DNA of 64,000 bases, from NCBI RefSeq assembly GCF_000024105.1, contig NC_013171.1, forward strand, positions 1,298,501 through 1,362,500, written 5' to 3'. A model generated the notes under the pieces. It saw nothing but the letters and a program-made list of their open reading frames with translations. It was not told the DNA's origin and searched no databases. Below, piece after piece: positions 1 through 64,000 of this stretch (its first letter is position 1; each line of letters opens with the position of its first letter). Made by a program: the position numbers and the translations under genes. Origin of the DNA: Anaerococcus prevotii DSM 20548 (GTDB lineage: Bacteria; Bacillota; Clostridia; Tissierellales; Peptoniphilaceae).

Positions 1-1
1 T

Positions 2-691
2 CCTAAGGACTCGACCCTAATTGCTAGGCTTCCTGACTTTTCTTCAAAGAAGTTAGATGAGGACCTTGATTTAATTGCAGAAAAGCTACAAAAGGGATCT
101 ATAGAATCAATAGTCTTTGACCTATCTGATAACACATCCATAGACTCAGCCTATGTAAATGAGTTTGTAACTTACTTTTTGGACAAGGATTATGAAGAAA
201 AAAATATTTTCTTCTACAGAGGAGTGCTTTTTGAAGAAAAGCTCACTGATATCAAAGCAAATGATCAAAGTCCCTATACTACAGGTAAGGTCAAAAATCT
301 CGCAGCCAAGTATAACAATGAAATCACTAACTTTGACCTAGATGATTATAGCTACTACGATCAGATTGAGCTTAAACTTAAGAAAAAGGATGATTTCAAG
401 AAAAGAAAAATCTTCGTCTTAACTAACGAGAATACAGCCAATCAAGCAATAAGATTAGCAGCGATTCTTAAAGAAAACGGGGCCTATATTGTAAAAAACG
501 CCCTAAGTTCGGAGAAAACTCCTAATGATAAAATTGAGCTCTTATCCCCTGACCTCTTACTTTTAGACCATGCAGGACTAATCATTTCCATAAATACTGA
601 AATTAAGGCAAGTGAAGATAAGATATTAGAATATGATCATAGGATAAATAGCGAAAATCCAGATAAGGCAATGATGGAAATAGTAAAATAA
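2..691 (+). CDS. S41-peptidase-like protein, C-terminal part (5' truncated by window)
   Basis: The frame is open from the window edge, so the true start lies upstream; only about 229 residues are visible. The pattern of a hydrophobic strand plus Asp (SIVFDLSDN) followed downstream by IFVLTNENTANQAIRLAAIL resembles the core of C-terminal processing (S41) peptidases, where the second motif normally carries the nucleophilic Ser. Here that position reads TANQA, so if the assignment is right this copy may lack the catalytic Ser. A strong terminator follows directly. The family call rests on fold-like pattern only and could be wrong; an uncharacterised secreted protein is the alternative. Confidence 0.5.
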   Translation, partial: PKDSTLIARLPDFSSKKLDEDLDLIAEKLQKGSIESIVFDLSDNTSIDSAYVNEFVTYFLDKDYEEKNIFFYRGVLFEEKLTDIKANDQSPYTTGKVKNLAAKYNNEITNFDLDDYSYYDQIELKLKKKDDFKKRKIFVLTNENTANQAIRLAAILKENGAYIVKNALSSEKTPNDKIELLSPDLLLLDHAGLIISINTEIKASEDKILEYDHRINSENPDKAMMEIVK

Positions 692-695
692 ATAA

Positions 696-747
696 AATCC
701 CTCAGAGATTCTCAGCTAGAAAGAGATGTCATCTGAGGGATTTTTTC
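696..747 (+). terminator. Rho-independent terminator
   Basis: ATCCCTCAGA pairs with TCTGAGGGAT across a loop of about 23 nt and is followed by a T-run, a few bases after the stop of the S41-like gene. Confidence 0.85.
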
Positions 748-871
748 TAGGAAATTTCTACAAAATAAAATTTAATCTTCCACTATGCTAATTATTTTAA
801 TTATAAGATAAATTTCACACTAGCTTGTGGAGAAATATTTTTATTAGCAAAGATCTTATAATTTTAATCAT

Positions 872-906
872 AGAAAAAGCCCTTAGGCAATCCTAAAGGC
901 TTAAGA
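872..906 (-). terminator. Rho-independent terminator
   Basis: On the minus strand AAGCCTTTAGG, loop ATTG, CCTAAGGGCTT is followed by TTTTT. It ends the transcript of the membrane protein immediately upstream. Confidence 0.85.
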
Positions 907-919
907 AATTATTTTCTTT

Positions 920-2002
920 TTATTTTCTAACGAATTCTTTGGCTTTATTTTCACCAAGTTTACCAGCGTAAGCTGATACTACTAGGGCAAGTACAAGTCC
1001 TACAAATACAAGTACTGATCCTGCTGATGCCTTGTTAGAAGCATCTTCTGCTCCTTTTTTAGCTCCTTCTACAGTTTCGTCAACTTTATCACTTGCTTCG
1101 TTTGAAAGCTTGGTGATTTCTTCACTTGCATTGTTAATTGCCTTTTCAGCTTCTTTAGAAGCATCTTGTAAGCCATTGTAGATATTTTCTGAAACTTCGC
1201 TAGCTTCTGCTTCTGTAAGGTCGCTATTTTGTGCAACTGCATTGTCAATTGCTTCCTTATCAGCAGAATCTGCTATAGTTTTTGCTCTTTCAGATAATGA
1301 ATCTGTTAGATCTTTTATGATTTGATCCTTGTTTTCTGGGTTAAGGGCTAAATCCTTAACTGCAGCTGTGATTTCATCTCTAGATTCTTGAAGTTGTCCT
1401 TCTAGATACTCTGGTTGAAGTTCAGCAACCTCTGTATCAGCTAGATATTTTTCTAGATTTCCTTGAAGTTCTTCTGTGTCAATATCTGAAATCTTAGCTC
1501 CTGCACTTTCAAGTGCCTTGCTTGCTGCATCTCCTGCAACATTTGAAACAGATCCTGCAACATTACCTACTGCATCTCCTGTAGTTTTTGCTACAGATCC
1601 AATTACATTTCCTGCCATACCGAGGGCTGATGATACTGCGTTAAATACTAATGTTATTAGTAATAAAATAGTAAGTGCCCAAGTAATAGCTCCGTGAAGA
1701 AGACCTGTTGATCTTGCAGAATATCCTGCAACAAATCCACCCGCGCAGAATGCGATGATTAGGGTAATGATTGTCCAAATACCTGTACCAATTCCAACTC
1801 CTGCCATTGGGTTTGCGCTTGTAGGTGCAAATAGGCCAAATCCTAGTGCTGCTGTTAGTAGGCTTAGAACAGTAAATACTGCTGCTGCACTTACAGCACC
1901 TGCTATGATTGAGCCCCAAGATAGGTTTTTACCAGCTTGGATAGGACTTGTTTCTTGTTCATAGACAGCCCTATTAGCTCTTCTGTTATTTTTTTCTGTC
2001 AT
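920..2002 (-). CDS. Multi-pass membrane protein with long helical acidic loop
   Basis: 360 residues. Glycine/alanine-rich hydrophobic segments lie at about 27-58, 70-98 and 102-128, and one more near the C-terminus at about 325-345. Between them, about 135-325 is a hydrophilic, Ala/Glu/Lys/Asp-rich stretch with repeated amphipathic patterns such as KEAEKAINNASEEITKL, likely helical or coiled-coil and reminiscent of LEA/apolipoprotein-like sequence. A clean AGGAGG sits before the ATG, and a terminator sits right after the stop, so it is probably monocistronic. It resembles conserved Gly-zipper membrane proteins of unknown role; I do not recognise a function. Confidence 0.75.
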   Translation of the reverse strand: MTEKNNRRANRAVYEQETSPIQAGKNLSWGSIIAGAVSAAAVFTVLSLLTAALGFGLFAPTSANPMAGVGIGTGIWTIITLIIAFCAGGFVAGYSARSTGLLHGAITWALTILLLITLVFNAVSSALGMAGNVIGSVAKTTGDAVGNVAGSVSNVAGDAASKALESAGAKISDIDTEELQGNLEKYLADTEVAELQPEYLEGQLQESRDEITAAVKDLALNPENKDQIIKDLTDSLSERAKTIADSADKEAIDNAVAQNSDLTEAEASEVSENIYNGLQDASKEAEKAINNASEEITKLSNEASDKVDETVEGAKKGAEDASNKASAGSVLVFVGLVLALVVSAYAGKLGENKAKEFVRK

Positions 2003-2092
2003 ATTTCCTCCTTATGATGTCAAATCATTTTCAAATTAAAATACATAAGCATTTTCTATGCTTGCTGTACTATTATACCCAATTTTGCCAAA

Positions 2093-3019
2093 TTACCTAC
2101 TATTTTTGTAAATTTCTTGCTCTCTTAGGATTTCTGCGACCATATCTCTGCCCTTTTGCATCTTCTTTATGTTTTTGATATCGAGAATTATGACCTCATT
2201 TTTGATCAAATCATTCTTGCTTTTTTCTGTAAGATAGGATGAATTTATAATAAGAATTGGCCTAAGCCTCGTATCCATACCAGAAATTTTTCCTATCATT
2301 TCCTTAATGAAATCTTCCCTTAATTTTTTTTCAAAATCATAGTTTCTAATCTCAATTGCAAAACGCTTTTCATCCTTTTTGGCATATAGATCAAATCTGT
2401 GAGTTCTTTGGAACTCTTCCTGGAAGGGCTCGACCCTGTAGCCTGATTTTCTAAAGGCCTTGGCTATAAATTCTTCTGTAGTAAGGTCAATGTTAATCTT
2501 TCTTAGGGCCTTCAAGAGATTGGTCGGATTTATCTTAAATACTGCCCTATACTCTGTTCTTTCTCCATATCTTTTGATGTCAAATCCGATTACTAGATCA
2601 TTAATCACATTGAAATTGCCGTGGGCTATAGCATTTCTAATATGACGAAGAAGAGCCATAGTCTTTGTTTCACTATTATCAGCCAGAGTCATTACTAGCT
2701 TTTGCTCATCTACACTGAGCTTTCCTCTGAATTTATTAGCGAGATTCTCCCTAATATCCTCGGTAAAAAGCACATCCCTGTCTCCTAATTTCATAGAAGC
2801 CATAATGTCCTTGAAAATATAATCGTCATATTCTGGATTTAGGAGAAGGGGATTTACCTTGGCCTGCTCGGAAGTAATATTTGGCACATACCACAAGAGC
2901 ATCTTTATGGCCTCATCAAGATCTGGGCTTAACTTTATCGGAATTTCCTTATGGTCTATAGAAAAATCCATAAGTTTACCAGTCTTATTTATTTCAAACT
3001 TGTCTGTAATTTCCATCAT
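2093..3019 (-). CDS. PD-(D/E)XK-like nuclease-fold protein, last gene of Ter/Brx-like operon
   Basis: 308 residues. The C-terminal third reads FDLYAKKDEKRFAIEIR, a D...hydrophobic-E-x-(K/R) arrangement typical of the PD-(D/E)XK/restriction-endonuclease-like fold, followed by a strand-like RPILIINSSYL. The usual Lys of ExK is Arg here, so catalysis is uncertain. The N-terminal 180 residues (helical, with RHIRNAIAHGNF, a HEPN/AbiV-like R-N-x-x-x-H motif) may be a separate RNA-binding or RNase-like domain. The gene follows the helicase by 48 bp on the same strand. What I see is the motif pattern; the nuclease role in DNA processing is inferred from context. Confidence 0.6.
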   Translation of the reverse strand: MMEITDKFEINKTGKLMDFSIDHKEIPIKLSPDLDEAIKMLLWYVPNITSEQAKVNPLLLNPEYDDYIFKDIMASMKLGDRDVLFTEDIRENLANKFRGKLSVDEQKLVMTLADNSETKTMALLRHIRNAIAHGNFNVINDLVIGFDIKRYGERTEYRAVFKINPTNLLKALRKINIDLTTEEFIAKAFRKSGYRVEPFQEEFQRTHRFDLYAKKDEKRFAIEIRNYDFEKKLREDFIKEMIGKISGMDTRLRPILIINSSYLTEKSKNDLIKNEVIILDIKNIKKMQKGRDMVAEILREQEIYKNSR

Positions 3020-3067
3020 TTCACCTTTTTCTTTTACTATCTACTAATATCTTACCCAAATACATAT

Positions 3068-5158
3068 TTATTCTCCTATCTTCAAATAATCATAGGCTCC
3101 TTCAAGGTCTAGTAAATTCCTCAAGATGTATTTAATCTTAAGATTTTCGCTTACAAGGTCCATATACTTATTTCCCAAAAGATAAGTCCTAATAAGTTTT
3201 GGATTATCTTCTAGATAAGTTTGGATTTCACTTATCTCTACTGGATTTTTCCTAATTTCCTTAAGAGTCTTCCTAATATTTTTCCCCCTTATGGTTGATG
3301 AAGAATCTATGAGCTTGTAAGTAGAATCTCCAGACCTTATATTTAGGATAAGGGTAAGGGTCCTATTAATCCTTGTCCCACGGAAGGTTCTAAGACCTTG
3401 TCCATCTTTATCATTAATTAGATAAAAGCCTTCCTTGTCAGGAGAAATATTCAAGCTATCAATCACTTCATTGATTTTGTCATTAAAGGAATATTTTGCT
3501 CTTTTCCCTATAATCTCTTCCATTTTTCTTCTAATCTCATCAGATATATCTTCCTGGCTAGATGCTCCAAAGTCAGGAGCCTTTCCATCTTCAGCCTTCG
3601 TCACTGTGATTTTTTTAGCCCTCAGATTAATCGATTGAACTTCCCAGATGAGTCCCCCCAGATAGATTCCATCTCCCTTCTTAAGGTCGATTGATTTTTC
3701 TATTTCGCCAATTTTGCCCTTGTCATTAAAAACATGAAAATTATCCTTACTTATAAATTGATTGTAGAAAGAGCCCATTTTGAGGAGCTTTTCGCATTCG
3801 ATTCCTCCTATGTACTCATTTTCGAGTCTTTCGATATAGCCTTTTTCTATCATATGCTCTGTAAGTTCCATAAATTCTTCATGGTCTATATCAAAGTCTA
3901 ACTTCTTATCTAAAACACTATAGTCTTCGATACTCAATCCATTATTTTCCAAAAGAGTAGATAGGATTTGATGGGCAAAGACATCGTAGGGACACTTTAT
4001 AGGATAAATTTTGTCAAGTCTTCCTTCCTTAAAGAGGATAATTGTCGCAAGGGATTGGACTAGGTCCCATGGATTTGTAGCTATTTGATGAAGGATTGAC
4101 TTTCCGGTCTTTCTCCCCGACCTACCTAGTCTTTGGGCAAGGGATAGGATAGAAAACGTAGATCCATACTGGCAAATCGAATAGACGCTACCTATATCTA
4201 TTCCTAGCTCTAGGGTTGAAGTTGCACATATTATAAAGTTCTCTCCCTCCCTATTTTTGGCGAAATCCTCTATTTCCTTTCTTTTATTCTTACTAACAGA
4301 AGAATGGTGGGAGAAGATTTGAGTATTTACTTGCTCTTCGCTTGCTTTTTTCTTAAGCTTAACAGCAAGCTCTTCGACAAGCTTTCTTGAATTTGGGAAG
4401 GCGAGCATGGATCCGTCACTTGCAAAGGATAGGATTTGATCCACTGTCTTATCGCTTATATGATCTTCCTCATCATAAGAAATCGTAGCTTCTAGCTCAT
4501 TTTTGGAGGAGTCTACGATTAATTTAGTCTCTCTATTGTTCTTGAAAAATCCCTTACAAATATGGTAATTTAAGTCTCCTACTGTTGCAGAAAGCCCAAT
4601 AAATCTCGGGTTCTTTTCAGTGTAGGCAAGGATTCTCTTAAGGAGACTTCTAAGCTGAGCACCCCTATTTCCAGTAAGGAAGCTGTGGATTTCATCGACT
4701 ATTATATAATCTAAGCCAGTAAATAACTTTCTAGCCTCAAGACTTTTGTTTACAAAAATCGCCTCCAAGGATTCAGGGGTTATAAGACAAATTCCGGAAG
4801 GATTTTCCAATAATTTTTCTTTTCTCGTCTGATTGGCCTCTCCATGCCAACTAGTTACACTTATCCCTATCTCATCACACATGGCAAAAACTCTCTTAAA
4901 CTGATCATTAATCAAGGCTATAAGGGGAGAAATATAAAGAATCCTAAGACCCTTATCGAATTCATTTGCTTTTGATATGGCAGGGAGAAAGGCCGCCTCA
5001 GTCTTGCCAGCTGCTGTCGGAGCTATAAAGATAAGATTGTCCTCGGTCTCATAAAACTCCCTGATAGAAGCTTTTTGAATCTTAGTTAGGCTTGGCCACT
5101 TATTCTTGTAGACAAACTCCCTCATAGGCCTTGATAATAGTAAATATGGATCTGTCAT
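3068..5158 (-). CDS. DEAD/DEAH-box helicase, Lhr/BrxHI-like
   Basis: 696 residues of a superfamily 2 helicase. Motif I is PTAAGKT (47-53), motif II DEIH (155-158), motif III SAT, and motif VI QRLGRSGR; ATSTLELGIDIG matches motif V of Lhr-type helicases. The remaining C-terminal part is unassigned. It overlaps the ATPase gene upstream by 4 bp, which implies translational coupling. Family knowledge: BrxHI is the Lhr-like helicase paired with BrxD in type 2 BREX, and similar helicases occur beside TerB_C proteins. Here it probably unwinds or remodels DNA together with the neighbouring ATPase. Confidence 0.85.
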   Translation of the reverse strand: MTDPYLLLSRPMREFVYKNKWPSLTKIQKASIREFYETEDNLIFIAPTAAGKTEAAFLPAISKANEFDKGLRILYISPLIALINDQFKRVFAMCDEIGISVTSWHGEANQTRKEKLLENPSGICLITPESLEAIFVNKSLEARKLFTGLDYIIVDEIHSFLTGNRGAQLRSLLKRILAYTEKNPRFIGLSATVGDLNYHICKGFFKNNRETKLIVDSSKNELEATISYDEEDHISDKTVDQILSFASDGSMLAFPNSRKLVEELAVKLKKKASEEQVNTQIFSHHSSVSKNKRKEIEDFAKNREGENFIICATSTLELGIDIGSVYSICQYGSTFSILSLAQRLGRSGRKTGKSILHQIATNPWDLVQSLATIILFKEGRLDKIYPIKCPYDVFAHQILSTLLENNGLSIEDYSVLDKKLDFDIDHEEFMELTEHMIEKGYIERLENEYIGGIECEKLLKMGSFYNQFISKDNFHVFNDKGKIGEIEKSIDLKKGDGIYLGGLIWEVQSINLRAKKITVTKAEDGKAPDFGASSQEDISDEIRRKMEEIIGKRAKYSFNDKINEVIDSLNISPDKEGFYLINDKDGQGLRTFRGTRINRTLTLILNIRSGDSTYKLIDSSSTIRGKNIRKTLKEIRKNPVEISEIQTYLEDNPKLIRTYLLGNKYMDLVSENLKIKYILRNLLDLEGAYDYLKIGE

Positions 5159-6480
5159 AGGATAAAGATATCGTCGTCGTGATCTTGAGGATCTTTTTCG
5201 ACAGGACTTGATAAATTTTGAAATTTACTTGCTAAGATTTGATCTATACTTATATCAGGATTCTGTCTTTTAAGGTCTAGGATTTCGAGGAAGTCCTTGA
5301 TTACAGCCCTAGGAGTGAGAAACTCCTTGGCTCCAGGTCTATTAAGTTGGCCTTCCATGTATCTTATGATAGTCTCCTTATCCATGTGGATTTCTTCCTT
5401 GTAATTGATATTATAAATATTTAGAAGATTTTCAAGGAGGGTAAAGATCTCTTCTTCTGTAAGGGGCTTAAGTATAAGGGCAGTCTTTTTGGTATTGATA
5501 AACTCTAAATCTGTATCATCAACCCTTCCAAGCCTCCCAGCAAGGGCCCCGTAGGAGCTCATTCCCCTCGACTCGTCAAAGACTGTAGCCCTTGTTGCTC
5601 CAAAGTTTATGAAAAGATTCTTGGCCTTGCCACTTTTAGCCTCGTTATATATATTTAATATCCTCTCATAATTTCTCTCTCGAGTTACAGATTGGGCAAG
5701 CTTGTAGAGATTGACTGCCTCGTCAAAATTAATCACAAAGCCGGAAAATCCAATTGAGTGAAAAAGCTCAGACAGATTTTTGATAGCCTCGAAGTAATTA
5801 TCGTCATTTATAATCTCACATATACCAAGTTCTTTCTTGGCTTCTGTCTTTGTAGAAATATCTCCCCTAAGCCAGCGAATAGCCTTAGTTTTAAGGTCCC
5901 TATCATTAGCAACAAGGCCTTCGTAGTATTTTACAATAGCCTGACCCATCTCATAGGAAAGACCAACCGAATCAAAGTCTTCTAGAGCATCGAGTATCTT
6001 TTCTTCTACCTCCTCCTTGTATTCTCCCTTGATTAGATCTTTCATCTCCCAAAGATTTTCACGGGAAAGCTCTGTAAAGATTTTCATTATCCATTCTTCT
6101 ACAATCTCTCCTAGGACATTGCCGCCCCTTTTGGTTTTGGTCTTTATATTATCAGCAATTTCCCTGTAAAGGGCCTGGGCCTTCTTATCTGTTGCGTAAA
6201 ATCTCCTCTGTGGAGCAAGGTCAATGGTAGATGTAACGAAGTTTTTGGATAGGGCTAGTTGCTCTATTGTAGCAAGCATAAAGGACTTACCTGAACCGAA
6301 GTCGCCTACCCAAAATCTAAGATCACTTCCGCCTTTACTTACATCATCAAGGACATCAATTATCTCTTCTACTTCCGCACGCCTGCCTACAAGGAGGTGT
6401 TCTATGCCCATATTGGGTACGATTCCTGCCTCTAGGGATTTGATTATTACTTGTGCTTGCTTCGGATTAATCTTTGCCAT
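5155..6480 (-). CDS. BrxD-like P-loop ATPase (DUF2791/BREX ATP-binding family)
   Basis: 441 residues. The N-terminus (EHLLVGRRAEVEEI, then Walker A GDFGSGKS at 59-66) and a Walker-B-like INFDEA near 250 match the BREX system ATP-binding family (DUF2791) to which BrxD belongs. A segment rich in SRGMSSYGALAGRLG is a further family-like hallmark. The ATG overlaps the end of the TerB_C gene by 14 bp and its stop overlaps the helicase start by 4 bp, so all three are translationally coupled. No other BREX core gene (brxC/pglY, pglZ, methylase) is in the window, so this is not a complete BREX locus. Confidence 0.85.
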   Translation of the reverse strand: MAKINPKQAQVIIKSLEAGIVPNMGIEHLLVGRRAEVEEIIDVLDDVSKGGSDLRFWVGDFGSGKSFMLATIEQLALSKNFVTSTIDLAPQRRFYATDKKAQALYREIADNIKTKTKRGGNVLGEIVEEWIMKIFTELSRENLWEMKDLIKGEYKEEVEEKILDALEDFDSVGLSYEMGQAIVKYYEGLVANDRDLKTKAIRWLRGDISTKTEAKKELGICEIINDDNYFEAIKNLSELFHSIGFSGFVINFDEAVNLYKLAQSVTRERNYERILNIYNEAKSGKAKNLFINFGATRATVFDESRGMSSYGALAGRLGRVDDTDLEFINTKKTALILKPLTEEEIFTLLENLLNIYNINYKEEIHMDKETIIRYMEGQLNRPGAKEFLTPRAVIKDFLEILDLKRQNPDISIDQILASKFQNLSSPVEKDPQDHDDDIFIL

Positions 6481-7843
6481 CTATAATCTCCTTAATCATT
6501 TCTACATAAAAAGAATCTATACTTATCTTCCCATCTTCATTTATCAAAGTCTGATCATCTATATAATCAAATAATTCTTCATTTATATCTCCAATAAAAG
6601 AATTTAGAATTTTCCCCTCTTCTAGGGCGATTTGACTAGCATCATCTTCCCCAAGAGATCCCTTATCGAGGATTAATTTAAGAAAGGTCTTGCTAGTTTC
6701 GCTAATAGAAATGCTCTCATTTTCTTTACTTTCTTGGTTCACTTTCCTATCATCTTCTGTAATTATATCTTCTCTAGGAACTTCTTCGAAAGATAAAGCG
6801 TCACTGTCGGATAAAAAGTCTTCTACTATACTGACCGTTTCATCCAAATCCTTCCTCGAATCAGCAAGTTTTGACTTATCGATTTGGATTTTCTTCTGTG
6901 GCTTCTTGTCGAGTTTTAGGATTTCATCTATAAGCTCAATTGACATGTCTCTTCTTTCTACTAGGCTTATAAAGCTATCGTAATTTTCTTCATGAATCAG
7001 ATCGAGAAGCCTTTTTCTGTCTTTATTTTGAAACTTTCCGTGCTTAAACAAATAATAAAATCCTAGGACCTTGGTAGGAGAAAAGTCTTCTTTGCTTAAA
7101 TTTCTAGAAAGCTTTCCTATATCGACTAGGTCCTTGTGGCTTTCTACAAAGCTTATCTGCTTACTTATATCAGCTTCTAGAATATAAGAGGTCCAGTCTT
7201 TAAATTTATTGGGATTTGCTAGAAGATAGTTTTCAAATATTTCTTCTTTTCTTAAGTCGTCAATATTTTCATAGAAAAAATCAAGCTCTTCTAGGATAAA
7301 GTCCAACAAGTCCCTAGAATCATTTTTTTCTAAGACTTCTACTTGCTTACTGGAATCTATTTTAGCAAATATCCAGAAATACTCCCTAAATTTTTCCTCT
7401 GTTACTAGAAGGAGGGCTTCTAGGATGGATTTAGAAATGGTGTAGGGACTTATGTATTTTCTAATTTTTCCTGTATCAAGGCTATCTTCATCTAGAGCTT
7501 TCTTTACTATAGTGAGATAGGATTCTACAAGGAGGTCTCTTGAAGCTTTATGGGACCAAACTTGGTTAGCCCTGCGACTTACTTGACTTATAAGTTTCAT
7601 CTCTTCTCTCTTATAGGAAAGCTTATGGAAAAGATCCTTATATTCTGACCAAAAGCCCAAATAATCATCTGAATCCTTATATGAAACATTCCTAGGACTT
7701 TCTTTCTTTTTATCTTCAATATTAAAATTAAATTGCACCTTGCCTAGTTTTCTCTTATAAGTTTTCTTCCTATCCTTCTTATCAATTGTCGATAGGTCTT
7801 TAAGCAAACCATCAATCAAATCCACCACGTCATCAATCTTCAT
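6467..7843 (-). CDS. TerB_C-domain protein, first gene of four-gene operon
   Basis: 458 residues, mostly charged and helical. The C-terminus, about 315-458, carries the pattern of the tellurite-resistance TerB C-terminal domain: IQIDKSKLADSRKDLDETV, an acidic linker, then FLKLILDKGSLGEDDA and a closing EDGKISIDSF segment. No TerB metal-binding core is obvious in the N-terminal part. A TATAAT-like -10 and a GAAGGAGGG ribosome-binding site precede the ATG. Family knowledge: TerB_C proteins were linked by comparative genomics to helicase/ATPase operons proposed to act in stress or DNA processing. Actual tellurite resistance is not implied. Confidence 0.7.
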   Translation of the reverse strand: MKIDDVVDLIDGLLKDLSTIDKKDRKKTYKRKLGKVQFNFNIEDKKKESPRNVSYKDSDDYLGFWSEYKDLFHKLSYKREEMKLISQVSRRANQVWSHKASRDLLVESYLTIVKKALDEDSLDTGKIRKYISPYTISKSILEALLLVTEEKFREYFWIFAKIDSSKQVEVLEKNDSRDLLDFILEELDFFYENIDDLRKEEIFENYLLANPNKFKDWTSYILEADISKQISFVESHKDLVDIGKLSRNLSKEDFSPTKVLGFYYLFKHGKFQNKDRKRLLDLIHEENYDSFISLVERRDMSIELIDEILKLDKKPQKKIQIDKSKLADSRKDLDETVSIVEDFLSDSDALSFEEVPREDIITEDDRKVNQESKENESISISETSKTFLKLILDKGSLGEDDASQIALEEGKILNSFIGDINEELFDYIDDQTLINEDGKISIDSFYVEMIKEIIDGKD

Positions 7844-7912
7844 AAGCCCTCCTTCAAAATCCTCTTCCTATCATTATACTTCTTTATACAATTTGTCTTT
7901 TAAAAGAGGACT

Positions 7913-7940
7913 CAAAAAAGCTGGCAAAGCCAGCTAATCA
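7913..7940 (-). terminator. Rho-independent terminator
   Basis: On the minus strand AGCTGGC, loop TTT, GCCAGCT is followed by TTTTTT, 35 bp after the fructosamine kinase stop and before the TerB_C operon promoter. It insulates the two units. Confidence 0.9.
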
Positions 7941-7970
7941 AGAAGATATTTTAAATTAAATCTTAAAACC

Positions 7971-8825
7971 CTAATTTTCCGAACTTTTAGATAAGATCTT
8001 CTCAATTGACAAATCTACTGATGACCTATACATATTCCCGAACTTATGAAGGTGGACCATAAGGAGGTAAAGTCTATAGAACTCGAGCCTTATAGCCCTT
8101 TCAGGGTCTTTTTTAATATCTTGTAGATAGGTCCTGTAGAAATTATCATCAAATCCAGAAAACACTGTGCTTACTCCTATATCAAACTCCCAATCTCCAT
8201 AAAGGGGAGCTGGGTCAAAAAGATAAGCCTTGCCCTCTACAGAAAACATGGCGTTGCCTGGCCACAAGTCTCCATGAAGAAGGACGGGCACACTTTCTCG
8301 TCTTCTAAGATAAGTATCTATCACTTCCCTAATCTTTTCGTAAGTAGCTAGGTCTTCACCTGACCAAATTTTTCCTTCGATTAACTTATCTTTGAGCTTA
8401 TCTAATCTTTCTTCTAGGAAAACTTCACTCCAGCTATCCTTAAAGGCATTGGAAAAGGAAATAGCAGAACCACGATAGGCAAAGTCAAAGCCGAACTTGC
8501 CATTGGGACTTTTTATTTGGTGGACCTTCTTAAGCTCTTTGGCAAGATCTCCTTGGTCAAGCCATCTTCCTTCTTCTATATAATCTAGGAGAAGGTAAGC
8601 ACCATCCTCATTTACTCCACTATCCAAAACCCTTGGGGCACTTACTCCATATTTCTCAAAAAGCTTAAGGCCTGCAATTTCTGCCTGGAAGAAATTAATA
8701 TCTCCTCCTCTTTGAAGCAGAATGAAATATGGGCCCTTGTCTGTGTAGACCTTAAAGGCCTCGTTCACATCTCCTCCCCTCACACTTCTTATATCATATG
8801 CTCCATCTATATTTAAATCTATCAC
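7971..8825 (-). CDS. Fructosamine kinase family protein
   Basis: I place the start at a GTG because AGGAGG lies 7 bases upstream and the longer open frame would run through the preceding gene's terminator; this gives 284 residues. The brenner-type kinase motif LLHGDLWPGNAMF and the metal-binding YLFDPAPLYGDWEFDIG segment are diagnostic of fructosamine-3-kinase/ketosamine kinase proteins. They phosphorylate glycated amines so the sugar can be released (protein or metabolite deglycation). The gene follows a MarR regulator on the same strand but with an intervening terminator. Confidence 0.9.
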   Translation of the reverse strand: MIDLNIDGAYDIRSVRGGDVNEAFKVYTDKGPYFILLQRGGDINFFQAEIAGLKLFEKYGVSAPRVLDSGVNEDGAYLLLDYIEEGRWLDQGDLAKELKKVHQIKSPNGKFGFDFAYRGSAISFSNAFKDSWSEVFLEERLDKLKDKLIEGKIWSGEDLATYEKIREVIDTYLRRRESVPVLLHGDLWPGNAMFSVEGKAYLFDPAPLYGDWEFDIGVSTVFSGFDDNFYRTYLQDIKKDPERAIRLEFYRLYLLMVHLHKFGNMYRSSVDLSIEKILSKSSEN

Positions 8826-8856
8826 ATTATCACCTCCTATAACTCTTACCCAAAAT

Positions 8857-8888
8857 AAAAAAGCCATACCAGAATCACTGATATGACA
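8857..8888 (-). terminator. Rho-independent terminator
   Basis: TCATATCAG, loop TGATT, CTGGTATGG then TTTTTT on the minus strand, directly after the MarR gene stop. Its position argues for the downstream GTG start of the fructosamine kinase. Confidence 0.8.
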
Positions 8889-8891
8889 ATA

Positions 8892-9347
8892 TTATTCTAA
8901 TGATTTAATTTTATTATCTTGCCATTCCAAAACGGATTCAACCATCTGGTCTAAGACTTTGTGGAAGATTCCTATAGACTCATCGTCAATCTTGATACTA
9001 GCTTCCTTGATAAATTCTTCACTAACATGAGAAATATTATTAAGCTCCTCTACTCCCTTTTTTGAAAGGCTTATTGATTTTCTTCTCATGTCTTCTATAT
9101 CTGGCTTGCGTTCGATTAAATCGTCCCTTTCCATCCTGTCTAGGAGGCCAGTCATAGTTGACTCTCTAATATTCATCTGCTTGGCCAAATCTTTTTGGTT
9201 AGTCGACCCGACCGAATTTATATAATACATCGCAATGCACTGGCTTCTAGTAAGTCCGTACTTTAAAACGACATTGTTAAAGGCATCGTTCATTATCTTA
9301 GCTGCTTTTGATGTTGCAAAGGGCATATATTCTTCAAATTTTAACAT
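8892..9347 (-). CDS. MarR-family transcriptional regulator
   Basis: 151 residues from the ATG preceded by GGAAGGAGATATT; a 14-residue upstream extension in frame has no better ribosome site. The winged-helix core is visible: TNQKDLAKQMNIRESTMTGL (helix-turn-helix), then LLDRMERDDLIERKPDIEDMRRK, the wing with the Asp-Arg signature of MarR proteins. They bind DNA as dimers and usually respond to small phenolic or oxidative ligands. The target is unknown; the next gene downstream is fructosamine kinase and the lipoprotein/pot operon lies upstream on the same strand. Confidence 0.9.
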   Translation of the reverse strand: MLKFEEYMPFATSKAAKIMNDAFNNVVLKYGLTRSQCIAMYYINSVGSTNQKDLAKQMNIRESTMTGLLDRMERDDLIERKPDIEDMRRKSISLSKKGVEELNNISHVSEEFIKEASIKIDDESIGIFHKVLDQMVESVLEWQDNKIKSLE

Positions 9348-9471
9348 AATATCTCCTTCCAGATACCAAACTCCTTTGGCATCTTTCAACTTGGGGCTAC
9401 ATAAGCCCCGTTCTTCATTATATCCATGAATAAGATTTCTGTAAAGTTTGCTTAGGATATAAAATAAATGT

Positions 9472-9497
9472 AAAAAGCCTAAATATATTTAGGCCCT
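9472..9497 (-). terminator. Rho-independent terminator
   Basis: GCCTAAATATATTTAGGC perfect palindrome followed by TTTTT on the minus strand, just after the capA-like gene; it ends the potABCD-capA operon. Confidence 0.85.
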
Positions 9498-9512
9498 TCT
9501 ATAACATATTTA

Positions 9513-10769
9513 CTATTCAATTTCCCTATACAAGGTCTCAAGGTTCATATCATATCCTAGTCTAATTAAATCTTGGGTTCCGTAATCGAGAGTAGCCATC
9601 AAATCATCGTCATCAAGATATCTTGTAGCGACATAAGTCTTATCTAGGTAGCCATACTCGTCAAAGGACCTATCTACTATAGTCGTATGGGACTTAAAGG
9701 ATTTAATTTTTGCCTTATCTCCTGGCTTTTTTTCAATATTACACTCGACAAGGAGACCCTGCTCAACCCTGTAGTCTCCCTCGAAGGCTATAGCCTTTTG
9801 GTTGGAGAGAAGATTTCCTAAAGAGTAATAGATTAGTCCACTCCTGCCGTCCTTACCCTTATAGACTTCTTGAGGCTGGATTACGTGGGGATGGTTTCCT
9901 ATAACTATATCTGCTCCCCAGTCAACCATATCGTGGGCTAATTCTATTTGATCTTCTCTTGGGTAAGACGAGTACTCCTCACCCCAATGAGGATAAACTA
10001 CTATAAGGTCAACATTTTTCTTCTTAAGTTTTTCTATATCAGTCTTTACTTGATGAGGAGAAAGGGTGTTTACCATATTATATTTTTCTTTAGTATCTAG
10101 GAGATAGTCGTTTCCATTTAGGATTTCTGTATAGGAAAGAATCCCTATCCTTATCCCATTAACTTCCTTAATAACATAAGGTCTGTAGGAAGACTCGCTT
10201 GTTCCAACATAGTCTAAGCCATGTTTTTTGATAGCTTCAATTGTACTAGTAAGCCCCTCCACTCCCGTATCAAGGCAGTGGTTGTTGGCTGTCGTAAGAA
10301 GATCTACTCCAGAATCTTTTATAGCCTTATAGATATTTTCGTTACAGTTAAATAAAGGATAGCCCGATACTTCATAGTCCCCATTTACACTAAATTCGTT
10401 ATTTAGCATAAAGAAGTCAAAGTCTTCGGCAAATCCCTTGATATCCTCAAAGGATCTTGAATAGTCATAATCGCCTTCGCCGTAGTTTAGGGCGTAGTCA
10501 TTAATTGGCATATGAGGAATTATATCCCCACCAAAGAGGAGGCTCGCTGTCTTGGTTTCTTCCTTTTCCTCTTCCTTCTCCTTTTTATTTTTCTCAATAT
10601 AGGCATCTATTTCTGGATACCTCTTGTTTCTTACATCATCCTTCTTGATCCTTCTTTCAAAGTCCTTTTTGTTTAGGGTATCACTCTTTGAGCTTTCGCC
10701 CGTATTACAAGCTACAAGACTTGTTATTATTAGAAAGATTAGGGAAAATATTCTTAATTTCTTTTTCAT
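9513..10769 (-). CDS. CapA-family lipoprotein (poly-gamma-glutamate capsule-type phosphoesterase fold)
   Basis: 418 residues. The N-terminus is a lipoprotein signal with lipobox LVAC at about residues 18-21, so it is probably anchored outside the membrane. The mature part begins with a charged linker and then SLLFGGDIIPHMPINDY, LNNEFSV, TTANNHCLDTG, YPHWGEEY and GNHPHVIQP: metal-ligand motifs of the CapA/PGA_cap metallophosphatase-like fold. Located 4 bp after potD, it seems to be the last gene of the polyamine operon. Its substrate is unknown; the family was named for poly-gamma-glutamate capsule export, but many members have other roles. Confidence 0.88.
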   Translation of the reverse strand: MKKKLRIFSLIFLIITSLVACNTGESSKSDTLNKKDFERRIKKDDVRNKRYPEIDAYIEKNKKEKEEEKEETKTASLLFGGDIIPHMPINDYALNYGEGDYDYSRSFEDIKGFAEDFDFFMLNNEFSVNGDYEVSGYPLFNCNENIYKAIKDSGVDLLTTANNHCLDTGVEGLTSTIEAIKKHGLDYVGTSESSYRPYVIKEVNGIRIGILSYTEILNGNDYLLDTKEKYNMVNTLSPHQVKTDIEKLKKKNVDLIVVYPHWGEEYSSYPREDQIELAHDMVDWGADIVIGNHPHVIQPQEVYKGKDGRSGLIYYSLGNLLSNQKAIAFEGDYRVEQGLLVECNIEKKPGDKAKIKSFKSHTTIVDRSFDEYGYLDKTYVATRYLDDDDLMATLDYGTQDLIRLGYDMNLETLYREIE

Positions 10770-10773
10770 CTTA

Positions 10774-11853
10774 TCACTCCGCTTGTGGTGAAATCTTAAG
10801 GTCTAGGAAAAGGTCATTATATAAAATAGTGCTTTCCTTATCTAGGGCCTTGAAGACTTCTAGTTTATTTATAATTTCATCATCTGGATAAAGGGTCTTG
10901 TCATTTCGAGCCTCAGAATCTATTAAATCCATGGCCTTCTTGTTTGGAGTCGCATACCAAATATAGTCTGCATTTTGGGCAGCATTTTCTGGCTCTAACA
11001 TGAAGTTGATAAAGGCATAGGCAGCCTTTTTGTTCTTGCTAGTTTTTGGGATAACCATGGTATCAAACCAAATGTTAGAACCCTCCTTTGGTATGACATA
11101 GGAAAGATCTTCGTTAGATTCTATGGCACTTGAGGCATCTCCCGAAAATGTCAGGCCGACATTGGCCTCTTCTAGGGCCATATACATCCTTATCTCATCG
11201 GCAAGGATGGCCTTGACATTGCCCATAAGACCTATAAGCTCATTCCTTATTTCTGTAAGCTTTTTTGGATCTTCTGTATTTAGACTTAAGTTATTTGCGA
11301 GAAGTCCTATTCCCATTGTCTCACGAGCTCCATCAAAGCTTAGGATTTCTCCCTCAAACTTAGGATCCCACAAGTTCTTCCAGGAATCAAAGTCGCTAGC
11401 CTGGTATTTTTTAGTATTATACAAGATACCGAAGGTCCCCCAAAGATAAGGAATCGAATATTCATTTCCCGGATCATATTCCCTATCTAGGAATCTCTCG
11501 TCGATATTAGAAAGGCCCTCGATTTTCGAATGGTCAAGCTTTTCTAGTAGCCCCTGGTCTCTCATCATCTCCACTGCATATTCACTGGGAATACAGATAT
11601 CAAAGTCGGTTGATTTTTGTTTAATCTTGGTAATCATGGCCTCATTTGAATCGAAAGTCTCCATAACTACATTAAAACCAGTCTCTTCCTCAAACTTATC
11701 CAAAAGCTCAGGATCTATATAATCTCCCCAATTGTATAAGTAAAAGGTATTTGCCTCTGCTATTTCCTTGCCTCCAAGAAGAATGGACTTTAGGCCTAGG
11801 AGGAGGAAAATTCCCACAATACAGGCTAGGAAAAATTTATATACCTTATTCAT
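10774..11853 (-). CDS. potD: Spermidine/putrescine ABC transporter substrate-binding protein
   Basis: 359 residues. An N-terminal hydrophobic segment (about 6-24) acts as signal or anchor; no lipobox Cys follows it. The mature protein starts TFYLYNWGDYIDPELLDKFEEETG, the typical PotD opening, with later FDICIPSEYAVE and NFMLEPENAAQNA. It captures polyamines outside the cell for the PotABC permease. It overlaps potC by 8 bp, consistent with the classical potABCD order. Confidence 0.93.
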   Translation of the reverse strand: MNKVYKFFLACIVGIFLLLGLKSILLGGKEIAEANTFYLYNWGDYIDPELLDKFEEETGFNVVMETFDSNEAMITKIKQKSTDFDICIPSEYAVEMMRDQGLLEKLDHSKIEGLSNIDERFLDREYDPGNEYSIPYLWGTFGILYNTKKYQASDFDSWKNLWDPKFEGEILSFDGARETMGIGLLANNLSLNTEDPKKLTEIRNELIGLMGNVKAILADEIRMYMALEEANVGLTFSGDASSAIESNEDLSYVIPKEGSNIWFDTMVIPKTSKNKKAAYAFINFMLEPENAAQNADYIWYATPNKKAMDLIDSEARNDKTLYPDDEIINKLEVFKALDKESTILYNDLFLDLKISPQAE

Positions 11854-12655
11854 CTACTTTTCTCCTTTCCATTATCTTCATCTCCCTTTGGCTAATAAAA
11901 TAATAAATAACTACTAAAAAGAGAGATGCCAGAAACATCAAGGTCGATAGGGCATTTATCTCAAGAGAAATCCCCGTCCTAACTCTGGAGTAAATCTCAA
12001 CAGAAAGGGTTGTAAAGCCAGATCCTGTAACGAAAAAGGTAACTGCAAAGTCATCCAAGGAGTAGGTCAAGGCCATAAAAAATCCTGTAAGTACCCCACT
12101 TGTAATATTTGGTAGGATGATTTTGTTAAGGATAGTTATATCACTTGCACCTAAATCTTCTGCCGCAAGAATCATGGAAGGATTCAGACTATAAAGTCTT
12201 GGCAATACCATAAGGACCACAATGGGAATCGAGAAGGCTATATGGGAGAGTAAAACCGTCATAAAGCCCATCGGTATCTTTATAAGAAAGGTAAAGAGAA
12301 CCAAAAAGCTTGCTCCCATCATTACATCAGGCATAACCATAAGGACTGAGTTAAAGTTTAATACTCTTTTTCTAATCCTATCGCTTCTTAGATAATAGAT
12401 AGCTATGGCCCCACAAGTTCCAATAATTGTCGCTACAAGGCTTGACAAAAGCCCCAAGACTATGGTATTTATCACAATCGTCCAAAGCCTAGTATCATGG
12501 AAGACTTCCTTGTAATGGTCTAGGGAAAATCCCACAAAGGAATTCATATTGGTCCCCCTATTAAAGGAATAAAATATTAGATAGGCTATGGGCAGGTATA
12601 AGAGGATAAAGATAAATATTAAATATAAATTTGAAATTTTAAATTTTCTCTTCAT
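11846..12655 (-). CDS. potC: Spermidine/putrescine ABC transporter permease
   Basis: 269 residues with six predicted membrane segments. The cytoplasmic EAA loop, here AEDLGASDITILNKIILPN, contacts the PotA ATPase. Sequence features such as FYSFNRGTNMNSFVGFSLDHY near the N-terminus match PotC. The gene abuts potB (one-base overlap) and overlaps potD. Confidence 0.92.
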   Translation of the reverse strand: MKRKFKISNLYLIFIFILLYLPIAYLIFYSFNRGTNMNSFVGFSLDHYKEVFHDTRLWTIVINTIVLGLLSSLVATIIGTCGAIAIYYLRSDRIRKRVLNFNSVLMVMPDVMMGASFLVLFTFLIKIPMGFMTVLLSHIAFSIPIVVLMVLPRLYSLNPSMILAAEDLGASDITILNKIILPNITSGVLTGFFMALTYSLDDFAVTFFVTGSGFTTLSVEIYSRVRTGISLEINALSTLMFLASLFLVVIYYFISQREMKIMERRKVDE

Positions 12656-13452
12656 TAATTTTTATCCTTTCTAGTATTTAGGGCACTCATTACAACAAAC
12701 ATTAAGACGATTAGAACTAGGCCAATTGTAGCTCCCATCCCCCAATTTTGTGTAACCAGATAATGCTCCTCAACCGCAGTTCCCAGGGTTATGATCTTAT
12801 TTCCTCCTATTATCCTTGTAATTAGAAAGAGGGATAGGGAGGGAATAAATACGGCTTGACTTCCTGCTATTACTCCATCCATAGAAAGAGGGAGGATAAT
12901 TTTCCTAAAAGTCTGCCATCTGCTTGCCCCCAAGTCCTCGCTTGCTATCAGATACTCATTTGGTATCGAATCAAGGGCCCTAAAGATTGGTAGTATCATA
13001 AAGGGAAGCTCCACATAAGAAGCTACCAAGACGAAGGCTGGGTTGGTGAACAAAAGCCCCTCACTTACTAGGGAAAAGACCTGGGCAATTGGTCCATGTT
13101 TACTCAAAAGTCCAATAAAGGCATAGGCCTTTAGCAAAAGATTAATCCAAGTAGGTAGTGTTACCAAAAGGAGAAAGAACTCCTTGTTTTTTGAATTAGT
13201 CAAAAAATATGCAAAGGGATAAGCCAAAATCAGGGTCGTTATAGTTATCAAAAAGGCCGTCAAGAATGAATTTAGGGTCATCTTGATATAATTACCAGAC
13301 CTAAAATAAGAAATATAATTGTCAAAGGTAAAGTTGCCATAGATATCAAAAAATGATTGATACAAAAGCATAGCTATAGGTGCAATTATAAAAAGAACGA
13401 TCCATAAATAATATAGGCTTGATAGGGCCCTGTATTTTTTATTCATCATCAT
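12655..13452 (-). CDS. potB: Spermidine/putrescine ABC transporter permease
   Basis: 265 residues with six membrane segments and the EAA loop [24 protein letters not shown]-type N-terminus and [13 protein letters not shown] match PotB of the spermidine/putrescine importer. The start overlaps the end of potA by 14 bp, so translation is coupled. Confidence 0.92.
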
Positions 13453-14551
13453 CTCCTATAGCATATTTCTCGATTCTCTTATCGAAATCATCTTCTGATT
13501 CGTTAAATCTCATTACATGAATATCGCTTGGATCTATGGAAATTCCAACAACATCTCCTTCTTCAAATCTCTTGGTAGTATGGATCTTCCACCTGAAATC
13601 ATCTTCATCGAAGCAAATTAGCTCATTGAAGACTCCCCTAAACAAGACATTGTCTACACTCATCTTAATATCTGCTTGCCTCTCCTTTGAGACATTGATA
13701 TCTTCAGGCCTTATAACTACTTCAACCTTCTCTCCCTTAGGGATTCCTGCATCCTCACAGGCAAAGTCCTTGTTGGAAAACTCTACTAGATAATCATCTT
13801 TCATCACAGCACTTAGGATATTGCTCTCCCCGATAAATTCTGCAACATACCTATTGATTGGCTCATCGTAGATATCTGTAGGCGTTCCTGATTGAACGAT
13901 TTCTCCCTTATCCATTACGAAAATCTCATCGGATAGGGCTAGGGCTTCTTCCTGGTCGTGGGTTACAAAGACAAAGGTAATACCTAGCTCCCACTGGATA
14001 TTTGAAAGGAGGACCTGCATGGATTTTCTTAGCTTCATGTCAAGGGCCGACAAAGGCTCATCTAAGAGGAGTACATCTGGTCGATTTACTATGGCACGAG
14101 CTATGGCGACTCTCTGCCTTTGTCCTCCTGACATTTGTGAGATTTTTCTTTTCTCAAAGCCAGAAAGATTTACCATATCGAGGGCCTTTTTGACCTCTTC
14201 TTTGATTAGCTTCTTATCCATCTTCTTTATATTTAAGCCGAAGGCAACATTATCGTAGACATTCATATGAGGAAAGAGAGAATAATTCTGGAAAACTGTA
14301 TTTACCTTTCTCTTATTGGCTGGAGTATTACTTACGTCCTCCCCATTTATAAATACATCCCCACTAGTTTGCTCGACAAAGCCTGCTATTATATTTAGAA
14401 TTGTAGTCTTTCCGCAACCTGATGGTCCTAGAAGGGTATAAAACTTCCCCTTTTCAAGCGTTAGATCTACCGTTTTTAAAACTAGTTCGTCATCATAAGA
14501 CTTTGTGACATTTCTTAAGACGACACTTTTGTTAGAAAAATTATTTTCCAT
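13439..14551 (-). CDS. potA: Spermidine/putrescine ABC transporter ATPase
   Basis: 370 residues. Walker [11 protein letters not shown]-loop [11 protein letters not shown], signature MSGGQRQR, Walker [12 protein letters not shown] and the switch His [10 protein letters not shown] are present, followed by a C-terminal TOBE-like regulatory domain. It energises polyamine uptake by PotBCD. It is the first gene of the operon, with AGGAGG and a TATACT box upstream. Confidence 0.95.
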
Positions 14552-14584
14552 CTTTCCTCCTACTTTCTTCTTATCTTATAGAAA

Positions 14585-14612
14585 AGTATACCATAAAATC
14601 CTATTCTTTTAA
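14585..14612 (-). promoter_or_regulatory. Probable sigma-A-type promoter for potABCD-capA
   Basis: On the minus strand TTAAAA, 16 bp, TATACT lies about 35 bp before potA. The -35 is weak. Confidence 0.5.
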
Positions 14613-14700
14613 CAGTTTTATCAAATATTTTTACAAAAGAGAAGAGGAAACTCATAAAGAAATCTTTCTAATATTTAATTCAACCTATGAAAACTTTTTC

Positions 14701-14729
14701 TTGACCGAAAATTTCCTATAGCTTATAAT
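14701..14729 (+). promoter_or_regulatory. Sigma-A-type promoter of the symporter-cyuA operon
   Basis: TTGACC, 17 bp spacer, TATAAT, about 33 bp before the symporter ATG, which has AGGAGG upstream. Confidence 0.8.
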
Positions 14730-14761
14730 TTATTTATAAATATATTTATTAGGAGGTATTT

Positions 14762-15955
14762 ATGTCAGACGCAAAAGTTAAAAAATCATTTTTTAACAGC
14801 TTACTTTTTAAGCTAATTATAGCCATTGCTATAGGAATTTTCCTAGGTAATATTGCAAACGAAGGTGCAATCCAAGTGATTTCTACAATCAAAAATATTT
14901 TGAGTAATCTAATCAACTACATAGTACCTATCATAATCCTTGCATTTATTACCCCAGCTATAGTATCCTTAAACGAAAGTGCGGGTAAGGTCTTATCCCT
15001 AACCCTAATTATTTGTTATCTTTCATCAGTGGGAGCTGCTCTTTTCTCCTTTATCGCTGGAAAAGCTATAATCCCACACCTACACATAGTTAGTGCAACA
15101 GAAGCTGGAAAGAAAATCCCAGAGATTTTATTCCAAATGGATATCCCTTCCATCATGCCTGTAATGACCGCTCTTGTCACTGCGATTCTCTTTGGTCTTG
15201 CAGTAATATGGACCAAATCTGAAACTTGGGCCAATCTTTTAAGAGAGTTCAACAATATGGTTCTTGAGATAGTAAATAGAGTAATAATTAAAGTACTACC
15301 TTTTTATATTGCGACAACCTTCGCAGAACTTTCCTATGAAGGAGTAATCCTAAGCCAATTTCCAGTATTTCTCAAGGTCATAGTAATCGTAATTTTGGGC
15401 CATTATATTTGGTTAGCCCTACTTTATGGTCTCGGCGGAATTTTTTCTAAGACAAATCCTATAGAAGTCTTGAAATATTATCCACCAGCCTATGTTACTG
15501 CCCTTGGAACAATGTCTTCAGCTGCAACACTTTCAGTTTCACTTCAGTGTTCAAGAAAGGCAAAGACCCTAGATCCAAAGATTAGAGACTTCGTAGTTTC
15601 ACTTTGCTCTAACACCCACCTTTGTGGATCAGTCCTTACAGAAACATTTTTCGTAATGATAGTAAGCCAAGTCCTCTACGGCTCTCTTCCAAGCACGGGA
15701 AATATGATTCTTTTCATCCTCCTTCTTGGAATATTTGCTATAGGAGCACCTGGAGTTCCAGGAGGAACTGTTATGGCCTCTTTAGGTCTTATCACTTCTA
15801 TTCTTGGCTTTGATGCGACAGGAACTGCCCTAATCCTTTCAATATTTGCCCTCCAAGATTCCTTCGGAACAGCTTGCAATATCACAGGAGATGGAGCCAT
15901 CGCCCTAATGGTTACTGGACTTTTGGGTAAGGTTCCAAACAAGGCAAGGTCCTAG
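14762..15955 (+). CDS. Dicarboxylate/amino acid:cation symporter (DAACS family)
   Basis: 397 residues, eight or so membrane segments plus the re-entrant hairpins of glutamate-transporter-fold proteins. Family marks include GTMSSAATLSVSLQCSRKA (the serine-rich hairpin), GAPGVPGGTVMA and QDSFGTACNITGDGA (the conserved N-x-x-x-D region of TM8). These import amino acids with Na+ or H+. It is followed after 2 bp by a CyuA-like enzyme, so I infer that its substrate is cysteine, serine or a related amino acid. SstT and GltP are other members; the exact specificity cannot be read here. Confidence 0.88.
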   Translation: MSDAKVKKSFFNSLLFKLIIAIAIGIFLGNIANEGAIQVISTIKNILSNLINYIVPIIILAFITPAIVSLNESAGKVLSLTLIICYLSSVGAALFSFIAGKAIIPHLHIVSATEAGKKIPEILFQMDIPSIMPVMTALVTAILFGLAVIWTKSETWANLLREFNNMVLEIVNRVIIKVLPFYIATTFAELSYEGVILSQFPVFLKVIVIVILGHYIWLALLYGLGGIFSKTNPIEVLKYYPPAYVTALGTMSSAATLSVSLQCSRKAKTLDPKIRDFVVSLCSNTHLCGSVLTETFFVMIVSQVLYGSLPSTGNMILFILLLGIFAIGAPGVPGGTVMASLGLITSILGFDATGTALILSIFALQDSFGTACNITGDGAIALMVTGLLGKVPNKARS

Positions 15956-15957
15956 TT

Positions 15958-17226
15958 ATGACAGACTTTAAAGAGTTAATCAAAGAAGAGCTAATACCTG
16001 CCACAGGTTGCACTGAACCAATTGCTATAGCCTACGCATCAGCTAAGGCAAGAGAGGTTCTAGGATCTGATCCAGAAAAAATTATCGCAAATCTTTCTAG
16101 CAATATCATTAAAAACGCCAACTCTGTAACCGTCCCTTCCACCATGGGTAGGAAGGGAATAGAGATATCAGTAGTTGCTGGTATATATTTAGGGGACCCT
16201 AATAGGGAACTTGAAGTCCTAGCAGATGTTGATAAGAGTAAGCTTGATTTCTGTGATAAGATTATAGAAGAAGGGCTGGTAAGGGTAAACCTCGCTAGAG
16301 AACACGAGGGGCTTTTTATCCAAATCATCCTTGAAAATAAAAAGTCTACAGCAAGCGTCACTATAGCTGATAGCCATACCAATATTATTGAAATAAAAAA
16401 GGACGGCAAGCTAATATATCAAAAGGAAAAGGAAGAAGCAGTAAAAGAGGATATTGACTTTTCTTTCGATAAGGTTTATGATTTTGCTAGAACTTGTGAT
16501 TATTCTGATATCAAGGAAATTCTCGATAGGCAAATTTCTTTTAATGAAAAAATCGCAGAAGAAGGAATCAAAAACGACTGGGGAGCTAATATAGGAAAAC
16601 TCATCCTAAATAATGACCCATCAAACTACTATGAGAAGCTCGCTGCCTTTGCTGCAGCAGGATCTGATGCTAGGATGAACGGCTGTGAGCTGCCTGTAAT
16701 CATTAACTCAGGATCAGGAAATCAAGGAATTACTACCTCAGTCCCTGTAATCTTATATGCCAGAGACAATGATTTCTCAGAAGATGAGCTCTACAGGGCC
16801 CTTATATTTTCTAATCTAATTGCTTTGTATATCAAAAACAAAATAGGCAAGCTTTCTGCCTACTGTGGAGTAGTATCTGCCTCTGCTGCAGCTATCGCTT
16901 CCATAGCTTTTATAAACAAAGAAGATAAGAAGATTGTAGAAGATACGATTACTAACGCCCTAGCCGTAAACTCCGGAATAATATGTGACGGGGCCAAGTC
17001 CTCTTGTGCTATGAAGATCGCTTCAAGCCTTAGAAATGCGAGCCTTGCCTATATGCAGGCCAAGACAGACAATTCCTTTGAAGTAGGAGATGGCATAGTC
17101 AAAGAAAATATAGACAAAACGATCGATACAGTTGCAAGAATTGCAAAATACGGAATGAAAAAGACTGACGAGGTCGTCTTAAGCGAGATGATAGGCAAGG
17201 ATGACTATCTCGAAGACTTTGAATAA
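15958..17226 (+). CDS. cyuA: CyuA/YhaM-family L-cysteine desulfidase (serine dehydratase alpha-like, UPF0597)
   Basis: 422 residues. IPATGCTEPIAIAYASAKA at the N-terminus and later MNGCELPVIINSGSGNQGIT, SAYCGVVSASAAA and GIICDGAKSSCAMKI are hallmarks of the family; the Cys residues are the expected Fe-S ligands. The enzyme degrades L-cysteine (possibly also L-serine) to pyruvate, ammonia and sulfide. Coupling to the symporter upstream suggests a cysteine-catabolic operon. In E. coli cyuA is paired with CyuP, a HAAAP transporter; here a different transporter family occupies that place. Confidence 0.88.
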   Translation: MTDFKELIKEELIPATGCTEPIAIAYASAKAREVLGSDPEKIIANLSSNIIKNANSVTVPSTMGRKGIEISVVAGIYLGDPNRELEVLADVDKSKLDFCDKIIEEGLVRVNLAREHEGLFIQIILENKKSTASVTIADSHTNIIEIKKDGKLIYQKEKEEAVKEDIDFSFDKVYDFARTCDYSDIKEILDRQISFNEKIAEEGIKNDWGANIGKLILNNDPSNYYEKLAAFAAAGSDARMNGCELPVIINSGSGNQGITTSVPVILYARDNDFSEDELYRALIFSNLIALYIKNKIGKLSAYCGVVSASAAAIASIAFINKEDKKIVEDTITNALAVNSGIICDGAKSSCAMKIASSLRNASLAYMQAKTDNSFEVGDGIVKENIDKTIDTVARIAKYGMKKTDEVVLSEMIGKDDYLEDFE

Positions 17227-17228
17227 AA

Positions 17229-17268
17229 TAAGCTCCTGACTAGGCTTTCCTAATCGGGAGCTTTAATT
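17229..17268. terminator. Bidirectional terminator between cyuA and ldh
   Basis: AAGCTCC...GGGAGCTT stem with an inner TAGG/CCTA helix lies between the convergent cyuA and ldh genes. Confidence 0.75.
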
Positions 17269-17297
17269 ATTACTTAAGTTTACTCTAATTAATCTTC

Positions 17298-18245
17298 TTA
17301 TCTATTTTTCTTTAAATCTGCCAGCAAGAAGTTTTCCTTAAGGTCCCTACATGACTTATCAAACATGTCTTGTTCTCTCTTATCTATTGGCATCTCTAGG
17401 ATTTTCTCTGCACCATTTTTGCCGATTACAGTTGGTACTCCTGTATAGAGTCCCTCGTTCTTATACTCTCCACTAAGCTTAGCAGAAGCCATAAGAACTC
17501 TCTTCTCGTCAAGAAGGATTGCCCTTGTAAAGGCTAGAAGACAATTAGCTATACCAAAGTGAGTTGCACCCTTGCCCTTAATAATCCTAAAGGCCTTATC
17601 TCTAATCATCTCTCCTACCTTATCCTTGTAGGAATCGTCTATATTGTCGATAAATTGATCGATTCCAATCCCATTAATATTGGCATTTGACCAAACAGCA
17701 ACAGAAGAGTTGCCATGCTCACCTATAACATAAGCATTGATATCAGCTACATTAAAGCCTGTTTCAAGGGCGAGATATTGGGCAAATCTTGCTGAGTCAA
17801 GGCTAGTTCCAGTTCCTACGATTCTTTCAAAAGGAAAACCTGAAACTTCCTCAACAACCCTTGCTATAACATCAACTGGATTTGTTGCAAGAAGGATTAC
17901 CCCGTCGTAGCCATTTTCTACAACTTTTGGAACTGTATCTAGGACCATTTCTGTTGCAATCTTGATATCATCAAGCCTATTTACGAGATTTTTCTGGCTA
18001 TTTCCATAGGCGAGTACTACAAGGTCAGCGTCTTTGCAATCTTCGTAACTTCCACTTCTAACGATGGTTGCAGATGATGTTAGGACTGTAGCATCCAAAA
18101 GGTCGTTGACATCGGCTACTTCCTTATCTTTTCTTATATCTATAATTACAAGCTCACTTGCAAGGGTTGAGTTTACAAGAGCAAAAGCGTAGGAGCTTCC
18201 TACAAAACCATCCCCTATCAAGACAACTTTATTTCTATTATTCAT
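17298..18245 (-). CDS. ldh: L-lactate dehydrogenase
   Basis: 315 residues, the usual length. NAD-binding GDGFVGSS (11-18), NRLDDI (substrate Arg/Asp loop region), ATNPVDV, and catalytic His in VIGEHGNSS are all present. It reduces pyruvate to L-lactate with NADH. The segment normally NQKPGETR in B. subtilis Ldh is here SQKNLVNR; it retains Q, K and R, so lactate rather than malate specificity is likely. It stands alone with its own AGGAGG-type site. Confidence 0.93.
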   Translation of the reverse strand: MNNRNKVVLIGDGFVGSSYAFALVNSTLASELVIIDIRKDKEVADVNDLLDATVLTSSATIVRSGSYEDCKDADLVVLAYGNSQKNLVNRLDDIKIATEMVLDTVPKVVENGYDGVILLATNPVDVIARVVEEVSGFPFERIVGTGTSLDSARFAQYLALETGFNVADINAYVIGEHGNSSVAVWSNANINGIGIDQFIDNIDDSYKDKVGEMIRDKAFRIIKGKGATHFGIANCLLAFTRAILLDEKRVLMASAKLSGEYKNEGLYTGVPTVIGKNGAEKILEMPIDKREQDMFDKSCRDLKENFLLADLKKNR

Positions 18246-18371
18246 AATTTCCTCCTCATGTTTTCTACCTATACACTTTACACCTTTTAATTTTTCTATA
18301 AAGCAAATTGAAAATCAAGATATGAAATCGAATAATAATCTGATTTATTGATAAAAAATGGGCAAATAAAA

Positions 18372-18460
18372 AGCCAAAATCTCCAGTATAAACTTGTAAA
18401 GCTGAGCTAATCGAAAGATTAAAGATTTCAAGCTAAAGTCTATCCCAAGAGATTTTGGCT
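18372..18460 (-). terminator. Inverted repeat with long loop, terminator-like
   Basis: AGCCAAAATCTC and GAGATTTTGGCT pair perfectly across a 65-nt loop, with TTTTTATTTG following on the minus strand. It lies just after the 50-residue ORF. The loop is unusually long for a simple terminator. Confidence 0.6.
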
Positions 18461-18472
18461 ATAATTATTTAT

Positions 18473-18625
18473 TTACTTGTCAGGATTCTTGTATCCTTCT
18501 TCTACTATTTCTTCGCCTGTGCAAGTGTTGAATTTTTTTCCATTGAATTTTTCAACTCCGCAGTACTCGCCGTCTTTTATATTCTTTTCTTCTTTTTTGA
18601 TATCTTTTTCTTTCTTTTCAGTCAT
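18473..18625 (-). CDS. Small lysine/glutamate-rich protein with paired Cys
   Basis: 50 residues, starting MTEKKEKDIKKEEKNIKDGE, with two Cys (22 and 35) in DGEYCGVEKFNG...NTCTGEE. An AGGAGGATATT ribosome site sits at ideal spacing, and a strong inverted repeat follows the stop, so it looks like a real short gene. No membrane segment or known domain is visible. The CxG...CTG spacing hints at a small metal-binding or disulphide motif, but I cannot assign a role. It lies 41 bp downstream of the alpha/beta hydrolase and could be co-transcribed with it. Confidence 0.6.
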   Translation of the reverse strand: MTEKKEKDIKKEEKNIKDGEYCGVEKFNGKKFNTCTGEEIVEEGYKNPDK

Positions 18626-18666
18626 AATATCCTCCTATTTGTTATTATTTTACCCATATTCAATAA

Positions 18667-19674
18667 TTAATCTTCTAATATTTTTAAAATATCTTCATAA
18701 ACTATATCCTTATCTGTTTCATTTAGGATCTCATGGCGCATCTTGTCGTAGGTTTTGCTTCCTATATTTTTATATCCCAAATCCTTTAGGAGCTTTAGAG
18801 ATCTACTTACTCCCTTCTCACCCTTAGTTATCATATCATCTCTTCCAGTTAAGTTATATATTGGAAGAGATCTGTTCTTCATCCTATATTTTGATTTTTG
18901 AGATAGTTTTTTATTTATTTCTATCAAAACCTTAGTGTAACCTATGGTAAAGTTAAAGATTCTCATTGGATCATTGTATTTATCATGTCTATTTTTCTCA
19001 TCATAAGATATAAAGTCTAGCGAATCATCCCCAGTCCCAACTAAATGATTAATTATATTTGATCTTTGATGACTTCCTATATAAAAGCAAAATACATTTG
19101 CAAAGAAAAAGGCAACTTTTGCAAATCCGTCTTGGGGTGGCGTACCAGTTAGGATAAGTTTACTTATCAAATCATCATTTTCTTGCAAGAATACCCTAGC
19201 TGTCATAGATCCCATAGAGTGACCCAGCATATATATTGGCACATCTTTATATTTAGTCTTTATATATTTTGTGACCATAGATGTATCATTTACAAGCTCA
19301 CTTGCTCTTTGCATGTGGCCGTTCGGATATCTTTCGCTTAAGGACTTGCCATGCCCCCTATGATCGTGAATTACAACCGCATAACCATTATCATTTAGAT
19401 ATTTTGCAAAATCCATGTAGTTTCCACCATGCTCACTCATCCCGTGAACTAGTTGAACAACTGCCTTTGGATTCTCATTTTCAAGCTCTCTTACAAAGCT
19501 ATCGAAACCATCTGCTCCTGTTAGGTAATATTCTCTATAGTTTGAAATACTTCTAACGTCAAACTTCTTATAAAATTTCTTGCCTAGATTAATCGACCTA
19601 TACCTTCTTTCTTGTATGTAATAGTAGACTTGAGGTATAAGTAGGATTAATACGATTATTAAAAAATATTTCAT
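18667..19674 (-). CDS. Alpha/beta hydrolase, monoacylglycerol lipase-like
   Basis: 335 residues from the ATG preceded by GGAAGGAGGACTTAT; the longer frame starts in a poor context. The N-terminus has a hydrophobic anchor (about 2-16). VQLVHGMSEHGGNYMDFA (oxyanion strand), HDHRGHGKS, and the nucleophile elbow MLGHSMGSMTA are typical of the lysophospholipase/monoacylglycerol lipase group; the Asp and His partners are likely in TGRDDMITKG and YDKMRHEILNE. A membrane-attached serine hydrolase acting on lipid esters is probable. Confidence 0.88.
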   Translation of the reverse strand: MKYFLIIVLILLIPQVYYYIQERRYRSINLGKKFYKKFDVRSISNYREYYLTGADGFDSFVRELENENPKAVVQLVHGMSEHGGNYMDFAKYLNDNGYAVVIHDHRGHGKSLSERYPNGHMQRASELVNDTSMVTKYIKTKYKDVPIYMLGHSMGSMTARVFLQENDDLISKLILTGTPPQDGFAKVAFFFANVFCFYIGSHQRSNIINHLVGTGDDSLDFISYDEKNRHDKYNDPMRIFNFTIGYTKVLIEINKKLSQKSKYRMKNRSLPIYNLTGRDDMITKGEKGVSRSLKLLKDLGYKNIGSKTYDKMRHEILNETDKDIVYEDILKILED

Positions 19675-19710
19675 ATAAGTCCTCCTTCCTATATTAATAC
19701 CCAAAATAAA

Positions 19711-19869
19711 AATGGGGCTGTTGCAAAACTATGAATAATCATCGTACCATCGTTAGAAGGTTCTCTTAGGAAATTTTTAGTGATGCCTGCCGGCTGATGG
19801 AGGCAAAATTTCCGTGGGGTTTCTTCTAACGATAATGGTACGATTTATTCATTCTGCAACAGCCCCATT
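19711..19869. mobile_element. MITE-like 159-bp palindromic element
   Basis: The ends AATGGGGCTGTTGCA and TGCAACAGCCCCATT are perfect inverted repeats. The similarity continues inward: ATGAATAATCATCGTACCAT on the left mirrors ATGGTACGATTTATTCAT on the right, and CGTTAGAAG mirrors CTTCTAACG. There is no coding capacity. The terminal sequence resembles the GG..CTGTTGCAAA ends of IS6- or IS1182-like elements, so it may be a non-autonomous derivative. No clear target-site duplication is visible. It also separates the hydrolase and pcp and may act as a terminator. Confidence 0.65.
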
Positions 19870-19876
19870 GAATATT

Positions 19877-20521
19877 TTAGTGGGTTGCCCCACCTGTTAT
19901 TTCTAAATCTTCTTTATCAGCGTATTTTACTATAGCTCTTACAGCAGCATTTAGGCCCTTTACTATATCGTCTAGGCTCATAGATGCTGTGTCTTTTTTG
20001 TCTAAGACTTGTTCAGGAAGGAAAGGTACGTGGATAAATCCCGCCTTGATATTTCCGTATTTTTCTGCCAAGTATAGGTCTTGGTACATTACGTGGTTAC
20101 ATACGAAGGTTCCAGCAGAGTTTGATACTGAAGCTGGGATATTTTCCTTCTTGATTTCTTCTACCATGGCCTTGATTGGAATTGTAGCAAAGTAGGCATT
20201 CTTGCCGTCTTCTCTAATTGTAACATCGATTGGTTGGTTTTCTTCGTTATCAGGAATTCTCGCATCGTCTTGGTTGATGGCAACTCTTTCTACTGTAAGA
20301 TCATATCTACCGCCAGCTTGTCCTACTGAAAGGATTACATCTGGTTTGATTTCCTTGATTTTTTCCTCGATTTTATCAGCTGCCTTGTGGAATACTGTTG
20401 GTATTTCTAGCTTGTAGATTTCAGCTCCTTCGATATTTTCATCGATTCTCTTAACAGATTCTATGGCTGGGTTAGTTTTTTCTCCTCCGAAGGGATCAAA
20501 TCCCGTGATTAAAATTTTCAT
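19877..20521 (-). CDS. pcp: Pyroglutamyl-peptidase I
   Basis: 214 residues from the ATG following AGGAGGAAAT; a TTG 7 codons earlier is a less likely start. [18 protein letters not shown] at the N-terminus, [17 protein letters not shown] (with the catalytic-region Glu), [10 protein letters not shown] (nucleophilic Cys) and [10 protein letters not shown] (catalytic His) complete the family set. It removes N-terminal 5-oxoproline from peptides in the cytoplasm. It is directly downstream of the DUF979 and DUF969 membrane proteins, overlapping or abutting, so they form one operon. Confidence 0.95.
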
Positions 20522-20529
20522 ATTTCCTC

Positions 20530-21459
20530 CTAAAACGCCCAAAATCTCATAAGTAGTATGTGAACTACAATTAATATTATAGATAGTAGGGCTTGTTCTT
20601 TTATTACTTTGTTCTTATCTTTCATCTCTAGTAGGGCCACTGGCAAGAGGTTGAAGTTACCTGCCATTGGTGTAAGAAGTGTTCCACAATATCCTGATGT
20701 CATTGCAAGGGCTGCCGCTATTGCTGGGTCTGCTCCTTGGGCTATTACAAAAGGTACTCCTATTCCTGCAGTGATTACTGTAAAGGCTGCGAAGGCATTT
20801 CCCATAATCATGGTAAATATTACCATACCCAAAACATAGGCAATAGCCCCGGTCCATGGATTGACTGTTGGGATAATTCCTCCGATAATCTTAGCAATTA
20901 CATCACCTACTCCTGCTGCAGCAAAGATTGCTCCAAGTGCTGCCAAAAGCTGTGGTAGGATTGCCACTGCACCTACTTGTTGAACCATCCTATCAGATGA
21001 GTCTAGCATATCCTTAAAGCTTGATTTTGTAAGGACCATGGCAAATACTACTGCTATTATTGCAGTAAGACCCAAGACTGAAGATGATGATTCCGGAATA
21101 ATTTTTGCTATTGCTATAGCAAGAACTGCCATGATTATTACTGGCAAGAAGACCTTAAGTCCAAGCCTTTTGCTAGATGCTATTTGAATCTTCTCACTTA
21201 CATACTTACTTCCCTTGATCTTTATTCCATCGACAAGGGAGATTATAGCTATTAGGACAACTAAAATTCCGCTTATCTCTGAAGGAATTACCTTTCCTAG
21301 AGCAAAGAGGACTCCTAAGATTATCCAGAATATTATTGTTGTAAGTTTCTTTTCCTTGGAAGGATCCCTACTTACCCTATAGGCTGTGTAGAAGAATTGA
21401 AGGCCTATGATTACAAAGATAAACTCCAAAAACATTGGAAAAAATTCTGCTCTTGTCAT
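20530..21459 (-). CDS. DUF979 family membrane protein
   Basis: 309 residues, eight to nine hydrophobic segments. Polar, glycine-rich stretches between helices such as [21 protein letters not shown] and [22 protein letters not shown] look like substrate-binding re-entrant loops of an ion-coupled transporter. Its stop lies just before the pcp ribosome site and its start abuts DUF969. The pair DUF969-DUF979 is recurrent beside pcp or oxoprolinase genes in Firmicutes; a role as two-part carrier for pyroglutamate or pyroglutamyl peptides is inferred. Confidence 0.85.
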
Positions 21460-22125
21460 CTACTTACCTCCCTTAATCTTCTTATCGTCTATGATATTTT
21501 TGATAATACCAAGGACTAGGGTTATAAGGGCTATAGGGATTGAATATTGGCTAAGCTCGATATTTGTAACATTATAGCCAAGCTCTGCCATAGTTCCCAC
21601 CATCATGAGAACTCCTGCCGCTCCAACGAAAGTGTTTTGGGCAAAGAAGTTACCGAAGTTTTCCATGGCAGCTCCCCTAGCCTTTAGGCTTTCTACTTCT
21701 TTTTCGCTAAGCTTACCCTTTTTCTTCTCAGCTGATGCTTGAGTCATTGGGAAGATTATTGGTCTAACAAATTGGACCAAACCATATATTCTCATTGACA
21801 AGAAACCAGCAAGTTCCCTAAAGGCAAGGTATACTGAAAGAAGGGCACCTGATGAAAGGTTTTCTCTTTTCTTTACTATGTTTTCAGCCACTTGCTTAAG
21901 TCCGTGCTCTTCCGATAGTCCTATTACTGGAAGAGTGATTATAAATATGGTTACTATTCTTTGGGAAACAAAACTATCGCCTAAGATCGACAAGAATTCG
22001 CTTACACTTAGTCCTGAGACCAAAGCTGTGATGAAACCTGATAGGACAACCGTAAAGATTATATTCAGTTTGAATATAAAACCTAATACGATAATCAGGA
22101 TTCCTATTAATTTAATATATTCCAT
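21460..22125 (-). CDS. DUF969 family membrane protein
   Basis: 221 residues with about six hydrophobic segments; the segment GLVQFVRPIIFPMTQASAEKK followed by ENFGNFFAQNTFVGAAGVLMM is characteristic. It ends one base before the DUF979 start, so the two are probably translated together as subunits of one membrane complex. First gene of the operon with pcp. Function not established; transporter half inferred. Confidence 0.85.
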   Translation of the reverse strand: MEYIKLIGILIIVLGFIFKLNIIFTVVLSGFITALVSGLSVSEFLSILGDSFVSQRIVTIFIITLPVIGLSEEHGLKQVAENIVKKRENLSSGALLSVYLAFRELAGFLSMRIYGLVQFVRPIIFPMTQASAEKKKGKLSEKEVESLKARGAAMENFGNFFAQNTFVGAAGVLMMVGTMAELGYNVTNIELSQYSIPIALITLVLGIIKNIIDDKKIKGGK

Positions 22126-22234
22126 AAAACCTCCTATGATTTATCTATACTTTACCCGAAGTCTTATATAAATTTAAGAATTATAAATTTTCTACAAATT
22201 AATTTGTCGGTATAATAAAAGAAAGGAGGGTAAG

Positions 22235-22531
22235 ATGTATAGTAAAATAATTTCTGGAAAAGACCTAGAAGAAAATTTAGAAAATTTTGATATAATCGAT
22301 GTAAGAACTGAAGAAGAATACAAGCTGGGCCATGTGGAAGGAGCAATCAACATTCCCTACGACGAAATTTTGGAAAATCTCGATAGAATCGATAAGGATA
22401 AGCCTACCATAGTCTATTGCAGGTCAAATGCTAGAGCGGAGATTGCAAGTCTTAGCCTAAAGTCCGCAGGCTTTCCTTATATCTATATTGGAGATGGAGT
22501 CGATCTTTATGATTATAAGCTTGTAAAATAG
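22235..22531 (+). CDS. Single-domain rhodanese-like protein
   Basis: 98 residues. DIIDVRTEEEYKLGHVEGAINIPYDE is the typical rhodanese start, and the active-site loop is VYCRSNARA with the catalytic Cys. It probably carries persulfide sulfur in the cytoplasm. AAAGGAGGGTAAG precedes the ATG and a TATAAT box lies about 20 bp further up. A bidirectional terminator follows. Confidence 0.92.
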   Translation: MYSKIISGKDLEENLENFDIIDVRTEEEYKLGHVEGAINIPYDEILENLDRIDKDKPTIVYCRSNARAEIASLSLKSAGFPYIYIGDGVDLYDYKLVK

Positions 22532-22553
22532 CTTTGATAAAAATAAACACACA

Positions 22554-22592
22554 AAAAGCTTTGGACTTTTCTTTGCCAAAGCTTTCTTTTTA
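22554..22592. terminator. Bidirectional terminator
   Basis: AAAGCTTTGG and CCAAAGCTTT flank a short loop with A/T-runs on both sides, between the convergent rhodanese and cold-shock genes. Confidence 0.85.
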
Positions 22593-22793
22593 ATCTATTA
22601 CTCTAACCTTAACAGCTTGTGCGCCTCTTGGAGCATCTATTTTTTCGAATTCTACGGCTTGGCCTGGGTAGAGTTTCTTAAAGCTAGTATCGCTTTCTAT
22701 ATCAGAATAGTGGACAAAGAGGTCCTCTCCTTCCCATTCTATGAAACCAAAACCTCTTTTGTTGTCAAATGTCTTAACTTTACCTCTATTCAT
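22590..22793 (-). CDS. Cold-shock domain protein
   Basis: 67 residues. RNP1 KRGFGFIEW and RNP2 DLFVHYSDI identify a CspA-family single-stranded nucleic-acid chaperone. It begins 1 bp after the methyltransferase stop, so it belongs to the valS-methyltransferase-csp unit. Confidence 0.93.
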   Translation of the reverse strand: MNRGKVKTFDNKRGFGFIEWEGEDLFVHYSDIESDTSFKKLYPGQAVEFEKIDAPRGAQAVKVRVID

Positions 22794-22794
22794 A

Positions 22795-23523
22795 CTACTC
22801 CTTTGTCTGTGAGAAAAGTATCCTTAAACTCTCCTCCTTGACACTTCCCATATCATCTTCATCAAAGATTTCTATATTCTTAAAGCCAATTTCTTCGATT
22901 ATTTCTTTAACTTCTTCTATTTCGTATAGTCTTTCCTGCTGAAATTCTGATATTCTCCTGTAAGATCCATCTTCATTTTCTACGAAAAACTCCAAGTGCA
23001 TATCACAAAGCTCATCTTCATAAAAGTTATCCCAAGTATAAAAGATATCCTCATATTCATAGACATAGCACTCATTGCCAAAAATTTCCCTAATCTTGTA
23101 AGGTGAATTGATATCAAAGACTAAAAGACCGCCCTTTTTTAGGCTAGCATAACAATTTCTAAAAAGCTTCGTCAGGTCCTCTTTCTCTGTCACATAATTT
23201 ACAGAATCTAGGAGGATTACTAAGAGATCATAGGTATCTTCCTTGACATATTCAACCATATCGTAGTGGATGAGATTTACATTAGAAGGGTCGTATTTGT
23301 TTGCAAAAACTTCTAGCATCTTCCCCGATATATCTAAGGCGTCAATATTTTCGAATTCATCAAAGAAATATCTGGTAAGCATACCAGAGCCTGCTGCAAG
23401 CTCTAGCATGTTTCCCTTCTTTATTCCGTGTTTTTTAACAAGAGATTTTATATTTCCTGCATATTTTTCATAATCTAGGTCAAAGCTTAGTTTGTCATAG
23501 ATATAAGAAAAGTCGTCGTACAT
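22795..23523 (-). CDS. Class I SAM-dependent methyltransferase
   Basis: 242 residues. Motif I NMLELAAGSGMLTRYF, acidic motif II in DALDISGKML, and VILLDSVNYVTE are typical of Rossmann-fold methyltransferases of the small-molecule type. It shares its first base with the valS stop. Substrate not readable. The gene order valS-methyltransferase suggests simple co-transcription rather than shared chemistry. Confidence 0.88.
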   Translation of the reverse strand: MYDDFSYIYDKLSFDLDYEKYAGNIKSLVKKHGIKKGNMLELAAGSGMLTRYFFDEFENIDALDISGKMLEVFANKYDPSNVNLIHYDMVEYVKEDTYDLLVILLDSVNYVTEKEDLTKLFRNCYASLKKGGLLVFDINSPYKIREIFGNECYVYEYEDIFYTWDNFYEDELCDMHLEFFVENEDGSYRRISEFQQERLYEIEEVKEIIEEIGFKNIEIFDEDDMGSVKEESLRILFSQTKE

Positions 23524-26162
23524 TATTTATCCTTGATTTCTTCTAGGGAAGACTTAGTTTTCTCTAGTAGGTCTTCGTAGCCCGCTAGTTTCTCACGTTC
23601 TTCATTTACTACCTTCTCTGGAGCCTTTTCGACAAAGCCCTTGTTAGAAAGCTTACCACTAGCTCTCTTGATTTCAGCTTCTAGGCGTTTGATTTCATCC
23701 TTTAATCTAGCTCTTTCCTTCTCATAATCTACCAATTCATCAAGGCTCATTAGGACAGAAAATTCATTGAATACTAGTCTTACTATGCCTTCTTCATCAG
23801 CAATTTCACTATCTTCTTTAGCCAAAACTTCAACTTCACTTGCCTTAGCAAGATTTACAAATTGGTCCTTGATTTCTTCGATTAGTGAGATATTTTCCTT
23901 ATTTTCTACAAGGATTGTAAGTTGTTGCAAGGTCTTCGCTGGAACATTTAAGGTAGCTCTTTGATTTCTTATGGAAGTTATTGCTTCGATAACAGAGTTG
24001 ACATTGCTTTCTTCATTTACAAAGTCAAAATCTTTATTAAACTCAGGCCAGTCTTCTACTATCAAGAGGTCCTTCTTGTTTGGAAGAGATGAGTAGATTT
24101 CTTCTGTTATAAATGGCATAAATGGATGGAGGAGAACTAGCATGTTCTTTAGAACATAAAGAAGAACTTTCTTTACATTTGCCTTAGCCTCTTTGTCATC
24201 TCCGTAAAGTCTAATCTTAGCAAATTCTATATACCAATCGCAATACTCATTCCAAATGAAATCCTCAATCCTATCTGCTGCAAGACCTATTTCGTATTTG
24301 TCGAGGTTTTTGCTGACATCTACTATTACATCATTAAGTCTCTTAAGGATCCACTTATCTTCAAGTTCGAGATTTTCTCCCTTAAAGTCTAGGTCATCTC
24401 CCTCTTCGATATTCATTAGGACAAATCTTGAAGCATTCCACAACTTGTTGGCGAAGTTTCTGCTTGCAAGGATTCTCTTTTCATCATAACGCATATCATT
24501 TCCAGGAGAGTTTCCCGTTATTAGGGTAAATCTTAGGGCATCTGCTCCGTATTCATTTACAACATCGATTGGATCTACACCATTTCCTAAGGACTTACTC
24601 ATCTTTCTACCTTGAGGGTCTCTGATTAGTCCTGTAAATAGAACGTGGTGGAAAGGAACCTTGCCTGTGTTATAAATTGAAGAGAAGATCATTCTAATTA
24701 CCCAGAAGAAGATTATATCGTAACCTGTAACTAGGATATCTGTTGGGAAGAAATAATCTAATTCTTCGTTTTCATCTGGCCAACCAAGAGTTGCAAAAGG
24801 CCAGAGGGCTGATGAGAACCAGGTATCTAGGGTATCTTCATCTTGAGTAACATGAACTCCGTTAAGCATGCCATTTTCATCTGGCTCATCCTCAGATACA
24901 ATAATTTCTCCATCATCAGTATAGAAAACTGGAAGTCTGTGTCCCCACCATAGTTGACGGGAGATGGTCCAGTCCCTGATATTATTTAGCCAGTTCATGT
25001 ATGTCTTAGATAGGGAATCTGGTATAAGTTTTACCTCACCCTTATCGTAAGCATCTATACACATCTTGGCAAATTCGTCCATCTTAACAAACCATTGCTT
25101 GGATATTAATGGCTCAATTACAACCTTGGTCCTTTCAGAATAACCTACAGCGTGCTCGATTTCTTCGATTTTTTCAAGCTGACCAGCTTCTTCTAAATCT
25201 TTTATCATCTCCTTACGAGCCTCATACCTATCCATGCCAGAGTATTTGCCGTAGCCATCTACAATACGTGCCTTGGTATCTATTACTACACATTGGCCAA
25301 GGTCGTGACGGGCTCCTACTTCGAAGTCGTTAGGGTCGTGAGATGGGGTGATCTTTACAAGACCTGTACCATATTCCATATCTACATAGGAATCCTCGAT
25401 TAGAGGAATCTTCCTACCAACTAGGGGAAGGATCAAGTTCTTGCCTATCTTATCCTTAAAGCGAGGATCTTCTGGGTTTACTGCAACTGCCAAGTCTCCT
25501 AGCATAGTCTCCGGTCTTGTTGTGGCGATTGTTACATACTCATCGCTATCTTCGAAGAAATACTTGATATACCAGAGATGACCTACTTGGTCTTCGTGAT
25601 ATACTTCTGCATCTGATATAGCAGTTTCTGCCTTAGGGTCCCAGTTTACTATCCTATTTCCCCTATAGATTAGGCCATCGTCATACATCTTCTTGAAGAC
25701 TCTCTTGACAGCCTTGGTTAGATTTTCATCCATAGTGAAGGAATCATGGTCCCAATCACAAGATACACCGATTGTACGAAGTTGTTCTTTAATTCTTCCC
25801 CCGTACTTATTTGTCCAGTCCCAGGCTTCTTCTAGAAAGCCCTCACGGCCTAAGTCAGCCTTAGTCTTTCCTTCACTATATATCTTATCTACAACCTTAC
25901 TTTCGGTAGATATAGAAGCGTGGTCTGTTCCAGGTATCCATAGGGCTTCAAAGCCTGCCATTCTCTTATAACGAATGATGATATCTTGAATAGTGTTATT
26001 TAGGGCGTGGCCTAGGTGGAGGTAGCCTGTAACATTTGGAGGTGGCATAACTATAGTGTAAGGCTTCTTGTCAGGATTTACCTTGGCCTTAAAGTAACCA
26101 CCCTTCTCCCATTTTTCATAAATTTCTTTTTCAAACTGATTTGGATTGTATTTTGTATCCAT
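23523..26162 (-). CDS. valS: Valyl-tRNA synthetase
   Basis: 879 residues, normal length. The HIGH motif appears as YLHLGHAL within PPPNVTGYLHLGHAL, KMSKS as GRKMSKSLGNG, and the editing domain between them contains ATTRPETMLGD. The C-terminus (about 810-879) is the tRNA-binding coiled coil. The gene is preceded by a T-box leader with a Val specifier, so uncharged tRNA-Val should raise its expression. Confidence 0.97.
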   Translation of the reverse strand: MDTKYNPNQFEKEIYEKWEKGGYFKAKVNPDKKPYTIVMPPPNVTGYLHLGHALNNTIQDIIIRYKRMAGFEALWIPGTDHASISTESKVVDKIYSEGKTKADLGREGFLEEAWDWTNKYGGRIKEQLRTIGVSCDWDHDSFTMDENLTKAVKRVFKKMYDDGLIYRGNRIVNWDPKAETAISDAEVYHEDQVGHLWYIKYFFEDSDEYVTIATTRPETMLGDLAVAVNPEDPRFKDKIGKNLILPLVGRKIPLIEDSYVDMEYGTGLVKITPSHDPNDFEVGARHDLGQCVVIDTKARIVDGYGKYSGMDRYEARKEMIKDLEEAGQLEKIEEIEHAVGYSERTKVVIEPLISKQWFVKMDEFAKMCIDAYDKGEVKLIPDSLSKTYMNWLNNIRDWTISRQLWWGHRLPVFYTDDGEIIVSEDEPDENGMLNGVHVTQDEDTLDTWFSSALWPFATLGWPDENEELDYFFPTDILVTGYDIIFFWVIRMIFSSIYNTGKVPFHHVLFTGLIRDPQGRKMSKSLGNGVDPIDVVNEYGADALRFTLITGNSPGNDMRYDEKRILASRNFANKLWNASRFVLMNIEEGDDLDFKGENLELEDKWILKRLNDVIVDVSKNLDKYEIGLAADRIEDFIWNEYCDWYIEFAKIRLYGDDKEAKANVKKVLLYVLKNMLVLLHPFMPFITEEIYSSLPNKKDLLIVEDWPEFNKDFDFVNEESNVNSVIEAITSIRNQRATLNVPAKTLQQLTILVENKENISLIEEIKDQFVNLAKASEVEVLAKEDSEIADEEGIVRLVFNEFSVLMSLDELVDYEKERARLKDEIKRLEAEIKRASGKLSNKGFVEKAPEKVVNEEREKLAGYEDLLEKTKSSLEEIKDK

Positions 26163-26167
26163 ATTAA

Positions 26168-26375
26168 CTCCTTTAAAAATAAAAAAGGTGATAACAACAT
26201 AGGACGAATGACCGTGTTACCACCTAATTTTCTTAATTAAGACTCTCTTTGCACCAATGCGTGCGACATGAAACATTTACAAAAGCAACCTTCAAAAGTT
26301 CATACTAGAAACTTCCAGCTCCCGTTTCCTCTCTAGAAATAATCCCTTCCTACTCCTCTTTTATTGTTTCGATAT
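26168..26375 (-). promoter_or_regulatory. T-box riboswitch (Val) controlling valS
   Basis: On the minus strand the conserved antiterminator box reads TTAGGTGGTAACACGG, and the competing terminator pairs GGTGGTAACA with TGTTATCACC before TTTTTTATTTTT. Upstream, Stem I elements GAGTAGGAAG and AGAGAGG are visible. The specifier region reads TTGAAGGTTGC, which aligns with TTGAAAATGGC of the second T-box at 47.2 kb and gives the codon GTT (26289-26287), i.e. valine. Binding of uncharged tRNA-Val would stabilise the antiterminator. Confidence 0.92.
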
Positions 26376-26382
26376 TGTATAT

Positions 26383-26410
26383 ACTATATTTTCTTTATCT
26401 ATTTTGTCAA
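26383..26410 (-). promoter_or_regulatory. Sigma-A-type promoter of the valS T-box transcript
   Basis: TTGACA, 16 bp, TATAGT on the minus strand, just before the leader. Confidence 0.8.
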
Positions 26411-26608
26411 TCCATCCTATTTTTGTAAATCCTCCTCAAATTTAGCCTCTAATTTGTCATATTTTTTCATAACCTTGCATTTTTGAAAGTATTTTCATAA
26501 GCTGAGTATTGGAATTTAAGGGAAGGATAAAATTTTAATGGAAAAGTTTTCATATCGTGAAAAATTTGATATAATATATCTAGGATCGCACAAAGGAGTG
26601 AAGGAAAT

Positions 26609-27424
26609 TTGGATATTTATATTATTTCAGATACAGCTGGCCTTGCTATATCAGAGATAGTCCACTTCTCCTTGAGTAAGTTTGATATAAATTCTAATAT
26701 TATTATCAAATCTCAAGTCAAGGAAATAGACGAGCTTTCTGATTTATTAGCGAGTATTAAGACCGACAATATAATAATTTATCACTCTTTCCAAGATTCT
26801 AAGATGAGTGCCTATATTAAAACTTTTGCCCAGACTAAAGAGATTGAGACAATCGACCTTATGGCCTACTCTATCAACAGTCTCTCAAAGATTCTTAATC
26901 AAAAGCCTCTTGATAATCCAAACTTTATCAATGCTTATGATTCAAATCATATGAGAAGGCTAGATGCCCTAGATTTCGCCATCAAATACGACGACGGAGC
27001 AGACTTTAGGGGTATTAAGTTTTGTGATATAGCTATTATAGGAGTTTCTAGATCTTCTAAGACTCCCCTATCCATGTATTTGGCAAGCAAGGGCCTAAGG
27101 GTATCAAATATTCCCTTGATTGTGGACTCGAAGGCTCCGAGAGAGCTTTTTGAAATCGATCCCAGACGCATAATTGGCCTTACAATCGATAAGGGTAGGC
27201 TAAAAAGTGTAAGAGATGAAAGATTAAAATCACTTAAGCTATCTAGCGATTCAATCTATTCTAGTAGGGAAAGGATAGATGCCGAGCTAAAATACGCAGA
27301 CGATTTGATGAAGGATTTGGGCTGTTTTGTAATCGATGTAACCTATAGGTCAATCGAAGAAACTTCAGATATCATTATTAATTATTTAAACAAAAATAAG
27401 TTATTGGAAAGGAAAGAAAAATGA
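26609..27424 (+). CDS. Pyruvate, phosphate dikinase regulatory protein (kinase/pyrophosphorylase)
   Basis: 271 residues from a TTG start with AAAGGAG about 12 bases upstream; no better ATG exists before the conserved MDIYIISDTAGLA segment. The P-loop is GVSRSSKTPLSMYLA, and IPLIVDSKAPRELFEIDPRR follows; both are family hallmarks. This bifunctional enzyme switches PPDK off by ADP-dependent phosphorylation and on by phosphate-dependent dephosphorylation. Its stop overlaps the ppdK ATG by 4 bp. A TATAAT box lies at 26570-26575. Confidence 0.93.
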   Translation: MDIYIISDTAGLAISEIVHFSLSKFDINSNIIIKSQVKEIDELSDLLASIKTDNIIIYHSFQDSKMSAYIKTFAQTKEIETIDLMAYSINSLSKILNQKPLDNPNFINAYDSNHMRRLDALDFAIKYDDGADFRGIKFCDIAIIGVSRSSKTPLSMYLASKGLRVSNIPLIVDSKAPRELFEIDPRRIIGLTIDKGRLKSVRDERLKSLKLSSDSIYSSRERIDAELKYADDLMKDLGCFVIDVTYRSIEETSDIIINYLNKNKLLERKEK

Positions 27425-30051
27425 CAAACAAATACGTTTATAACTTTAACGAAGGAAACATGTCAATGAGAGCCCTCTTGGGTGGTAAGGGTGCAAACCT
27501 TGCAGAAATGACCAACCTTGGTATAAGAGTACCATATGGTTTTACAATAACTACAGAGGCTTGTACCAGATTTTACAAAGAAGATAAGAAGCTTTGGGAT
27601 GATCTAAACAAGGAAGTTACAGAACATATCAAAGACTTGGAAAAAGCAAACGAAAAAACTTTCGGTTCTACAGAAGATCCACTTCTAGTTTCAGTTAGGT
27701 CTGGAGCCCCTATTTCCATGCCAGGTATGATGGATACTATCCTTAACTTAGGTCTTAATGACGATGCTGTTATAGGTCTTGCAAAGAAAACTGACAACGA
27801 AAGATTCGCCTATGACTCTTACAGACGTTTTATCCAAATGTTTGCTGACGTTGCTATGGAGCTTGACAAAAACAACTTCGAAAAACTCCTTACTGCCAAG
27901 AAAGAAGCCAAAGGCGTTAAGCTTGATACAGAACTTGATGCAAATGACCTTAAAGAATTAGTAGAAGAATATAAAGCAAAATACAAAGAGCTTATGGGAG
28001 AAGACTTCCCACAAGAGCCTAGAGAGCAACTTGACCTTGCAATCTCTGCTGTATTTAGATCTTGGGGGAACGAAAGGGCAATCCTTTACAGAAAACTAAA
28101 CGATATAGATGATGCTATGGGAACAGCTGTTAACGTACAATCCATGGTATTTGGTAACATGGGCGACTCATCAGGTACTGGTGTAGCCTTCTCAAGAAAC
28201 CCAGCTACTGGAGAAAATGTCCTATTCGGTGAATACTTAATCAACGCCCAAGGTGAAGACGTAGTGGCAGGTGTAAGAACTCCTCAAGAGATAGCTACCC
28301 TAGAAAAAGCTATGCCAGAAGTATACAAAGAATTCTTTGAAACATCTGAAAAGCTAGAAGCTCACTACAAAGATATGCAAGATATGGAATTTACTATCCA
28401 AGATGGTAAGCTCTTCCTCCTTCAAACAAGAAACGGTAAAAGAACTGCCCAAGCAGCGGTTAAAGTTGCAGTTGATCTTGTAGAAGAAGGTCTAATAGAT
28501 GAAAAAGAAGCTGTCCTAAGGGTTAATCCTAAAGACCTTGATGGCCTACTCCACCCTACCTTTACAAAAGAAGCTGAAGATAAAAATGAACCAATCGCAA
28601 AAGGACTTGCTGCCTCTCCTGGAGCAGCAGTAGGTAAAATTGCCTTTTCTGCCAAAGAAGCAGCCAAAAGAGCAGCTGACGGTGAAGCAGTAATCCTTGT
28701 CCGTGAAGAAACATCCCCAGAAGACCTCGAAGGAATGGTATCTGCTAAGGGAATCCTTACAGCTCGTGGAGGAATGACAAGCCACGCTGCAGTAGTAGCC
28801 AGAGGTATGGGTAAGTGCTGTGTTGCAGGTGCCGGAGAACTTCACGTTGACGAGTACGAACACACAGTAAGAATCGGCGATTTAGTCCTAACCGGAGAAG
28901 ATACAATCTCAATCGATGGATCAACTGGTGCCATCTATAAGGGAAGCCTAGAAACACAACCACCTCAACTACACGGTGCCTTCGGTACATTTATGGGTTG
29001 GGTTGACAAATTTAGAGACATGAAAGTAAGAACAAATGCAGATACACCAAGAGACGTAGCCCAAGCCCTAAACTTTGGTGCTGAAGGAATCGGACTATGT
29101 AGAACTGAGCACATGTTCTTTAAAGAAGACAGAATCTTCCAAGTTAGAAAGATGATCCTAGCAAGCGATCTTGAAACAAGAGAAGCTGCCCTAGAGAAGA
29201 TCCTTCCAATGCAAGAAGACGACTTCTATCAAATCTACTCACTCATGAAAGAAAGACCAGTAACAGTAAGACTTCTTGACCCACCTCTTCACGAATTCCT
29301 ACCAAAGGGAGAAAATGAAATCAAAGACCTTGCCCTTGAACTAAACATTCAACCAGCAAGAGTTAAAGAAAGAATAGCAGAGCTTCAAGAAGTAAACCCA
29401 ATGCTCGGATTTAGAGGACTAAGACTTGCTATAATCTATCCAGAAATCGCAAAAATGCAAGCTCGTGCCATCATCCAAGCAGCTATCCACTGCCATGAAG
29501 ACGGAGTAAAGGTAGTTCCAGAAATCATGATTCCACTATCAAGTGACGTAGTAGAATTATCTAAAGTAAAAGAAACTGTTAAAGAAGAAATAGAAAAAGT
29601 ATTCGAAGAAAAAGGAAAGAAAATCGACTACCTACTAGGTACAATGATAGAAATTCCAAGAGCAGCAATCACTGCAGATGAGATTGCAGAAGTAACTGAC
29701 TTCTTCAGCTTCGGTACAAACGACCTTACACAAATGACCTTCGGTCTTTCAAGAGATGACGCAGGTAAGTTCCTACCAGCCTATATCGAAAAAGATATCT
29801 TCGAAAAAGATCCTTTCCAAGTACTAGACCAAAAGGGTGTAGGATTCTTAGTTGAAACTGCAGTAGAAAAGGGAAGAAAAGCAAACGACAAACTCCACAT
29901 CGGTATCTGTGGTGAGCACGGTGGTGAACCATCCACAGTTAAATACCTATACGGAGTAGGACTAGACTATGTATCATGCTCTCCATATAGAGTACCAATA
30001 GCAAAACTAGCCGCTGCCCAAGCTGCAATAGAAAACCCAAGAAACAAATAA
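27421..30051 (+). CDS. ppdK: Pyruvate, phosphate dikinase
   Basis: 876 residues, the usual length. The N-terminal ATP-grasp domain begins with LLGGKGANLAEM; the swivelling His domain has GGMTSHAAVVARGMGK with the phosphorylated His; and the C-terminal PEP-binding barrel has FFSFGTNDLTQMTFG and HIGICGEHGGEP with the catalytic Cys. It interconverts pyruvate, ATP and phosphate with PEP, AMP and pyrophosphate. Use of preferred codons is strong compared with neighbours, suggesting high expression. Operon with its regulator. Confidence 0.98.
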   Translation: MTNKYVYNFNEGNMSMRALLGGKGANLAEMTNLGIRVPYGFTITTEACTRFYKEDKKLWDDLNKEVTEHIKDLEKANEKTFGSTEDPLLVSVRSGAPISMPGMMDTILNLGLNDDAVIGLAKKTDNERFAYDSYRRFIQMFADVAMELDKNNFEKLLTAKKEAKGVKLDTELDANDLKELVEEYKAKYKELMGEDFPQEPREQLDLAISAVFRSWGNERAILYRKLNDIDDAMGTAVNVQSMVFGNMGDSSGTGVAFSRNPATGENVLFGEYLINAQGEDVVAGVRTPQEIATLEKAMPEVYKEFFETSEKLEAHYKDMQDMEFTIQDGKLFLLQTRNGKRTAQAAVKVAVDLVEEGLIDEKEAVLRVNPKDLDGLLHPTFTKEAEDKNEPIAKGLAASPGAAVGKIAFSAKEAAKRAADGEAVILVREETSPEDLEGMVSAKGILTARGGMTSHAAVVARGMGKCCVAGAGELHVDEYEHTVRIGDLVLTGEDTISIDGSTGAIYKGSLETQPPQLHGAFGTFMGWVDKFRDMKVRTNADTPRDVAQALNFGAEGIGLCRTEHMFFKEDRIFQVRKMILASDLETREAALEKILPMQEDDFYQIYSLMKERPVTVRLLDPPLHEFLPKGENEIKDLALELNIQPARVKERIAELQEVNPMLGFRGLRLAIIYPEIAKMQARAIIQAAIHCHEDGVKVVPEIMIPLSSDVVELSKVKETVKEEIEKVFEEKGKKIDYLLGTMIEIPRAAITADEIAEVTDFFSFGTNDLTQMTFGLSRDDAGKFLPAYIEKDIFEKDPFQVLDQKGVGFLVETAVEKGRKANDKLHIGICGEHGGEPSTVKYLYGVGLDYVSCSPYRVPIAKLAAAQAAIENPRNK

Positions 30052-30084
30052 GGAAAATAAGGCCTATGAGCAAAAGCTTGTAGG

Positions 30085-30995
30085 TCTTTTGCTTTGCCCT
30101 CCCCTTCCCCTTGCTTCGACCAAACGTAGTGAGTGGATAAGCCTCCCGAGAAATAGCAAAATTATAATTATTTAAAAACTCATAATTAAATCAAGACTTC
30201 CATTAACACCATCTCGAACGGATGTGAGAGATCTGCAGTCTATGATGACATGTAGATATAAAAGTTCATTTATCTACTAGAATACGTAAATAACAAAGTC
30301 TCAGACCATAAACGTCCCAAGGTTCTGTAGACCTCTCACGTAAAGTTCGAGGTGGCATAACTAGGGAATTTTTAATAAGAATAAAGATTATGTTAAGAGA
30401 TATCTCGACTACGCTAGATGATATGCAAATTAAATAGATCTCTCAACTTACGCTCGAGACTAGTGTAATGTAGGAAAGCATGCTTTCCTTCTCTTTCCCT
30501 TGCTTCGAAATCAAGCCCGTCCGGCTCGGTGAGGACGTGGAAAAGCCTCCCGAGAAATAGCAAAAGTATAATTCTTTGAGTCCGAACATTGTTTTATTTC
30601 ACACAATTACCGCCATCTCTAATGGAGTTGTCATAGTGAGCATAGCGAACTAATGAAACTCCTTAATCGAGGCTTTGCGTGGTGAAGCGTAGCTGAATCC
30701 GCAAACTACCGTCGAACGCATGTGAGAGATCTACAGTCTATGATGACATATGAATATAAAAGTACAAGCTATCTAGATATATAACTAAATAATAAAATAT
30801 CCAACAAAACATGTCCCAAAGTTCTGTAGACCTCTCACCTAGTCCTCTCAGAGCCGGACGGGCTTTTTTCGGGGTGGAGGAATGGGTAATTCTTGATAAA
30901 TATATAGCAAGAGATGTCTCGACTACGCTCGACATAAGGGCAGAAAATGAGATATCTCGACTTTCGTTCACCATAAGAGGAACATATAGGAAATC
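30085..30995. repeat. Mosaic palindromic repeat cluster 1
   Basis: About 0.9 kb without a gene. It holds: hairpin module D at 30111-30145 (GCTT/AAGC stem) and again at 30500-30550; the long inverted-repeat module B at 30209-30355, whose arms start CCATCTCGAAC and end GTTCGAGGTGG; a reversed copy of module A at about 30600-30706 (GCTTTGCG...CGCAAACTACCG) fused to a second module B (about 30713-30878) whose right arm contains an inserted AGCCGGACGGGCTT hairpin; and leader palindromes GAGATNTCTCGACTACGCTCGA-type at about 30400, 30906 and 30950. It lies between ppdK and the aldehyde dehydrogenase. Confidence 0.85.
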
Positions 30996-31142
30996 TTGAC
31001 ACACACCAGCCTCAGAATTAGAATCGTTTACAAAATATTTTCTTAAGCTTTTACCCTCCTACAGCAAATAAATGTTTATTAACTATTGTCCTTGGGTATC
31101 ATTCTTATTAGTAAGAAAGAATAACATTTTAAGGAGTTTTAA

Positions 31143-32615
31143 ATGAAAATTCAAGATAGATATGATTTATATATTAATGGTGAATGGATTAAGCCAGCAT
31201 CAGGCGAGTATCTCGATGCAATAAATCCTGCTACAGGCGAGAAGATTGCTGAGTTTGCTACTGCAAATAATGAGGATGTAGACAGAGCGATCGAGGCTGC
31301 TAGAGCATGTTTTGATGGAGAATACGGATCTTTCTCTAAGGAAGAACGTGCAAACCTCCTATTTAAAATAGCCGATAGGATAGAAGAAAACTTAGAAGAT
31401 CTTGCCACAATCGAGACTATGGATAATGGTAAGGCAATTCGTGAAACAAGGACAGTTGACCTTCCTTGGGTTGTAGATCATTTTAGATATTTCGCTTCCC
31501 TCTTAAGAGCTGATGAAGATGAAATTTCTAAGCTTGATGGTAGATTTGTATCAATCAGAAAAAGAGAGCCACTTGGGGTTGTAGCTCAAATGATTCCTTG
31601 GAACTTCCCACTCCTTATGGCTGCTTGGAAGCTTGCACCAGCTATAGCAGGGGGAAATACTATAGTAATCTCCCCTTCTTCAAACACATCTATAGGGCTT
31701 CTTGAGATGATCAGAAGAATAGAAGACCTCCTTCCAAAGGGACTTATCAATGTTGTAAGTGGTAGGGGTTCTGTAACTGGAGAATACCTCCAACATCACA
31801 AAGGCGTGGATAAGCTTGCCTTTACAGGTTCTACAAGTGTTGGTCGTCACATTGGTATTTCTGCAGCAGAAAACTTAATTCCTTCAACCTTAGAGCTTGG
31901 TGGTAAGTCAGCTCATATCATTTTTGACGATGCTGATATAGAAAAAGCCCTAGAAGGCGCCCAAGTTGGAATCCTATTCAATCAAGGAGAAGTTTGCTCA
32001 GCAGGATCTAGGCTCTTTATCCAAGAAGGAATCTACGATGAATTTGTAGAAAAACTTGTTGAAGCTTTCAATAAGGTAAAAGTCGGTAACCCTCTAGAAG
32101 AGGACACACAAATGGGTGCCCTAAGAGATGAGAAGAGAATCCCAGTTATAGAAGAATTCATCAAAAAAGCAACAGATGCAGGTGCAAAGGTCCTTGCTGG
32201 TGGTAAGAGACTTACAGAAAACGGACTCGACAAGGGAGCCTTCTTCGCACCAACTATGCTTGCTGATGTTCCAGAAGATAACGACGCCTACAGAGAAGAA
32301 ATCTTTGGACCAGTTGTAGTAATAAAGAAATTCAAGGACGAGGACGATGTTATAAGAATGGCAAATGACTCCCACTACGGCCTTGGTGGAGGAATCTACT
32401 CCAACGACCTATATAGGATAATGGATGTTTCAAATAGACTAAAGACAGGAAGAATTTGGGTTAACACCTACAACCAATTCCCAGCAGGTGCATCATTCGG
32501 TGGCTACAAGGATTCTGGTATAGGTAGGGAAACAGACAAACTTGCCCTTGAAGCCTACACTCAAGTTAAAAATATTATCATTGATTCCTCAAAAGAAAAA
32601 TTAGGTTTCTATTAA
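31143..32615 (+). CDS. NAD(P)-dependent aldehyde dehydrogenase
   Basis: 490 residues. MIPWNFPLLMAAWKLAPAIAGGNT (cofactor-binding region), FTGSTSVGRHI, LELGGKSAHIIFDDAD (general-base Glu) and FNQGEVCSAGSR (catalytic Cys) are all in place. The closing segment WVNTYNQFPAGASFGGYKDSG is typical of the betaine/phenylacetaldehyde dehydrogenase-like group. It oxidises an aldehyde to the acid; the substrate is not evident. AAGGAG lies before the ATG; monocistronic with a terminator behind. Confidence 0.93.
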   Translation: MKIQDRYDLYINGEWIKPASGEYLDAINPATGEKIAEFATANNEDVDRAIEAARACFDGEYGSFSKEERANLLFKIADRIEENLEDLATIETMDNGKAIRETRTVDLPWVVDHFRYFASLLRADEDEISKLDGRFVSIRKREPLGVVAQMIPWNFPLLMAAWKLAPAIAGGNTIVISPSSNTSIGLLEMIRRIEDLLPKGLINVVSGRGSVTGEYLQHHKGVDKLAFTGSTSVGRHIGISAAENLIPSTLELGGKSAHIIFDDADIEKALEGAQVGILFNQGEVCSAGSRLFIQEGIYDEFVEKLVEAFNKVKVGNPLEEDTQMGALRDEKRIPVIEEFIKKATDAGAKVLAGGKRLTENGLDKGAFFAPTMLADVPEDNDAYREEIFGPVVVIKKFKDEDDVIRMANDSHYGLGGGIYSNDLYRIMDVSNRLKTGRIWVNTYNQFPAGASFGGYKDSGIGRETDKLALEAYTQVKNIIIDSSKEKLGFY

Positions 32616-32643
32616 AAATACTGAAATAAAAATACGCATGTTA

Positions 32644-32675
32644 AAAGCCAACCCTTTACTGGATTGGCTTTTTCT
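32644..32675. terminator. Bidirectional terminator
   Basis: AAGCCAA, about 12-nt loop, TTGGCTT followed by TTTCTTT, between the convergent aldehyde dehydrogenase and first NSS transporter. Confidence 0.85.
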
Positions 32676-33980
32676 TTAGAATGAAACTTTAAATATTAGT
32701 GCTATGACACAAAGGATAATGGCAATTGGTGTGTAGATATATTTTCCAATCTTGTACCACTTATCCCCGTATTTTTTCTCAGATCCTTGATTAATCTCTC
32801 CAATAAGCTTATCCTTAGCCAATACATAAAACCATGTTACAGCTCCGATAGAAGCTCCAATTGGGATGATGTAGATAGAGATTATGTCCATAAATGGTCC
32901 CCATTGGCTAATCATTTCCATATTGACTCCCAAGCCAAATACGAAAATTCCAATTAGGACTAGGGCTAGGTTTCTTTTTATCTTTGGATACCTGTTCATA
33001 AGAGACTCTGCTACTACCTCAAACATATTCTGTAGGGATGAAATGCCTGCGAGTATTACCGCAAGATATAAGATTATTGCAAATAATCTACCTAAGAACA
33101 TATCTTGTAGGATGGTAGGTAAGACTTGGAACAATAAACCTGGTCCACCTGCCTGATCCATTCTATAGACCATGATAGCAGGGATTATAACGCAAGATGA
33201 TAAGAGTGCTGCTATAGTATCGAGCAGGCCTGTCATCTTGGAAGAAGATACAATATCCTCATCCTTACTTAGGTAGGCTCCACAAACTATCATCCCAGAT
33301 CCCGTTACAGAAAGAGAAAAGAAGGCCTGGCCCATAGCTTGGACTATGGTATTGATATTCAAAGCTTCGCTATCATATCTAAACATATACTTATAGCCTT
33401 CGATTGCCCCATCAAGTGTTAAAATCTTAATTGCCAAAATGACAAAAAGAACAAAGAAAGTAGGCATCATAAATTTGTTAGATTTCTCTATCGTCCTAGC
33501 CCCTCCTATACAAGTAATAAGAGTTATCACGATAATTGCAAAATGAAACCCAACTACTGAGTAAGGCTTTTGGGAGAAGCTATCAAACCAATTAGTAGTA
33601 TCAGCATGCATCAAAGATCCTGTAAGAGAATCCAACAAGGCCTTACTTATATAAGAAACAATTACAGCATAGCCTACTGCTATAAACAAGGAACCCAACA
33701 GAGGGACAAATCCTATGTACTTTCCTATAAGGGTATCCTTATTCTTGCTTTTAAAAGATTTGTAATAAGCACCTAAGGTTCCAGTACCTGCAAGCCTACC
33801 AACTGCAAACTCGCTAGATAGTCCCACATAGGAAAAAATGACTATAAATAACAAATAAGCTAGGAAAAATACTAGACCTCCCTGCTGGAACTTGTAAGGA
33901 AAACCCCGGACGTTTGCCATGCCGACAGCAGAACCAACCGCTGTTAATATAAAACCAATTTTTGAATTAAATTTATTCAT
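32676..33980 (-). CDS. Sodium-dependent transporter, NSS/SNF family (copy 1)
   Basis: 434 residues, 11-12 membrane segments. GFILTAVGSAVGMANVRGFPYKFQQGG is the TM1 signature of neurotransmitter:sodium symporters (LeuT fold); AYLLF.. and FFSLSVTGSGMIVCGAYL (TM6) follow. It presumably takes up an amino acid with Na+. It is a close paralogue of the next gene, with the same order of motifs, so the two arose by tandem duplication; at the TM1 turn this copy has NVRGFP where the other has NVWGFP. Confidence 0.92.
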   Translation of the reverse strand: MNKFNSKIGFILTAVGSAVGMANVRGFPYKFQQGGLVFFLAYLLFIVIFSYVGLSSEFAVGRLAGTGTLGAYYKSFKSKNKDTLIGKYIGFVPLLGSLFIAVGYAVIVSYISKALLDSLTGSLMHADTTNWFDSFSQKPYSVVGFHFAIIVITLITCIGGARTIEKSNKFMMPTFFVLFVILAIKILTLDGAIEGYKYMFRYDSEALNINTIVQAMGQAFFSLSVTGSGMIVCGAYLSKDEDIVSSSKMTGLLDTIAALLSSCVIIPAIMVYRMDQAGGPGLLFQVLPTILQDMFLGRLFAIILYLAVILAGISSLQNMFEVVAESLMNRYPKIKRNLALVLIGIFVFGLGVNMEMISQWGPFMDIISIYIIPIGASIGAVTWFYVLAKDKLIGEINQGSEKKYGDKWYKIGKYIYTPIAIILCVIALIFKVSF

Positions 33981-34081
33981 ATAAACTCCTTAACTTTAAT
34001 ATGTCTATATCGCTTTAAAGTATGTTAGTATTATATCCCAAACTTTAAATAAGTAAAGTTTTTTCTAAAATTTCCATCTAA

Positions 34082-34101
34082 AAAATCCCCGAAGGGATTT
34101 T
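34082..34101 (-). terminator. Rho-independent terminator overlapping the stop codon
   Basis: AAAATCCC, loop TTCG, GGGATTTTTT on the minus strand; the stem includes the end of the second NSS gene. Confidence 0.8.
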
Positions 34102-35392
34102 ACATTATTATTGTCAAAAGACAAATCACTATTACAAGTGGTGTATATAGATACTTTCCTATCCTATACCAACCTTGTCCATATTTTCTAAAAGAACCTA
34201 GGTCGATCTCACTTATTAGAGTCTTCTTATCTAAGACATAAAACCAAGTTATAGCACCAATCATCGCCCCTATAGGGATGATGTAGATTGATATAATATC
34301 CATAAAAGGCCCCCATTGGCTGACCTTCTCCATATTCATACCTACTAGAAATACTAAGGCTCCTATTGCTATTAGGACAATTTTTCTATCCAATTTCTTA
34401 AATACATAGGTCACTGACTCAACTACTACCTCAAACATTATCTGAAGAGATGAAATACCTGCAAATAATACAGCAAGATAGAGGATAATTGAAAAGAACC
34501 TCCCTCCTTCTATATTTTGTAGGATTGTAGGTAGAACTTGGAATAAGAGCCCTGGACCACCTGCCTGATCCATAGAAAAAACTACGACAGAAGGAATCAT
34601 CACAAAGGCAGCAACCATTGCAGCTATTGTATCTAGAAGACCTGTCATCTTAGATGAATAGATTATATCCTCGTCCTTGTGAAGATAAGCCCCGCAGATC
34701 ATCATGGCTGAACCAGTAATCGATAAGGAAAAGAAGGCCTGACCCATGGCTGATACCACATTTCCTATACTTATCATCGACCTATCTATCCTAAACATAT
34801 ACCTATAGCCATCCATAGCATTTGGTAGGCTGATAATCTTTATAGCTATAACTACAAAGAGGATGAAAAAGGCTGGCATCATAAACTTACTTGATTTTTC
34901 TAAAGTTTTGGCAGAACCAAGACAATTAATCAAGGTCAAAATAATTACACAAAGATGATATGGCCAAACTGAAAAGTCCCTTTCAGATAAGTCCTTGTAC
35001 CAACTTCCTACATCAACACTCATCAAAGTCCCAGTAATAGAATCAACCAAGGCCCTAAAAATATAAGCAACTACAACTGCATAGCCAATCGTAAGAAGTA
35101 TAAGGCCAATGAGGGGAAGAATTGATATAGCACGCCCAAGTTTAGGGCTTTTTCCCTTGCTTTCAAAGGCATTCTCGTAAGATCCGATAGTACCTGCCTC
35201 TGCAATTCTTCCTATAGCAAACTCACTTGAAAGCCCTACATAGGAAAAAAGACCTATAAAGAAGATATAGACTAAGAGGAAAAAAAGTCCCCCTTCCTGG
35301 AGCTTGTAAGGAAAGCCCCAAACATTGGCCATACCCACAGCAGATCCCACTGCCGTTAGTATAAAGCCAAGTCTAGAATTAAATTTGTTCAT
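34100..35392 (-). CDS. Sodium-dependent transporter, NSS/SNF family (copy 2)
   Basis: 430 residues. TM1 GFILTAVGSAVGMANVWGFPYKLQEGG, TM6 FFSLSITGSAMMICGAYL and the C-terminal SQWGPFMDIISIYIIPIGA are shared with copy 1. The Trp in NVWGFP is the commoner residue of the family. A terminator lies between the copies, so they can be regulated separately. Substrate unknown. Confidence 0.92.
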   Translation of the reverse strand: MNKFNSRLGFILTAVGSAVGMANVWGFPYKLQEGGLFFLLVYIFFIGLFSYVGLSSEFAIGRIAEAGTIGSYENAFESKGKSPKLGRAISILPLIGLILLTIGYAVVVAYIFRALVDSITGTLMSVDVGSWYKDLSERDFSVWPYHLCVIILTLINCLGSAKTLEKSSKFMMPAFFILFVVIAIKIISLPNAMDGYRYMFRIDRSMISIGNVVSAMGQAFFSLSITGSAMMICGAYLHKDEDIIYSSKMTGLLDTIAAMVAAFVMIPSVVVFSMDQAGGPGLLFQVLPTILQNIEGGRFFSIILYLAVLFAGISSLQIMFEVVVESVTYVFKKLDRKIVLIAIGALVFLVGMNMEKVSQWGPFMDIISIYIIPIGAMIGAITWFYVLDKKTLISEIDLGSFRKYGQGWYRIGKYLYTPLVIVICLLTIIM

Positions 35393-35478
35393 ATTATTCC
35401 TTTCTATAAATAAGCTAGTAAAATTAAAGATTAAACAAAATCTCTACCCATTAATGTCTATGACCTAATAATCATTAA

Positions 35479-36350
35479 GAGATCTCTCGACTACGCTCGA
35501 CGGTAGTTTGCGGATTCAGGACAAGCGTAGCTTGACCTTTATCTCGCAAAGCCTCGATTAAGGTCTGTCATCAATTCACTAACGTTCATTGTGACCAGAA
35601 CCATTAGATATAAGGGTTTGAAAGAAAATGAAGTTTTCTAGAAGTATTAGAACGCCATTAGACGTTCTTTTGACTTTTGTTCCTAAGAAACAAAAGTCAC
35701 TGCACTATTTGTCTTTCAGACAAACAGTGGCCCACCAGGAGGGCAACCTTGCTTCGACCGAACGTAGTGAGTGGAGAAGCCTCGCGAGAAATAGTAAAAT
35801 TATAATTATTTTAAAACTCATAATTAAATCAAAACTTCCATTAACGCCATCTCGAACGCATGTGAGAGATCTGCAGTCTATGATGACATGTAAATAATAC
35901 GTTTTAAGTCATCTACGCTCATCCTTAGCTAACAAAAACCCAAATCTAACATGTCCCAAGGTTCTGTAGACCTCTCACATAAAGTTCGATCAACTGTAGA
36001 TTATAGTTTTCTCTATTTAGAGAGATCTCTCGACTACGCTCGACGGTAGTTTGCGGATTCAGGACAAGCGTAGCTTGCCTTTATCTCGCAAAGCCTCGAT
36101 TAAGGTCTGTCATCAATTCACTAACGTTCATTGTGACCAGAACCATTAGACATAAGGGTATGTAAGAAAACGAAGTTTTCTCTCCTTTTCCCTTATTTCG
36201 ACTGAACGAAGTGAATGGAGAAATCTCACAAGAAATAGTAAAAAATATAATTATTTTAATATTATAGATAAATCATATTATTTAAATAACGTCACCATCT
36301 CTAATTGGACTATCATAGTGAGTCTAACGTACTGTGATCGCTATAAGGGT
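35479..36350. repeat. Mosaic palindromic repeat cluster 2
   Basis: Gene-free 0.9 kb between NSS copy 2 and trpS. Order: leader palindrome plus module A (35479-35610, with TTTGCGG...CTCGCAAA stem and ending ACCATTAGA); module C (35640-35745) of three hairpins, including CACTATTTGTC/AGACAAACAGTG; module D (35749-35783, GCTTC 35751-35755 with GAAGC 35776-35780); module B (35847-35990); a second, nearly identical leader plus module A (36018-36150); module D again (36195-36224, ATTTC/GAAAT); and a hybrid of B-left and A at about 36285-36345. Confidence 0.88.
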
Positions 36351-36362
36351 AGAGGGAAACTC

Positions 36363-37445
36363 TTATTTATATTTTTCCTGCAAGCTCTTTACTAGCTTTT
36401 CGTCTTCGAAGTAGTTGATGCCCATAGCTTTTTTTACTTCTTCGACCTTTGATCTTCCAGCTTCTCTTGCTTTTGCTGTTCCTTCTTCTAGGATTTTAAA
36501 TACTTTTTCTAGGTCTTTTTCGTATTCGGCACGTCTTTTTCTAATTGGCTCTAGCTCGTCTTCTAGGACCTTGATTAGGAATTTCTTAACCTTTACATCT
36601 CCCAGACCTCCCCTTCTGTAATGATCTTTAAGAGCTTCTAGGTTTTCGTATTCAGGAAGGAATTCCTTAAAATGCTCAGGTTTTGAGAATACATCTAGAT
36701 AGGTAAAGACGATATTTCCTTCAACCTTGCCTGGATCTTCGATATTGATATGGTCTGGGTCTGTGTACATGCTCATTACTTTTTTCTTGACAGTTTTCTT
36801 ATCATCTGCAAGGTAGATTGCATTACCCAAGGACTTGCTCATCTTAGCTCCTCCATCAATTCCTGGCATACGTCTTGCGATTTTTGCCTCTGGAAGAACT
36901 GCCTTTGGCTCTACGAAAGTCTCTCCATAAATGTGGTTGAAGCTTCTAGCAATCTCTCTTGCTTGCTCAAGCATTGGCTCTTGGTCTTCTCCTACTGGAA
37001 CTATATTTGCATCAAAGAGAAGTATATCAGCAGCTTGGCTTACAGGATATATTAGAAATCCTGCTGGTAGAGATGTTTCAAAGTCTCTTAGTTTAATTTC
37101 TGACTTAACTGTAGGGTTTCTCTCGAGTCTTGATAGGGTAACAAGATTTAGGAAGTAGAAGGTAAGCTCTGTTAGCTCTGAGACTTGGGATTGGACGAAG
37201 AAGGTCACCTTTTCTGGGTCAAGTCCCACACTAAGATAGTCTAGGGCTACTTCTATTAGATTTTCCCTAATTTTTCCTGGATCGTCGAAGTTATCTGTGA
37301 GGGCTTGACTGTCTGCAATCATGATATACATCCTATCGTAATTACCCTCATTTTGCATAATTACTCTGTTTTTTAAGCTTCCTACATAGTGTCCTAGGTG
37401 AAGTCTGCCTGTTGGTCTGTCACCTGTTAGTATTATATCTTTCAA
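36363..37445 (-). CDS. trpS: Tryptophanyl-tRNA synthetase
   Basis: 360 residues. TGDRPTGRLHLGHYVGSL carries the HIGH motif and GGAKMSKSLGNAIYL the KMSKS loop; ADSQALTDNF and PVGEDQEPMLEQAREIA are further family motifs. It charges tRNA-Trp. It is slightly longer than the common 330-residue form. AGGAGG precedes the ATG. No T-box is present; instead a compact rod-like hairpin (37465-37555) lies in the short gap to prfB. Confidence 0.95.
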   Translation of the reverse strand: MKDIILTGDRPTGRLHLGHYVGSLKNRVIMQNEGNYDRMYIMIADSQALTDNFDDPGKIRENLIEVALDYLSVGLDPEKVTFFVQSQVSELTELTFYFLNLVTLSRLERNPTVKSEIKLRDFETSLPAGFLIYPVSQAADILLFDANIVPVGEDQEPMLEQAREIARSFNHIYGETFVEPKAVLPEAKIARRMPGIDGGAKMSKSLGNAIYLADDKKTVKKKVMSMYTDPDHINIEDPGKVEGNIVFTYLDVFSKPEHFKEFLPEYENLEALKDHYRRGGLGDVKVKKFLIKVLEDELEPIRKRRAEYEKDLEKVFKILEEGTAKAREAGRSKVEEVKKAMGINYFEDEKLVKSLQEKYK

Positions 37446-37462
37446 AATTCCTCCTTATTTTA

Positions 37463-37556
37463 AAAAAACGGGCCTGCCCTATGAAAGTGCCCCATCAGAG
37501 AACTTCCCATAATTCTCTGACAGGATGCAACTATCATTTTATAAACAGTCCCGATT
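37463..37556 (-). ncRNA. Long rod-like hairpin with U-run between prfB and trpS
   Basis: On the minus strand three helices stack in one rod: CGGGACTG with CAGGCCCG (one mismatch), TGATAGT...GC.TCC with GGGGCACTTTCA, and apical TCAGAGAA with TTCTCTGA around a 10-nt loop, followed by seven T. Its length, about 90 nt, exceeds a simple terminator. It may end prfB transcription, act as an attenuator for trpS, or be processed to a small RNA. Confidence 0.6.
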
Positions 37557-38659
37557 ATTTATCAGCAAGGAAAGCATCTATAAAGCCTTGGATGTCTCCA
37601 TCCATCACAGCTTCTACATTTCCCATCTCGAAACCCGTCCTGTGGTCTTTGACCAGGGTATAAGGTTGGAAAACATAGGATCTGATTTGGCTGCCCCAAG
37701 CGATTTGGGAGTAGCTTCCTTGTATGTCTTCGATTTTTTCTCTTTGCTCTTCTTCTTTGATCTGAACAAGCTTACTTTTCAAAAGATTCATTGCAGTCTG
37801 TCTATTTTGGATTTGGCTACGTTCTGCCTGACTTGTCGCAACTACACCGGTTGGTATGTGGGTAATCCTTACGGCAGAGTCGGTCTTATTGACGTGCTGG
37901 CCTCCTGCTCCACTTGCCCTGTAGGTATCTATTCTTAGGTCTGACGGGTCGATATCAAGTTCGATATTCTCATCAAGCTCTGGGAATACATCGACAGAGG
38001 CAAAAGAAGTGTGTCTTCTGGATTGGCTATCGAAAGGAGAAATCCTCACAAGTCTGTGGACTCCCTTTTCTGCCTTAAGATATCCGTAAGCATAAGGACC
38101 AGTAACATGCATGGTAGCCGACTTGATTCCACCTGCTTCTTCATTGTTTAAATCTTTAATCTCATACTTGAAGCCGATACTATCGAAGTATCTCTTATAC
38201 ATCCTAAAGAGCATATCCGCCCAGTCTGTAGCCTCAAGTCCACCGGCTCCTGCATTGATTGATATATAGGCATTGTTCTTGTCATATTCCCCATCAAGTT
38301 GGGTCCTAAGCTTCATCTGAGTGGCAAGCTTAGCGAGGTTTTTTAGAGAATCTTCGACTTCTTCTATAGTATCTGTCTCTTTCTCTTCGCTCATCTCCAC
38401 AAGATCAAGCATATCTGTATTGTCTACTAAGCCATTTTCAAGCTTTTTGTAATCGGAAAGCTCGTCTTTCTTACTTGCAAGATCCGCCATTATCTTTTGG
38501 GCCTTATCCGAATCGTTCCAGAAATCAGGACTCGCTGATTGTTTCTCGAGTTCTTTTATCTCTTTTTCCAAGCTAGCTGGGTCAAAGAGAATCTCCGATT
38601 AGTTTTAGTTTTTGGCTTAAATCCTCTATATCAGATCTTAATTCAAATATTTCCTTCAT
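37555..38659 (-). CDS. prfB: Peptide chain release factor 2, programmed +1 frameshift
   Basis: The gene is split in two frames. The first starts with ATG at 38659 (one base after the secA stop) and codes 25 residues, MKEIFELRSDIEDL..., to an in-frame TGA at 38584-38582. The site reads GGAG-ATT-CTC-TTTGAC: a Shine-Dalgarno-like GGAG, slippery CTT, stop TGA and following C, exactly the RF2 autoregulatory arrangement. The +1 frame continues DPASLEKEIKELEK to the stop at 37555, for about 364 residues in total. It contains GGQ as GAGGQHVNK and the stop-codon SPF-like motif SPFDSQSRR. RF2 shortage thus increases frameshifting and restores RF2. Confidence 0.95.
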
Positions 38660-38660
38660 A

Positions 38661-41384
38661 TTATTTCTTTACATCGCCCTTTTTGGCTTCTCGTTCGAGT
38701 CTCCTGCGTTCTGCTCTATTAAGACCTTCCATATCTTCTTCCTCTTGGCCTTCTAGGTGCTCTTCGCTAGGTTTAAGGACTTGTTTTCTTTCAATATTTT
38801 GTCTGATCTCTACACTTAGCATGTACTTAACAGTGTCTTCTTGGATAGATCTAGTCATATCTTCATACATGTCGAAACCTTCGTTTGTGTAGGCTCTTAC
38901 TGGGTCCTCTTGTCCCATAGCCCTTACACCGATTTCTTTTCTCATTTGATCCATAGCATCGATATGATCCATCCATTTTTGATCGATTACCCTAAGTAGG
39001 ATTACTCTTTCTACCTCTCTCATATTCTCAGATCCGAAGGTCGCTTCCTTATCTTCATATTTAGCAAGGGTCGCATCTGTGATGTAGTTGATTAGGTCTT
39101 GTTGGCTATAAGAGTTGATGTTTTCGAAGTGAAGGCTCTTTACAGGCATAGCAAGTCCATGTAGATAGTTTAGTAGGGCTGTCATCTCCCAGTTTTCCGG
39201 TTTGATTTCTGGGTTGGTAAAGGTGTAAACAGCATTTGCTATTACATCTTTGATCATAGCTACTATAGTCTCTTTCATGTCTTGACCAAAGAGAACCTCT
39301 CTTCTTTCGTTGTAGATGATAGTTCTTTGTTTGTTCATAACATCGTCGTATTGGAGGACTCTTTTTCTTGTAGCGAAGTTGTTAGCCTCAACCCTTGTTT
39401 GGGCACGTTCTACGGATTTAGATACCATCCTAGAAACTATTGGCTCATTTTCGTCATAGTTATATTTTTCAACAAACTTAGCTACAGCCTCACCACCGTT
39501 AAGTCTAATGAGGTCATCTTCAAGTGATATAAAGAATCTTGATTTACCTGGGTCTCCTTGACGTCCTGAACGACCCCTAAGCTGGTTATCTATACGACGA
39601 GACTCGTGTCTTTCTGAACCTATGATATAAAGTCCGCCTACTTCCTTAACCTTCTCAGCTTCAGCCTTGATTTCAGGCCTAAAGATGTCCTTGTAGTGTC
39701 TGTATTTCTTTCTTGCATCAAGGACAGCTTGGTCGGTAGTTTCTGCAAATGAATCTACTTGTTCGAGCACATCCTCTGCCACACCCTCTCTTTTTAGCTT
39801 AGTCATAGCCATATGGTCTACGTTACCACCGAGCATAATATCTGTACCACGTCCTGCCATGTTGGTTGCGATAGTTACTTGATTTAGTCTACCAGCTTGG
39901 GCAACAATATCAGCTTCTCTCTCGTGGTTTTTCGCATTGAGGACTGTATGAGAAATACCAGCCTTTTTTAGGGCATTGGACAATCTCTCACTTGCTTCTA
40001 TAGAGATAGTACCTACTAGGATTGGTTGGCCTGTAGCATGTACCTTGTTAATCTCATCTATAATTGCGTTAAACTTACCACGTTCGTTGATATATACATA
40101 GTCCACATCATCTTGTCTTTGAACAGGTCTATTAGTTGGGATTTCTACTACGTCTAGTTTGTAAATTTCACTAAACTCGTCTTCTTCAGTCATAGCTGTA
40201 CCTGTCATACCAGATAGCTTGTCATACATCCTAAAGTAGTTTTGGAAGGTAATTGTAGCAAGAGTCTTACTTTCTGCCTTAACCTCAACTCCTTCTTTGG
40301 CCTCTATGGCTTGGTGAAGACCATCTGAGAATCTCCTACCTTGCATGATACGACCAGTAAACTCATCTACGATTTCAACCTCGCCGTGATTTACTACATA
40401 GTCGATATCTCTTGTCATAGTAGTATTTGCCTTTAAGGCATTGTTGATATAGTGGGCAAGCTCGATATTATCAGTATCGGATAAGTTCTCTATACCGAAG
40501 AACTTCTCTGCCTTGGCAGTTCCCTTTTCTGTAAGGTTGGATGTTTTTCTCTTCTCATCTACTAGGAAATCAACATCTTCTACCTTAAACTCCCTATCGA
40601 ATGGGTCGATATCAGCATCCTCGTTAGGATCTAGGATTCTTCCTTCTAGGGTTTGGATAAACTCATTTGCCTTAACATAAGTATCTGTAGACTCATCTCC
40701 TTGGCCGGAAATAATAAGTGGAGTTCTAGCCTCATCTATTAAGATTGAGTCGACCTCGTCTACTATAGCATAGTGAAGGTCTCTTTGAACCATGTCGTCC
40801 TTATAGATTACCATGTTATCTCTTAGGTAGTCAAAACCAAATTGGTTGTTGGTTCCGTAAGTGATGTCTGCAAGGTAATTCTTTCTTCTTTCAGAATTAG
40901 TTAGACCATAGACAATACATCCTACTGTAAGGCCAAGGAAGGTATGTACCTTACCCATCCACTCTTGGTCACGCTTAGCAAGGTAGTCGTTTACAGTAAC
41001 TACATGGACTCCCCTACCAGTTAGGGCATTAAGATAAGAAGGAAGGGTTGCAACAAGTGTCTTACCTTCACCTGTTCTCATCTCTGCGATTTGTCCGTTG
41101 TGAAGAACAATACCACCGAGTAGTTGGACAGGATAGTGCTTCATTCCAAGAACTCTAGAACTTGCTTCTCTAACAACAGCAAATGCCTCAACCAAAAGGT
41201 CATCAACAGTCTCGCCTTGGCTTAGTCTTTGCTTAAATTCACTAGTTTTGTTTTGTAATTGTACATCTGTCAGTTTTTGCATTGATTCATCTAGGGCAAG
41301 AATTTGATCGACAAGTTTCATATTTTGATCAATTTCTTTTTGGCTAAATGACTTAAAAAAATTAAATAATGCCAAATTATTCAC
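38661..41384 (-). CDS. secA: Preprotein translocase ATPase
   Basis: 907 residues. Walker A MRTGEGKTLVATLP, DEVD-box VDEVDSILIDEARTPLIIS, ATNMAGRGTDIMLGG, and GSERHESRRIDNQLRGRSGRQGDPG are diagnostic. It drives protein export through SecYEG. The C-terminus ends in a charged tail (NRAERRRLEREAKKGD) without the Cys-rich zinc-binding SEC-C motif, as in some Firmicutes. prfB starts one base downstream, so the two are co-transcribed. Confidence 0.97.
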   Translation of the reverse strand: MNNLALFNFFKSFSQKEIDQNMKLVDQILALDESMQKLTDVQLQNKTSEFKQRLSQGETVDDLLVEAFAVVREASSRVLGMKHYPVQLLGGIVLHNGQIAEMRTGEGKTLVATLPSYLNALTGRGVHVVTVNDYLAKRDQEWMGKVHTFLGLTVGCIVYGLTNSERRKNYLADITYGTNNQFGFDYLRDNMVIYKDDMVQRDLHYAIVDEVDSILIDEARTPLIISGQGDESTDTYVKANEFIQTLEGRILDPNEDADIDPFDREFKVEDVDFLVDEKRKTSNLTEKGTAKAEKFFGIENLSDTDNIELAHYINNALKANTTMTRDIDYVVNHGEVEIVDEFTGRIMQGRRFSDGLHQAIEAKEGVEVKAESKTLATITFQNYFRMYDKLSGMTGTAMTEEDEFSEIYKLDVVEIPTNRPVQRQDDVDYVYINERGKFNAIIDEINKVHATGQPILVGTISIEASERLSNALKKAGISHTVLNAKNHEREADIVAQAGRLNQVTIATNMAGRGTDIMLGGNVDHMAMTKLKREGVAEDVLEQVDSFAETTDQAVLDARKKYRHYKDIFRPEIKAEAEKVKEVGGLYIIGSERHESRRIDNQLRGRSGRQGDPGKSRFFISLEDDLIRLNGGEAVAKFVEKYNYDENEPIVSRMVSKSVERAQTRVEANNFATRKRVLQYDDVMNKQRTIIYNERREVLFGQDMKETIVAMIKDVIANAVYTFTNPEIKPENWEMTALLNYLHGLAMPVKSLHFENINSYSQQDLINYITDATLAKYEDKEATFGSENMREVERVILLRVIDQKWMDHIDAMDQMRKEIGVRAMGQEDPVRAYTNEGFDMYEDMTRSIQEDTVKYMLSVEIRQNIERKQVLKPSEEHLEGQEEEDMEGLNRAERRRLEREAKKGDVKK

Positions 41385-41605
41385 TCTCCAATTCTTCTAC
41401 GAAAGCAAATTAAATAGCTTCCTATAGATTTTTCTATATATCTTAAAGCATAAATGTGATTTAACAAGTGTTTACACTTCAAATATTCGCTCCTACTACT
41501 ATACCAGTTAATTTCGATAAAAAAATACTTCTTTGACATTTTTCACAAAATTTAAATACATTATTATTTATATGGAAATTATAGATGAAAAAAGGAAAAA
41601 AGAAA

Positions 41606-42340
41606 AGATCTCTCGACTAGGCTCGACGGTAGTTTGCTGCCTCAGAAACAAGCCCGTCCGGCTCATGGAGGACCTCACCTCGCAAAGCCTCGAATAAGGT
41701 CTGTCATTAATTCACTAACGTTCATTGTGATCAGAACCATTAGATATAAGGGGAAAGAAAACGAAGTTTTCACTAGAATTATTAGAACGCCATTCGGAGT
41801 TCTTTTGCCCTTTGTTCCTACGAAACAAAAGTCACTACACTATTTGTCTTTCAGACAAATAGTGGCCCAGCAGGAGGGCAACCTTACCTCGACCGAAGCG
41901 GAGAGGTCTCACGCAGTTATCAATATCAAAACAGCAAAGTATATGAGTTGAGATAAACTTAAACGAGAGTTACGCCATCTCGAAGGAGGCACGACTGAGA
42001 GATCTACAATCTATGATGACATATAGATATATAAGTTCAAGTTATCTATGTAAATAAATCAATAACTAAATCTCCAACCAAACATGTCCCAAGGTTCTGT
42101 AGACCTCTCGTCGCTTCCCTGTGGAAGCTCTGTCGAGGTGGTGGATCAAGGAATTTTTAATAAAAAATACAAAATATGATTAGAGATATCTCGACTACGC
42201 TCGACGGTAGTTTGCGGCCTCAGAAACAAGCCAGTCCGGCTCATGGAGGACCTCACCTCGCAAAGCCTCGATTAAGGTCTGTCATCAATTCACTAACGTT
42301 CATTGTGACCAGAACCATTAGATATAAGGGCTGGGAGGAT
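41606..42340. repeat. Mosaic palindromic repeat cluster 3
   Basis: In the gap between secA and hpf. Leader palindrome plus module A (41608-41745); module C (41780-41882), here with a fully matched CACTATTTGTC/GACAAATAGTG hairpin and an AGAACGCC/GGAGTTCT hairpin; module D (41886-41907, ACCTC/GAGGT); module B (41975-42141), left arm CCATCTCGAAGGAGGCACG and right arm of the GTCGCTT..GAAGCTCTGTCG type, so the arms do not match fully; then leader plus module A again (42181-42327). The rest, 41385-41605, shows no gene. Confidence 0.88.
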
Positions 42341-42397
42341 GTACGCTCGATGTAAAGGTGGGTAGAGAAGCTAAAGGTTAGCAAAAAATCTCCTCAA

Positions 42398-42425
42398 AAA
42401 AGAAGGCCACTCGGGACCTTCCTTC
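42398..42425 (-). terminator. Rho-independent terminator of hpf
   Basis: AAGGTCCCGAGTGGCCTT (stem AAGG/CCTT with GG/CC inner pairs) then CTTTTTT on the minus strand. Confidence 0.65.
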
Positions 42426-42467
42426 TCTTTATATGAAGTTTTATAATGTATAAGTTATCTCGTATAT

Positions 42468-43007
42468 TTATTTAAGTCTAGGAATGATTTGGCCGTAGTC
42501 GCCTTTTCTTCTCTTGTATACTACTCTTACATCTGCGTCTTCGCTATCTAGGTATACAAAGAAGTTATGACCTAGAAGTTCCATTTGTAGGATTGCTTCC
42601 TCGGCTGACATTGGCTTAACGTGGATTTCCTTTACCCTTTTGATATTTATATTGTCATCGTTTTCCTCTTCTTCATAAGGCTCGAGGTTTTCGAATTTGA
42701 TGCTTTCTCCTTTTTGTCTGCCTCTCATAAGTTTTGTCTTGTTCTTCCTTACTTGGCGGAGCAGACCGTCGATATTTCTATCGATTGCTGTTGGATAAGT
42801 CTCATCACTGGTTTCAGATCTTAGAATTCTACCATTATCTAGGAAGGCTGTAGTTTCAACTACAAAGTCATTTCCTTCTTTGGCAAACCTAACATCCATT
42901 TCTTGTTGGTCATGGAAGTATTTATCTAGCCTATCAAATTTCTTTATAGATTCATTTCTGATATCGTCTGTTAGTGTAAAATTCTTGGCTATTAAATTTA
43001 ATTTCAT
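42468..43007 (-). CDS. hpf: Ribosome hibernation-promoting factor, long form
   Basis: 179 residues. The N-terminal ribosome-binding domain (1-95; NFTLTDDIRNESIKKFDRLDKYF) is joined by a linker to the C-terminal dimerisation domain (IKRVKEIHVKPMSAEEAILQMELLGHNFFVYLDSE...VVYKRRKGDYG). The long form dimerises 70S ribosomes into 100S particles in stationary phase. Monocistronic, divergent to the S9 peptidase. Confidence 0.95.
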   Translation of the reverse strand: MKLNLIAKNFTLTDDIRNESIKKFDRLDKYFHDQQEMDVRFAKEGNDFVVETTAFLDNGRILRSETSDETYPTAIDRNIDGLLRQVRKNKTKLMRGRQKGESIKFENLEPYEEEENDDNINIKRVKEIHVKPMSAEEAILQMELLGHNFFVYLDSEDADVRVVYKRRKGDYGQIIPRLK

Positions 43008-43164
43008 AATACCCTCCTATTGTCTTTTTATTATTTTACCCAAATTCATAATTAATAAACGTTTTCTTAATATTTTTTCTTACTTTCTTTCTTTATTATC
43101 ATAATAAGAGTGTTTCAATATTTTTAATAAAGTATAATAAATAAAGATATGTAAAGGAGTAACT

Positions 43165-45081
43165 ATGAAAGATACAAAATTAAGAGATATCTTGGACTAT
43201 GAATTCTTATCTAGTCTTGATATTTCAAGTGACTATAGAAAAATTTCCTACAAAAAAACAATAGGAAATTACAAGGAAAACAGATACGACAGCAATTTAT
43301 GGATTTATGACACCGAAACTTGCGAAAACTATCAAATTACTGATGATAAGAAGGCGACAATTTCTGCCTTTAACAAGGATTCTAATCTAGTTTACAAGAA
43401 AGAATCCACAGATGAGGCTGATATTTTCTATGTCAAAGACGGTACAGGTCTAGGCCATGAGTACTTTTCTATAGACAAAGATGTAGATATGATAAAGCAC
43501 TTAGGAGGCGACCTCTTTCTAGTGAAAGCAAAAGAAAAGAAAAGCAAGGAAGATAAGGAAAAGGACAAGGAAAACTCCTACTCTAAGGAAATCGACAAGC
43601 TTCCTTTCTACCTAAATGGCGCAGGCTTTATCAAGGATGAGGACTCTGCCCTATATTTTTATGACGCATCAGAAGATAGGCTCGAACTTATCAAGGACTT
43701 TAAGGCGGAAGATAAGCTAAGCTTTGTCGATATCAGTAAGGATTCTAGCAAAATCCTCCTCCTTAGGGGTAATTTCACAGATAATTCTGTAATGGAGCTT
43801 AAGGAAGACCTCCTCCTTCTCGATACAAAATCAGGGGAAATGACCCTCCTAATCGAGAACGAATTCTCCTACTATACTGCAAGATTTATCGAAGATAGGA
43901 TAATCTTTGTAGCGACCGATATGAAAAAGGGCGGGGTCAATGAAGATTGTTTTATTTATTCATGTGACTTTGAGGGAGCTTATAAGAAAATTAGCCCAGA
44001 CGATTTCGATATGGCCTTTGGTAATTCCATAGGTACTGATGCAAGATTCGGATCTTCTAGGACCTTCGATGTAAAGGGCGACAGGCTATATTTCGTCGTA
44101 ACCGACTATGAAAAGTCCAAGCTCTTATCCATAAGTCTTGCTGGAGATATCAGAGAAGAAATCTCAGAAGGCGTTGAAGACTTCGTCCTAGGAGATGATG
44201 ATATCTACTACCTTGCAATGGGAGTTGATACTCTTTCTGAGCTTAAGAAAAAGTCTACAGGCGAAACTCTTATAGCAAACAAGGTTCCTTCTGAAGTCCA
44301 CCCTATCGAAACTTTTGACTTCGTATCAAATGGCGATGAGCTTACCGGCTACGTCCTCCTTCCAAAGGACTTCGATAAGAAGAAGAAATACCCAACCCTT
44401 CTTTCCGTCCATGGTGGACCAAAGACAGAGTTTTCTGACATCTTCCACCACGAGCACCAGATGTTTGCATCAGCAGGTTACATTGTAATTTACACCAACC
44501 CACACGGTTCAAGTGGTAGAGGAGTCAAGTTCTCCGACATCCGTGGCAGATACGGAGATATTGACTACGATGACCTTATGACCTTTACCGACCTTGCCAT
44601 AGAAAAATACCCACAAATCGATACAGAAAAAATGGGAGTCTATGGCGGAAGTTACGGTGGTTTTATGACAAATTGGACCATAGGCCACACCGACCGTTTC
44701 GCGGCAGCTTGTAGCCAAAGATCTATCTCAAACTGGACAAGCTTTTATGGAGTATCAGACATAGGCTACTACTTCGCTCCTGACCAAACAGCAAGCGATA
44801 TGTGGGATAATCTCGACAAAATGTGGGACCAATCTCCAATCAAATACGCCCCAAAGGTCACGACCCCAACCCTCTTCATCCACTCTGATGAAGACTATAG
44901 GTGTCCACTAGAGCAGGGGCTTCAAATGTATACGAGAATCAAGGAAAATGGCACAGATACTAAGATGTACATCTTCCATGGGGAAAATCACGAACTATCT
45001 CGATCTGGAAAACCAAAGGGCAGGATCAAGAGACTAGAAGCAATCAAAGAATGGTTTGATAAGTATCTCAAAGATGAATAA
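43165..45081 (+). CDS. S9-family serine peptidase (acylaminoacyl-peptidase type)
   Basis: 638 residues: an N-terminal beta-propeller (about 1-370) and a C-terminal alpha/beta hydrolase domain. Nucleophile GVYGGSYGGFMTNW, Asp in IHSDEDYRCP, His in HGENHELSRSGKP. Oxyanion region LLSVHGGPKTEF. No signal peptide, so it probably digests oligopeptides in the cytoplasm. A TATAAT box at 43133-43138 and AAAGGAG precede it; it overlaps the next gene by 8 bp. Confidence 0.93.
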   Translation: MKDTKLRDILDYEFLSSLDISSDYRKISYKKTIGNYKENRYDSNLWIYDTETCENYQITDDKKATISAFNKDSNLVYKKESTDEADIFYVKDGTGLGHEYFSIDKDVDMIKHLGGDLFLVKAKEKKSKEDKEKDKENSYSKEIDKLPFYLNGAGFIKDEDSALYFYDASEDRLELIKDFKAEDKLSFVDISKDSSKILLLRGNFTDNSVMELKEDLLLLDTKSGEMTLLIENEFSYYTARFIEDRIIFVATDMKKGGVNEDCFIYSCDFEGAYKKISPDDFDMAFGNSIGTDARFGSSRTFDVKGDRLYFVVTDYEKSKLLSISLAGDIREEISEGVEDFVLGDDDIYYLAMGVDTLSELKKKSTGETLIANKVPSEVHPIETFDFVSNGDELTGYVLLPKDFDKKKKYPTLLSVHGGPKTEFSDIFHHEHQMFASAGYIVIYTNPHGSSGRGVKFSDIRGRYGDIDYDDLMTFTDLAIEKYPQIDTEKMGVYGGSYGGFMTNWTIGHTDRFAAACSQRSISNWTSFYGVSDIGYYFAPDQTASDMWDNLDKMWDQSPIKYAPKVTTPTLFIHSDEDYRCPLEQGLQMYTRIKENGTDTKMYIFHGENHELSRSGKPKGRIKRLEAIKEWFDKYLKDE

Positions 45082-46048
45082 GAACAAGCCTAAGACAAAA
45101 AACTTTCTCCTGAATCTAATAAATAGGGTAGCAAATCATGACATAATGACCTATTCCGCTGCCCTATCCTTCTACCTCCTACAAGCATCCATACCACTTA
45201 TTATGGTTCTCGTAAGTGTACTGTCCTACTTTATATCAGGTAGAGAGGATATCATATATAGATTTTTGGACTTTTTACCCAATACCACAATAGAGCTAAT
45301 AGCGGAAGTGATAGATATCCTACTTATCTCCTCCCAATCTCCAACAGTGACAACTATCACAATTCTCTTTGCCCTATGGTCTGCTACAAGTGGTATCAAC
45401 AAGCTAGTAAATGCGATAAATCACGCCTACGGCCTCCACAAACAAAAACAAGCTATCAAACAAAGACTAATGAGCGTACTCTTTACCCTTATTTTCATAA
45501 GTCTGATAGTCTTTATGTTGATATTTCAAATCTATGGTACAAGCATAATAAATATCTTCAATGCCCAAATCATAGAGAAAATCACCGTACATTTTAATAC
45601 CAATATCCAAAAGGCCCTGGACATGATATCTTCGCCCCTATTTAAGCTAATAACCTTTGTCCTACCCTTTCTCATAATGGCCATAGCTATAGGAGTATTC
45701 TACAGATACTCCCCTTCCAAGGCCAACAACAGAATAAGTGTCAAGGAAGCCTTCTGTGGAGGATTGTTCGCAACAGTTGCCATATTTATAGCAAGCTTTA
45801 TATACTCCTACTTCGTAAACAACTACTCCAACCAGTCCCTAGTCTATGGAGCCCTAGCAGGAATCCTTGCCCTATTTATCTGGCTTTTGATGGTATCAAC
45901 CATCATTATCCTAGGAGCAGAATGCATAGCAGCCTACAGGGAAGGCTACAAGGAAGACTTCTTCGACAAAGAAGTAAATACAGAAGATGAGTCCAGCTTA
46001 AAAGACAACGTAATAGAATTGATAAGGAAAAAAGGAAATGAAAAATGA
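45074..46048 (+). CDS. YihY/BrkB-family membrane protein
   Basis: 324 residues from the ATG that overlaps the S9 peptidase stop. Six membrane segments; DIMTYSAALSFYLLQASIPL and LFALWSATSGINKLVNAINHAYG are hallmarks, with VYGALAGILALFIWLLMVSTIIILGAE near the end. Once called ribonuclease BN by error; the family is now an uncharacterised inner membrane or transporter-like family. It overlaps the next gene by 11 bp. Confidence 0.9.
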   Translation: MNKNKPKTKNFLLNLINRVANHDIMTYSAALSFYLLQASIPLIMVLVSVLSYFISGREDIIYRFLDFLPNTTIELIAEVIDILLISSQSPTVTTITILFALWSATSGINKLVNAINHAYGLHKQKQAIKQRLMSVLFTLIFISLIVFMLIFQIYGTSIINIFNAQIIEKITVHFNTNIQKALDMISSPLFKLITFVLPFLIMAIAIGVFYRYSPSKANNRISVKEAFCGGLFATVAIFIASFIYSYFVNNYSNQSLVYGALAGILALFIWLLMVSTIIILGAECIAAYREGYKEDFFDKEVNTEDESSLKDNVIELIRKKGNEK

Positions 46049-46571
46049 GATGAGAAGATTCTTCCTAAACCTCCGTCGAGAGTTGGGAAGAGAAAAAATC
46101 GAAGAATATTCAGATGAAATTTACGATAAACTAATAAAAACAGACCTCTACCAAAATGCAGAGACCATCTTTGTCTATGTATCGATGGATAAGGAAATAA
46201 ATACAGAAAAAATCATCCGAAAATCCCTAGAAGACGGCAAGGAAATCTACGTGCCTTTCATAGAAGGAAAAGAAATGAAGGCAAAAAAACTAGAAAAATA
46301 CGAAGACCTTGTAGAAGGAAAATTTAAAATAAAAACCACAAGATCAGATATCTCAATAGAAAACCCAGACTTGACCCTAGTCCCAGGACTAACTTTCGAC
46401 AAAAATAAAAACAGAATAGGCTATGGAGGAGGCTACTACGATAAGTTCCTGGCAAAAACTAAAACAAGAAGCCTAGGCCTATTCGCGAGCCCCTTCGAAT
46501 CAATAGAAATCCCAACAGAAGAATACGACATAGCCCTGGACTATATACTTACAGACGAAGGTTTGTTCTAA
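46038..46571 (+). CDS. 5-formyltetrahydrofolate cyclo-ligase
   Basis: 177 residues. Substrate/ATP motifs DLTLVPGLTFDKNKNRIGYGGGYYDKF are diagnostic; the N-terminus MRRFFLNLRREL fits the R/K-rich start of the family. It uses ATP to convert 5-formyl- to 5,10-methenyl-tetrahydrofolate. It is the last gene of the S9-BrkB unit. Confidence 0.93.
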   Translation: MKNEMRRFFLNLRRELGREKIEEYSDEIYDKLIKTDLYQNAETIFVYVSMDKEINTEKIIRKSLEDGKEIYVPFIEGKEMKAKKLEKYEDLVEGKFKIKTTRSDISIENPDLTLVPGLTFDKNKNRIGYGGGYYDKFLAKTKTRSLGLFASPFESIEIPTEEYDIALDYILTDEGLF

Positions 46572-46587
46572 GAAAGATGTGAAAGTA

Positions 46588-47012
46588 GAGATGTCTCGAC
46601 TAGGCTCGACACTAGGGGGGGAAACATAATGAGATATCTCGACTTACGCTCGACGGTAGTTTGCGGCCTCAACTACGCCTCACCTCGCAAAGCCTCGATT
46701 AAGGTCTGTCATCAATTCCCTAACGTTCATTGTGACCAGAACCATTAGATATAAGGGGAAAGAAAACGAAGTTTTCTCTCTCTTTCCCTTATTTCGAAAC
46801 AAGCCCGTCCGGCTCATGGAGGACTGGAGAAATCTCTCGAGAAATAGTAAAAGAATAATTCTTTTAGGCCCAACCATTATAGTACTTCTTTAAATTAACC
46901 CATCTCGAACGCATGTGAGAGATCTACAGTCTATGACGACACTTGTATATAAAAGTTAATCTTATCTACGAAATCCAAAGAGATATCTCGACTTACGCTG
47001 ACATAGGAATTT
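46588..47012. repeat. Mosaic palindromic repeat cluster 4
   Basis: Follows the cyclo-ligase. Two leader palindromes (46588-46612; 46629-46655), module A (to about 46755), module D (46791-46833, ATTTC/GAAAT stem with an inserted AAGCCCGTCCGGCT hairpin), a left-arm-only module B (46900-46950, beginning CCATCTCGAACGCATG) and a last leader copy at 46979-47005. No coding sequence is visible. Confidence 0.82.
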
Positions 47013-47078
47013 AAAACAAAACAAATCGCATAATCTCAAGCTTCCTATTCTCCTCCCTTTTTTTATTTCATTTTTTAT

Positions 47079-47107
47079 TTGACAAGTTTCAAAAGCCCAT
47101 GTATAAT
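47079..47107 (+). promoter_or_regulatory. Sigma-A-type promoter of the Met T-box transcript
   Basis: TTGACA, 17 bp, TATAAT directly before the leader. Confidence 0.88.
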
Positions 47108-47114
47108 TTGAAAC

Positions 47115-47373
47115 ATAGAAAACAAACTATGATAAGAAAAGTAGATTTGATGGACCTACACAGAGAGGCTATGGTTGGTGAGAATAGTCTAGAAAAGTCG
47201 AATTGAAAATGGCCTTTGAGTTTCTTGCCCGATATTTAAGGTAAGACGTATTCGCACGTTATAGCGATAGGGTATGCTAGTACCCGATGAGTTATTAATC
47301 GCAAGATTAATATGAATTAAGGTGGTAACACGAGCTTTAAGCTTCGTCCTTTGGGGACGGAGCTTTTTTTGAT
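47115..47373 (+). promoter_or_regulatory. T-box riboswitch with Met specifier
   Basis: Stem I with AGTAGA and the distal loop GGTTGGTGAGAA, specifier loop TTGAAAATGGC giving ATG at 47209-47211 (aligned with the Val leader above), antiterminator box AATTAAGGTGGTAACACG and terminator AAGCTTCGTCC/GGACGGAGCTT followed by seven T (47339-47370). It should open the two genes downstream when tRNA-Met is uncharged. Confidence 0.9.
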
Positions 47374-47492
47374 ATAAGGATACATAGTTAAATTTTCTAA
47401 TGGCGCCAAATTGTTAACCTGTCCCTTCCTATATACCGAATATATTATGCATGGTATAAAATTATTAGAAATTATTAAAGAGGTAAATTAAT

Positions 47493-48650
47493 ATGTCAAA
47501 AAGATTTTTAACTGTTGGATCATTACTAAGAAACGAAGAACTACTAAAATATAAGAGAGAAATTGAAGGAAGAGAAGATATCACCTATCCTTTCTACGAC
47601 GACCTAGAAGGTTACAAAGAATGCGAAGATAAGTCAGTTGCTGAGATTGTCGAAAAACAATTAGACCATGGTCTCGTCCAAGTAACAGATGGTGAATATT
47701 CTAAGTCCCTATGGCACCTTGACTTCGTTTGGGGTCTTGATGGATGCGAGAGATTTATCAACAAGACTGGTTATTTCTTCAGAGAAAAAGATTCTGATGA
47801 GAAGTTCGAGACAAGAAAAGATATTGGGATTAAAATCACCGGCAAGATTTCTGGCAAAAACCACGTCTTTATCGAACATTTCAAAAGATTAAAGGACCTT
47901 GTCGATGGAAGAGCTGAGGTTAAACAATGCATCCCTTCCCCATCTCATATCTATGGTGACTTTGTAAATTCAAATGTTATAGCTGATTCCACATACAAGG
48001 ATAATGATAGTTTTGAAGCTGACCTTAAACAAGCTTACAAGGACTTCCTAGACGACTTCAAAAAAGTCGGTGGAAAAATCATCCAATTTGATGACTGTCT
48101 TTGGGAACAATTCGCTAAGGAAAACAAGGAAAACCAATACGATAACAACCAAACTGACCTTGATAAGGACCTAGCCCTTGCCCAAAAATACATCGACATC
48201 AACAACGAACTAATCGATTACGGTCACGAGCTTGGCCTTACAGTCTACACCCACAACTGTAGGGGTAACTACTCATCTAGAAACTTCTCCGATGGAACAT
48301 ATGAATCAATCGCCGACCTATTTTTCAAAAATCTAAAATACGATAGGTTCTACCTAGAATGGGACGACGAAAGAGCAGGATCAGTTAAGGCACTCGAGGC
48401 CTTCAACAACAGAGACGACGTAGAAATTGTCCTAGGCTTCCTATCAAGCAAGACCAACACCCTAGATGATGAAAAAAGAGCCTTCAACCTCTTAGAAGAG
48501 GCAAGTAAAATCATCGACAAGGACAGACTCTATCTCTCCCACCAATGTGGTTTCGCTTCATGTGACTGTGGAAACGAACTTACAGAAGAAGAACAATGGG
48601 CCAAAATAGACCAAGGTCACAGGATTGCAGAAGAATTCTGGGGCGAATAA
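47493..48650 (+). CDS. YxjG/YxjH-type MetE-like methyltransferase
   Basis: 385 residues, about half of full-length MetE: only the catalytic barrel is present. The zinc/homocysteine site is preserved as YTHNCRGN (His and Cys), FYLEWDDER (Glu) and SHQCGFASCD (Cys). Full MetE needs its N-terminal half to use methylfolate; short homologues such as B. subtilis YxjG/YxjH are methionine-regulated and their methyl donor is uncertain. The Met-specific T-box upstream fits a role in methionine synthesis or homocysteine methylation. GAGG-type ribosome site before ATG. Confidence 0.88.
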   Translation: MSKRFLTVGSLLRNEELLKYKREIEGREDITYPFYDDLEGYKECEDKSVAEIVEKQLDHGLVQVTDGEYSKSLWHLDFVWGLDGCERFINKTGYFFREKDSDEKFETRKDIGIKITGKISGKNHVFIEHFKRLKDLVDGRAEVKQCIPSPSHIYGDFVNSNVIADSTYKDNDSFEADLKQAYKDFLDDFKKVGGKIIQFDDCLWEQFAKENKENQYDNNQTDLDKDLALAQKYIDINNELIDYGHELGLTVYTHNCRGNYSSRNFSDGTYESIADLFFKNLKYDRFYLEWDDERAGSVKALEAFNNRDDVEIVLGFLSSKTNTLDDEKRAFNLLEEASKIIDKDRLYLSHQCGFASCDCGNELTEEEQWAKIDQGHRIAEEFWGE

Positions 48651-49384
48651 TGACAGACCCATCCAAACTATTAAAAGAGTTAAAAGATAAGAAGTGGATA
48701 AGCCTAAGTCATGTCGTAACAAGTAACATCCCCCACTTCGAAGCCTTTAACCCACTAAGAACAAAAGACATAGCGACAATAGACGAAGACGGATTTTGGG
48801 GTAACGAAATTACAATCGGAAGCCAATACGGCACCCATATCGACGCCCCAAACCACTTCGCCAAAGGCACAAGAACCCTCCTCCAAATCCCCTTTGCCGA
48901 AAGATGCCTTCCCCTATATGTAATAGATATCTCTAATAAAGTAGAAAAAAATCCTGACTACGAGATCACAAAAGAAGACATCCTAGAATTCGAAGAAGAA
49001 AATGGAAAAATCAAAGCTAAGTCCTTCGTTGCCCTAAGAACAGACTGGTCCAAAAAATTTGGCGACAAGGACGCCTTCATCAACAAGGACGATAAAGGAA
49101 TCGAGCATACTCCTGGCTGGTCCCTAGAAGCCTTGAAGTTCCTCCACGAAGAAAGAGACGTCACAGCCATAGGCCACGAAACCCTAAACACCGACTCAGG
49201 CCTCAAACTCTACGAAAACAAGGCCCTAGAAGCGGAATACTACTGGCTAAGCCAAGACAAATACCAAGTCGAAGTCCTAACAAATCTAGACAAGCTCCCA
49301 CAAACAGGAGCAATAATAACAATCTCCTACCCACAAATATCAGGAATCTCAGGATTTTCTGCAGAAGTTAACGCAATATACTAA
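48650..49384 (+). CDS. Cyclase-family (kynurenine formamidase-like) metal hydrolase
   Basis: 244 residues from an ATG sharing its A with the stop of the MetE-like gene (TAATG), so translation is coupled. The metal motif YGTHIDAPNHF (H-x-D-x-x-x-H) and later TAIGHETLNTDSG mark the cyclase/formamidase superfamily, which hydrolyses amides or lactones. An in-frame longer version would start inside the upstream gene and is not needed. Its place in a Met-regulated operon suggests an intermediate of sulfur amino acid metabolism; not established. Confidence 0.88.
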   Translation: MTDPSKLLKELKDKKWISLSHVVTSNIPHFEAFNPLRTKDIATIDEDGFWGNEITIGSQYGTHIDAPNHFAKGTRTLLQIPFAERCLPLYVIDISNKVEKNPDYEITKEDILEFEEENGKIKAKSFVALRTDWSKKFGDKDAFINKDDKGIEHTPGWSLEALKFLHEERDVTAIGHETLNTDSGLKLYENKALEAEYYWLSQDKYQVEVLTNLDKLPQTGAIITISYPQISGISGFSAEVNAIY

Positions 49385-49411
49385 ACAATTACAAAATTTA
49401 ATATCTCCTAC

Positions 49412-49437
49412 AAAGCCCGGCAAAGACCGGGCTTTTC
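49412..49437 (+). terminator. Rho-independent terminator
   Basis: AAAGCCCGG, loop CAAAGA, CCGGGCTTTT, 28 bp after the cyclase stop. Confidence 0.9.
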
Positions 49438-49465
49438 ATGTGGGAAAATAAGATAATTGTAAGAT

Positions 49466-49990
49466 GAGATCTCTTGACTATACTCAATGGTAGGTAAATT
49501 TAATAGATATCTCGACTTATGCTCGAGATAAGGACGTGAGAAAACATAGTTTACTTTCTATTTCCCCTTACCTCGACCGAAGCGGAGAGGTCTCACGCAA
49601 ATACCTACATCAAATAATAATATATATACTCAGAAATCAATCTCAAAAAACAGTTATTCCATCTCGACAGAGCGCAGCGACGAGAGATCTACAGTCTATG
49701 ATGACACGTAGATCTTAAAGATTAAGTCATCTACTTAAATCTATAACTAACAAATTCTCCAATCAAACACGTCCCAAAGTTCTGTAGACCTCTCGTCGCT
49801 TCCTCGTGGAAGCTCTGTCGAGGTGGAGAATAAGGAATTTTTATAATAAAAGATACAGATTATAGTACGAGATATCTCGACTACGCTCGATATAAGGGTG
49901 GGTGGAAGGAAGACAAAGTTTTCTCTCATACTCCAAGCACCTGTCTCAACTCACACTCGAGAAGTGATAGTAAAATCATAATTATTTTAA
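49466..49990. repeat. Mosaic palindromic repeat cluster 5
   Basis: Two diverged leaders (about 49468 and 49502), module D (49570-49591, ACCTC/GAGGT), module B (49659-49826) in which both arms carry the alternative insert: left CGACAGAGC..GCGACGAGAG, right CTCTCGTCGC..GCTCTGTCG, i.e. matching changes in both arms; then another leader (49868-49895). No gene. Confidence 0.85.
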
Positions 49991-50088
49991 ATCTTACAAT
50001 TAAATCAAATTTACAATTAACGCATTGTTATTCAAAACATCATTTTTAGTACATTTTTCCAAACATATCCCTTATCTTGTTATCTATA

Positions 50089-50117
50089 TTGACAAATCAC
50101 CCCATCACTGATATCAT
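50089..50117 (+). promoter_or_regulatory. Sigma-A-type promoter
   Basis: TTGACA, 17 bp, TATCAT, about 28 bp before the ATG of the HTH-dehydrogenase fusion; so the true start is downstream of the longest open frame. Confidence 0.8.
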
Positions 50118-50145
50118 ATATCCATCAGAAAAGTTAGGAGACAAA

Positions 50146-51621
50146 ATGAAAAAATTATCTATAGAGAAATTGGCAGATACTGTCATTAACAAGAGAAAAG
50201 AAAAAGGAATAACTCAAAAAAGTCTTGCTGATACTACTGGTATCAACAGGGCTATGATCAGTCGTTTGGAATCATGCGACTACACACCTTCTATCGACCA
50301 GCTACAAGCTATAGGAGAAGTCTTGGACTTTGAAGTAGTTGATATGTTTGAGGAAGAAACTTACGAAAAAGAAATTAAATCAGACAAAAAATACAAGATA
50401 GCTGTTGCAGGAACTGGATATGTAGGTATGTCCATTGCGACCCTCCTATCCCAACATAATGAGGTTACTGCAGTTGATATTGTAGAAGAAAAGGTAGAGA
50501 AGATTAATAATAAGATCTCTCCTATCCAGGATGATTATATAGAAAAATATCTCGAAGAAAAGGACCTAAATTTAAGAGCAACCATAGATGGAGAGGCTGC
50601 CTACAAGGATGCTGACTTTGTAGTAATCGCAGCTCCTACCAACTACGATAGCAAGAAGAACTTTTTCGATTGCTCTGCTGTAGAAGATGTAATCGAGCTT
50701 GTCCTTAAGGTCAATCCAGAAGCTACTATGATTATCAAATCCACTATCCCAGTTGGTTACACTAGAGAAATTAGGGAAAGATATGAGACAGATAAGATTA
50801 TCTTTAGCCCAGAATTCCTTCGTGAATCCAAGGCTCTTTACGACAATCTCTACCCTTCAAGAATCATTGTATCATGCGATGATCAAAGTAGGGATAAGGC
50901 AGAAATATTTGCAAATCTCCTTAAAGAAGGCGCCATCAAAAAGGACATCCCTACCCTCTTTATGGGTTTTACAGAGGCAGAAGCAGTCAAGCTTTTCGCA
51001 AACACCTACCTCGCCCTTCGTGTATCCTACTTCAACGAACTTGATACCTACGCAGAAAGCAAGGGACTAAATACAGAAGAGATCATCAACGGAGTATGCC
51101 TAGATCCAAGAATAGGCACCCACTACAACAACCCTTCCTTTGGCTATGGTGGATACTGCCTGCCAAAAGATACCAAACAACTTCTAGCAAACTTCGACAA
51201 GGTCCCACAAAACATGATCTCCGCAATCGTAGACTCCAATAGGACCAGAAAGGACTTCATAGCAGATCAAGTCCTAAACATAGCAGGCTACTACGATTAC
51301 AATTCAGACGACCAGTATCAACCAGAAATGGAAAAAGACTGTGTAATAGGAGTCTACAGACTCACCATGAAGTCAAACTCAGACAACTTCCGCCAATCCT
51401 CTATCCAAGGAGTTATGAAAAGAATCAAGGCCAAGGGAGCAAAGGTAATAATCTACGAACCAACCCTAGAAGACGGTGACACCTTCTTTGGATCTTTAGT
51501 AGTAAACAACCTAAACAAATTCAAAAAAATGAGCCAGGCAATAATAGCCAACAGGTACGACGAGAGCCTAGACGATGTGATGGAGAAGGTATACACGAGG
51601 GATATATTTAAGAGAGACTAG
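50146..51621 (+). CDS. XRE-type HTH fused to UDP-glucose 6-dehydrogenase-family enzyme
   Basis: 491 residues from the ATG after TTAGGAGACAA. Residues about 8-66 are a Cro/CI-type helix-turn-helix ([20 protein letters not shown]). After a short acidic linker, residues 84-491 form a nucleotide-sugar dehydrogenase: GTGYVG (89-94), [27 protein letters not shown] and the catalytic-Cys loop [15 protein letters not shown]. The enzyme part oxidises UDP-glucose or a related sugar nucleotide to the uronate. Fusion with a DNA-binding domain suggests substrate- or NAD-linked autoregulation. It stands alone between repeats, far from the glycan locus at 59-64 kb. Confidence 0.93.
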
Positions 51622-51630
51622 GAAATTTTA

Positions 51631-52500
51631 AGATGTCTCGACTTACGCTCGACATAAGGGTAAGGAGGGAAAGCTCGCTTTCCTAACCCTTCCCTTGCTT
51701 CGACCAACGTGGAGAAGCCTCTTGAGAAATAGTAAAAGTATAATTCTTTAAGGCTGAGCATTGTAGTATTTCACACAATAACCGCCATCTCGAGCTTGTC
51801 GAGAGATCTACAGTCTATAATGACATGTAGATATATAAGTTCAAGTTATCTATGTAAATACCTAAATAGAAAAATCACCGTACAAAAATGTCCCAAGGTT
51901 CTGTAGACCTCTCACGTAAAGTTCGAGGTGGAGAGGTAAACAAGGAAGGAAAACTCGCTTTTCCTACCCCTTCACTTACCTCGACCGAAGCGGAGAGGTC
52001 TCATGTGTTATATTAGAAGTGCAAATAATTAAAAACTTTGAAATATAGTAATTCAAACAATTATTGCCATCTCGAAGGAGGCACGACTGAGAGATCTACA
52101 GTCTATGATGACATGTAGATATATAAGTTCAAGTTATCTATGTAAATAAATCAATAACTAGATCTCCAACCAAACATGTCCCAAGGTTCTGTAGACCTCT
52201 CGTCGCTTCCTCGTGGAAGCTCTGTCGAGGTGGCGAAGTAAGGAAAATTTTTTTAAAAAATACAGATTATGGTACGAGATATCTCGACTTCGCTCGACAT
52301 AAGGGGAAAGAAAACAAAGTTTTTTCTCCTTTTCCCTTGTTTCGAAACAAGCCCGTCCGGCTAGTAGAGGACTGGAGAAACCTCATTAAAATTATTAGAA
52401 CGCCATTTGGCGTTCTTTTGCCCTTTGTTCCTAAGAAACAAAAGTCACTACACTATTTATCTTTCATACAAACAGTGGCCAAACATGAGGAATCCCTAAC
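51631..52500. repeat. Mosaic palindromic repeat cluster 6
   Basis: Leader (51631-51660); module D (51697-51718, GCTTC/GAAGC); module B (51785-51931, left arm CCATCTCGAGCTTGTCGAG, right arm GTTCGAGGTGG); D (51978-51999, ACCTC/GAGGT); a second B (52067-52233, same hybrid arms as cluster 3); leader (52275-52300); D (52340-52382, GTTTC/GAAAC with GTCCGGC insert); and module C (52385-52475). This is the longest run of consecutive modules in the window; no gene. Confidence 0.87.
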
Positions 52501-52541
52501 AACAAAACACCAGCCCTCAGGCTGGTGTCCTTTTTATTTAC

Positions 52542-52760
52542 TTATCTAATATTAAATTCTTGAGTTTCCACATTTTCCAAGTAGGCTTTTACTTTCTTGC
52601 TTACCTTGCCGTCTTTGGTAGCGAGGGCTTCTGATGCTATGATCTCATCCATAGCTTGGTTTACTCCTGCATCATCGATTCCCTCTTTTGGGTTGTCTAT
52701 TGATATCATTCTTTTTGTTCCCTTGTCGTCTGCGAATTGTAGTTTTAGTCTTTTAGTCAT
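52542..52760 (-). CDS. DUF2922 family small protein
   Basis: 72 residues. KRLKLQFADDKGTKRMISIDNPKEGIDD and AMDEIIASEAL match DUF2922. It is 14 bp downstream of the DUF1659 gene; the two are almost always paired in Bacillota. Function unknown. A perfect AGGAGG precedes it. Confidence 0.85.
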   Translation of the reverse strand: MTKRLKLQFADDKGTKRMISIDNPKEGIDDAGVNQAMDEIIASEALATKDGKVSKKVKAYLENVETQEFNIR

Positions 52761-52774
52761 ATGCTAGTACCTCC

Positions 52775-52966
52775 TTATGCTAACTCTTTTGTTTCTATCT
52801 TGTAAGCCTTGTGCTCATTTGCATTAGTCAATCCCACATAGGCTTGGGCGAATTTCTTAAGTCCTTCGTCTGCTACTCCAGCTACTAGGCTTGAAAATGT
52901 CCTAGATAAGGACTTTGCCTTGCCAGTTATTTCTTCTACGATGTCATAAACAATTTTTAATTTCAT
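52775..52966 (-). CDS. DUF1659 family small protein
   Basis: 63 residues. The core SLSRTFSSLVAGVADEGLKKFAQAYVGLTN is the DUF1659 pattern. First gene of a pair with DUF2922, preceded within about 40 bp by the 36-bp promoter-like motif at 53003-53038. Function unknown. Confidence 0.85.
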   Translation of the reverse strand: MKLKIVYDIVEEITGKAKSLSRTFSSLVAGVADEGLKKFAQAYVGLTNANEHKAYKIETKELA

Positions 52967-53002
52967 ATTTACTCCTTTATTTTTCTTATTTTGTGGGCCC
53001 TA

Positions 53003-53038
53003 CACTTATATATAGAATTTTTCGTCAAATCTTCCCGA
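53003..53038 (-). promoter_or_regulatory. Candidate promoter of the divergent sigma factor, copy 1
   Basis: Minus strand: TCGGGAAGATT, 10 variable bases, TTCTATATATAAGTG. The same boxes with the same spacing occur at 54066-54101. It would start transcription about 30 bp before the DUF1659 ATG. Confidence 0.65.
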
Positions 53039-53056
53039 CTTTTTTAATAATTTTTT

Positions 53057-53743
53057 CTAAATATCTATCCAAGTATTGTCCTCGCTGTCTTTGTAGGCGA
53101 CATATCTTCTAAGACCACTATCTTTTCCTATATAAGATAGCCAATAGTATCCTTCATTTTCTATCAGATAATCATAATATATCTTATCTCCAGGACAATA
53201 GTGGGTTATGATATCACTATTTGTCGAGGGTCTCTCTCTAACATTAGTTATAGCATGGACTAGGGCACATCCCTTCTTCCACACTCCCCTACTTGGAGAA
53301 ATTCTCCCGATAGGTCTAAAGTACCTCTCCTCGGATGATCTCCTACAGTTTAGATAATATCCTATAAAGGAAGCCTCATCATTTATGGAGACCCCATTGT
53401 TGGTGTAATTACAATGAATTATGGATCCCTTCCTTAGAAAAATCCCCGTATGGCCATAGGCTCCGGCGGAATGGCCTTCGATTCCCCTTATGAATATGTC
53501 TCCCCTTCTTACATCTCTATAATCATAAATCTCCCTAAAGACTCTTCCCTTTAGCTTATATAGAGATTCAGTATTGCCAATCCTCGTCTCCTTTGGGAGA
53601 AATCCCCCAGCTATCAAAGCATAGTAGACAAAGGACGAACAGTCCAAGGCCTCTGGCCCCAGCCTTTGGGGATAGGCCATAGAGTAGGTCACCTTGTGAT
53701 GCTTGGATAAGGCGAAGGCAATCATTCTATCAACACTTGTCAT
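53057..53743 (-). CDS. Phage-type NlpC/P60-like peptidoglycan amidohydrolase with SH3-like tail
   Basis: 228 residues. EALDCSSFVYYAL gives the catalytic Cys, and YGHTGIFL the catalytic His; RRGDIFIRG lies between, as in the bacteriophage amidase_5/NlpC-P60 fold. The C-terminal part (about 165-228; ITNVRERPSTNSDIITHYCPGDKIYYD) is a bacterial SH3-like cell-wall-binding domain. There is no signal peptide, so release would need a holin or lysis. It sits 22 bp downstream of the YvrJ-like peptide, a holin-like arrangement. Confidence 0.87.
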   Translation of the reverse strand: MTSVDRMIAFALSKHHKVTYSMAYPQRLGPEALDCSSFVYYALIAGGFLPKETRIGNTESLYKLKGRVFREIYDYRDVRRGDIFIRGIEGHSAGAYGHTGIFLRKGSIIHCNYTNNGVSINDEASFIGYYLNCRRSSEERYFRPIGRISPSRGVWKKGCALVHAITNVRERPSTNSDIITHYCPGDKIYYDYLIENEGYYWLSYIGKDSGLRRYVAYKDSEDNTWIDI

Positions 53744-53764
53744 AAATCCTCCTTTTACCTGGCC

Positions 53765-53896
53765 CTAGGCCAGGCTCTTTTTAATTTCATTAGTATCGAT
53801 CAATATCCTGTCTATCTTCCCATTGATTTGGAAGATTAAAATAAGACAAATGGCCACAGGAAAGCCTAGTTCACTAATAATCTTAATGATGTCCAT
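53765..53896 (-). CDS. YvrJ-family small membrane peptide
   Basis: 43 residues, MDIIKIISELGFPVAICLIL at the start: one membrane segment (about 9-24) followed by a charged amphipathic tail (GKIDRILIDTNEIKKSLA). The G-F-P near the start and overall plan match B. subtilis YvrJ and resemble BhlA/UviB holin-like peptides. The stop overlaps a CCTGGCCctaGGCCAGG palindrome. The RBS is weak: the leader ends in AATAAGGT before ATG. Too short for routine gene calls. Confidence 0.72.
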   Translation of the reverse strand: MDIIKIISELGFPVAICLILIFQINGKIDRILIDTNEIKKSLA

Positions 53897-54060
53897 ACCT
53901 TATTCGGCTTAGGATGCTCTGATGATTATGCTATGGAAAATCCTTCCATAATCAAAAGACACAAGTCCTTTTCTTCTAGTCTCATAAGTCCAAGGATATG
54001 AGAGAAGACAGAAAGTGCGCCACTCCTTTCTTTTAAATTTTTTGCCTAAAGGCTAAACCT
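53897..54060 (-). ncRNA. Structured leader RNA of the YvrJ-amidase operon
   Basis: Gene-free gap between the promoter motif and YvrJ-like ATG. On the minus strand consecutive hairpins are seen: GCCTTTAGGC (about 54044-54053); GAAAG/CTTTC (54011-54030); CTTCTCTCAT/ATGAG-act-AGAAG (53973-54007); AAAAGGAC/GTCTTTT (53954-53972); and TGATTATGGAA/TTCCATAgCATAATCA (53923-53954). Such dense pairing in about 130 nt suggests a selected RNA: riboswitch-like leader, thermosensor or processed sRNA. A frame without start codon (…MRLEEKDLCLLIMEGFSIA) runs through it. Confidence 0.6.
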
Positions 54061-54065
54061 CCTTT

Positions 54066-54101
54066 CACATATATATAGAAAAATAAGCCCAATCTTCCCG
54101 A
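54066..54101 (-). promoter_or_regulatory. Candidate promoter of the divergent sigma factor, copy 2
   Basis: Minus strand: TCGGGAAGATT, 10 bases, TTCTATATATATGTG, the same as copy 1 in 25 of the 26 box positions. It points into the structured leader and the YvrJ-amidase genes. Confidence 0.65.
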
Positions 54102-54257
54102 TTAGGCTTTCAGACTTTTATTGTCTATTTTTATTTCATAAATGGCTTTTAGACAGATTAAGACCAAATAAGAGCACTTTATCCAATTAAACTTTTCTTT
54201 CCAAATAGTCTATTATGTAGGTGTCGACACAAAGAGAGCTCTCGGAAAGGAAATATT

Positions 54258-54773
54258 ATGAAAATAACTTTGGACAATTCCGAGAAGATACTAGCAGCCT
54301 ACAAGCCGCTAATACTAAAGACAGTCAAACAATTTGGAGCCTTCGAAGAAGAAGAATCCATAGACGAAGCAAGAATGATCCTGATTGATGCCATAGGCAC
54401 ATATGATGATACAAAGGGAACCTTCGGCACCTATGCCAAAAACCTCCTCCGCTACCACTTCCTAGACAAGGCCAAGCTACCAAAAGCTAGATCAATCTAC
54501 GAAGAAGATGAGGAGAAAAATTCAATTATAGACCTCCTCGAAGCAGAGGAAGATACAGAAGAAATAATAATGGCAGAAGAAAGGAAAAAGGAAATCTTAG
54601 CAAACTTAGGAAAAATAAACAAGAAAAACTCCCAAATCCTAAAACTAAAATTCTACCAAGACCTAACAAACAAAGAAATAGGCCAAATAATGAACATCTC
54701 CACCAAAACAGTCTTCAACAGAATAAGCATGGGGCTAAAAGAAATGAGGGAAATAATGGTGGGAGAAATATAA
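54258..54773 (+). CDS. RNA polymerase sigma-70-family factor (SigO/UviA-like small sigma)
   Basis: 171 residues. Region 2 is in about 30-75 (SIDEARMILIDAIGTYDDTKGTFGTYAKNLL) and region 4 in about 105-165 with helix-turn-helix LTNKEIGQIMNISTKTVFNRIS. It lacks sigma-1.1 and region 3. Preceded by GGAAAGGAAATATT. It is divergent from the YvrJ/amidase and DUF1659/DUF2922 genes, whose upstream regions share a specific motif, so these are its likely targets. In B. subtilis YvrJ is next to the SigO/RsoA genes, a comparable association. Confidence 0.85.
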   Translation: MKITLDNSEKILAAYKPLILKTVKQFGAFEEEESIDEARMILIDAIGTYDDTKGTFGTYAKNLLRYHFLDKAKLPKARSIYEEDEEKNSIIDLLEAEEDTEEIIMAEERKKEILANLGKINKKNSQILKLKFYQDLTNKEIGQIMNISTKTVFNRISMGLKEMREIMVGEI

Positions 54774-54802
54774 GCCCCGACAAAGCTAGAATAAATAAAT
54801 AA

Positions 54803-55775
54803 AAGAGATATCTCGACTACGCTCGACGGTAGTTTTCGACCTCAGTGGTAAGCCTGTCCGGCTCATGGAGGACTTCATGCTTATTGATTTAGAACGAAAT
54901 TCATCGTTCTTTTATCCTTTGTTATTTCCTTAACAAAAGATACTGCACTATTTTGCTTTGCAAAACAGTGGCCCATGACGAGAGCTTCCTCGATTAAGGT
55001 CTGTAATCAATTCACTAACGTTCATTGTGACCAGACCCATTAGACATAGGGGTAATAATAGAAAGTTATCTTTCTAAAATAATTAGATCGCCATTCGGCG
55101 TTCTTTTGCCCTTTGTTCCTACGAAACAAAGGGCACTACACTATTTGTCTTTCAGACAAACAGTGGCCCAACAGGGGGGCAACCTTGCTTCGAAACAAGC
55201 CCGTCCGGCTAATAGAGGACTGGAGAAGCCTCAAGCAATAAACTATATCATGAAAAATAGTTCATACCCAGAAACTAAACTTAAACTACAATTACTGCCA
55301 TCTCGACAGAGCGAATGGAATGAGCGACGAGAGATCTACAGTATATGATGACACGTAGATAATAAAGACATTTGTATCTACTAACTAAATTGAGATGTCT
55401 CGACTTAGCTCGATATAAGGGGAAGGAAATCACTGCTTTCCATCTATTTCCCTTGTTTCGACCGAAGTGGAGAAACCTCACGCGTAATAGTAAAATTATA
55501 ATTATTTTGAATATTATAATTAAATCAAAATTTCCATTAGTGCCATCTCGAATGCATGTGAGAGATCTACAGTCTATGATGACATGTAAATATAAAAATT
55601 AAAGTTATCTAAATGAGATGCCTCGACTACGCTCGGCATAAGGTTAAGGTGGGAAAGCTTGCTTTCCTACTATTTTCCCTTACCTCGACCGAAGTGGAGA
55701 GGTCTCAGGTGTTATAGTAAAAGTGCAAATAAATACAAACCTAGAATTATAGCAATTCACACATTCACACCATCT
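54803..55775. repeat. Mosaic palindromic repeat cluster 7
   Basis: Between the sigma gene and the ComK-like gene. Leader plus module A (54803-55052) which is interrupted by a diverged module C (about 54888-54975; ATTTTGC/GCAAAAC and GAACG/CGTTC hairpins). A second module C (55078-55180), module D (55187-55229, GCTTC/GAAGC), left-only B (55298-55365), leader (55392-55418), D (55455-55476, GTTTC/GAAAC), left-only B (55543-55600), leader (55615-55640) and D (55682-55703, ACCTC/GAGGT). Nesting of C within A shows modular shuffling. Confidence 0.87.
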
Positions 55776-55886
55776 ACAGACAAAGCACCCCCTCTTGCAA
55801 AGCCTTCCCTTCTCCTGTATAATTAAAGTACATTAACTGTCTTTTTATATTTTATAAAAACTATTAATGTCTGAAAGGAGGCTGCA

Positions 55887-56369
55887 ATGAAAAGAGAAAT
55901 CTTGGCCATTCTGCCTGAACCTATGGAAAGGGTGGGGATAGTCTCTCGAATCTACTACATTGATACTATCGAGATTGACAAGAGAACCCCCACCCACTTC
56001 CTCAAAAACTCCTACGACAGGAAGGGAAAGAGTAAGAAGCTCGTTGATAAGAAAATCAAAGCCAAAACCCAAATCAAGAGAAACTACCCCTACGTCATCG
56101 ACAAGGACCACGTCTTCTTCGCCTTCAAGATCCGTGAGAGCAAATACGACGACCAACAGAGGGGCTTCGTCAACGTCAAATACGTAGACAAAATCCAAGG
56201 CTCAACCATAATCCTAACTACAGGAGAAGAAATCTCAAGCCTAAACACAGAAAAGACTCTCCTCTCCAACAGAAAAAACGCCCAACTCCTCTACTACATG
56301 AGCCTAGTAGAAACCATGGCCGATAACTTCATAGCTATACAATATGTGCGTGAGAATTTGATGGACTAG
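55887..56369 (+). CDS. ComK-family competence transcription factor-like protein
   Basis: 160 residues. The order of features follows ComK: an ILPEP start, SRIYYIDTIEIDKRTPTHFLK, NSYDRKGKSKKLV, an interior VIDKDHVFFAFKIRES...RGFVNVKYVDKI, then TIILTTGEEI and a helical tail. ComK binds AAAA-N5-TTTT boxes to activate DNA-uptake genes. Identity looks low, so function is unproven. AAAGGAGGCTG precedes the ATG; a terminator follows. The sigma-factor cluster is its neighbour beyond repeats. Confidence 0.7.
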   Translation: MKREILAILPEPMERVGIVSRIYYIDTIEIDKRTPTHFLKNSYDRKGKSKKLVDKKIKAKTQIKRNYPYVIDKDHVFFAFKIRESKYDDQQRGFVNVKYVDKIQGSTIILTTGEEISSLNTEKTLLSNRKNAQLLYYMSLVETMADNFIAIQYVRENLMD

Positions 56370-56374
56370 AAAAC

Positions 56375-56402
56375 ACTCCAAACTATGTACTTAGTTTGGA
56401 GT
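56375..56402. terminator. Terminator-like hairpin
   Basis: ACTCCAAACTA, loop TGTACT, TAGTTTGGAGT between the convergent ComK-like and lipoprotein genes. Confidence 0.75.
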
Positions 56403-56435
56403 GCATTCTTTATATTATACTTTATCAAGTTATAT

Positions 56436-57137
56436 TTATTTCAAAACTTCCATATCACCAAAACCAAGATAATAAGTATGGTAAGATGTACTACCTTCAG
56501 TTATTTCAAATCTCAACTCTTTAACTTCAGAGATATCCAGCTCTATTTCTATTGGAAGGTCTCCTTCTTTTATTTCGTAGCTTTCTAATTCTTTCTTATC
56601 TCCTATAATTGATACCTTAAAGTTGGATTGATCATCACCATCTATATTACCAATAATGCCCTTTAATTTTTTATAGTTACCCTTCAAGTTAAAAGAGCAA
56701 TATTCTCCTCCATCATATTTAGCAAGCGCAAAAAAGTTGTTATATGTATCGCCACCCATTTTTTTACCTTGCTTATAGGTATAATATCCCTTCTGAGCAT
56801 AAGGTTCTATGTCGGTTACTAAATATTTACCTGACATTTCTACTTGATTAGTCATATCTTTATCTTCGTTAGAATCTGACTTATCTTCATTTTCGATTAC
56901 CTTCTTTTGGTCTTTACTATCTTCCTCGACCTTAGTCTTAGCCTCAGAATCATCTTTTTCTTCTGATACCTTATCTTTTTTCTCTTTTTTATCTGTCTTA
57001 TCTTCATCATTGCTAGATTCAGTTAGTTTAGGCTCATTTTTATTATTATCACCTTGACTCATATAGAAATTTTGCGTTGAACAAGATGTTAACAGGAAAA
57101 CCATTGCTGATATAAATAAATACTTGAGATTTTTCAT
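56436..57137 (-). CDS. Lipoprotein with NPCBM-like domain
   Basis: 233 residues. Signal peptide with lipobox LLTSC (Cys at about 19). An acidic/lysine linker of some 80 residues follows, then a C-terminal domain (about 115-233) with YCSFNLKGNYKKLKGIIGNI and IEIELDISEVKELRFEIT, the pattern of NPCBM/NEW2 carbohydrate-binding-type domains. Surface exposed and probably binding sugar polymers; no enzyme domain. Confidence 0.8.
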   Translation of the reverse strand: MKNLKYLFISAMVFLLTSCSTQNFYMSQGDNNKNEPKLTESSNDEDKTDKKEKKDKVSEEKDDSEAKTKVEEDSKDQKKVIENEDKSDSNEDKDMTNQVEMSGKYLVTDIEPYAQKGYYTYKQGKKMGGDTYNNFFALAKYDGGEYCSFNLKGNYKKLKGIIGNIDGDDQSNFKVSIIGDKKELESYEIKEGDLPIEIELDISEVKELRFEITEGSTSYHTYYLGFGDMEVLK

Positions 57138-57548
57138 AACCCCCTCCTTTTTTCTTTAATATTAGCATTAAAATAGAATGCTGTCAAATAATATTTGAAT
57201 ATCTACGATACACAAGAAAACGTTTCTATCAAACTAAGTAACTCGTTTTTTTATTACTTTTCTTGAACATAATTCTCTAATTATGTAGCCGATCTATTTC
57301 TCGATTATCTGTATATTACTTTTCTTCTATATTTTAATGCAGAAACTACATTGTATCTACATCTCCATTTGGAATATGATAAACTATTGTTAACCAAGAT
57401 TTAACCTACTTGCGTAATCGTAAATGTGAATATTAAAATTATAATTTAAGGAGGTTATTTTGGTTCTTGAAACTAAAGCTTAATCCATCCGCATGAATAG
57501 ATGTCTATTTATTGTTTCAATCAACTCACTTAAGTTAATCAATACAAA
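57138..57548. other. Gene-free AT-rich interval
   Basis: About 410 bp without a plausible gene. At 57449-57454 AAGGAGG is followed by a TTG-started open frame of only 7 codons; I do not count it. No repeat modules of the mosaic family are seen. Confidence 0.5.
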
Positions 57549-57585
57549 AATCCCGTAAATTATAACCAAAATAATTTACGGGAAG
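57549..57585 (-). terminator. Rho-independent terminator of the FRG gene
   Basis: TCCCGTAAATTAT and ATAATTTACGGGA around a 7-nt loop, with TTTTT following on the minus strand. Confidence 0.85.
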
Positions 57586-57614
57586 ATATTCCTAACTTGC
57601 TAATATTTTTATTT

Positions 57615-58508
57615 TTAATTTAACATATCGTTGATAACCGATTTATTGATATGTTTTATTTGATGCTCTAAATCTTGAAATAATGTTGCTCCAGTGATAT
57701 TCAACAACTCTAACTCTTTTAATATCTTCTTCTTATCTTCTTTTTTTATTTTATATTTAAAAACCTGTCCACCTTCAACGCGTTCGGTTTGATCATCAAT
57801 AATATTAGGTTCAAAATGATAATACTTTTTCCCATAATTCCCAATATTTCTTGAAGTTTCAATCTCTTTTATTTTCATTCCTCCCATGAAGAACGCCCCC
57901 TGTTGAGATATAATTCTAACATTATCCATTTTAGGAGATACGAATACTCCACTCAATGTTAAATCATAAATTAATTCTTCAATATTCTCTATACGTCTCC
58001 TCGACATGTTGTAGAATTCTTTATTCTTAAAATATCCCAATATCTCCGATTCTTCACATGGTCTACCTGAAAATTTAAATATAAAGTCCATATATGTCTC
58101 TACAATTTGATCGTAAGAATAAAATGTTACTACATTATTGAAAATATATATTGAGCCATCTTCATCCATATTCTCATTACAGGCGAAATATAAGGCAACT
58201 AAAGGATTTTCAGTTAAATCTAACAATCTAGTTTTAAGACCAAAATGTTGCATTTTAACAAGAGTGGAGAATTTATCATTTAAATTGAATTCTAAAGGAT
58301 ACTTATGGATCGCCTCATTTATTAAAATTCTCTCAGAATCAAATAAATCATCTCTGTATACACTTGGTATTAATCTCCAATTATAGTTAGACTGACCTCT
58401 AAAAAATCTCGAACCTTTTAGATTCACATGTATTGTATTGTTATTAGGAATTCCTTTAATAATTTGCAATAAATCATTTATAGAACTAATTTCTACATCT
58501 TTATTCAT
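57615..58508 (-). CDS. FRG-domain protein
   Basis: 297 residues. FFRGQSNYNWRLIPSVYR near residues 34-51 is the FRG motif, and KMQHFGLKTRLLDLTENPLVALYFAC the second core. The fold is related to ADP-ribosyltransferases, and FRG proteins often occur in mobile or defence islands; the enzymatic activity is mostly unproven. The gene stands alone in markedly AT-rich DNA with long non-coding flanks, which suggests acquisition. Confidence 0.9.
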   Translation of the reverse strand: MNKDVEISSINDLLQIIKGIPNNNTIHVNLKGSRFFRGQSNYNWRLIPSVYRDDLFDSERILINEAIHKYPLEFNLNDKFSTLVKMQHFGLKTRLLDLTENPLVALYFACNENMDEDGSIYIFNNVVTFYSYDQIVETYMDFIFKFSGRPCEESEILGYFKNKEFYNMSRRRIENIEELIYDLTLSGVFVSPKMDNVRIISQQGAFFMGGMKIKEIETSRNIGNYGKKYYHFEPNIIDDQTERVEGGQVFKYKIKKEDKKKILKELELLNITGATLFQDLEHQIKHINKSVINDMLN

Positions 58509-59039
58509 TAAAAGTCACCAATTTTTATCCTCTTAGAATATCTTTATTCTATTAATAAATTATATCAAGTATTACAGTGTCAACAGCTTATTGAGATATA
58601 TATTAATTATTATTTGAGTATTGATATATAATTATAACTTGACTACACAATATTAAATTTTTTTGCTGCCTTAACTAATTTAAAATCTCAACTCTCTTAA
58701 TACTAAAATATAAACCATATGCTTTAGTAGAAAATCTCCATTTTTATCTAATAAATTCATCTCCTTAAATTACTATAATCTTCATCGAAATTGAAAAATT
58801 AGTATCTTTCACCATCATGCTAGGCAAACCATAAAACATTATTGTACATACACACAACTTTTGCCCTGCATGTTTGTATAATATGCCCTGAGAACATAAG
58901 CTAACATATCAGTTATTGAATACTTACTAGATATTTCTACTCTATCACACTTCTCTTTAGTTCATTTAGATTATATTTTTGTTTCACTTTACTTGCTAGA
59001 GCTGAATTTTAATTAACTAATCATCACTATTAATAGTTT
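58509..59039. other. Gene-free AT-rich interval
   Basis: About 530 bp with stops in all frames and no obvious hairpin or repeat. It marks the border between the FRG gene and the glycan locus. Confidence 0.5.
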
Positions 59040-60467
59040 TTATAGAGTTATACTAATTTTTTTAATATTATTCTTTAACATAAGTTTCGATGTAATAAAT
59101 ATAATTAAAAAGGTTACTATAGTAATAGGTGATAGCGTCTGAGATAGAAAATAAGTAAAGCTAGCTCTTACAGCCCAAAAAATATAAGGCATTATAAATA
59201 GTTTATAGCCATTTCTTATATAATTAGTGCTACTTAAATTTGATAATTTTGCTATTATAAATGAATAAATTAAATTACCAATAATGACTCCTAGATATCC
59301 AAAGTCTTGATATAATTCAGCTATATAACACGATCCAGTCCCTCTTCCTGACAAATAGGAGGACTCCATAACCACATAAGCTAATGAATGGGTAAAGCTA
59401 CCACCATATAATGCATGTTCTATAGTATTACCATGATAAACTGGTATATCAAATATCCTTGACAATATTCCACTATGAAAGAATTCTAGTGTATATATTT
59501 GATCCGGAATAATATCTTTATATGTGTAAGCTCTTTTTACAATATTACTAGTAACACCTTGGTCATAGAAGAATTTTATAATACTTTCAAAAAAGTTTAT
59601 AGATTCAACAGGATTGCCTTCTCTCCAAATATCATATAAAGAAATAAACATTGCTAAAAATGGCAAAGACAATACTATTTTAAACATCATTTTCTTTGAA
59701 ACCCAGATCTCACCCTCTTGATTTCTAAGGGTATAATAGGTAAAAATAGTCAATATACCTAACATAAATTTTGATCTTTGGCCGGTCCCTAAAGTTATCA
59801 TTAAATAAATAAAATATATTGTCAATGGAAATCTCATGTCCTTCTTATCAGGTCCGGTTCCTAAATATACTGCCCACGCAACTGGCATTACTGATTCAAC
59901 TTTACTTATAAAGTATAATGTACTATTATTTTTTAAATAATAAGCATAGTCAACATAATAATCTGTAAAACTAGATTTACTTACAAATTTTATTATTTCG
60001 ATTTGAGTAATGACAGCAAATAAGATTGAAATATAGTAAATTAAAATACTTATCTTCCTTATATTTTTTTTATAAATAATATTATTTAAATCCCTATGCT
60101 GAATCAGTTTTTTTTCTTTATCATATGTTGTGTCATTTGTAAATAGAATATATCCAGACAAAATTGTTACAAGCGATATAATATAACTCATCCATGCATG
60201 AATATTCTCATCTTTATAGAACGTTTCTAATCCATATTTAAAATATTGTTTTACAAAATCTCTTCCTATTAGGAAAACAAAAAAGCAAAGAAAGAAAGAA
60301 AACAACATCCCTCTATTATCGAGATCATCAAAGGCGTACACTATACAAATAATCCATATAGATACTAATGTTACAAATAATGGATGAATTTCAGTAAATA
60401 TAATACTTAAAATTGAAAATAGAAATAATAATAAGAATGATTTTATCATTTTAAAGCTAATTTTCAT
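59040..60467 (-). CDS. Wzy-type polysaccharide polymerase
   Basis: 475 residues with about 12 membrane segments and a larger outer loop (about 280-370; containing HSGILSRIFDIPVYHG and ESSYLSGRGTGSCYIAELYQDFGYLG). This layout fits O-antigen/capsule repeat polymerases. It would join lipid-linked repeats outside the membrane. One base apart from the glycosyltransferase upstream. Confidence 0.82.
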   Translation of the reverse strand: MKISFKMIKSFLLLFLFSILSIIFTEIHPLFVTLVSIWIICIVYAFDDLDNRGMLFSFFLCFFVFLIGRDFVKQYFKYGLETFYKDENIHAWMSYIISLVTILSGYILFTNDTTYDKEKKLIQHRDLNNIIYKKNIRKISILIYYISILFAVITQIEIIKFVSKSSFTDYYVDYAYYLKNNSTLYFISKVESVMPVAWAVYLGTGPDKKDMRFPLTIYFIYLMITLGTGQRSKFMLGILTIFTYYTLRNQEGEIWVSKKMMFKIVLSLPFLAMFISLYDIWREGNPVESINFFESIIKFFYDQGVTSNIVKRAYTYKDIIPDQIYTLEFFHSGILSRIFDIPVYHGNTIEHALYGGSFTHSLAYVVMESSYLSGRGTGSCYIAELYQDFGYLGVIIGNLIYSFIIAKLSNLSSTNYIRNGYKLFIMPYIFWAVRASFTYFLSQTLSPITIVTFLIIFITSKLMLKNNIKKISITL

Positions 60468-60468
60468 T

Positions 60469-61704
60469 TTAAAAATCTCCTACCACAAGAAGATCATTAA
60501 CAAATTTTTTATAGTTTGTGTCTGCATTATACTTTTCATTCCATTTTATTCTTGAATTTTTTCTTAAATTGAAATACTTTCTTTTATCCATTTTGGTAAT
60601 ATTATTAATAATACTTGCTAATCTGAACTCGTCTATATTAGATGGTAATAATACACCATTTTTTTTGTCTTCTACTATTTCGCTTGTACCCCCAACATCA
60701 GTTGCTATGCACGGGATCCCGAATGACATTGCTTCCATAATAGAAACTGGTATACCCTCAGAAGTACTAACATTTATAAACCAATCATAAACATTATTTT
60801 TATATTCTTTCATTAAATCTTGATTTGAAACATTTCCCATAAAATTTATTTTAATATTATTACCTACTTTATTAGAAATATTTTTAATTTTTTCCATTTC
60901 AGGTCCATTTCCATAATGAGTCCATTCTATTTCTTTATTAGTTATTAATGACAGTGATTCAACTATTAGATCAAGTCTTTTTACTGATACTACATTTGAG
61001 CAGCTAACTAGTCTCAATATATCAGATTCATTGTAATCCTGTGTACCATAATCAATAGTTCCCAAAAACTTTGTTTCAATTTTATCTTTATAGTTAGGAA
61101 ACTTATTTTTTAGATACTCAGAACCATCATTAGAACAAGGATACACCTTATCTATAAACGAAAGCAATATTTCTCTCATAGGAATATATCCTGTTGGTCT
61201 TTTTTCTTCATATAAGTCAAATCTATGAGCTCTACATATAATTTTAGAATTGATACCTAATTTTTTCTTTACTAAATATGCAACATATGGTTGATACTCA
61301 AAGCGATATGAATATAAAACACTATTAACTAAATCTTCCTTTGAAAAATTCTTAGTTATTTTATTAGCTTCATAATGTGACCTGCTAACAAAAACAAATA
61401 GCTGAACCAACCTACTAAAATTAAATCTATTATTATTAATTAGATTTTTTAGTTCTATATATAGATTTTTATCAAACAATGATACAAATGAATATAAAAA
61501 ATATTTTATTTTAGATGCATAATATATTGGAAATACAAAAGCATTACAATCTATATCTCTGATTTTTATTGAATGTTCTTTTCTAAGTTGGAGCGAATAG
61601 ATATAAATCTTATCAAATTTAGAATAATACTTAACTTCTGTTTCTAAATAAGCCTCCCAACTTCCATAAGGAAATTCATTTGTAAAAAGACAAAGTTGTT
61701 TCAT
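60469..61704 (-). CDS. Glycosyltransferase family 4-like
   Basis: 411 residues. The C-terminal GT-B domain has NVSTSEGIPVSIMEAMSFGIPCIATDVGGTSEIVEDKKNGVLLP, a classical nucleotide-sugar-binding segment; N-terminal part starts QLCLFTNEFPYGSWEAYLETEV. It adds a sugar to the lipid-linked repeat unit in the cytoplasm. Operon with wzy. Confidence 0.92.
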   Translation of the reverse strand: MKQLCLFTNEFPYGSWEAYLETEVKYYSKFDKIYIYSLQLRKEHSIKIRDIDCNAFVFPIYYASKIKYFLYSFVSLFDKNLYIELKNLINNNRFNFSRLVQLFVFVSRSHYEANKITKNFSKEDLVNSVLYSYRFEYQPYVAYLVKKKLGINSKIICRAHRFDLYEEKRPTGYIPMREILLSFIDKVYPCSNDGSEYLKNKFPNYKDKIETKFLGTIDYGTQDYNESDILRLVSCSNVVSVKRLDLIVESLSLITNKEIEWTHYGNGPEMEKIKNISNKVGNNIKINFMGNVSNQDLMKEYKNNVYDWFINVSTSEGIPVSIMEAMSFGIPCIATDVGGTSEIVEDKKNGVLLPSNIDEFRLASIINNITKMDKRKYFNLRKNSRIKWNEKYNADTNYKKFVNDLLVVGDF

Positions 61705-61729
61705 TTTTCACTCCTAAATTTATATTTTA

Positions 61730-62932
61730 TTATTTTAGTATTATATTAATATTATTAATTATTACATCTAGCTTATCTTTGCATTTATCTAACGTTTCTT
61801 CTTTTACAATAATTTGACCAATACAGTCATTAGAATTCTCAAATTTTTTTATTTCATCATTTTCTTCTTTGAAAAATGTAATTTCTACAATATCATCATC
61901 TTTTGCGTTAGAATTTAGGATTTCTTTAAGAATACCGCTTTTCTCAGTTTCAATTATCATTCTAGCAAGACCTGCTTTATTCTCTTTTGATTTTTGTGAC
62001 CAAAACACTAATGGATTTTCAGAAATTGCCATTGATGCTATCATTTTATAATATTCTATACCATAATTAATCTCAACCAATTCAGGAAGACAATTTGCTC
62101 CTACTCTTCCTGTCAATTCTATAATATATACCTCGTTATCTTTAAGAATCATATCAACATTTACAGCACAATTATTTAATCCGAGTGCCTTGATTGCTTT
62201 TTTTACTTCAGTTTTTGTCTTTTCAATTATATCATCTTTTACATCTAATGGAACATAATGACCAACTGGAACAGCTGTATGGCTCATGTAAGTTTCATCA
62301 CCGTGTGGCATAACAAATAAAACATCATTTTTGTAAACAAATGCTTGAGCTCCAAATTCGTATCCTTCTATAAATTCTTCAACTATACAATAGTCTCTTT
62401 TTGTAAGATTCATTGTTTCGTTGAAGCCATCGATTGCTTCTTCTTCTTTTTTTGCTATATATATTCCTTTACTACCTTGTAAATCTGTTGCTTTCACTAT
62501 AACAGGTAGCTTAAGATTTTCTAATGCATTTTTTAGTTCATTTTCATTTCTCACAACAAAGTGTCTAGCAGTATTAACATTATATTTTTTGAAAGCTTCT
62601 TTCATTTTATATTTATCGCCACACATTATAGCAGCTTCTTCATTCAATCCTACTAGATTTTCTTTGTCACATATTCTTGCAAGTGAGACGATTCCAGTAT
62701 CTAGACAACAGGTAGCTGCTCCATCTAAATTTAAATCTTTAACCTTTTGTTCAACCTCATCAGGATTTGATATATCCATGTAAGAAATTTCATCGGCTAA
62801 ATTTAAACAAGGTTTATGAGCGTTTGGCATTGTTCCTGCTATTGTGTGAATACCTAATTCTTTTGCAGCTTTATATAAACCTAATTGACCTCTACCAGCT
62901 CCCAATATTAATAATCTCTTATTGTCGTACAT
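61730..62932 (-). CDS. ATP-grasp ligase in glycan locus
   Basis: 400 residues from the ATG after TTAAGGAGAAGTTC. The N-terminal Rossmann-like domain KRLLILGAGRGQLGLYKAAKELG is followed by ATP-grasp motifs KLPVIVKATDLQGSKGIYIA, CIVEEFIEGYEFG and VYIIELTGRVGANCLP. It forms amide or peptide-like bonds from a carboxylate and an amine, so it may decorate the polysaccharide with an amino acid or make an activated precursor. A similar enzyme is partly visible at the window end. Confidence 0.87.
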   Translation of the reverse strand: MYDNKRLLILGAGRGQLGLYKAAKELGIHTIAGTMPNAHKPCLNLADEISYMDISNPDEVEQKVKDLNLDGAATCCLDTGIVSLARICDKENLVGLNEEAAIMCGDKYKMKEAFKKYNVNTARHFVVRNENELKNALENLKLPVIVKATDLQGSKGIYIAKKEEEAIDGFNETMNLTKRDYCIVEEFIEGYEFGAQAFVYKNDVLFVMPHGDETYMSHTAVPVGHYVPLDVKDDIIEKTKTEVKKAIKALGLNNCAVNVDMILKDNEVYIIELTGRVGANCLPELVEINYGIEYYKMIASMAISENPLVFWSQKSKENKAGLARMIIETEKSGILKEILNSNAKDDDIVEITFFKEENDEIKKFENSNDCIGQIIVKEETLDKCKDKLDVIINNINIILK

Positions 62933-62942
62933 GAACTTCTCC

Positions 62943-63536
62943 TTAATTTGTGTATACATTTTTCTGTAATAATACTATTTTGATAGTTTTAAAAACAATT
63001 TTTACATCTAATAAAAACGAAATTTCTTTTGCATAGTTAGCATCTAATTGTAATTTTTCTTCCTGTGGTATATTATTTCTAAAATACGCTTGTGAATATC
63101 CTGTTATTCCTGGCCTTACCTTAAGTCTGTCTATTCTTTTTTGATCATAATCACTTAAAGGTCTATTTATAGTAATTGGCCTAGGCCCAATCCAGCTCAT
63201 GTCGCCCTTTAAGATATTAAATACTTGTGGCAATTCATCTATTGATGTTTTTCTTAATACTTTTCCTATCTTTGTAACTCTCGGATCATCTGAACTATTA
63301 TATGTTGAATTATCTTTGTTTCTAATGTCAGGGGCATTCATCTTCATCGAACGAAGCTTGTACATACCAAAAACAGAACCATTCAAGCCTCTTCTTTTCG
63401 CTATATAAAAAATATCTCCTCTATCTTCCAAGTATATTAAAATCCCAAATATTATACAAATAATCAATACAAAAGGTAAAGCAATAAGTGCAAGAACTAT
63501 ATCCAGTATTCTTTTTATAATCTTTTCATATATCAT
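62943..63536 (-). CDS. Undecaprenyl-phosphate sugar phosphotransferase (short monotopic form)
   Basis: 197 residues, the size of PglC-like enzymes. N-terminal re-entrant membrane helix (about 10-35), then FGMYKLRSMKMNAPD, TKIGKVLRKTSIDELPQV and GDMSWIGPRPI, the Asp-Glu catalytic region and the PRP motif. It transfers a sugar phosphate to the lipid carrier, the first step of repeat synthesis. Confidence 0.93.
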   Translation of the reverse strand: MIYEKIIKRILDIVLALIALPFVLIICIIFGILIYLEDRGDIFYIAKRRGLNGSVFGMYKLRSMKMNAPDIRNKDNSTYNSSDDPRVTKIGKVLRKTSIDELPQVFNILKGDMSWIGPRPITINRPLSDYDQKRIDRLKVRPGITGYSQAYFRNNIPQEEKLQLDANYAKEISFLLDVKIVFKTIKIVLLQKNVYTN

Positions 63537-63544
63537 TAGTTACC

Positions 63545-64000
63545 TTACTCTTCTACTTCTATTTTTATCTTATCTAAAGCATTTTTACATGCTTCTATTG
63601 CTTCTGTAATATCGTTACCTTGAGATATAACATAGGCAACTCTATCATTTGAATTTTTTATGGTATGAGAATATTCTCCAACTCCATGAACTATCTCTAC
63701 ATCCATAATTCCTTGTATTGCCTTTGCTTCTTCGATCCCTTTGATCTTTAGTATTTTTCCAGTATCACATTTTTTATATCTTATTACTGATGCTTTTTCA
63801 AAACTTTTTCTAACATCAATTTCTTGTCCAAGTGCAATTTTTATTGAAGCTTTCACCATATTTACCCCAGTTGAATATGGAACTAGGTGAGTTGTAATAT
63901 TATCTCCTCCTAATCTTGCACCTACTTCTACGACCTTAGGGCCATCTTTTGTAACTTTTATTTCAGTATGTGATGGGCCATTTTCAATCCCTATTGCTCT
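63545..64000 (-). CDS. ATP-grasp ligase, C-terminal part (5' truncated by window)
   Basis: The frame runs off the window edge; 151 residues are seen. AIGIENGPSHTEIKVTKDGP and VVEVGARLGGDNITTHLVP show the ATP-grasp metal-binding Glu/Arg/Gly segment of carboxylate-amine ligases. It ends 8 bp before the sugar transferase, in one operon. An internal ATG at 63859 is not the start. Confidence 0.85.
   Translation of the reverse strand, partial: RAIGIENGPSHTEIKVTKDGPKVVEVGARLGGDNITTHLVPYSTGVNMVKASIKIALGQEIDVRKSFEKASVIRYKKCDTGKILKIKGIEEAKAIQGIMDVEIVHGVGEYSHTIKNSNDRVAYVISQGNDITEAIEACKNALDKIKIEVEE

Follow-up and report, generated by a model that had tools for sequence, protein, structure and literature searches.

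Close to a divergent gene for a small sigma factor, the genome of Anaerococcus prevotii DSM 20548 carries two 36-bp sites on the minus strand, which raises the question of whether this factor reads them as promoters and what the genes behind them do. An initial annotation of the window (the whole stretch of 64,000 nucleotides that was analysed) had placed these sites before a DUF1659-DUF2922 gene pair and a leader-YvrJ-amidase group, with the sigma gene starting at 54258. Pattern searches reproduced the coordinates, strand and N10 spacing of both sites exactly, since TCGGGAAGATT-N10-TTCTATATATA[A/T]GTG was matched with zero mismatches at 53003-53038 and 54066-54101 of the minus strand. The DUF1659-DUF2922, YvrJ-amidase and divergent sigma genes were likewise recovered as open reading frames with family matches. 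The features of the locus are as follows.

53003..53038, minus strand: predicted promoter 1, before DUF1659-DUF2922 (-35 core GGGAAG, 53036-53031; -10 core CTATATA, 53015-53009); orthologous site in 30/30 genomes of the genus
54066..54101, minus strand: predicted promoter 2, before the YvrJ-amidase operon (-35 core GGGAAG, 54099-54094; -10 core CTATATA, 54078-54072); orthologous site in 22/23 genomes with YvrJ
54258..54773, plus strand: sigma-70-family (ECF-like) factor of 171 aa that consists of regions 2 and 4 (72.8 bits with TIGR02937, whose cut-off is 42.9); codons of D70 at 54465-54467 and of F153 at 54714-54716
52775..52966, minus strand: DUF1659 small protein of 63 aa, a relative of S. 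aureus SroA (Pfam PF07872, 8.8e-9)
52542..52760, minus strand: DUF2922 small protein of 72 aa (Pfam PF11148, 1.7e-19)
53765..53896, minus strand: YvrJ-family membrane peptide of 43 aa, holin-like (Pfam PF12841, 1.3e-6)
53057..53743, minus strand: peptidoglycan amidase/endolysin of 228 aa, Amidase_5 plus SH3_5 (PF05382, 1.4e-39)
55887..56369, plus strand: ComK-like protein, downstream of the sigma gene (Pfam ComK, 0.011; conserved neighbourhood)

The two sites were the only ones found in the window at up to three mismatches, and 100 shuffles of the window gave 0 matches. A third copy, which had not been seen by eye, is absent from the window and from the whole 1,998,633-base genome (two contigs; up to three mismatches). 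This genome-wide count comes from pattern scans of the ~2.0 Mb; the profile scan covered the window, where the two sites scored 36.6 and 37.5 bits with a genus profile and the runner-up position 8.8. The 11 and 15 bases shared by the sites are exact in the window, but across the genus the information sits in GGGA[A/C] and TCTATATATA, held at a nearly fixed distance.

Regarding the proteins, Sigma70_r4 (residues 117-165) and r4_2 matched the sigma factor above cut-off and region 2 weakly, and regions 1 and 3 are missing. The product of 54258-54773 thus holds regions 2 and 4 in a single protein, the criterion of an alternative (ECF-like) sigma factor. The predicted structures of the DUF1659 and DUF2922 proteins both follow a beta-beta-alpha-beta order (pLDDT 89 and 93, respectively), and no sequence relatives of either were found in the PDB. 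Since the profiles of the two families are weakly alike (hhalign probability 10) and neither model had a significant structural match in the PDB (best E 0.3), a shared ancestry is not claimed. YvrJ scored 28.2 bits, slightly below the 29.5 of Pfam. The ComK-like protein reached 15.9 bits against a Pfam ComK gathering score of 22.3, and 13 out of 30 of its relatives matched Pfam ComK at E <=0.01 (best 2.6e-7); this gene is a conserved member of the module that the first reading had missed.

We then compared the upstream regions across Anaerococcus, in which DUF2922 was present in 30 out of 31 genomes and YvrJ in 23 out of 31. Each genome was scored with a profile trained without it and compared with shuffles. 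A site scoring above every shuffle was found upstream of DUF1659-DUF2922 in 30/30 genomes and upstream of YvrJ-amidase in 22/23, at similar distances from the genes and with near-fixed spacing, so that the enrichment whose absence had been named as a refutation is present. The remaining YvrJ genome (G021) carries a variant in which both promoters have a one-base-shorter spacer and GTTATATA replaces TTCTATATA. In many genomes the two operons lie far from one another and from the sigma gene, and therefore neighbourhood alone cannot explain the match. A one-mismatch scan of the genus gave 50 sites, compared with 19 for the reversed control pattern, and an exact-motif scan of 84,980 species returned 15 stretches, at least 9 of them from Anaerococcus. 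Chance and local duplication as origins of the two sites were rejected on the basis of the shuffles, the genome scan and this footprint.

The promoters also varied together. In the 23 genomes with both sites, the promoter pair of the same genome agreed at 21.6 out of 26 box positions, compared with 18.6 for permuted pairs (0/20000), and this likeness persisted after near-identical genomes had been removed. The same permutation test on the 23 genomes gave no significant within-genome likeness of the spacer. Two unrelated promoters that change in step point to one shared reader. In the DUF1659 promoters, base 7, in the -35 element (GGGA[A/C]), was A when sigma residue 153 was A or F and C when it was R or T (27/27 genomes), while base 24, in the -10 element ([C/T]TATA), was C with D70 and T with N70 (18 + 9 of 27 genomes). 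Residue 153 is part of the region 4.2 helix-turn-helix, in its recognition helix, and would align with the -35-contacting R171 of E. coli SigE; residue 70 is found where region 2 ends. Each was the top-ranked sigma column for its base and, among columns with up to six residue types, the sole one fixing that base in all genomes. When bases were changed at random along the sigma tree, with the number of changes kept equal, the agreement was as good in 4/6000 cases for residue 153 and 2/6000 for residue 70, and parsimony placed three D-to-N and three C-to-T changes at the same places. The YvrJ promoters obeyed the same rule except in G017, G024 and G044 (base 7) and in G010 and G023 (base 24). 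Finally, the best sigma match reached at least 77 bits in 15/15 genomes that have DUF2922 and did not exceed 59 bits in 9/9 genomes lacking it, a supportive observation rather than a sampled statistic, given that the 24 genomes were chosen by hand.

Altogether, the footprint, the promoter pairing and the residue-to-base covariation strongly support the original proposal, and we are highly confident that the neighbouring sigma factor reads the two boxes as -35 and -10 elements. Throughout the genus, factor and promoters have changed in step, letter by letter. It is extremely improbable that the boxes instead bind another regulator, for instance the ComK-like protein, or form a promoter for the housekeeping sigma-A, with the sigma factor as a bystander, because the conserved ComK-like gene beside it and the TATA-rich -10 box would fit this view but the motif is non-palindromic, keeps a fixed -35/-10 spacing, has a -35 without likeness to TTGACA, and varies at its -35 and its -10 base along with one residue each of sigma region 4.2 and region 2, no other column doing so.

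According to the model in which the sigma factor is the reader, this 171-aa protein would direct RNA polymerase to two CGGGA[A/C]NWT-N11-TTCTATATATA promoters, residue 153 reading the fifth -35 base and residue 70 the first -10 base. Promoter 1 would produce the DUF1659-DUF2922 transcript, and promoter 2 a transcript encoding YvrJ, a one-helix holin-like peptide, together with the phage-type amidase. Nothing indicates that the sigma factor drives its own gene: in none of the genomes inspected does the motif stand before that gene, so its activation would come from elsewhere. A candidate partner for this input is the linked ComK-like gene, which has no motif upstream of it. The description of the regulon as self-contained holds for A. 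prevotii, whose sites are confined to the two operons, but not for a few relatives, G041 among them, which carry extra ones close to unrelated genes.

This relative, Marseille-Q5996 (Anaerococcus sp.), has a small genome with nine one-mismatch sites, the extra ones including sites before a D12 DNA methylase (MethyltransfD12) with a DUF6997-family partner, a type I restriction-modification hsdM operon and a peptidase S51 gene (L118, L120, L123). In four Anaerococcus genomes, HTH_36 (replication-initiator-like) genes stand directly behind sites (L131, L132, L133, L134), which suggests a further target family. Some of the extra sites in relatives may be real regulon members and some may be due to chance.

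The leaders behind the promoters showed features of their own, two of which are present in A. prevotii.

54009..54032, minus strand: inverted repeat AAGAAAGGAGTGGCGCACTTTCTG in the leader that separates promoter 2 from YvrJ; 11 genomes conserve the element
52992..53004, minus strand: imperfect palindrome TGTAGGGCCCACA with one mismatch, where the DUF1659 transcript is expected to begin

No obvious gene was found at the place of the "leader" gene annotated before YvrJ in A. prevotii. At the loci compared (the window, L063-L085, L124 and L127), the leader of the YvrJ operon takes two largely alternative forms. One holds a micro-ORF of 16-25 codons with an acidic product (e.g. MTKILIYKEEKDDDKTEEKDSKDSE); the other holds the inverted repeat [A/T]AGAAAGGAG...CTTTCT[T/A], whose outer pair is compensated and which encloses GGAG, a Shine-Dalgarno-like sequence. 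The DUF1659 leaders of relatives carry perfect or compensated palindromes at the expected start (TGTAGGGCCTACA, TGTAAGCTTACA, TGTAAGGCAACTTACA and GTAGGGCCACTAC), and the DUF1659-leader palindrome may serve as an operator or form a hairpin at the 5′ end. No known RNA family matched the leaders above its gathering score, and two sub-threshold matches look like chance. In addition, intergenic repeat families (35-123 nt, 60-96% alike; e.g. TTAGAACGCCATTTGGCGTTCTTTTGCC) lie on both sides of the module, at 51640-52500 and 54880-55760.

Beyond the genus, DUF2922 was found in 86 out of 100 genomes of the order. The 30 order-level DUF2922 loci that we inspected contained DUF1659 in all cases, YvrJ in 25, the sigma factor in 19 and the ComK-like gene in 19, the typical arrangement being sigma-DUF1659-DUF2922-YvrJ-ComK, while other genera of the family showed a patchier module. 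Immediately ahead of DUF1659, around half of the 30 loci presented [A/G]GTAA-N14-TTCTATA or a sequence close to it. The -35 core differs where the recognition helix differs, GTAA being found with SYRTVVNT at the order level and GGGA with S[TP]KTV[AF]NR in the genus. The module is thus old and occurs across the order with a related promoter. At positions 729-2467 of L028 (G027), from another family, a ComK-like gene, a sigma gene and an overlapping Amidase_2-type ORF (recognised by eye) stand in a row, and a different type of hydrolase may have joined the module in this lineage. One order-level genome (G038:C1) has 11 sigma matches, three of them near three DUF2922 copies (e.g. 2174111, 2180555, 2188350), a local expansion of the module.

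The amidase matched the phage endolysin family phrog_998 (7.7e-30), and its N-terminal 130 aa share 48-50% identity with lysins of Lactococcus phages, which are themselves neighbours of holins. No signal peptide was evident when its N-terminus was read by eye, and the protein is classed by its sequence as an endolysin-type hydrolase lacking one. The A. prevotii YvrJ matched the holin family phrog_4898 weakly (0.033) and its relatives did so at 6e-5 to 2e-7; YvrJ adjoined the amidase in 23/23 YvrJ-bearing genomes. A role of the pair in controlled lysis or wall remodelling, as first suggested, is plausible. YvrJ and the amidase would probably bring a cytoplasmic hydrolase to the wall, causing lysis, release of DNA or protein, or local wall opening, outcomes that the data do not separate. 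The sigma factor is probably subject to feedback from the DUF1659-DUF2922 pair, as with SroA/SroB in S. aureus. We tentatively propose, as one possible reading, an order-wide chromosomal sigma switch (sigma factor, DUF1659-DUF2922 feedback pair, holin-like YvrJ and ComK-like partner) that would drive programmed lysis or release in Anaerococcus, would carry a natural two-letter promoter code (153/-35 and 70/-10) and would include the staphylococcal SigS-SroAB system as one branch.

A rather unlikely alternative is that the regulon mainly tunes stress or metabolism, as proposed for SigS-SroAB, and that YvrJ and the amidase serve ordinary wall turnover. DUF1659 is related to SroA; in S. aureus, SigS directly activates sroAB, SroA and SroB feed back on sigS, and SroA acts on sigS mRNA and metabolism (PMC13192611). 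Many order-level relatives also show no such amidase beside the module, but in Anaerococcus YvrJ always adjoins the endolysin-like amidase and its relatives match a phage holin family. That the module is a competence-linked switch, in which the sigma and ComK-like factors act together and the amidase and YvrJ release DNA from sibling cells, is doubtful. The linkage of the ComK-like gene to the sigma gene across the order, the presence of comEC in 5/5 genomes tested and the extra G041 sites before DNA methylase and type I restriction-modification genes would agree with it, whereas the ComK match in A. prevotii is weak and the motif was absent upstream of comEC and of the best T2SSE-family (ComGA-like) ATPase; a classical late-competence regulon is therefore not supported. 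It is very improbable that the pair is a decaying prophage lysis cassette that captured a promoter and has no present role, since the identity of the catalytic domain to Lactococcus phage lysins would fit this but the pair is intact with its promoter in 22-23/23 genomes, at different chromosomal places, and the stretch that was read showed no recognisable genes for phage structural proteins next to it.

The locus has a broader interest. Most small sigma factors of anaerobic Firmicutes have no known promoter, and here sequence by itself is enough to name the regulon, its promoter and two residues of specificity, giving a recognition code testable by single swaps. Four widespread families of unknown or unclear role (DUF1659, DUF2922, YvrJ and ComK-like) gain a regulatory context, and a chromosomal sigma factor is linked to a pair of holin-endolysin type that lies in no recognised prophage.

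Several known systems resemble parts of this arrangement. In the holin-endolysin cassettes of Lactococcus and Streptococcus phages, a small membrane peptide likewise neighbours an endolysin (Amidase_5 plus SH3) that lacks a signal peptide, whereas the Anaerococcus pair is chromosomal, predicted to be under a dedicated sigma factor and without recognised phage neighbours. Group V clostridial sigma factors with holins (UviA/UviB, and TcdR/TcdE for comparison) also combine a small sigma factor and a holin-like gene in one neighbourhood, but the Anaerococcus proteins did not match those families, YvrJ was not called BhlA/UviB by Pfam and the module contains no bacteriocin or toxin gene. In B. subtilis, the alternative sigma activity SigO-RsoA transcribes yvrJ (PMC8103513), a target shared with the module described here; in that system sigma4 and sigma2 are on separate proteins, while the product of 54258-54773 holds both regions, and the OxdC/YvrL targets were not seen here.

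The closest characterised system, missed by the first reading, is SigS-SroAB of S. aureus. In both cases a small sigma factor activates an operon of two small proteins, one of them DUF1659-related, although in Anaerococcus this is predicted from the upstream sites, which precede the two-gene DUF1659 operon in 30/30 genomes. The DUF1659 protein of A. prevotii scored 18 bits (E 0.002) with the NCBIfam SroA model (NF049869), by which SroA likeness was judged and whose equivalog cut-off is 80 bits; the model matched 22 out of 56 DUF1659 relatives (best 5.8e-7), all far below 80 bits. By this model the protein is a DUF1659 homologue, distantly related to SroA, and not an SroA ortholog. Anaerococcus adds the YvrJ-amidase target operon and the ComK-like neighbour, and its sigma gene has no motif before it, whereas SigS is reported to transcribe its own locus (PMC2585143). 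In S. aureus, too, a gene is divergent from the sigma gene (PMC2585143). The Anaerococcus findings suggest that SigS-SroAB, the stress circuit of staphylococci, is part of a module of greater age.
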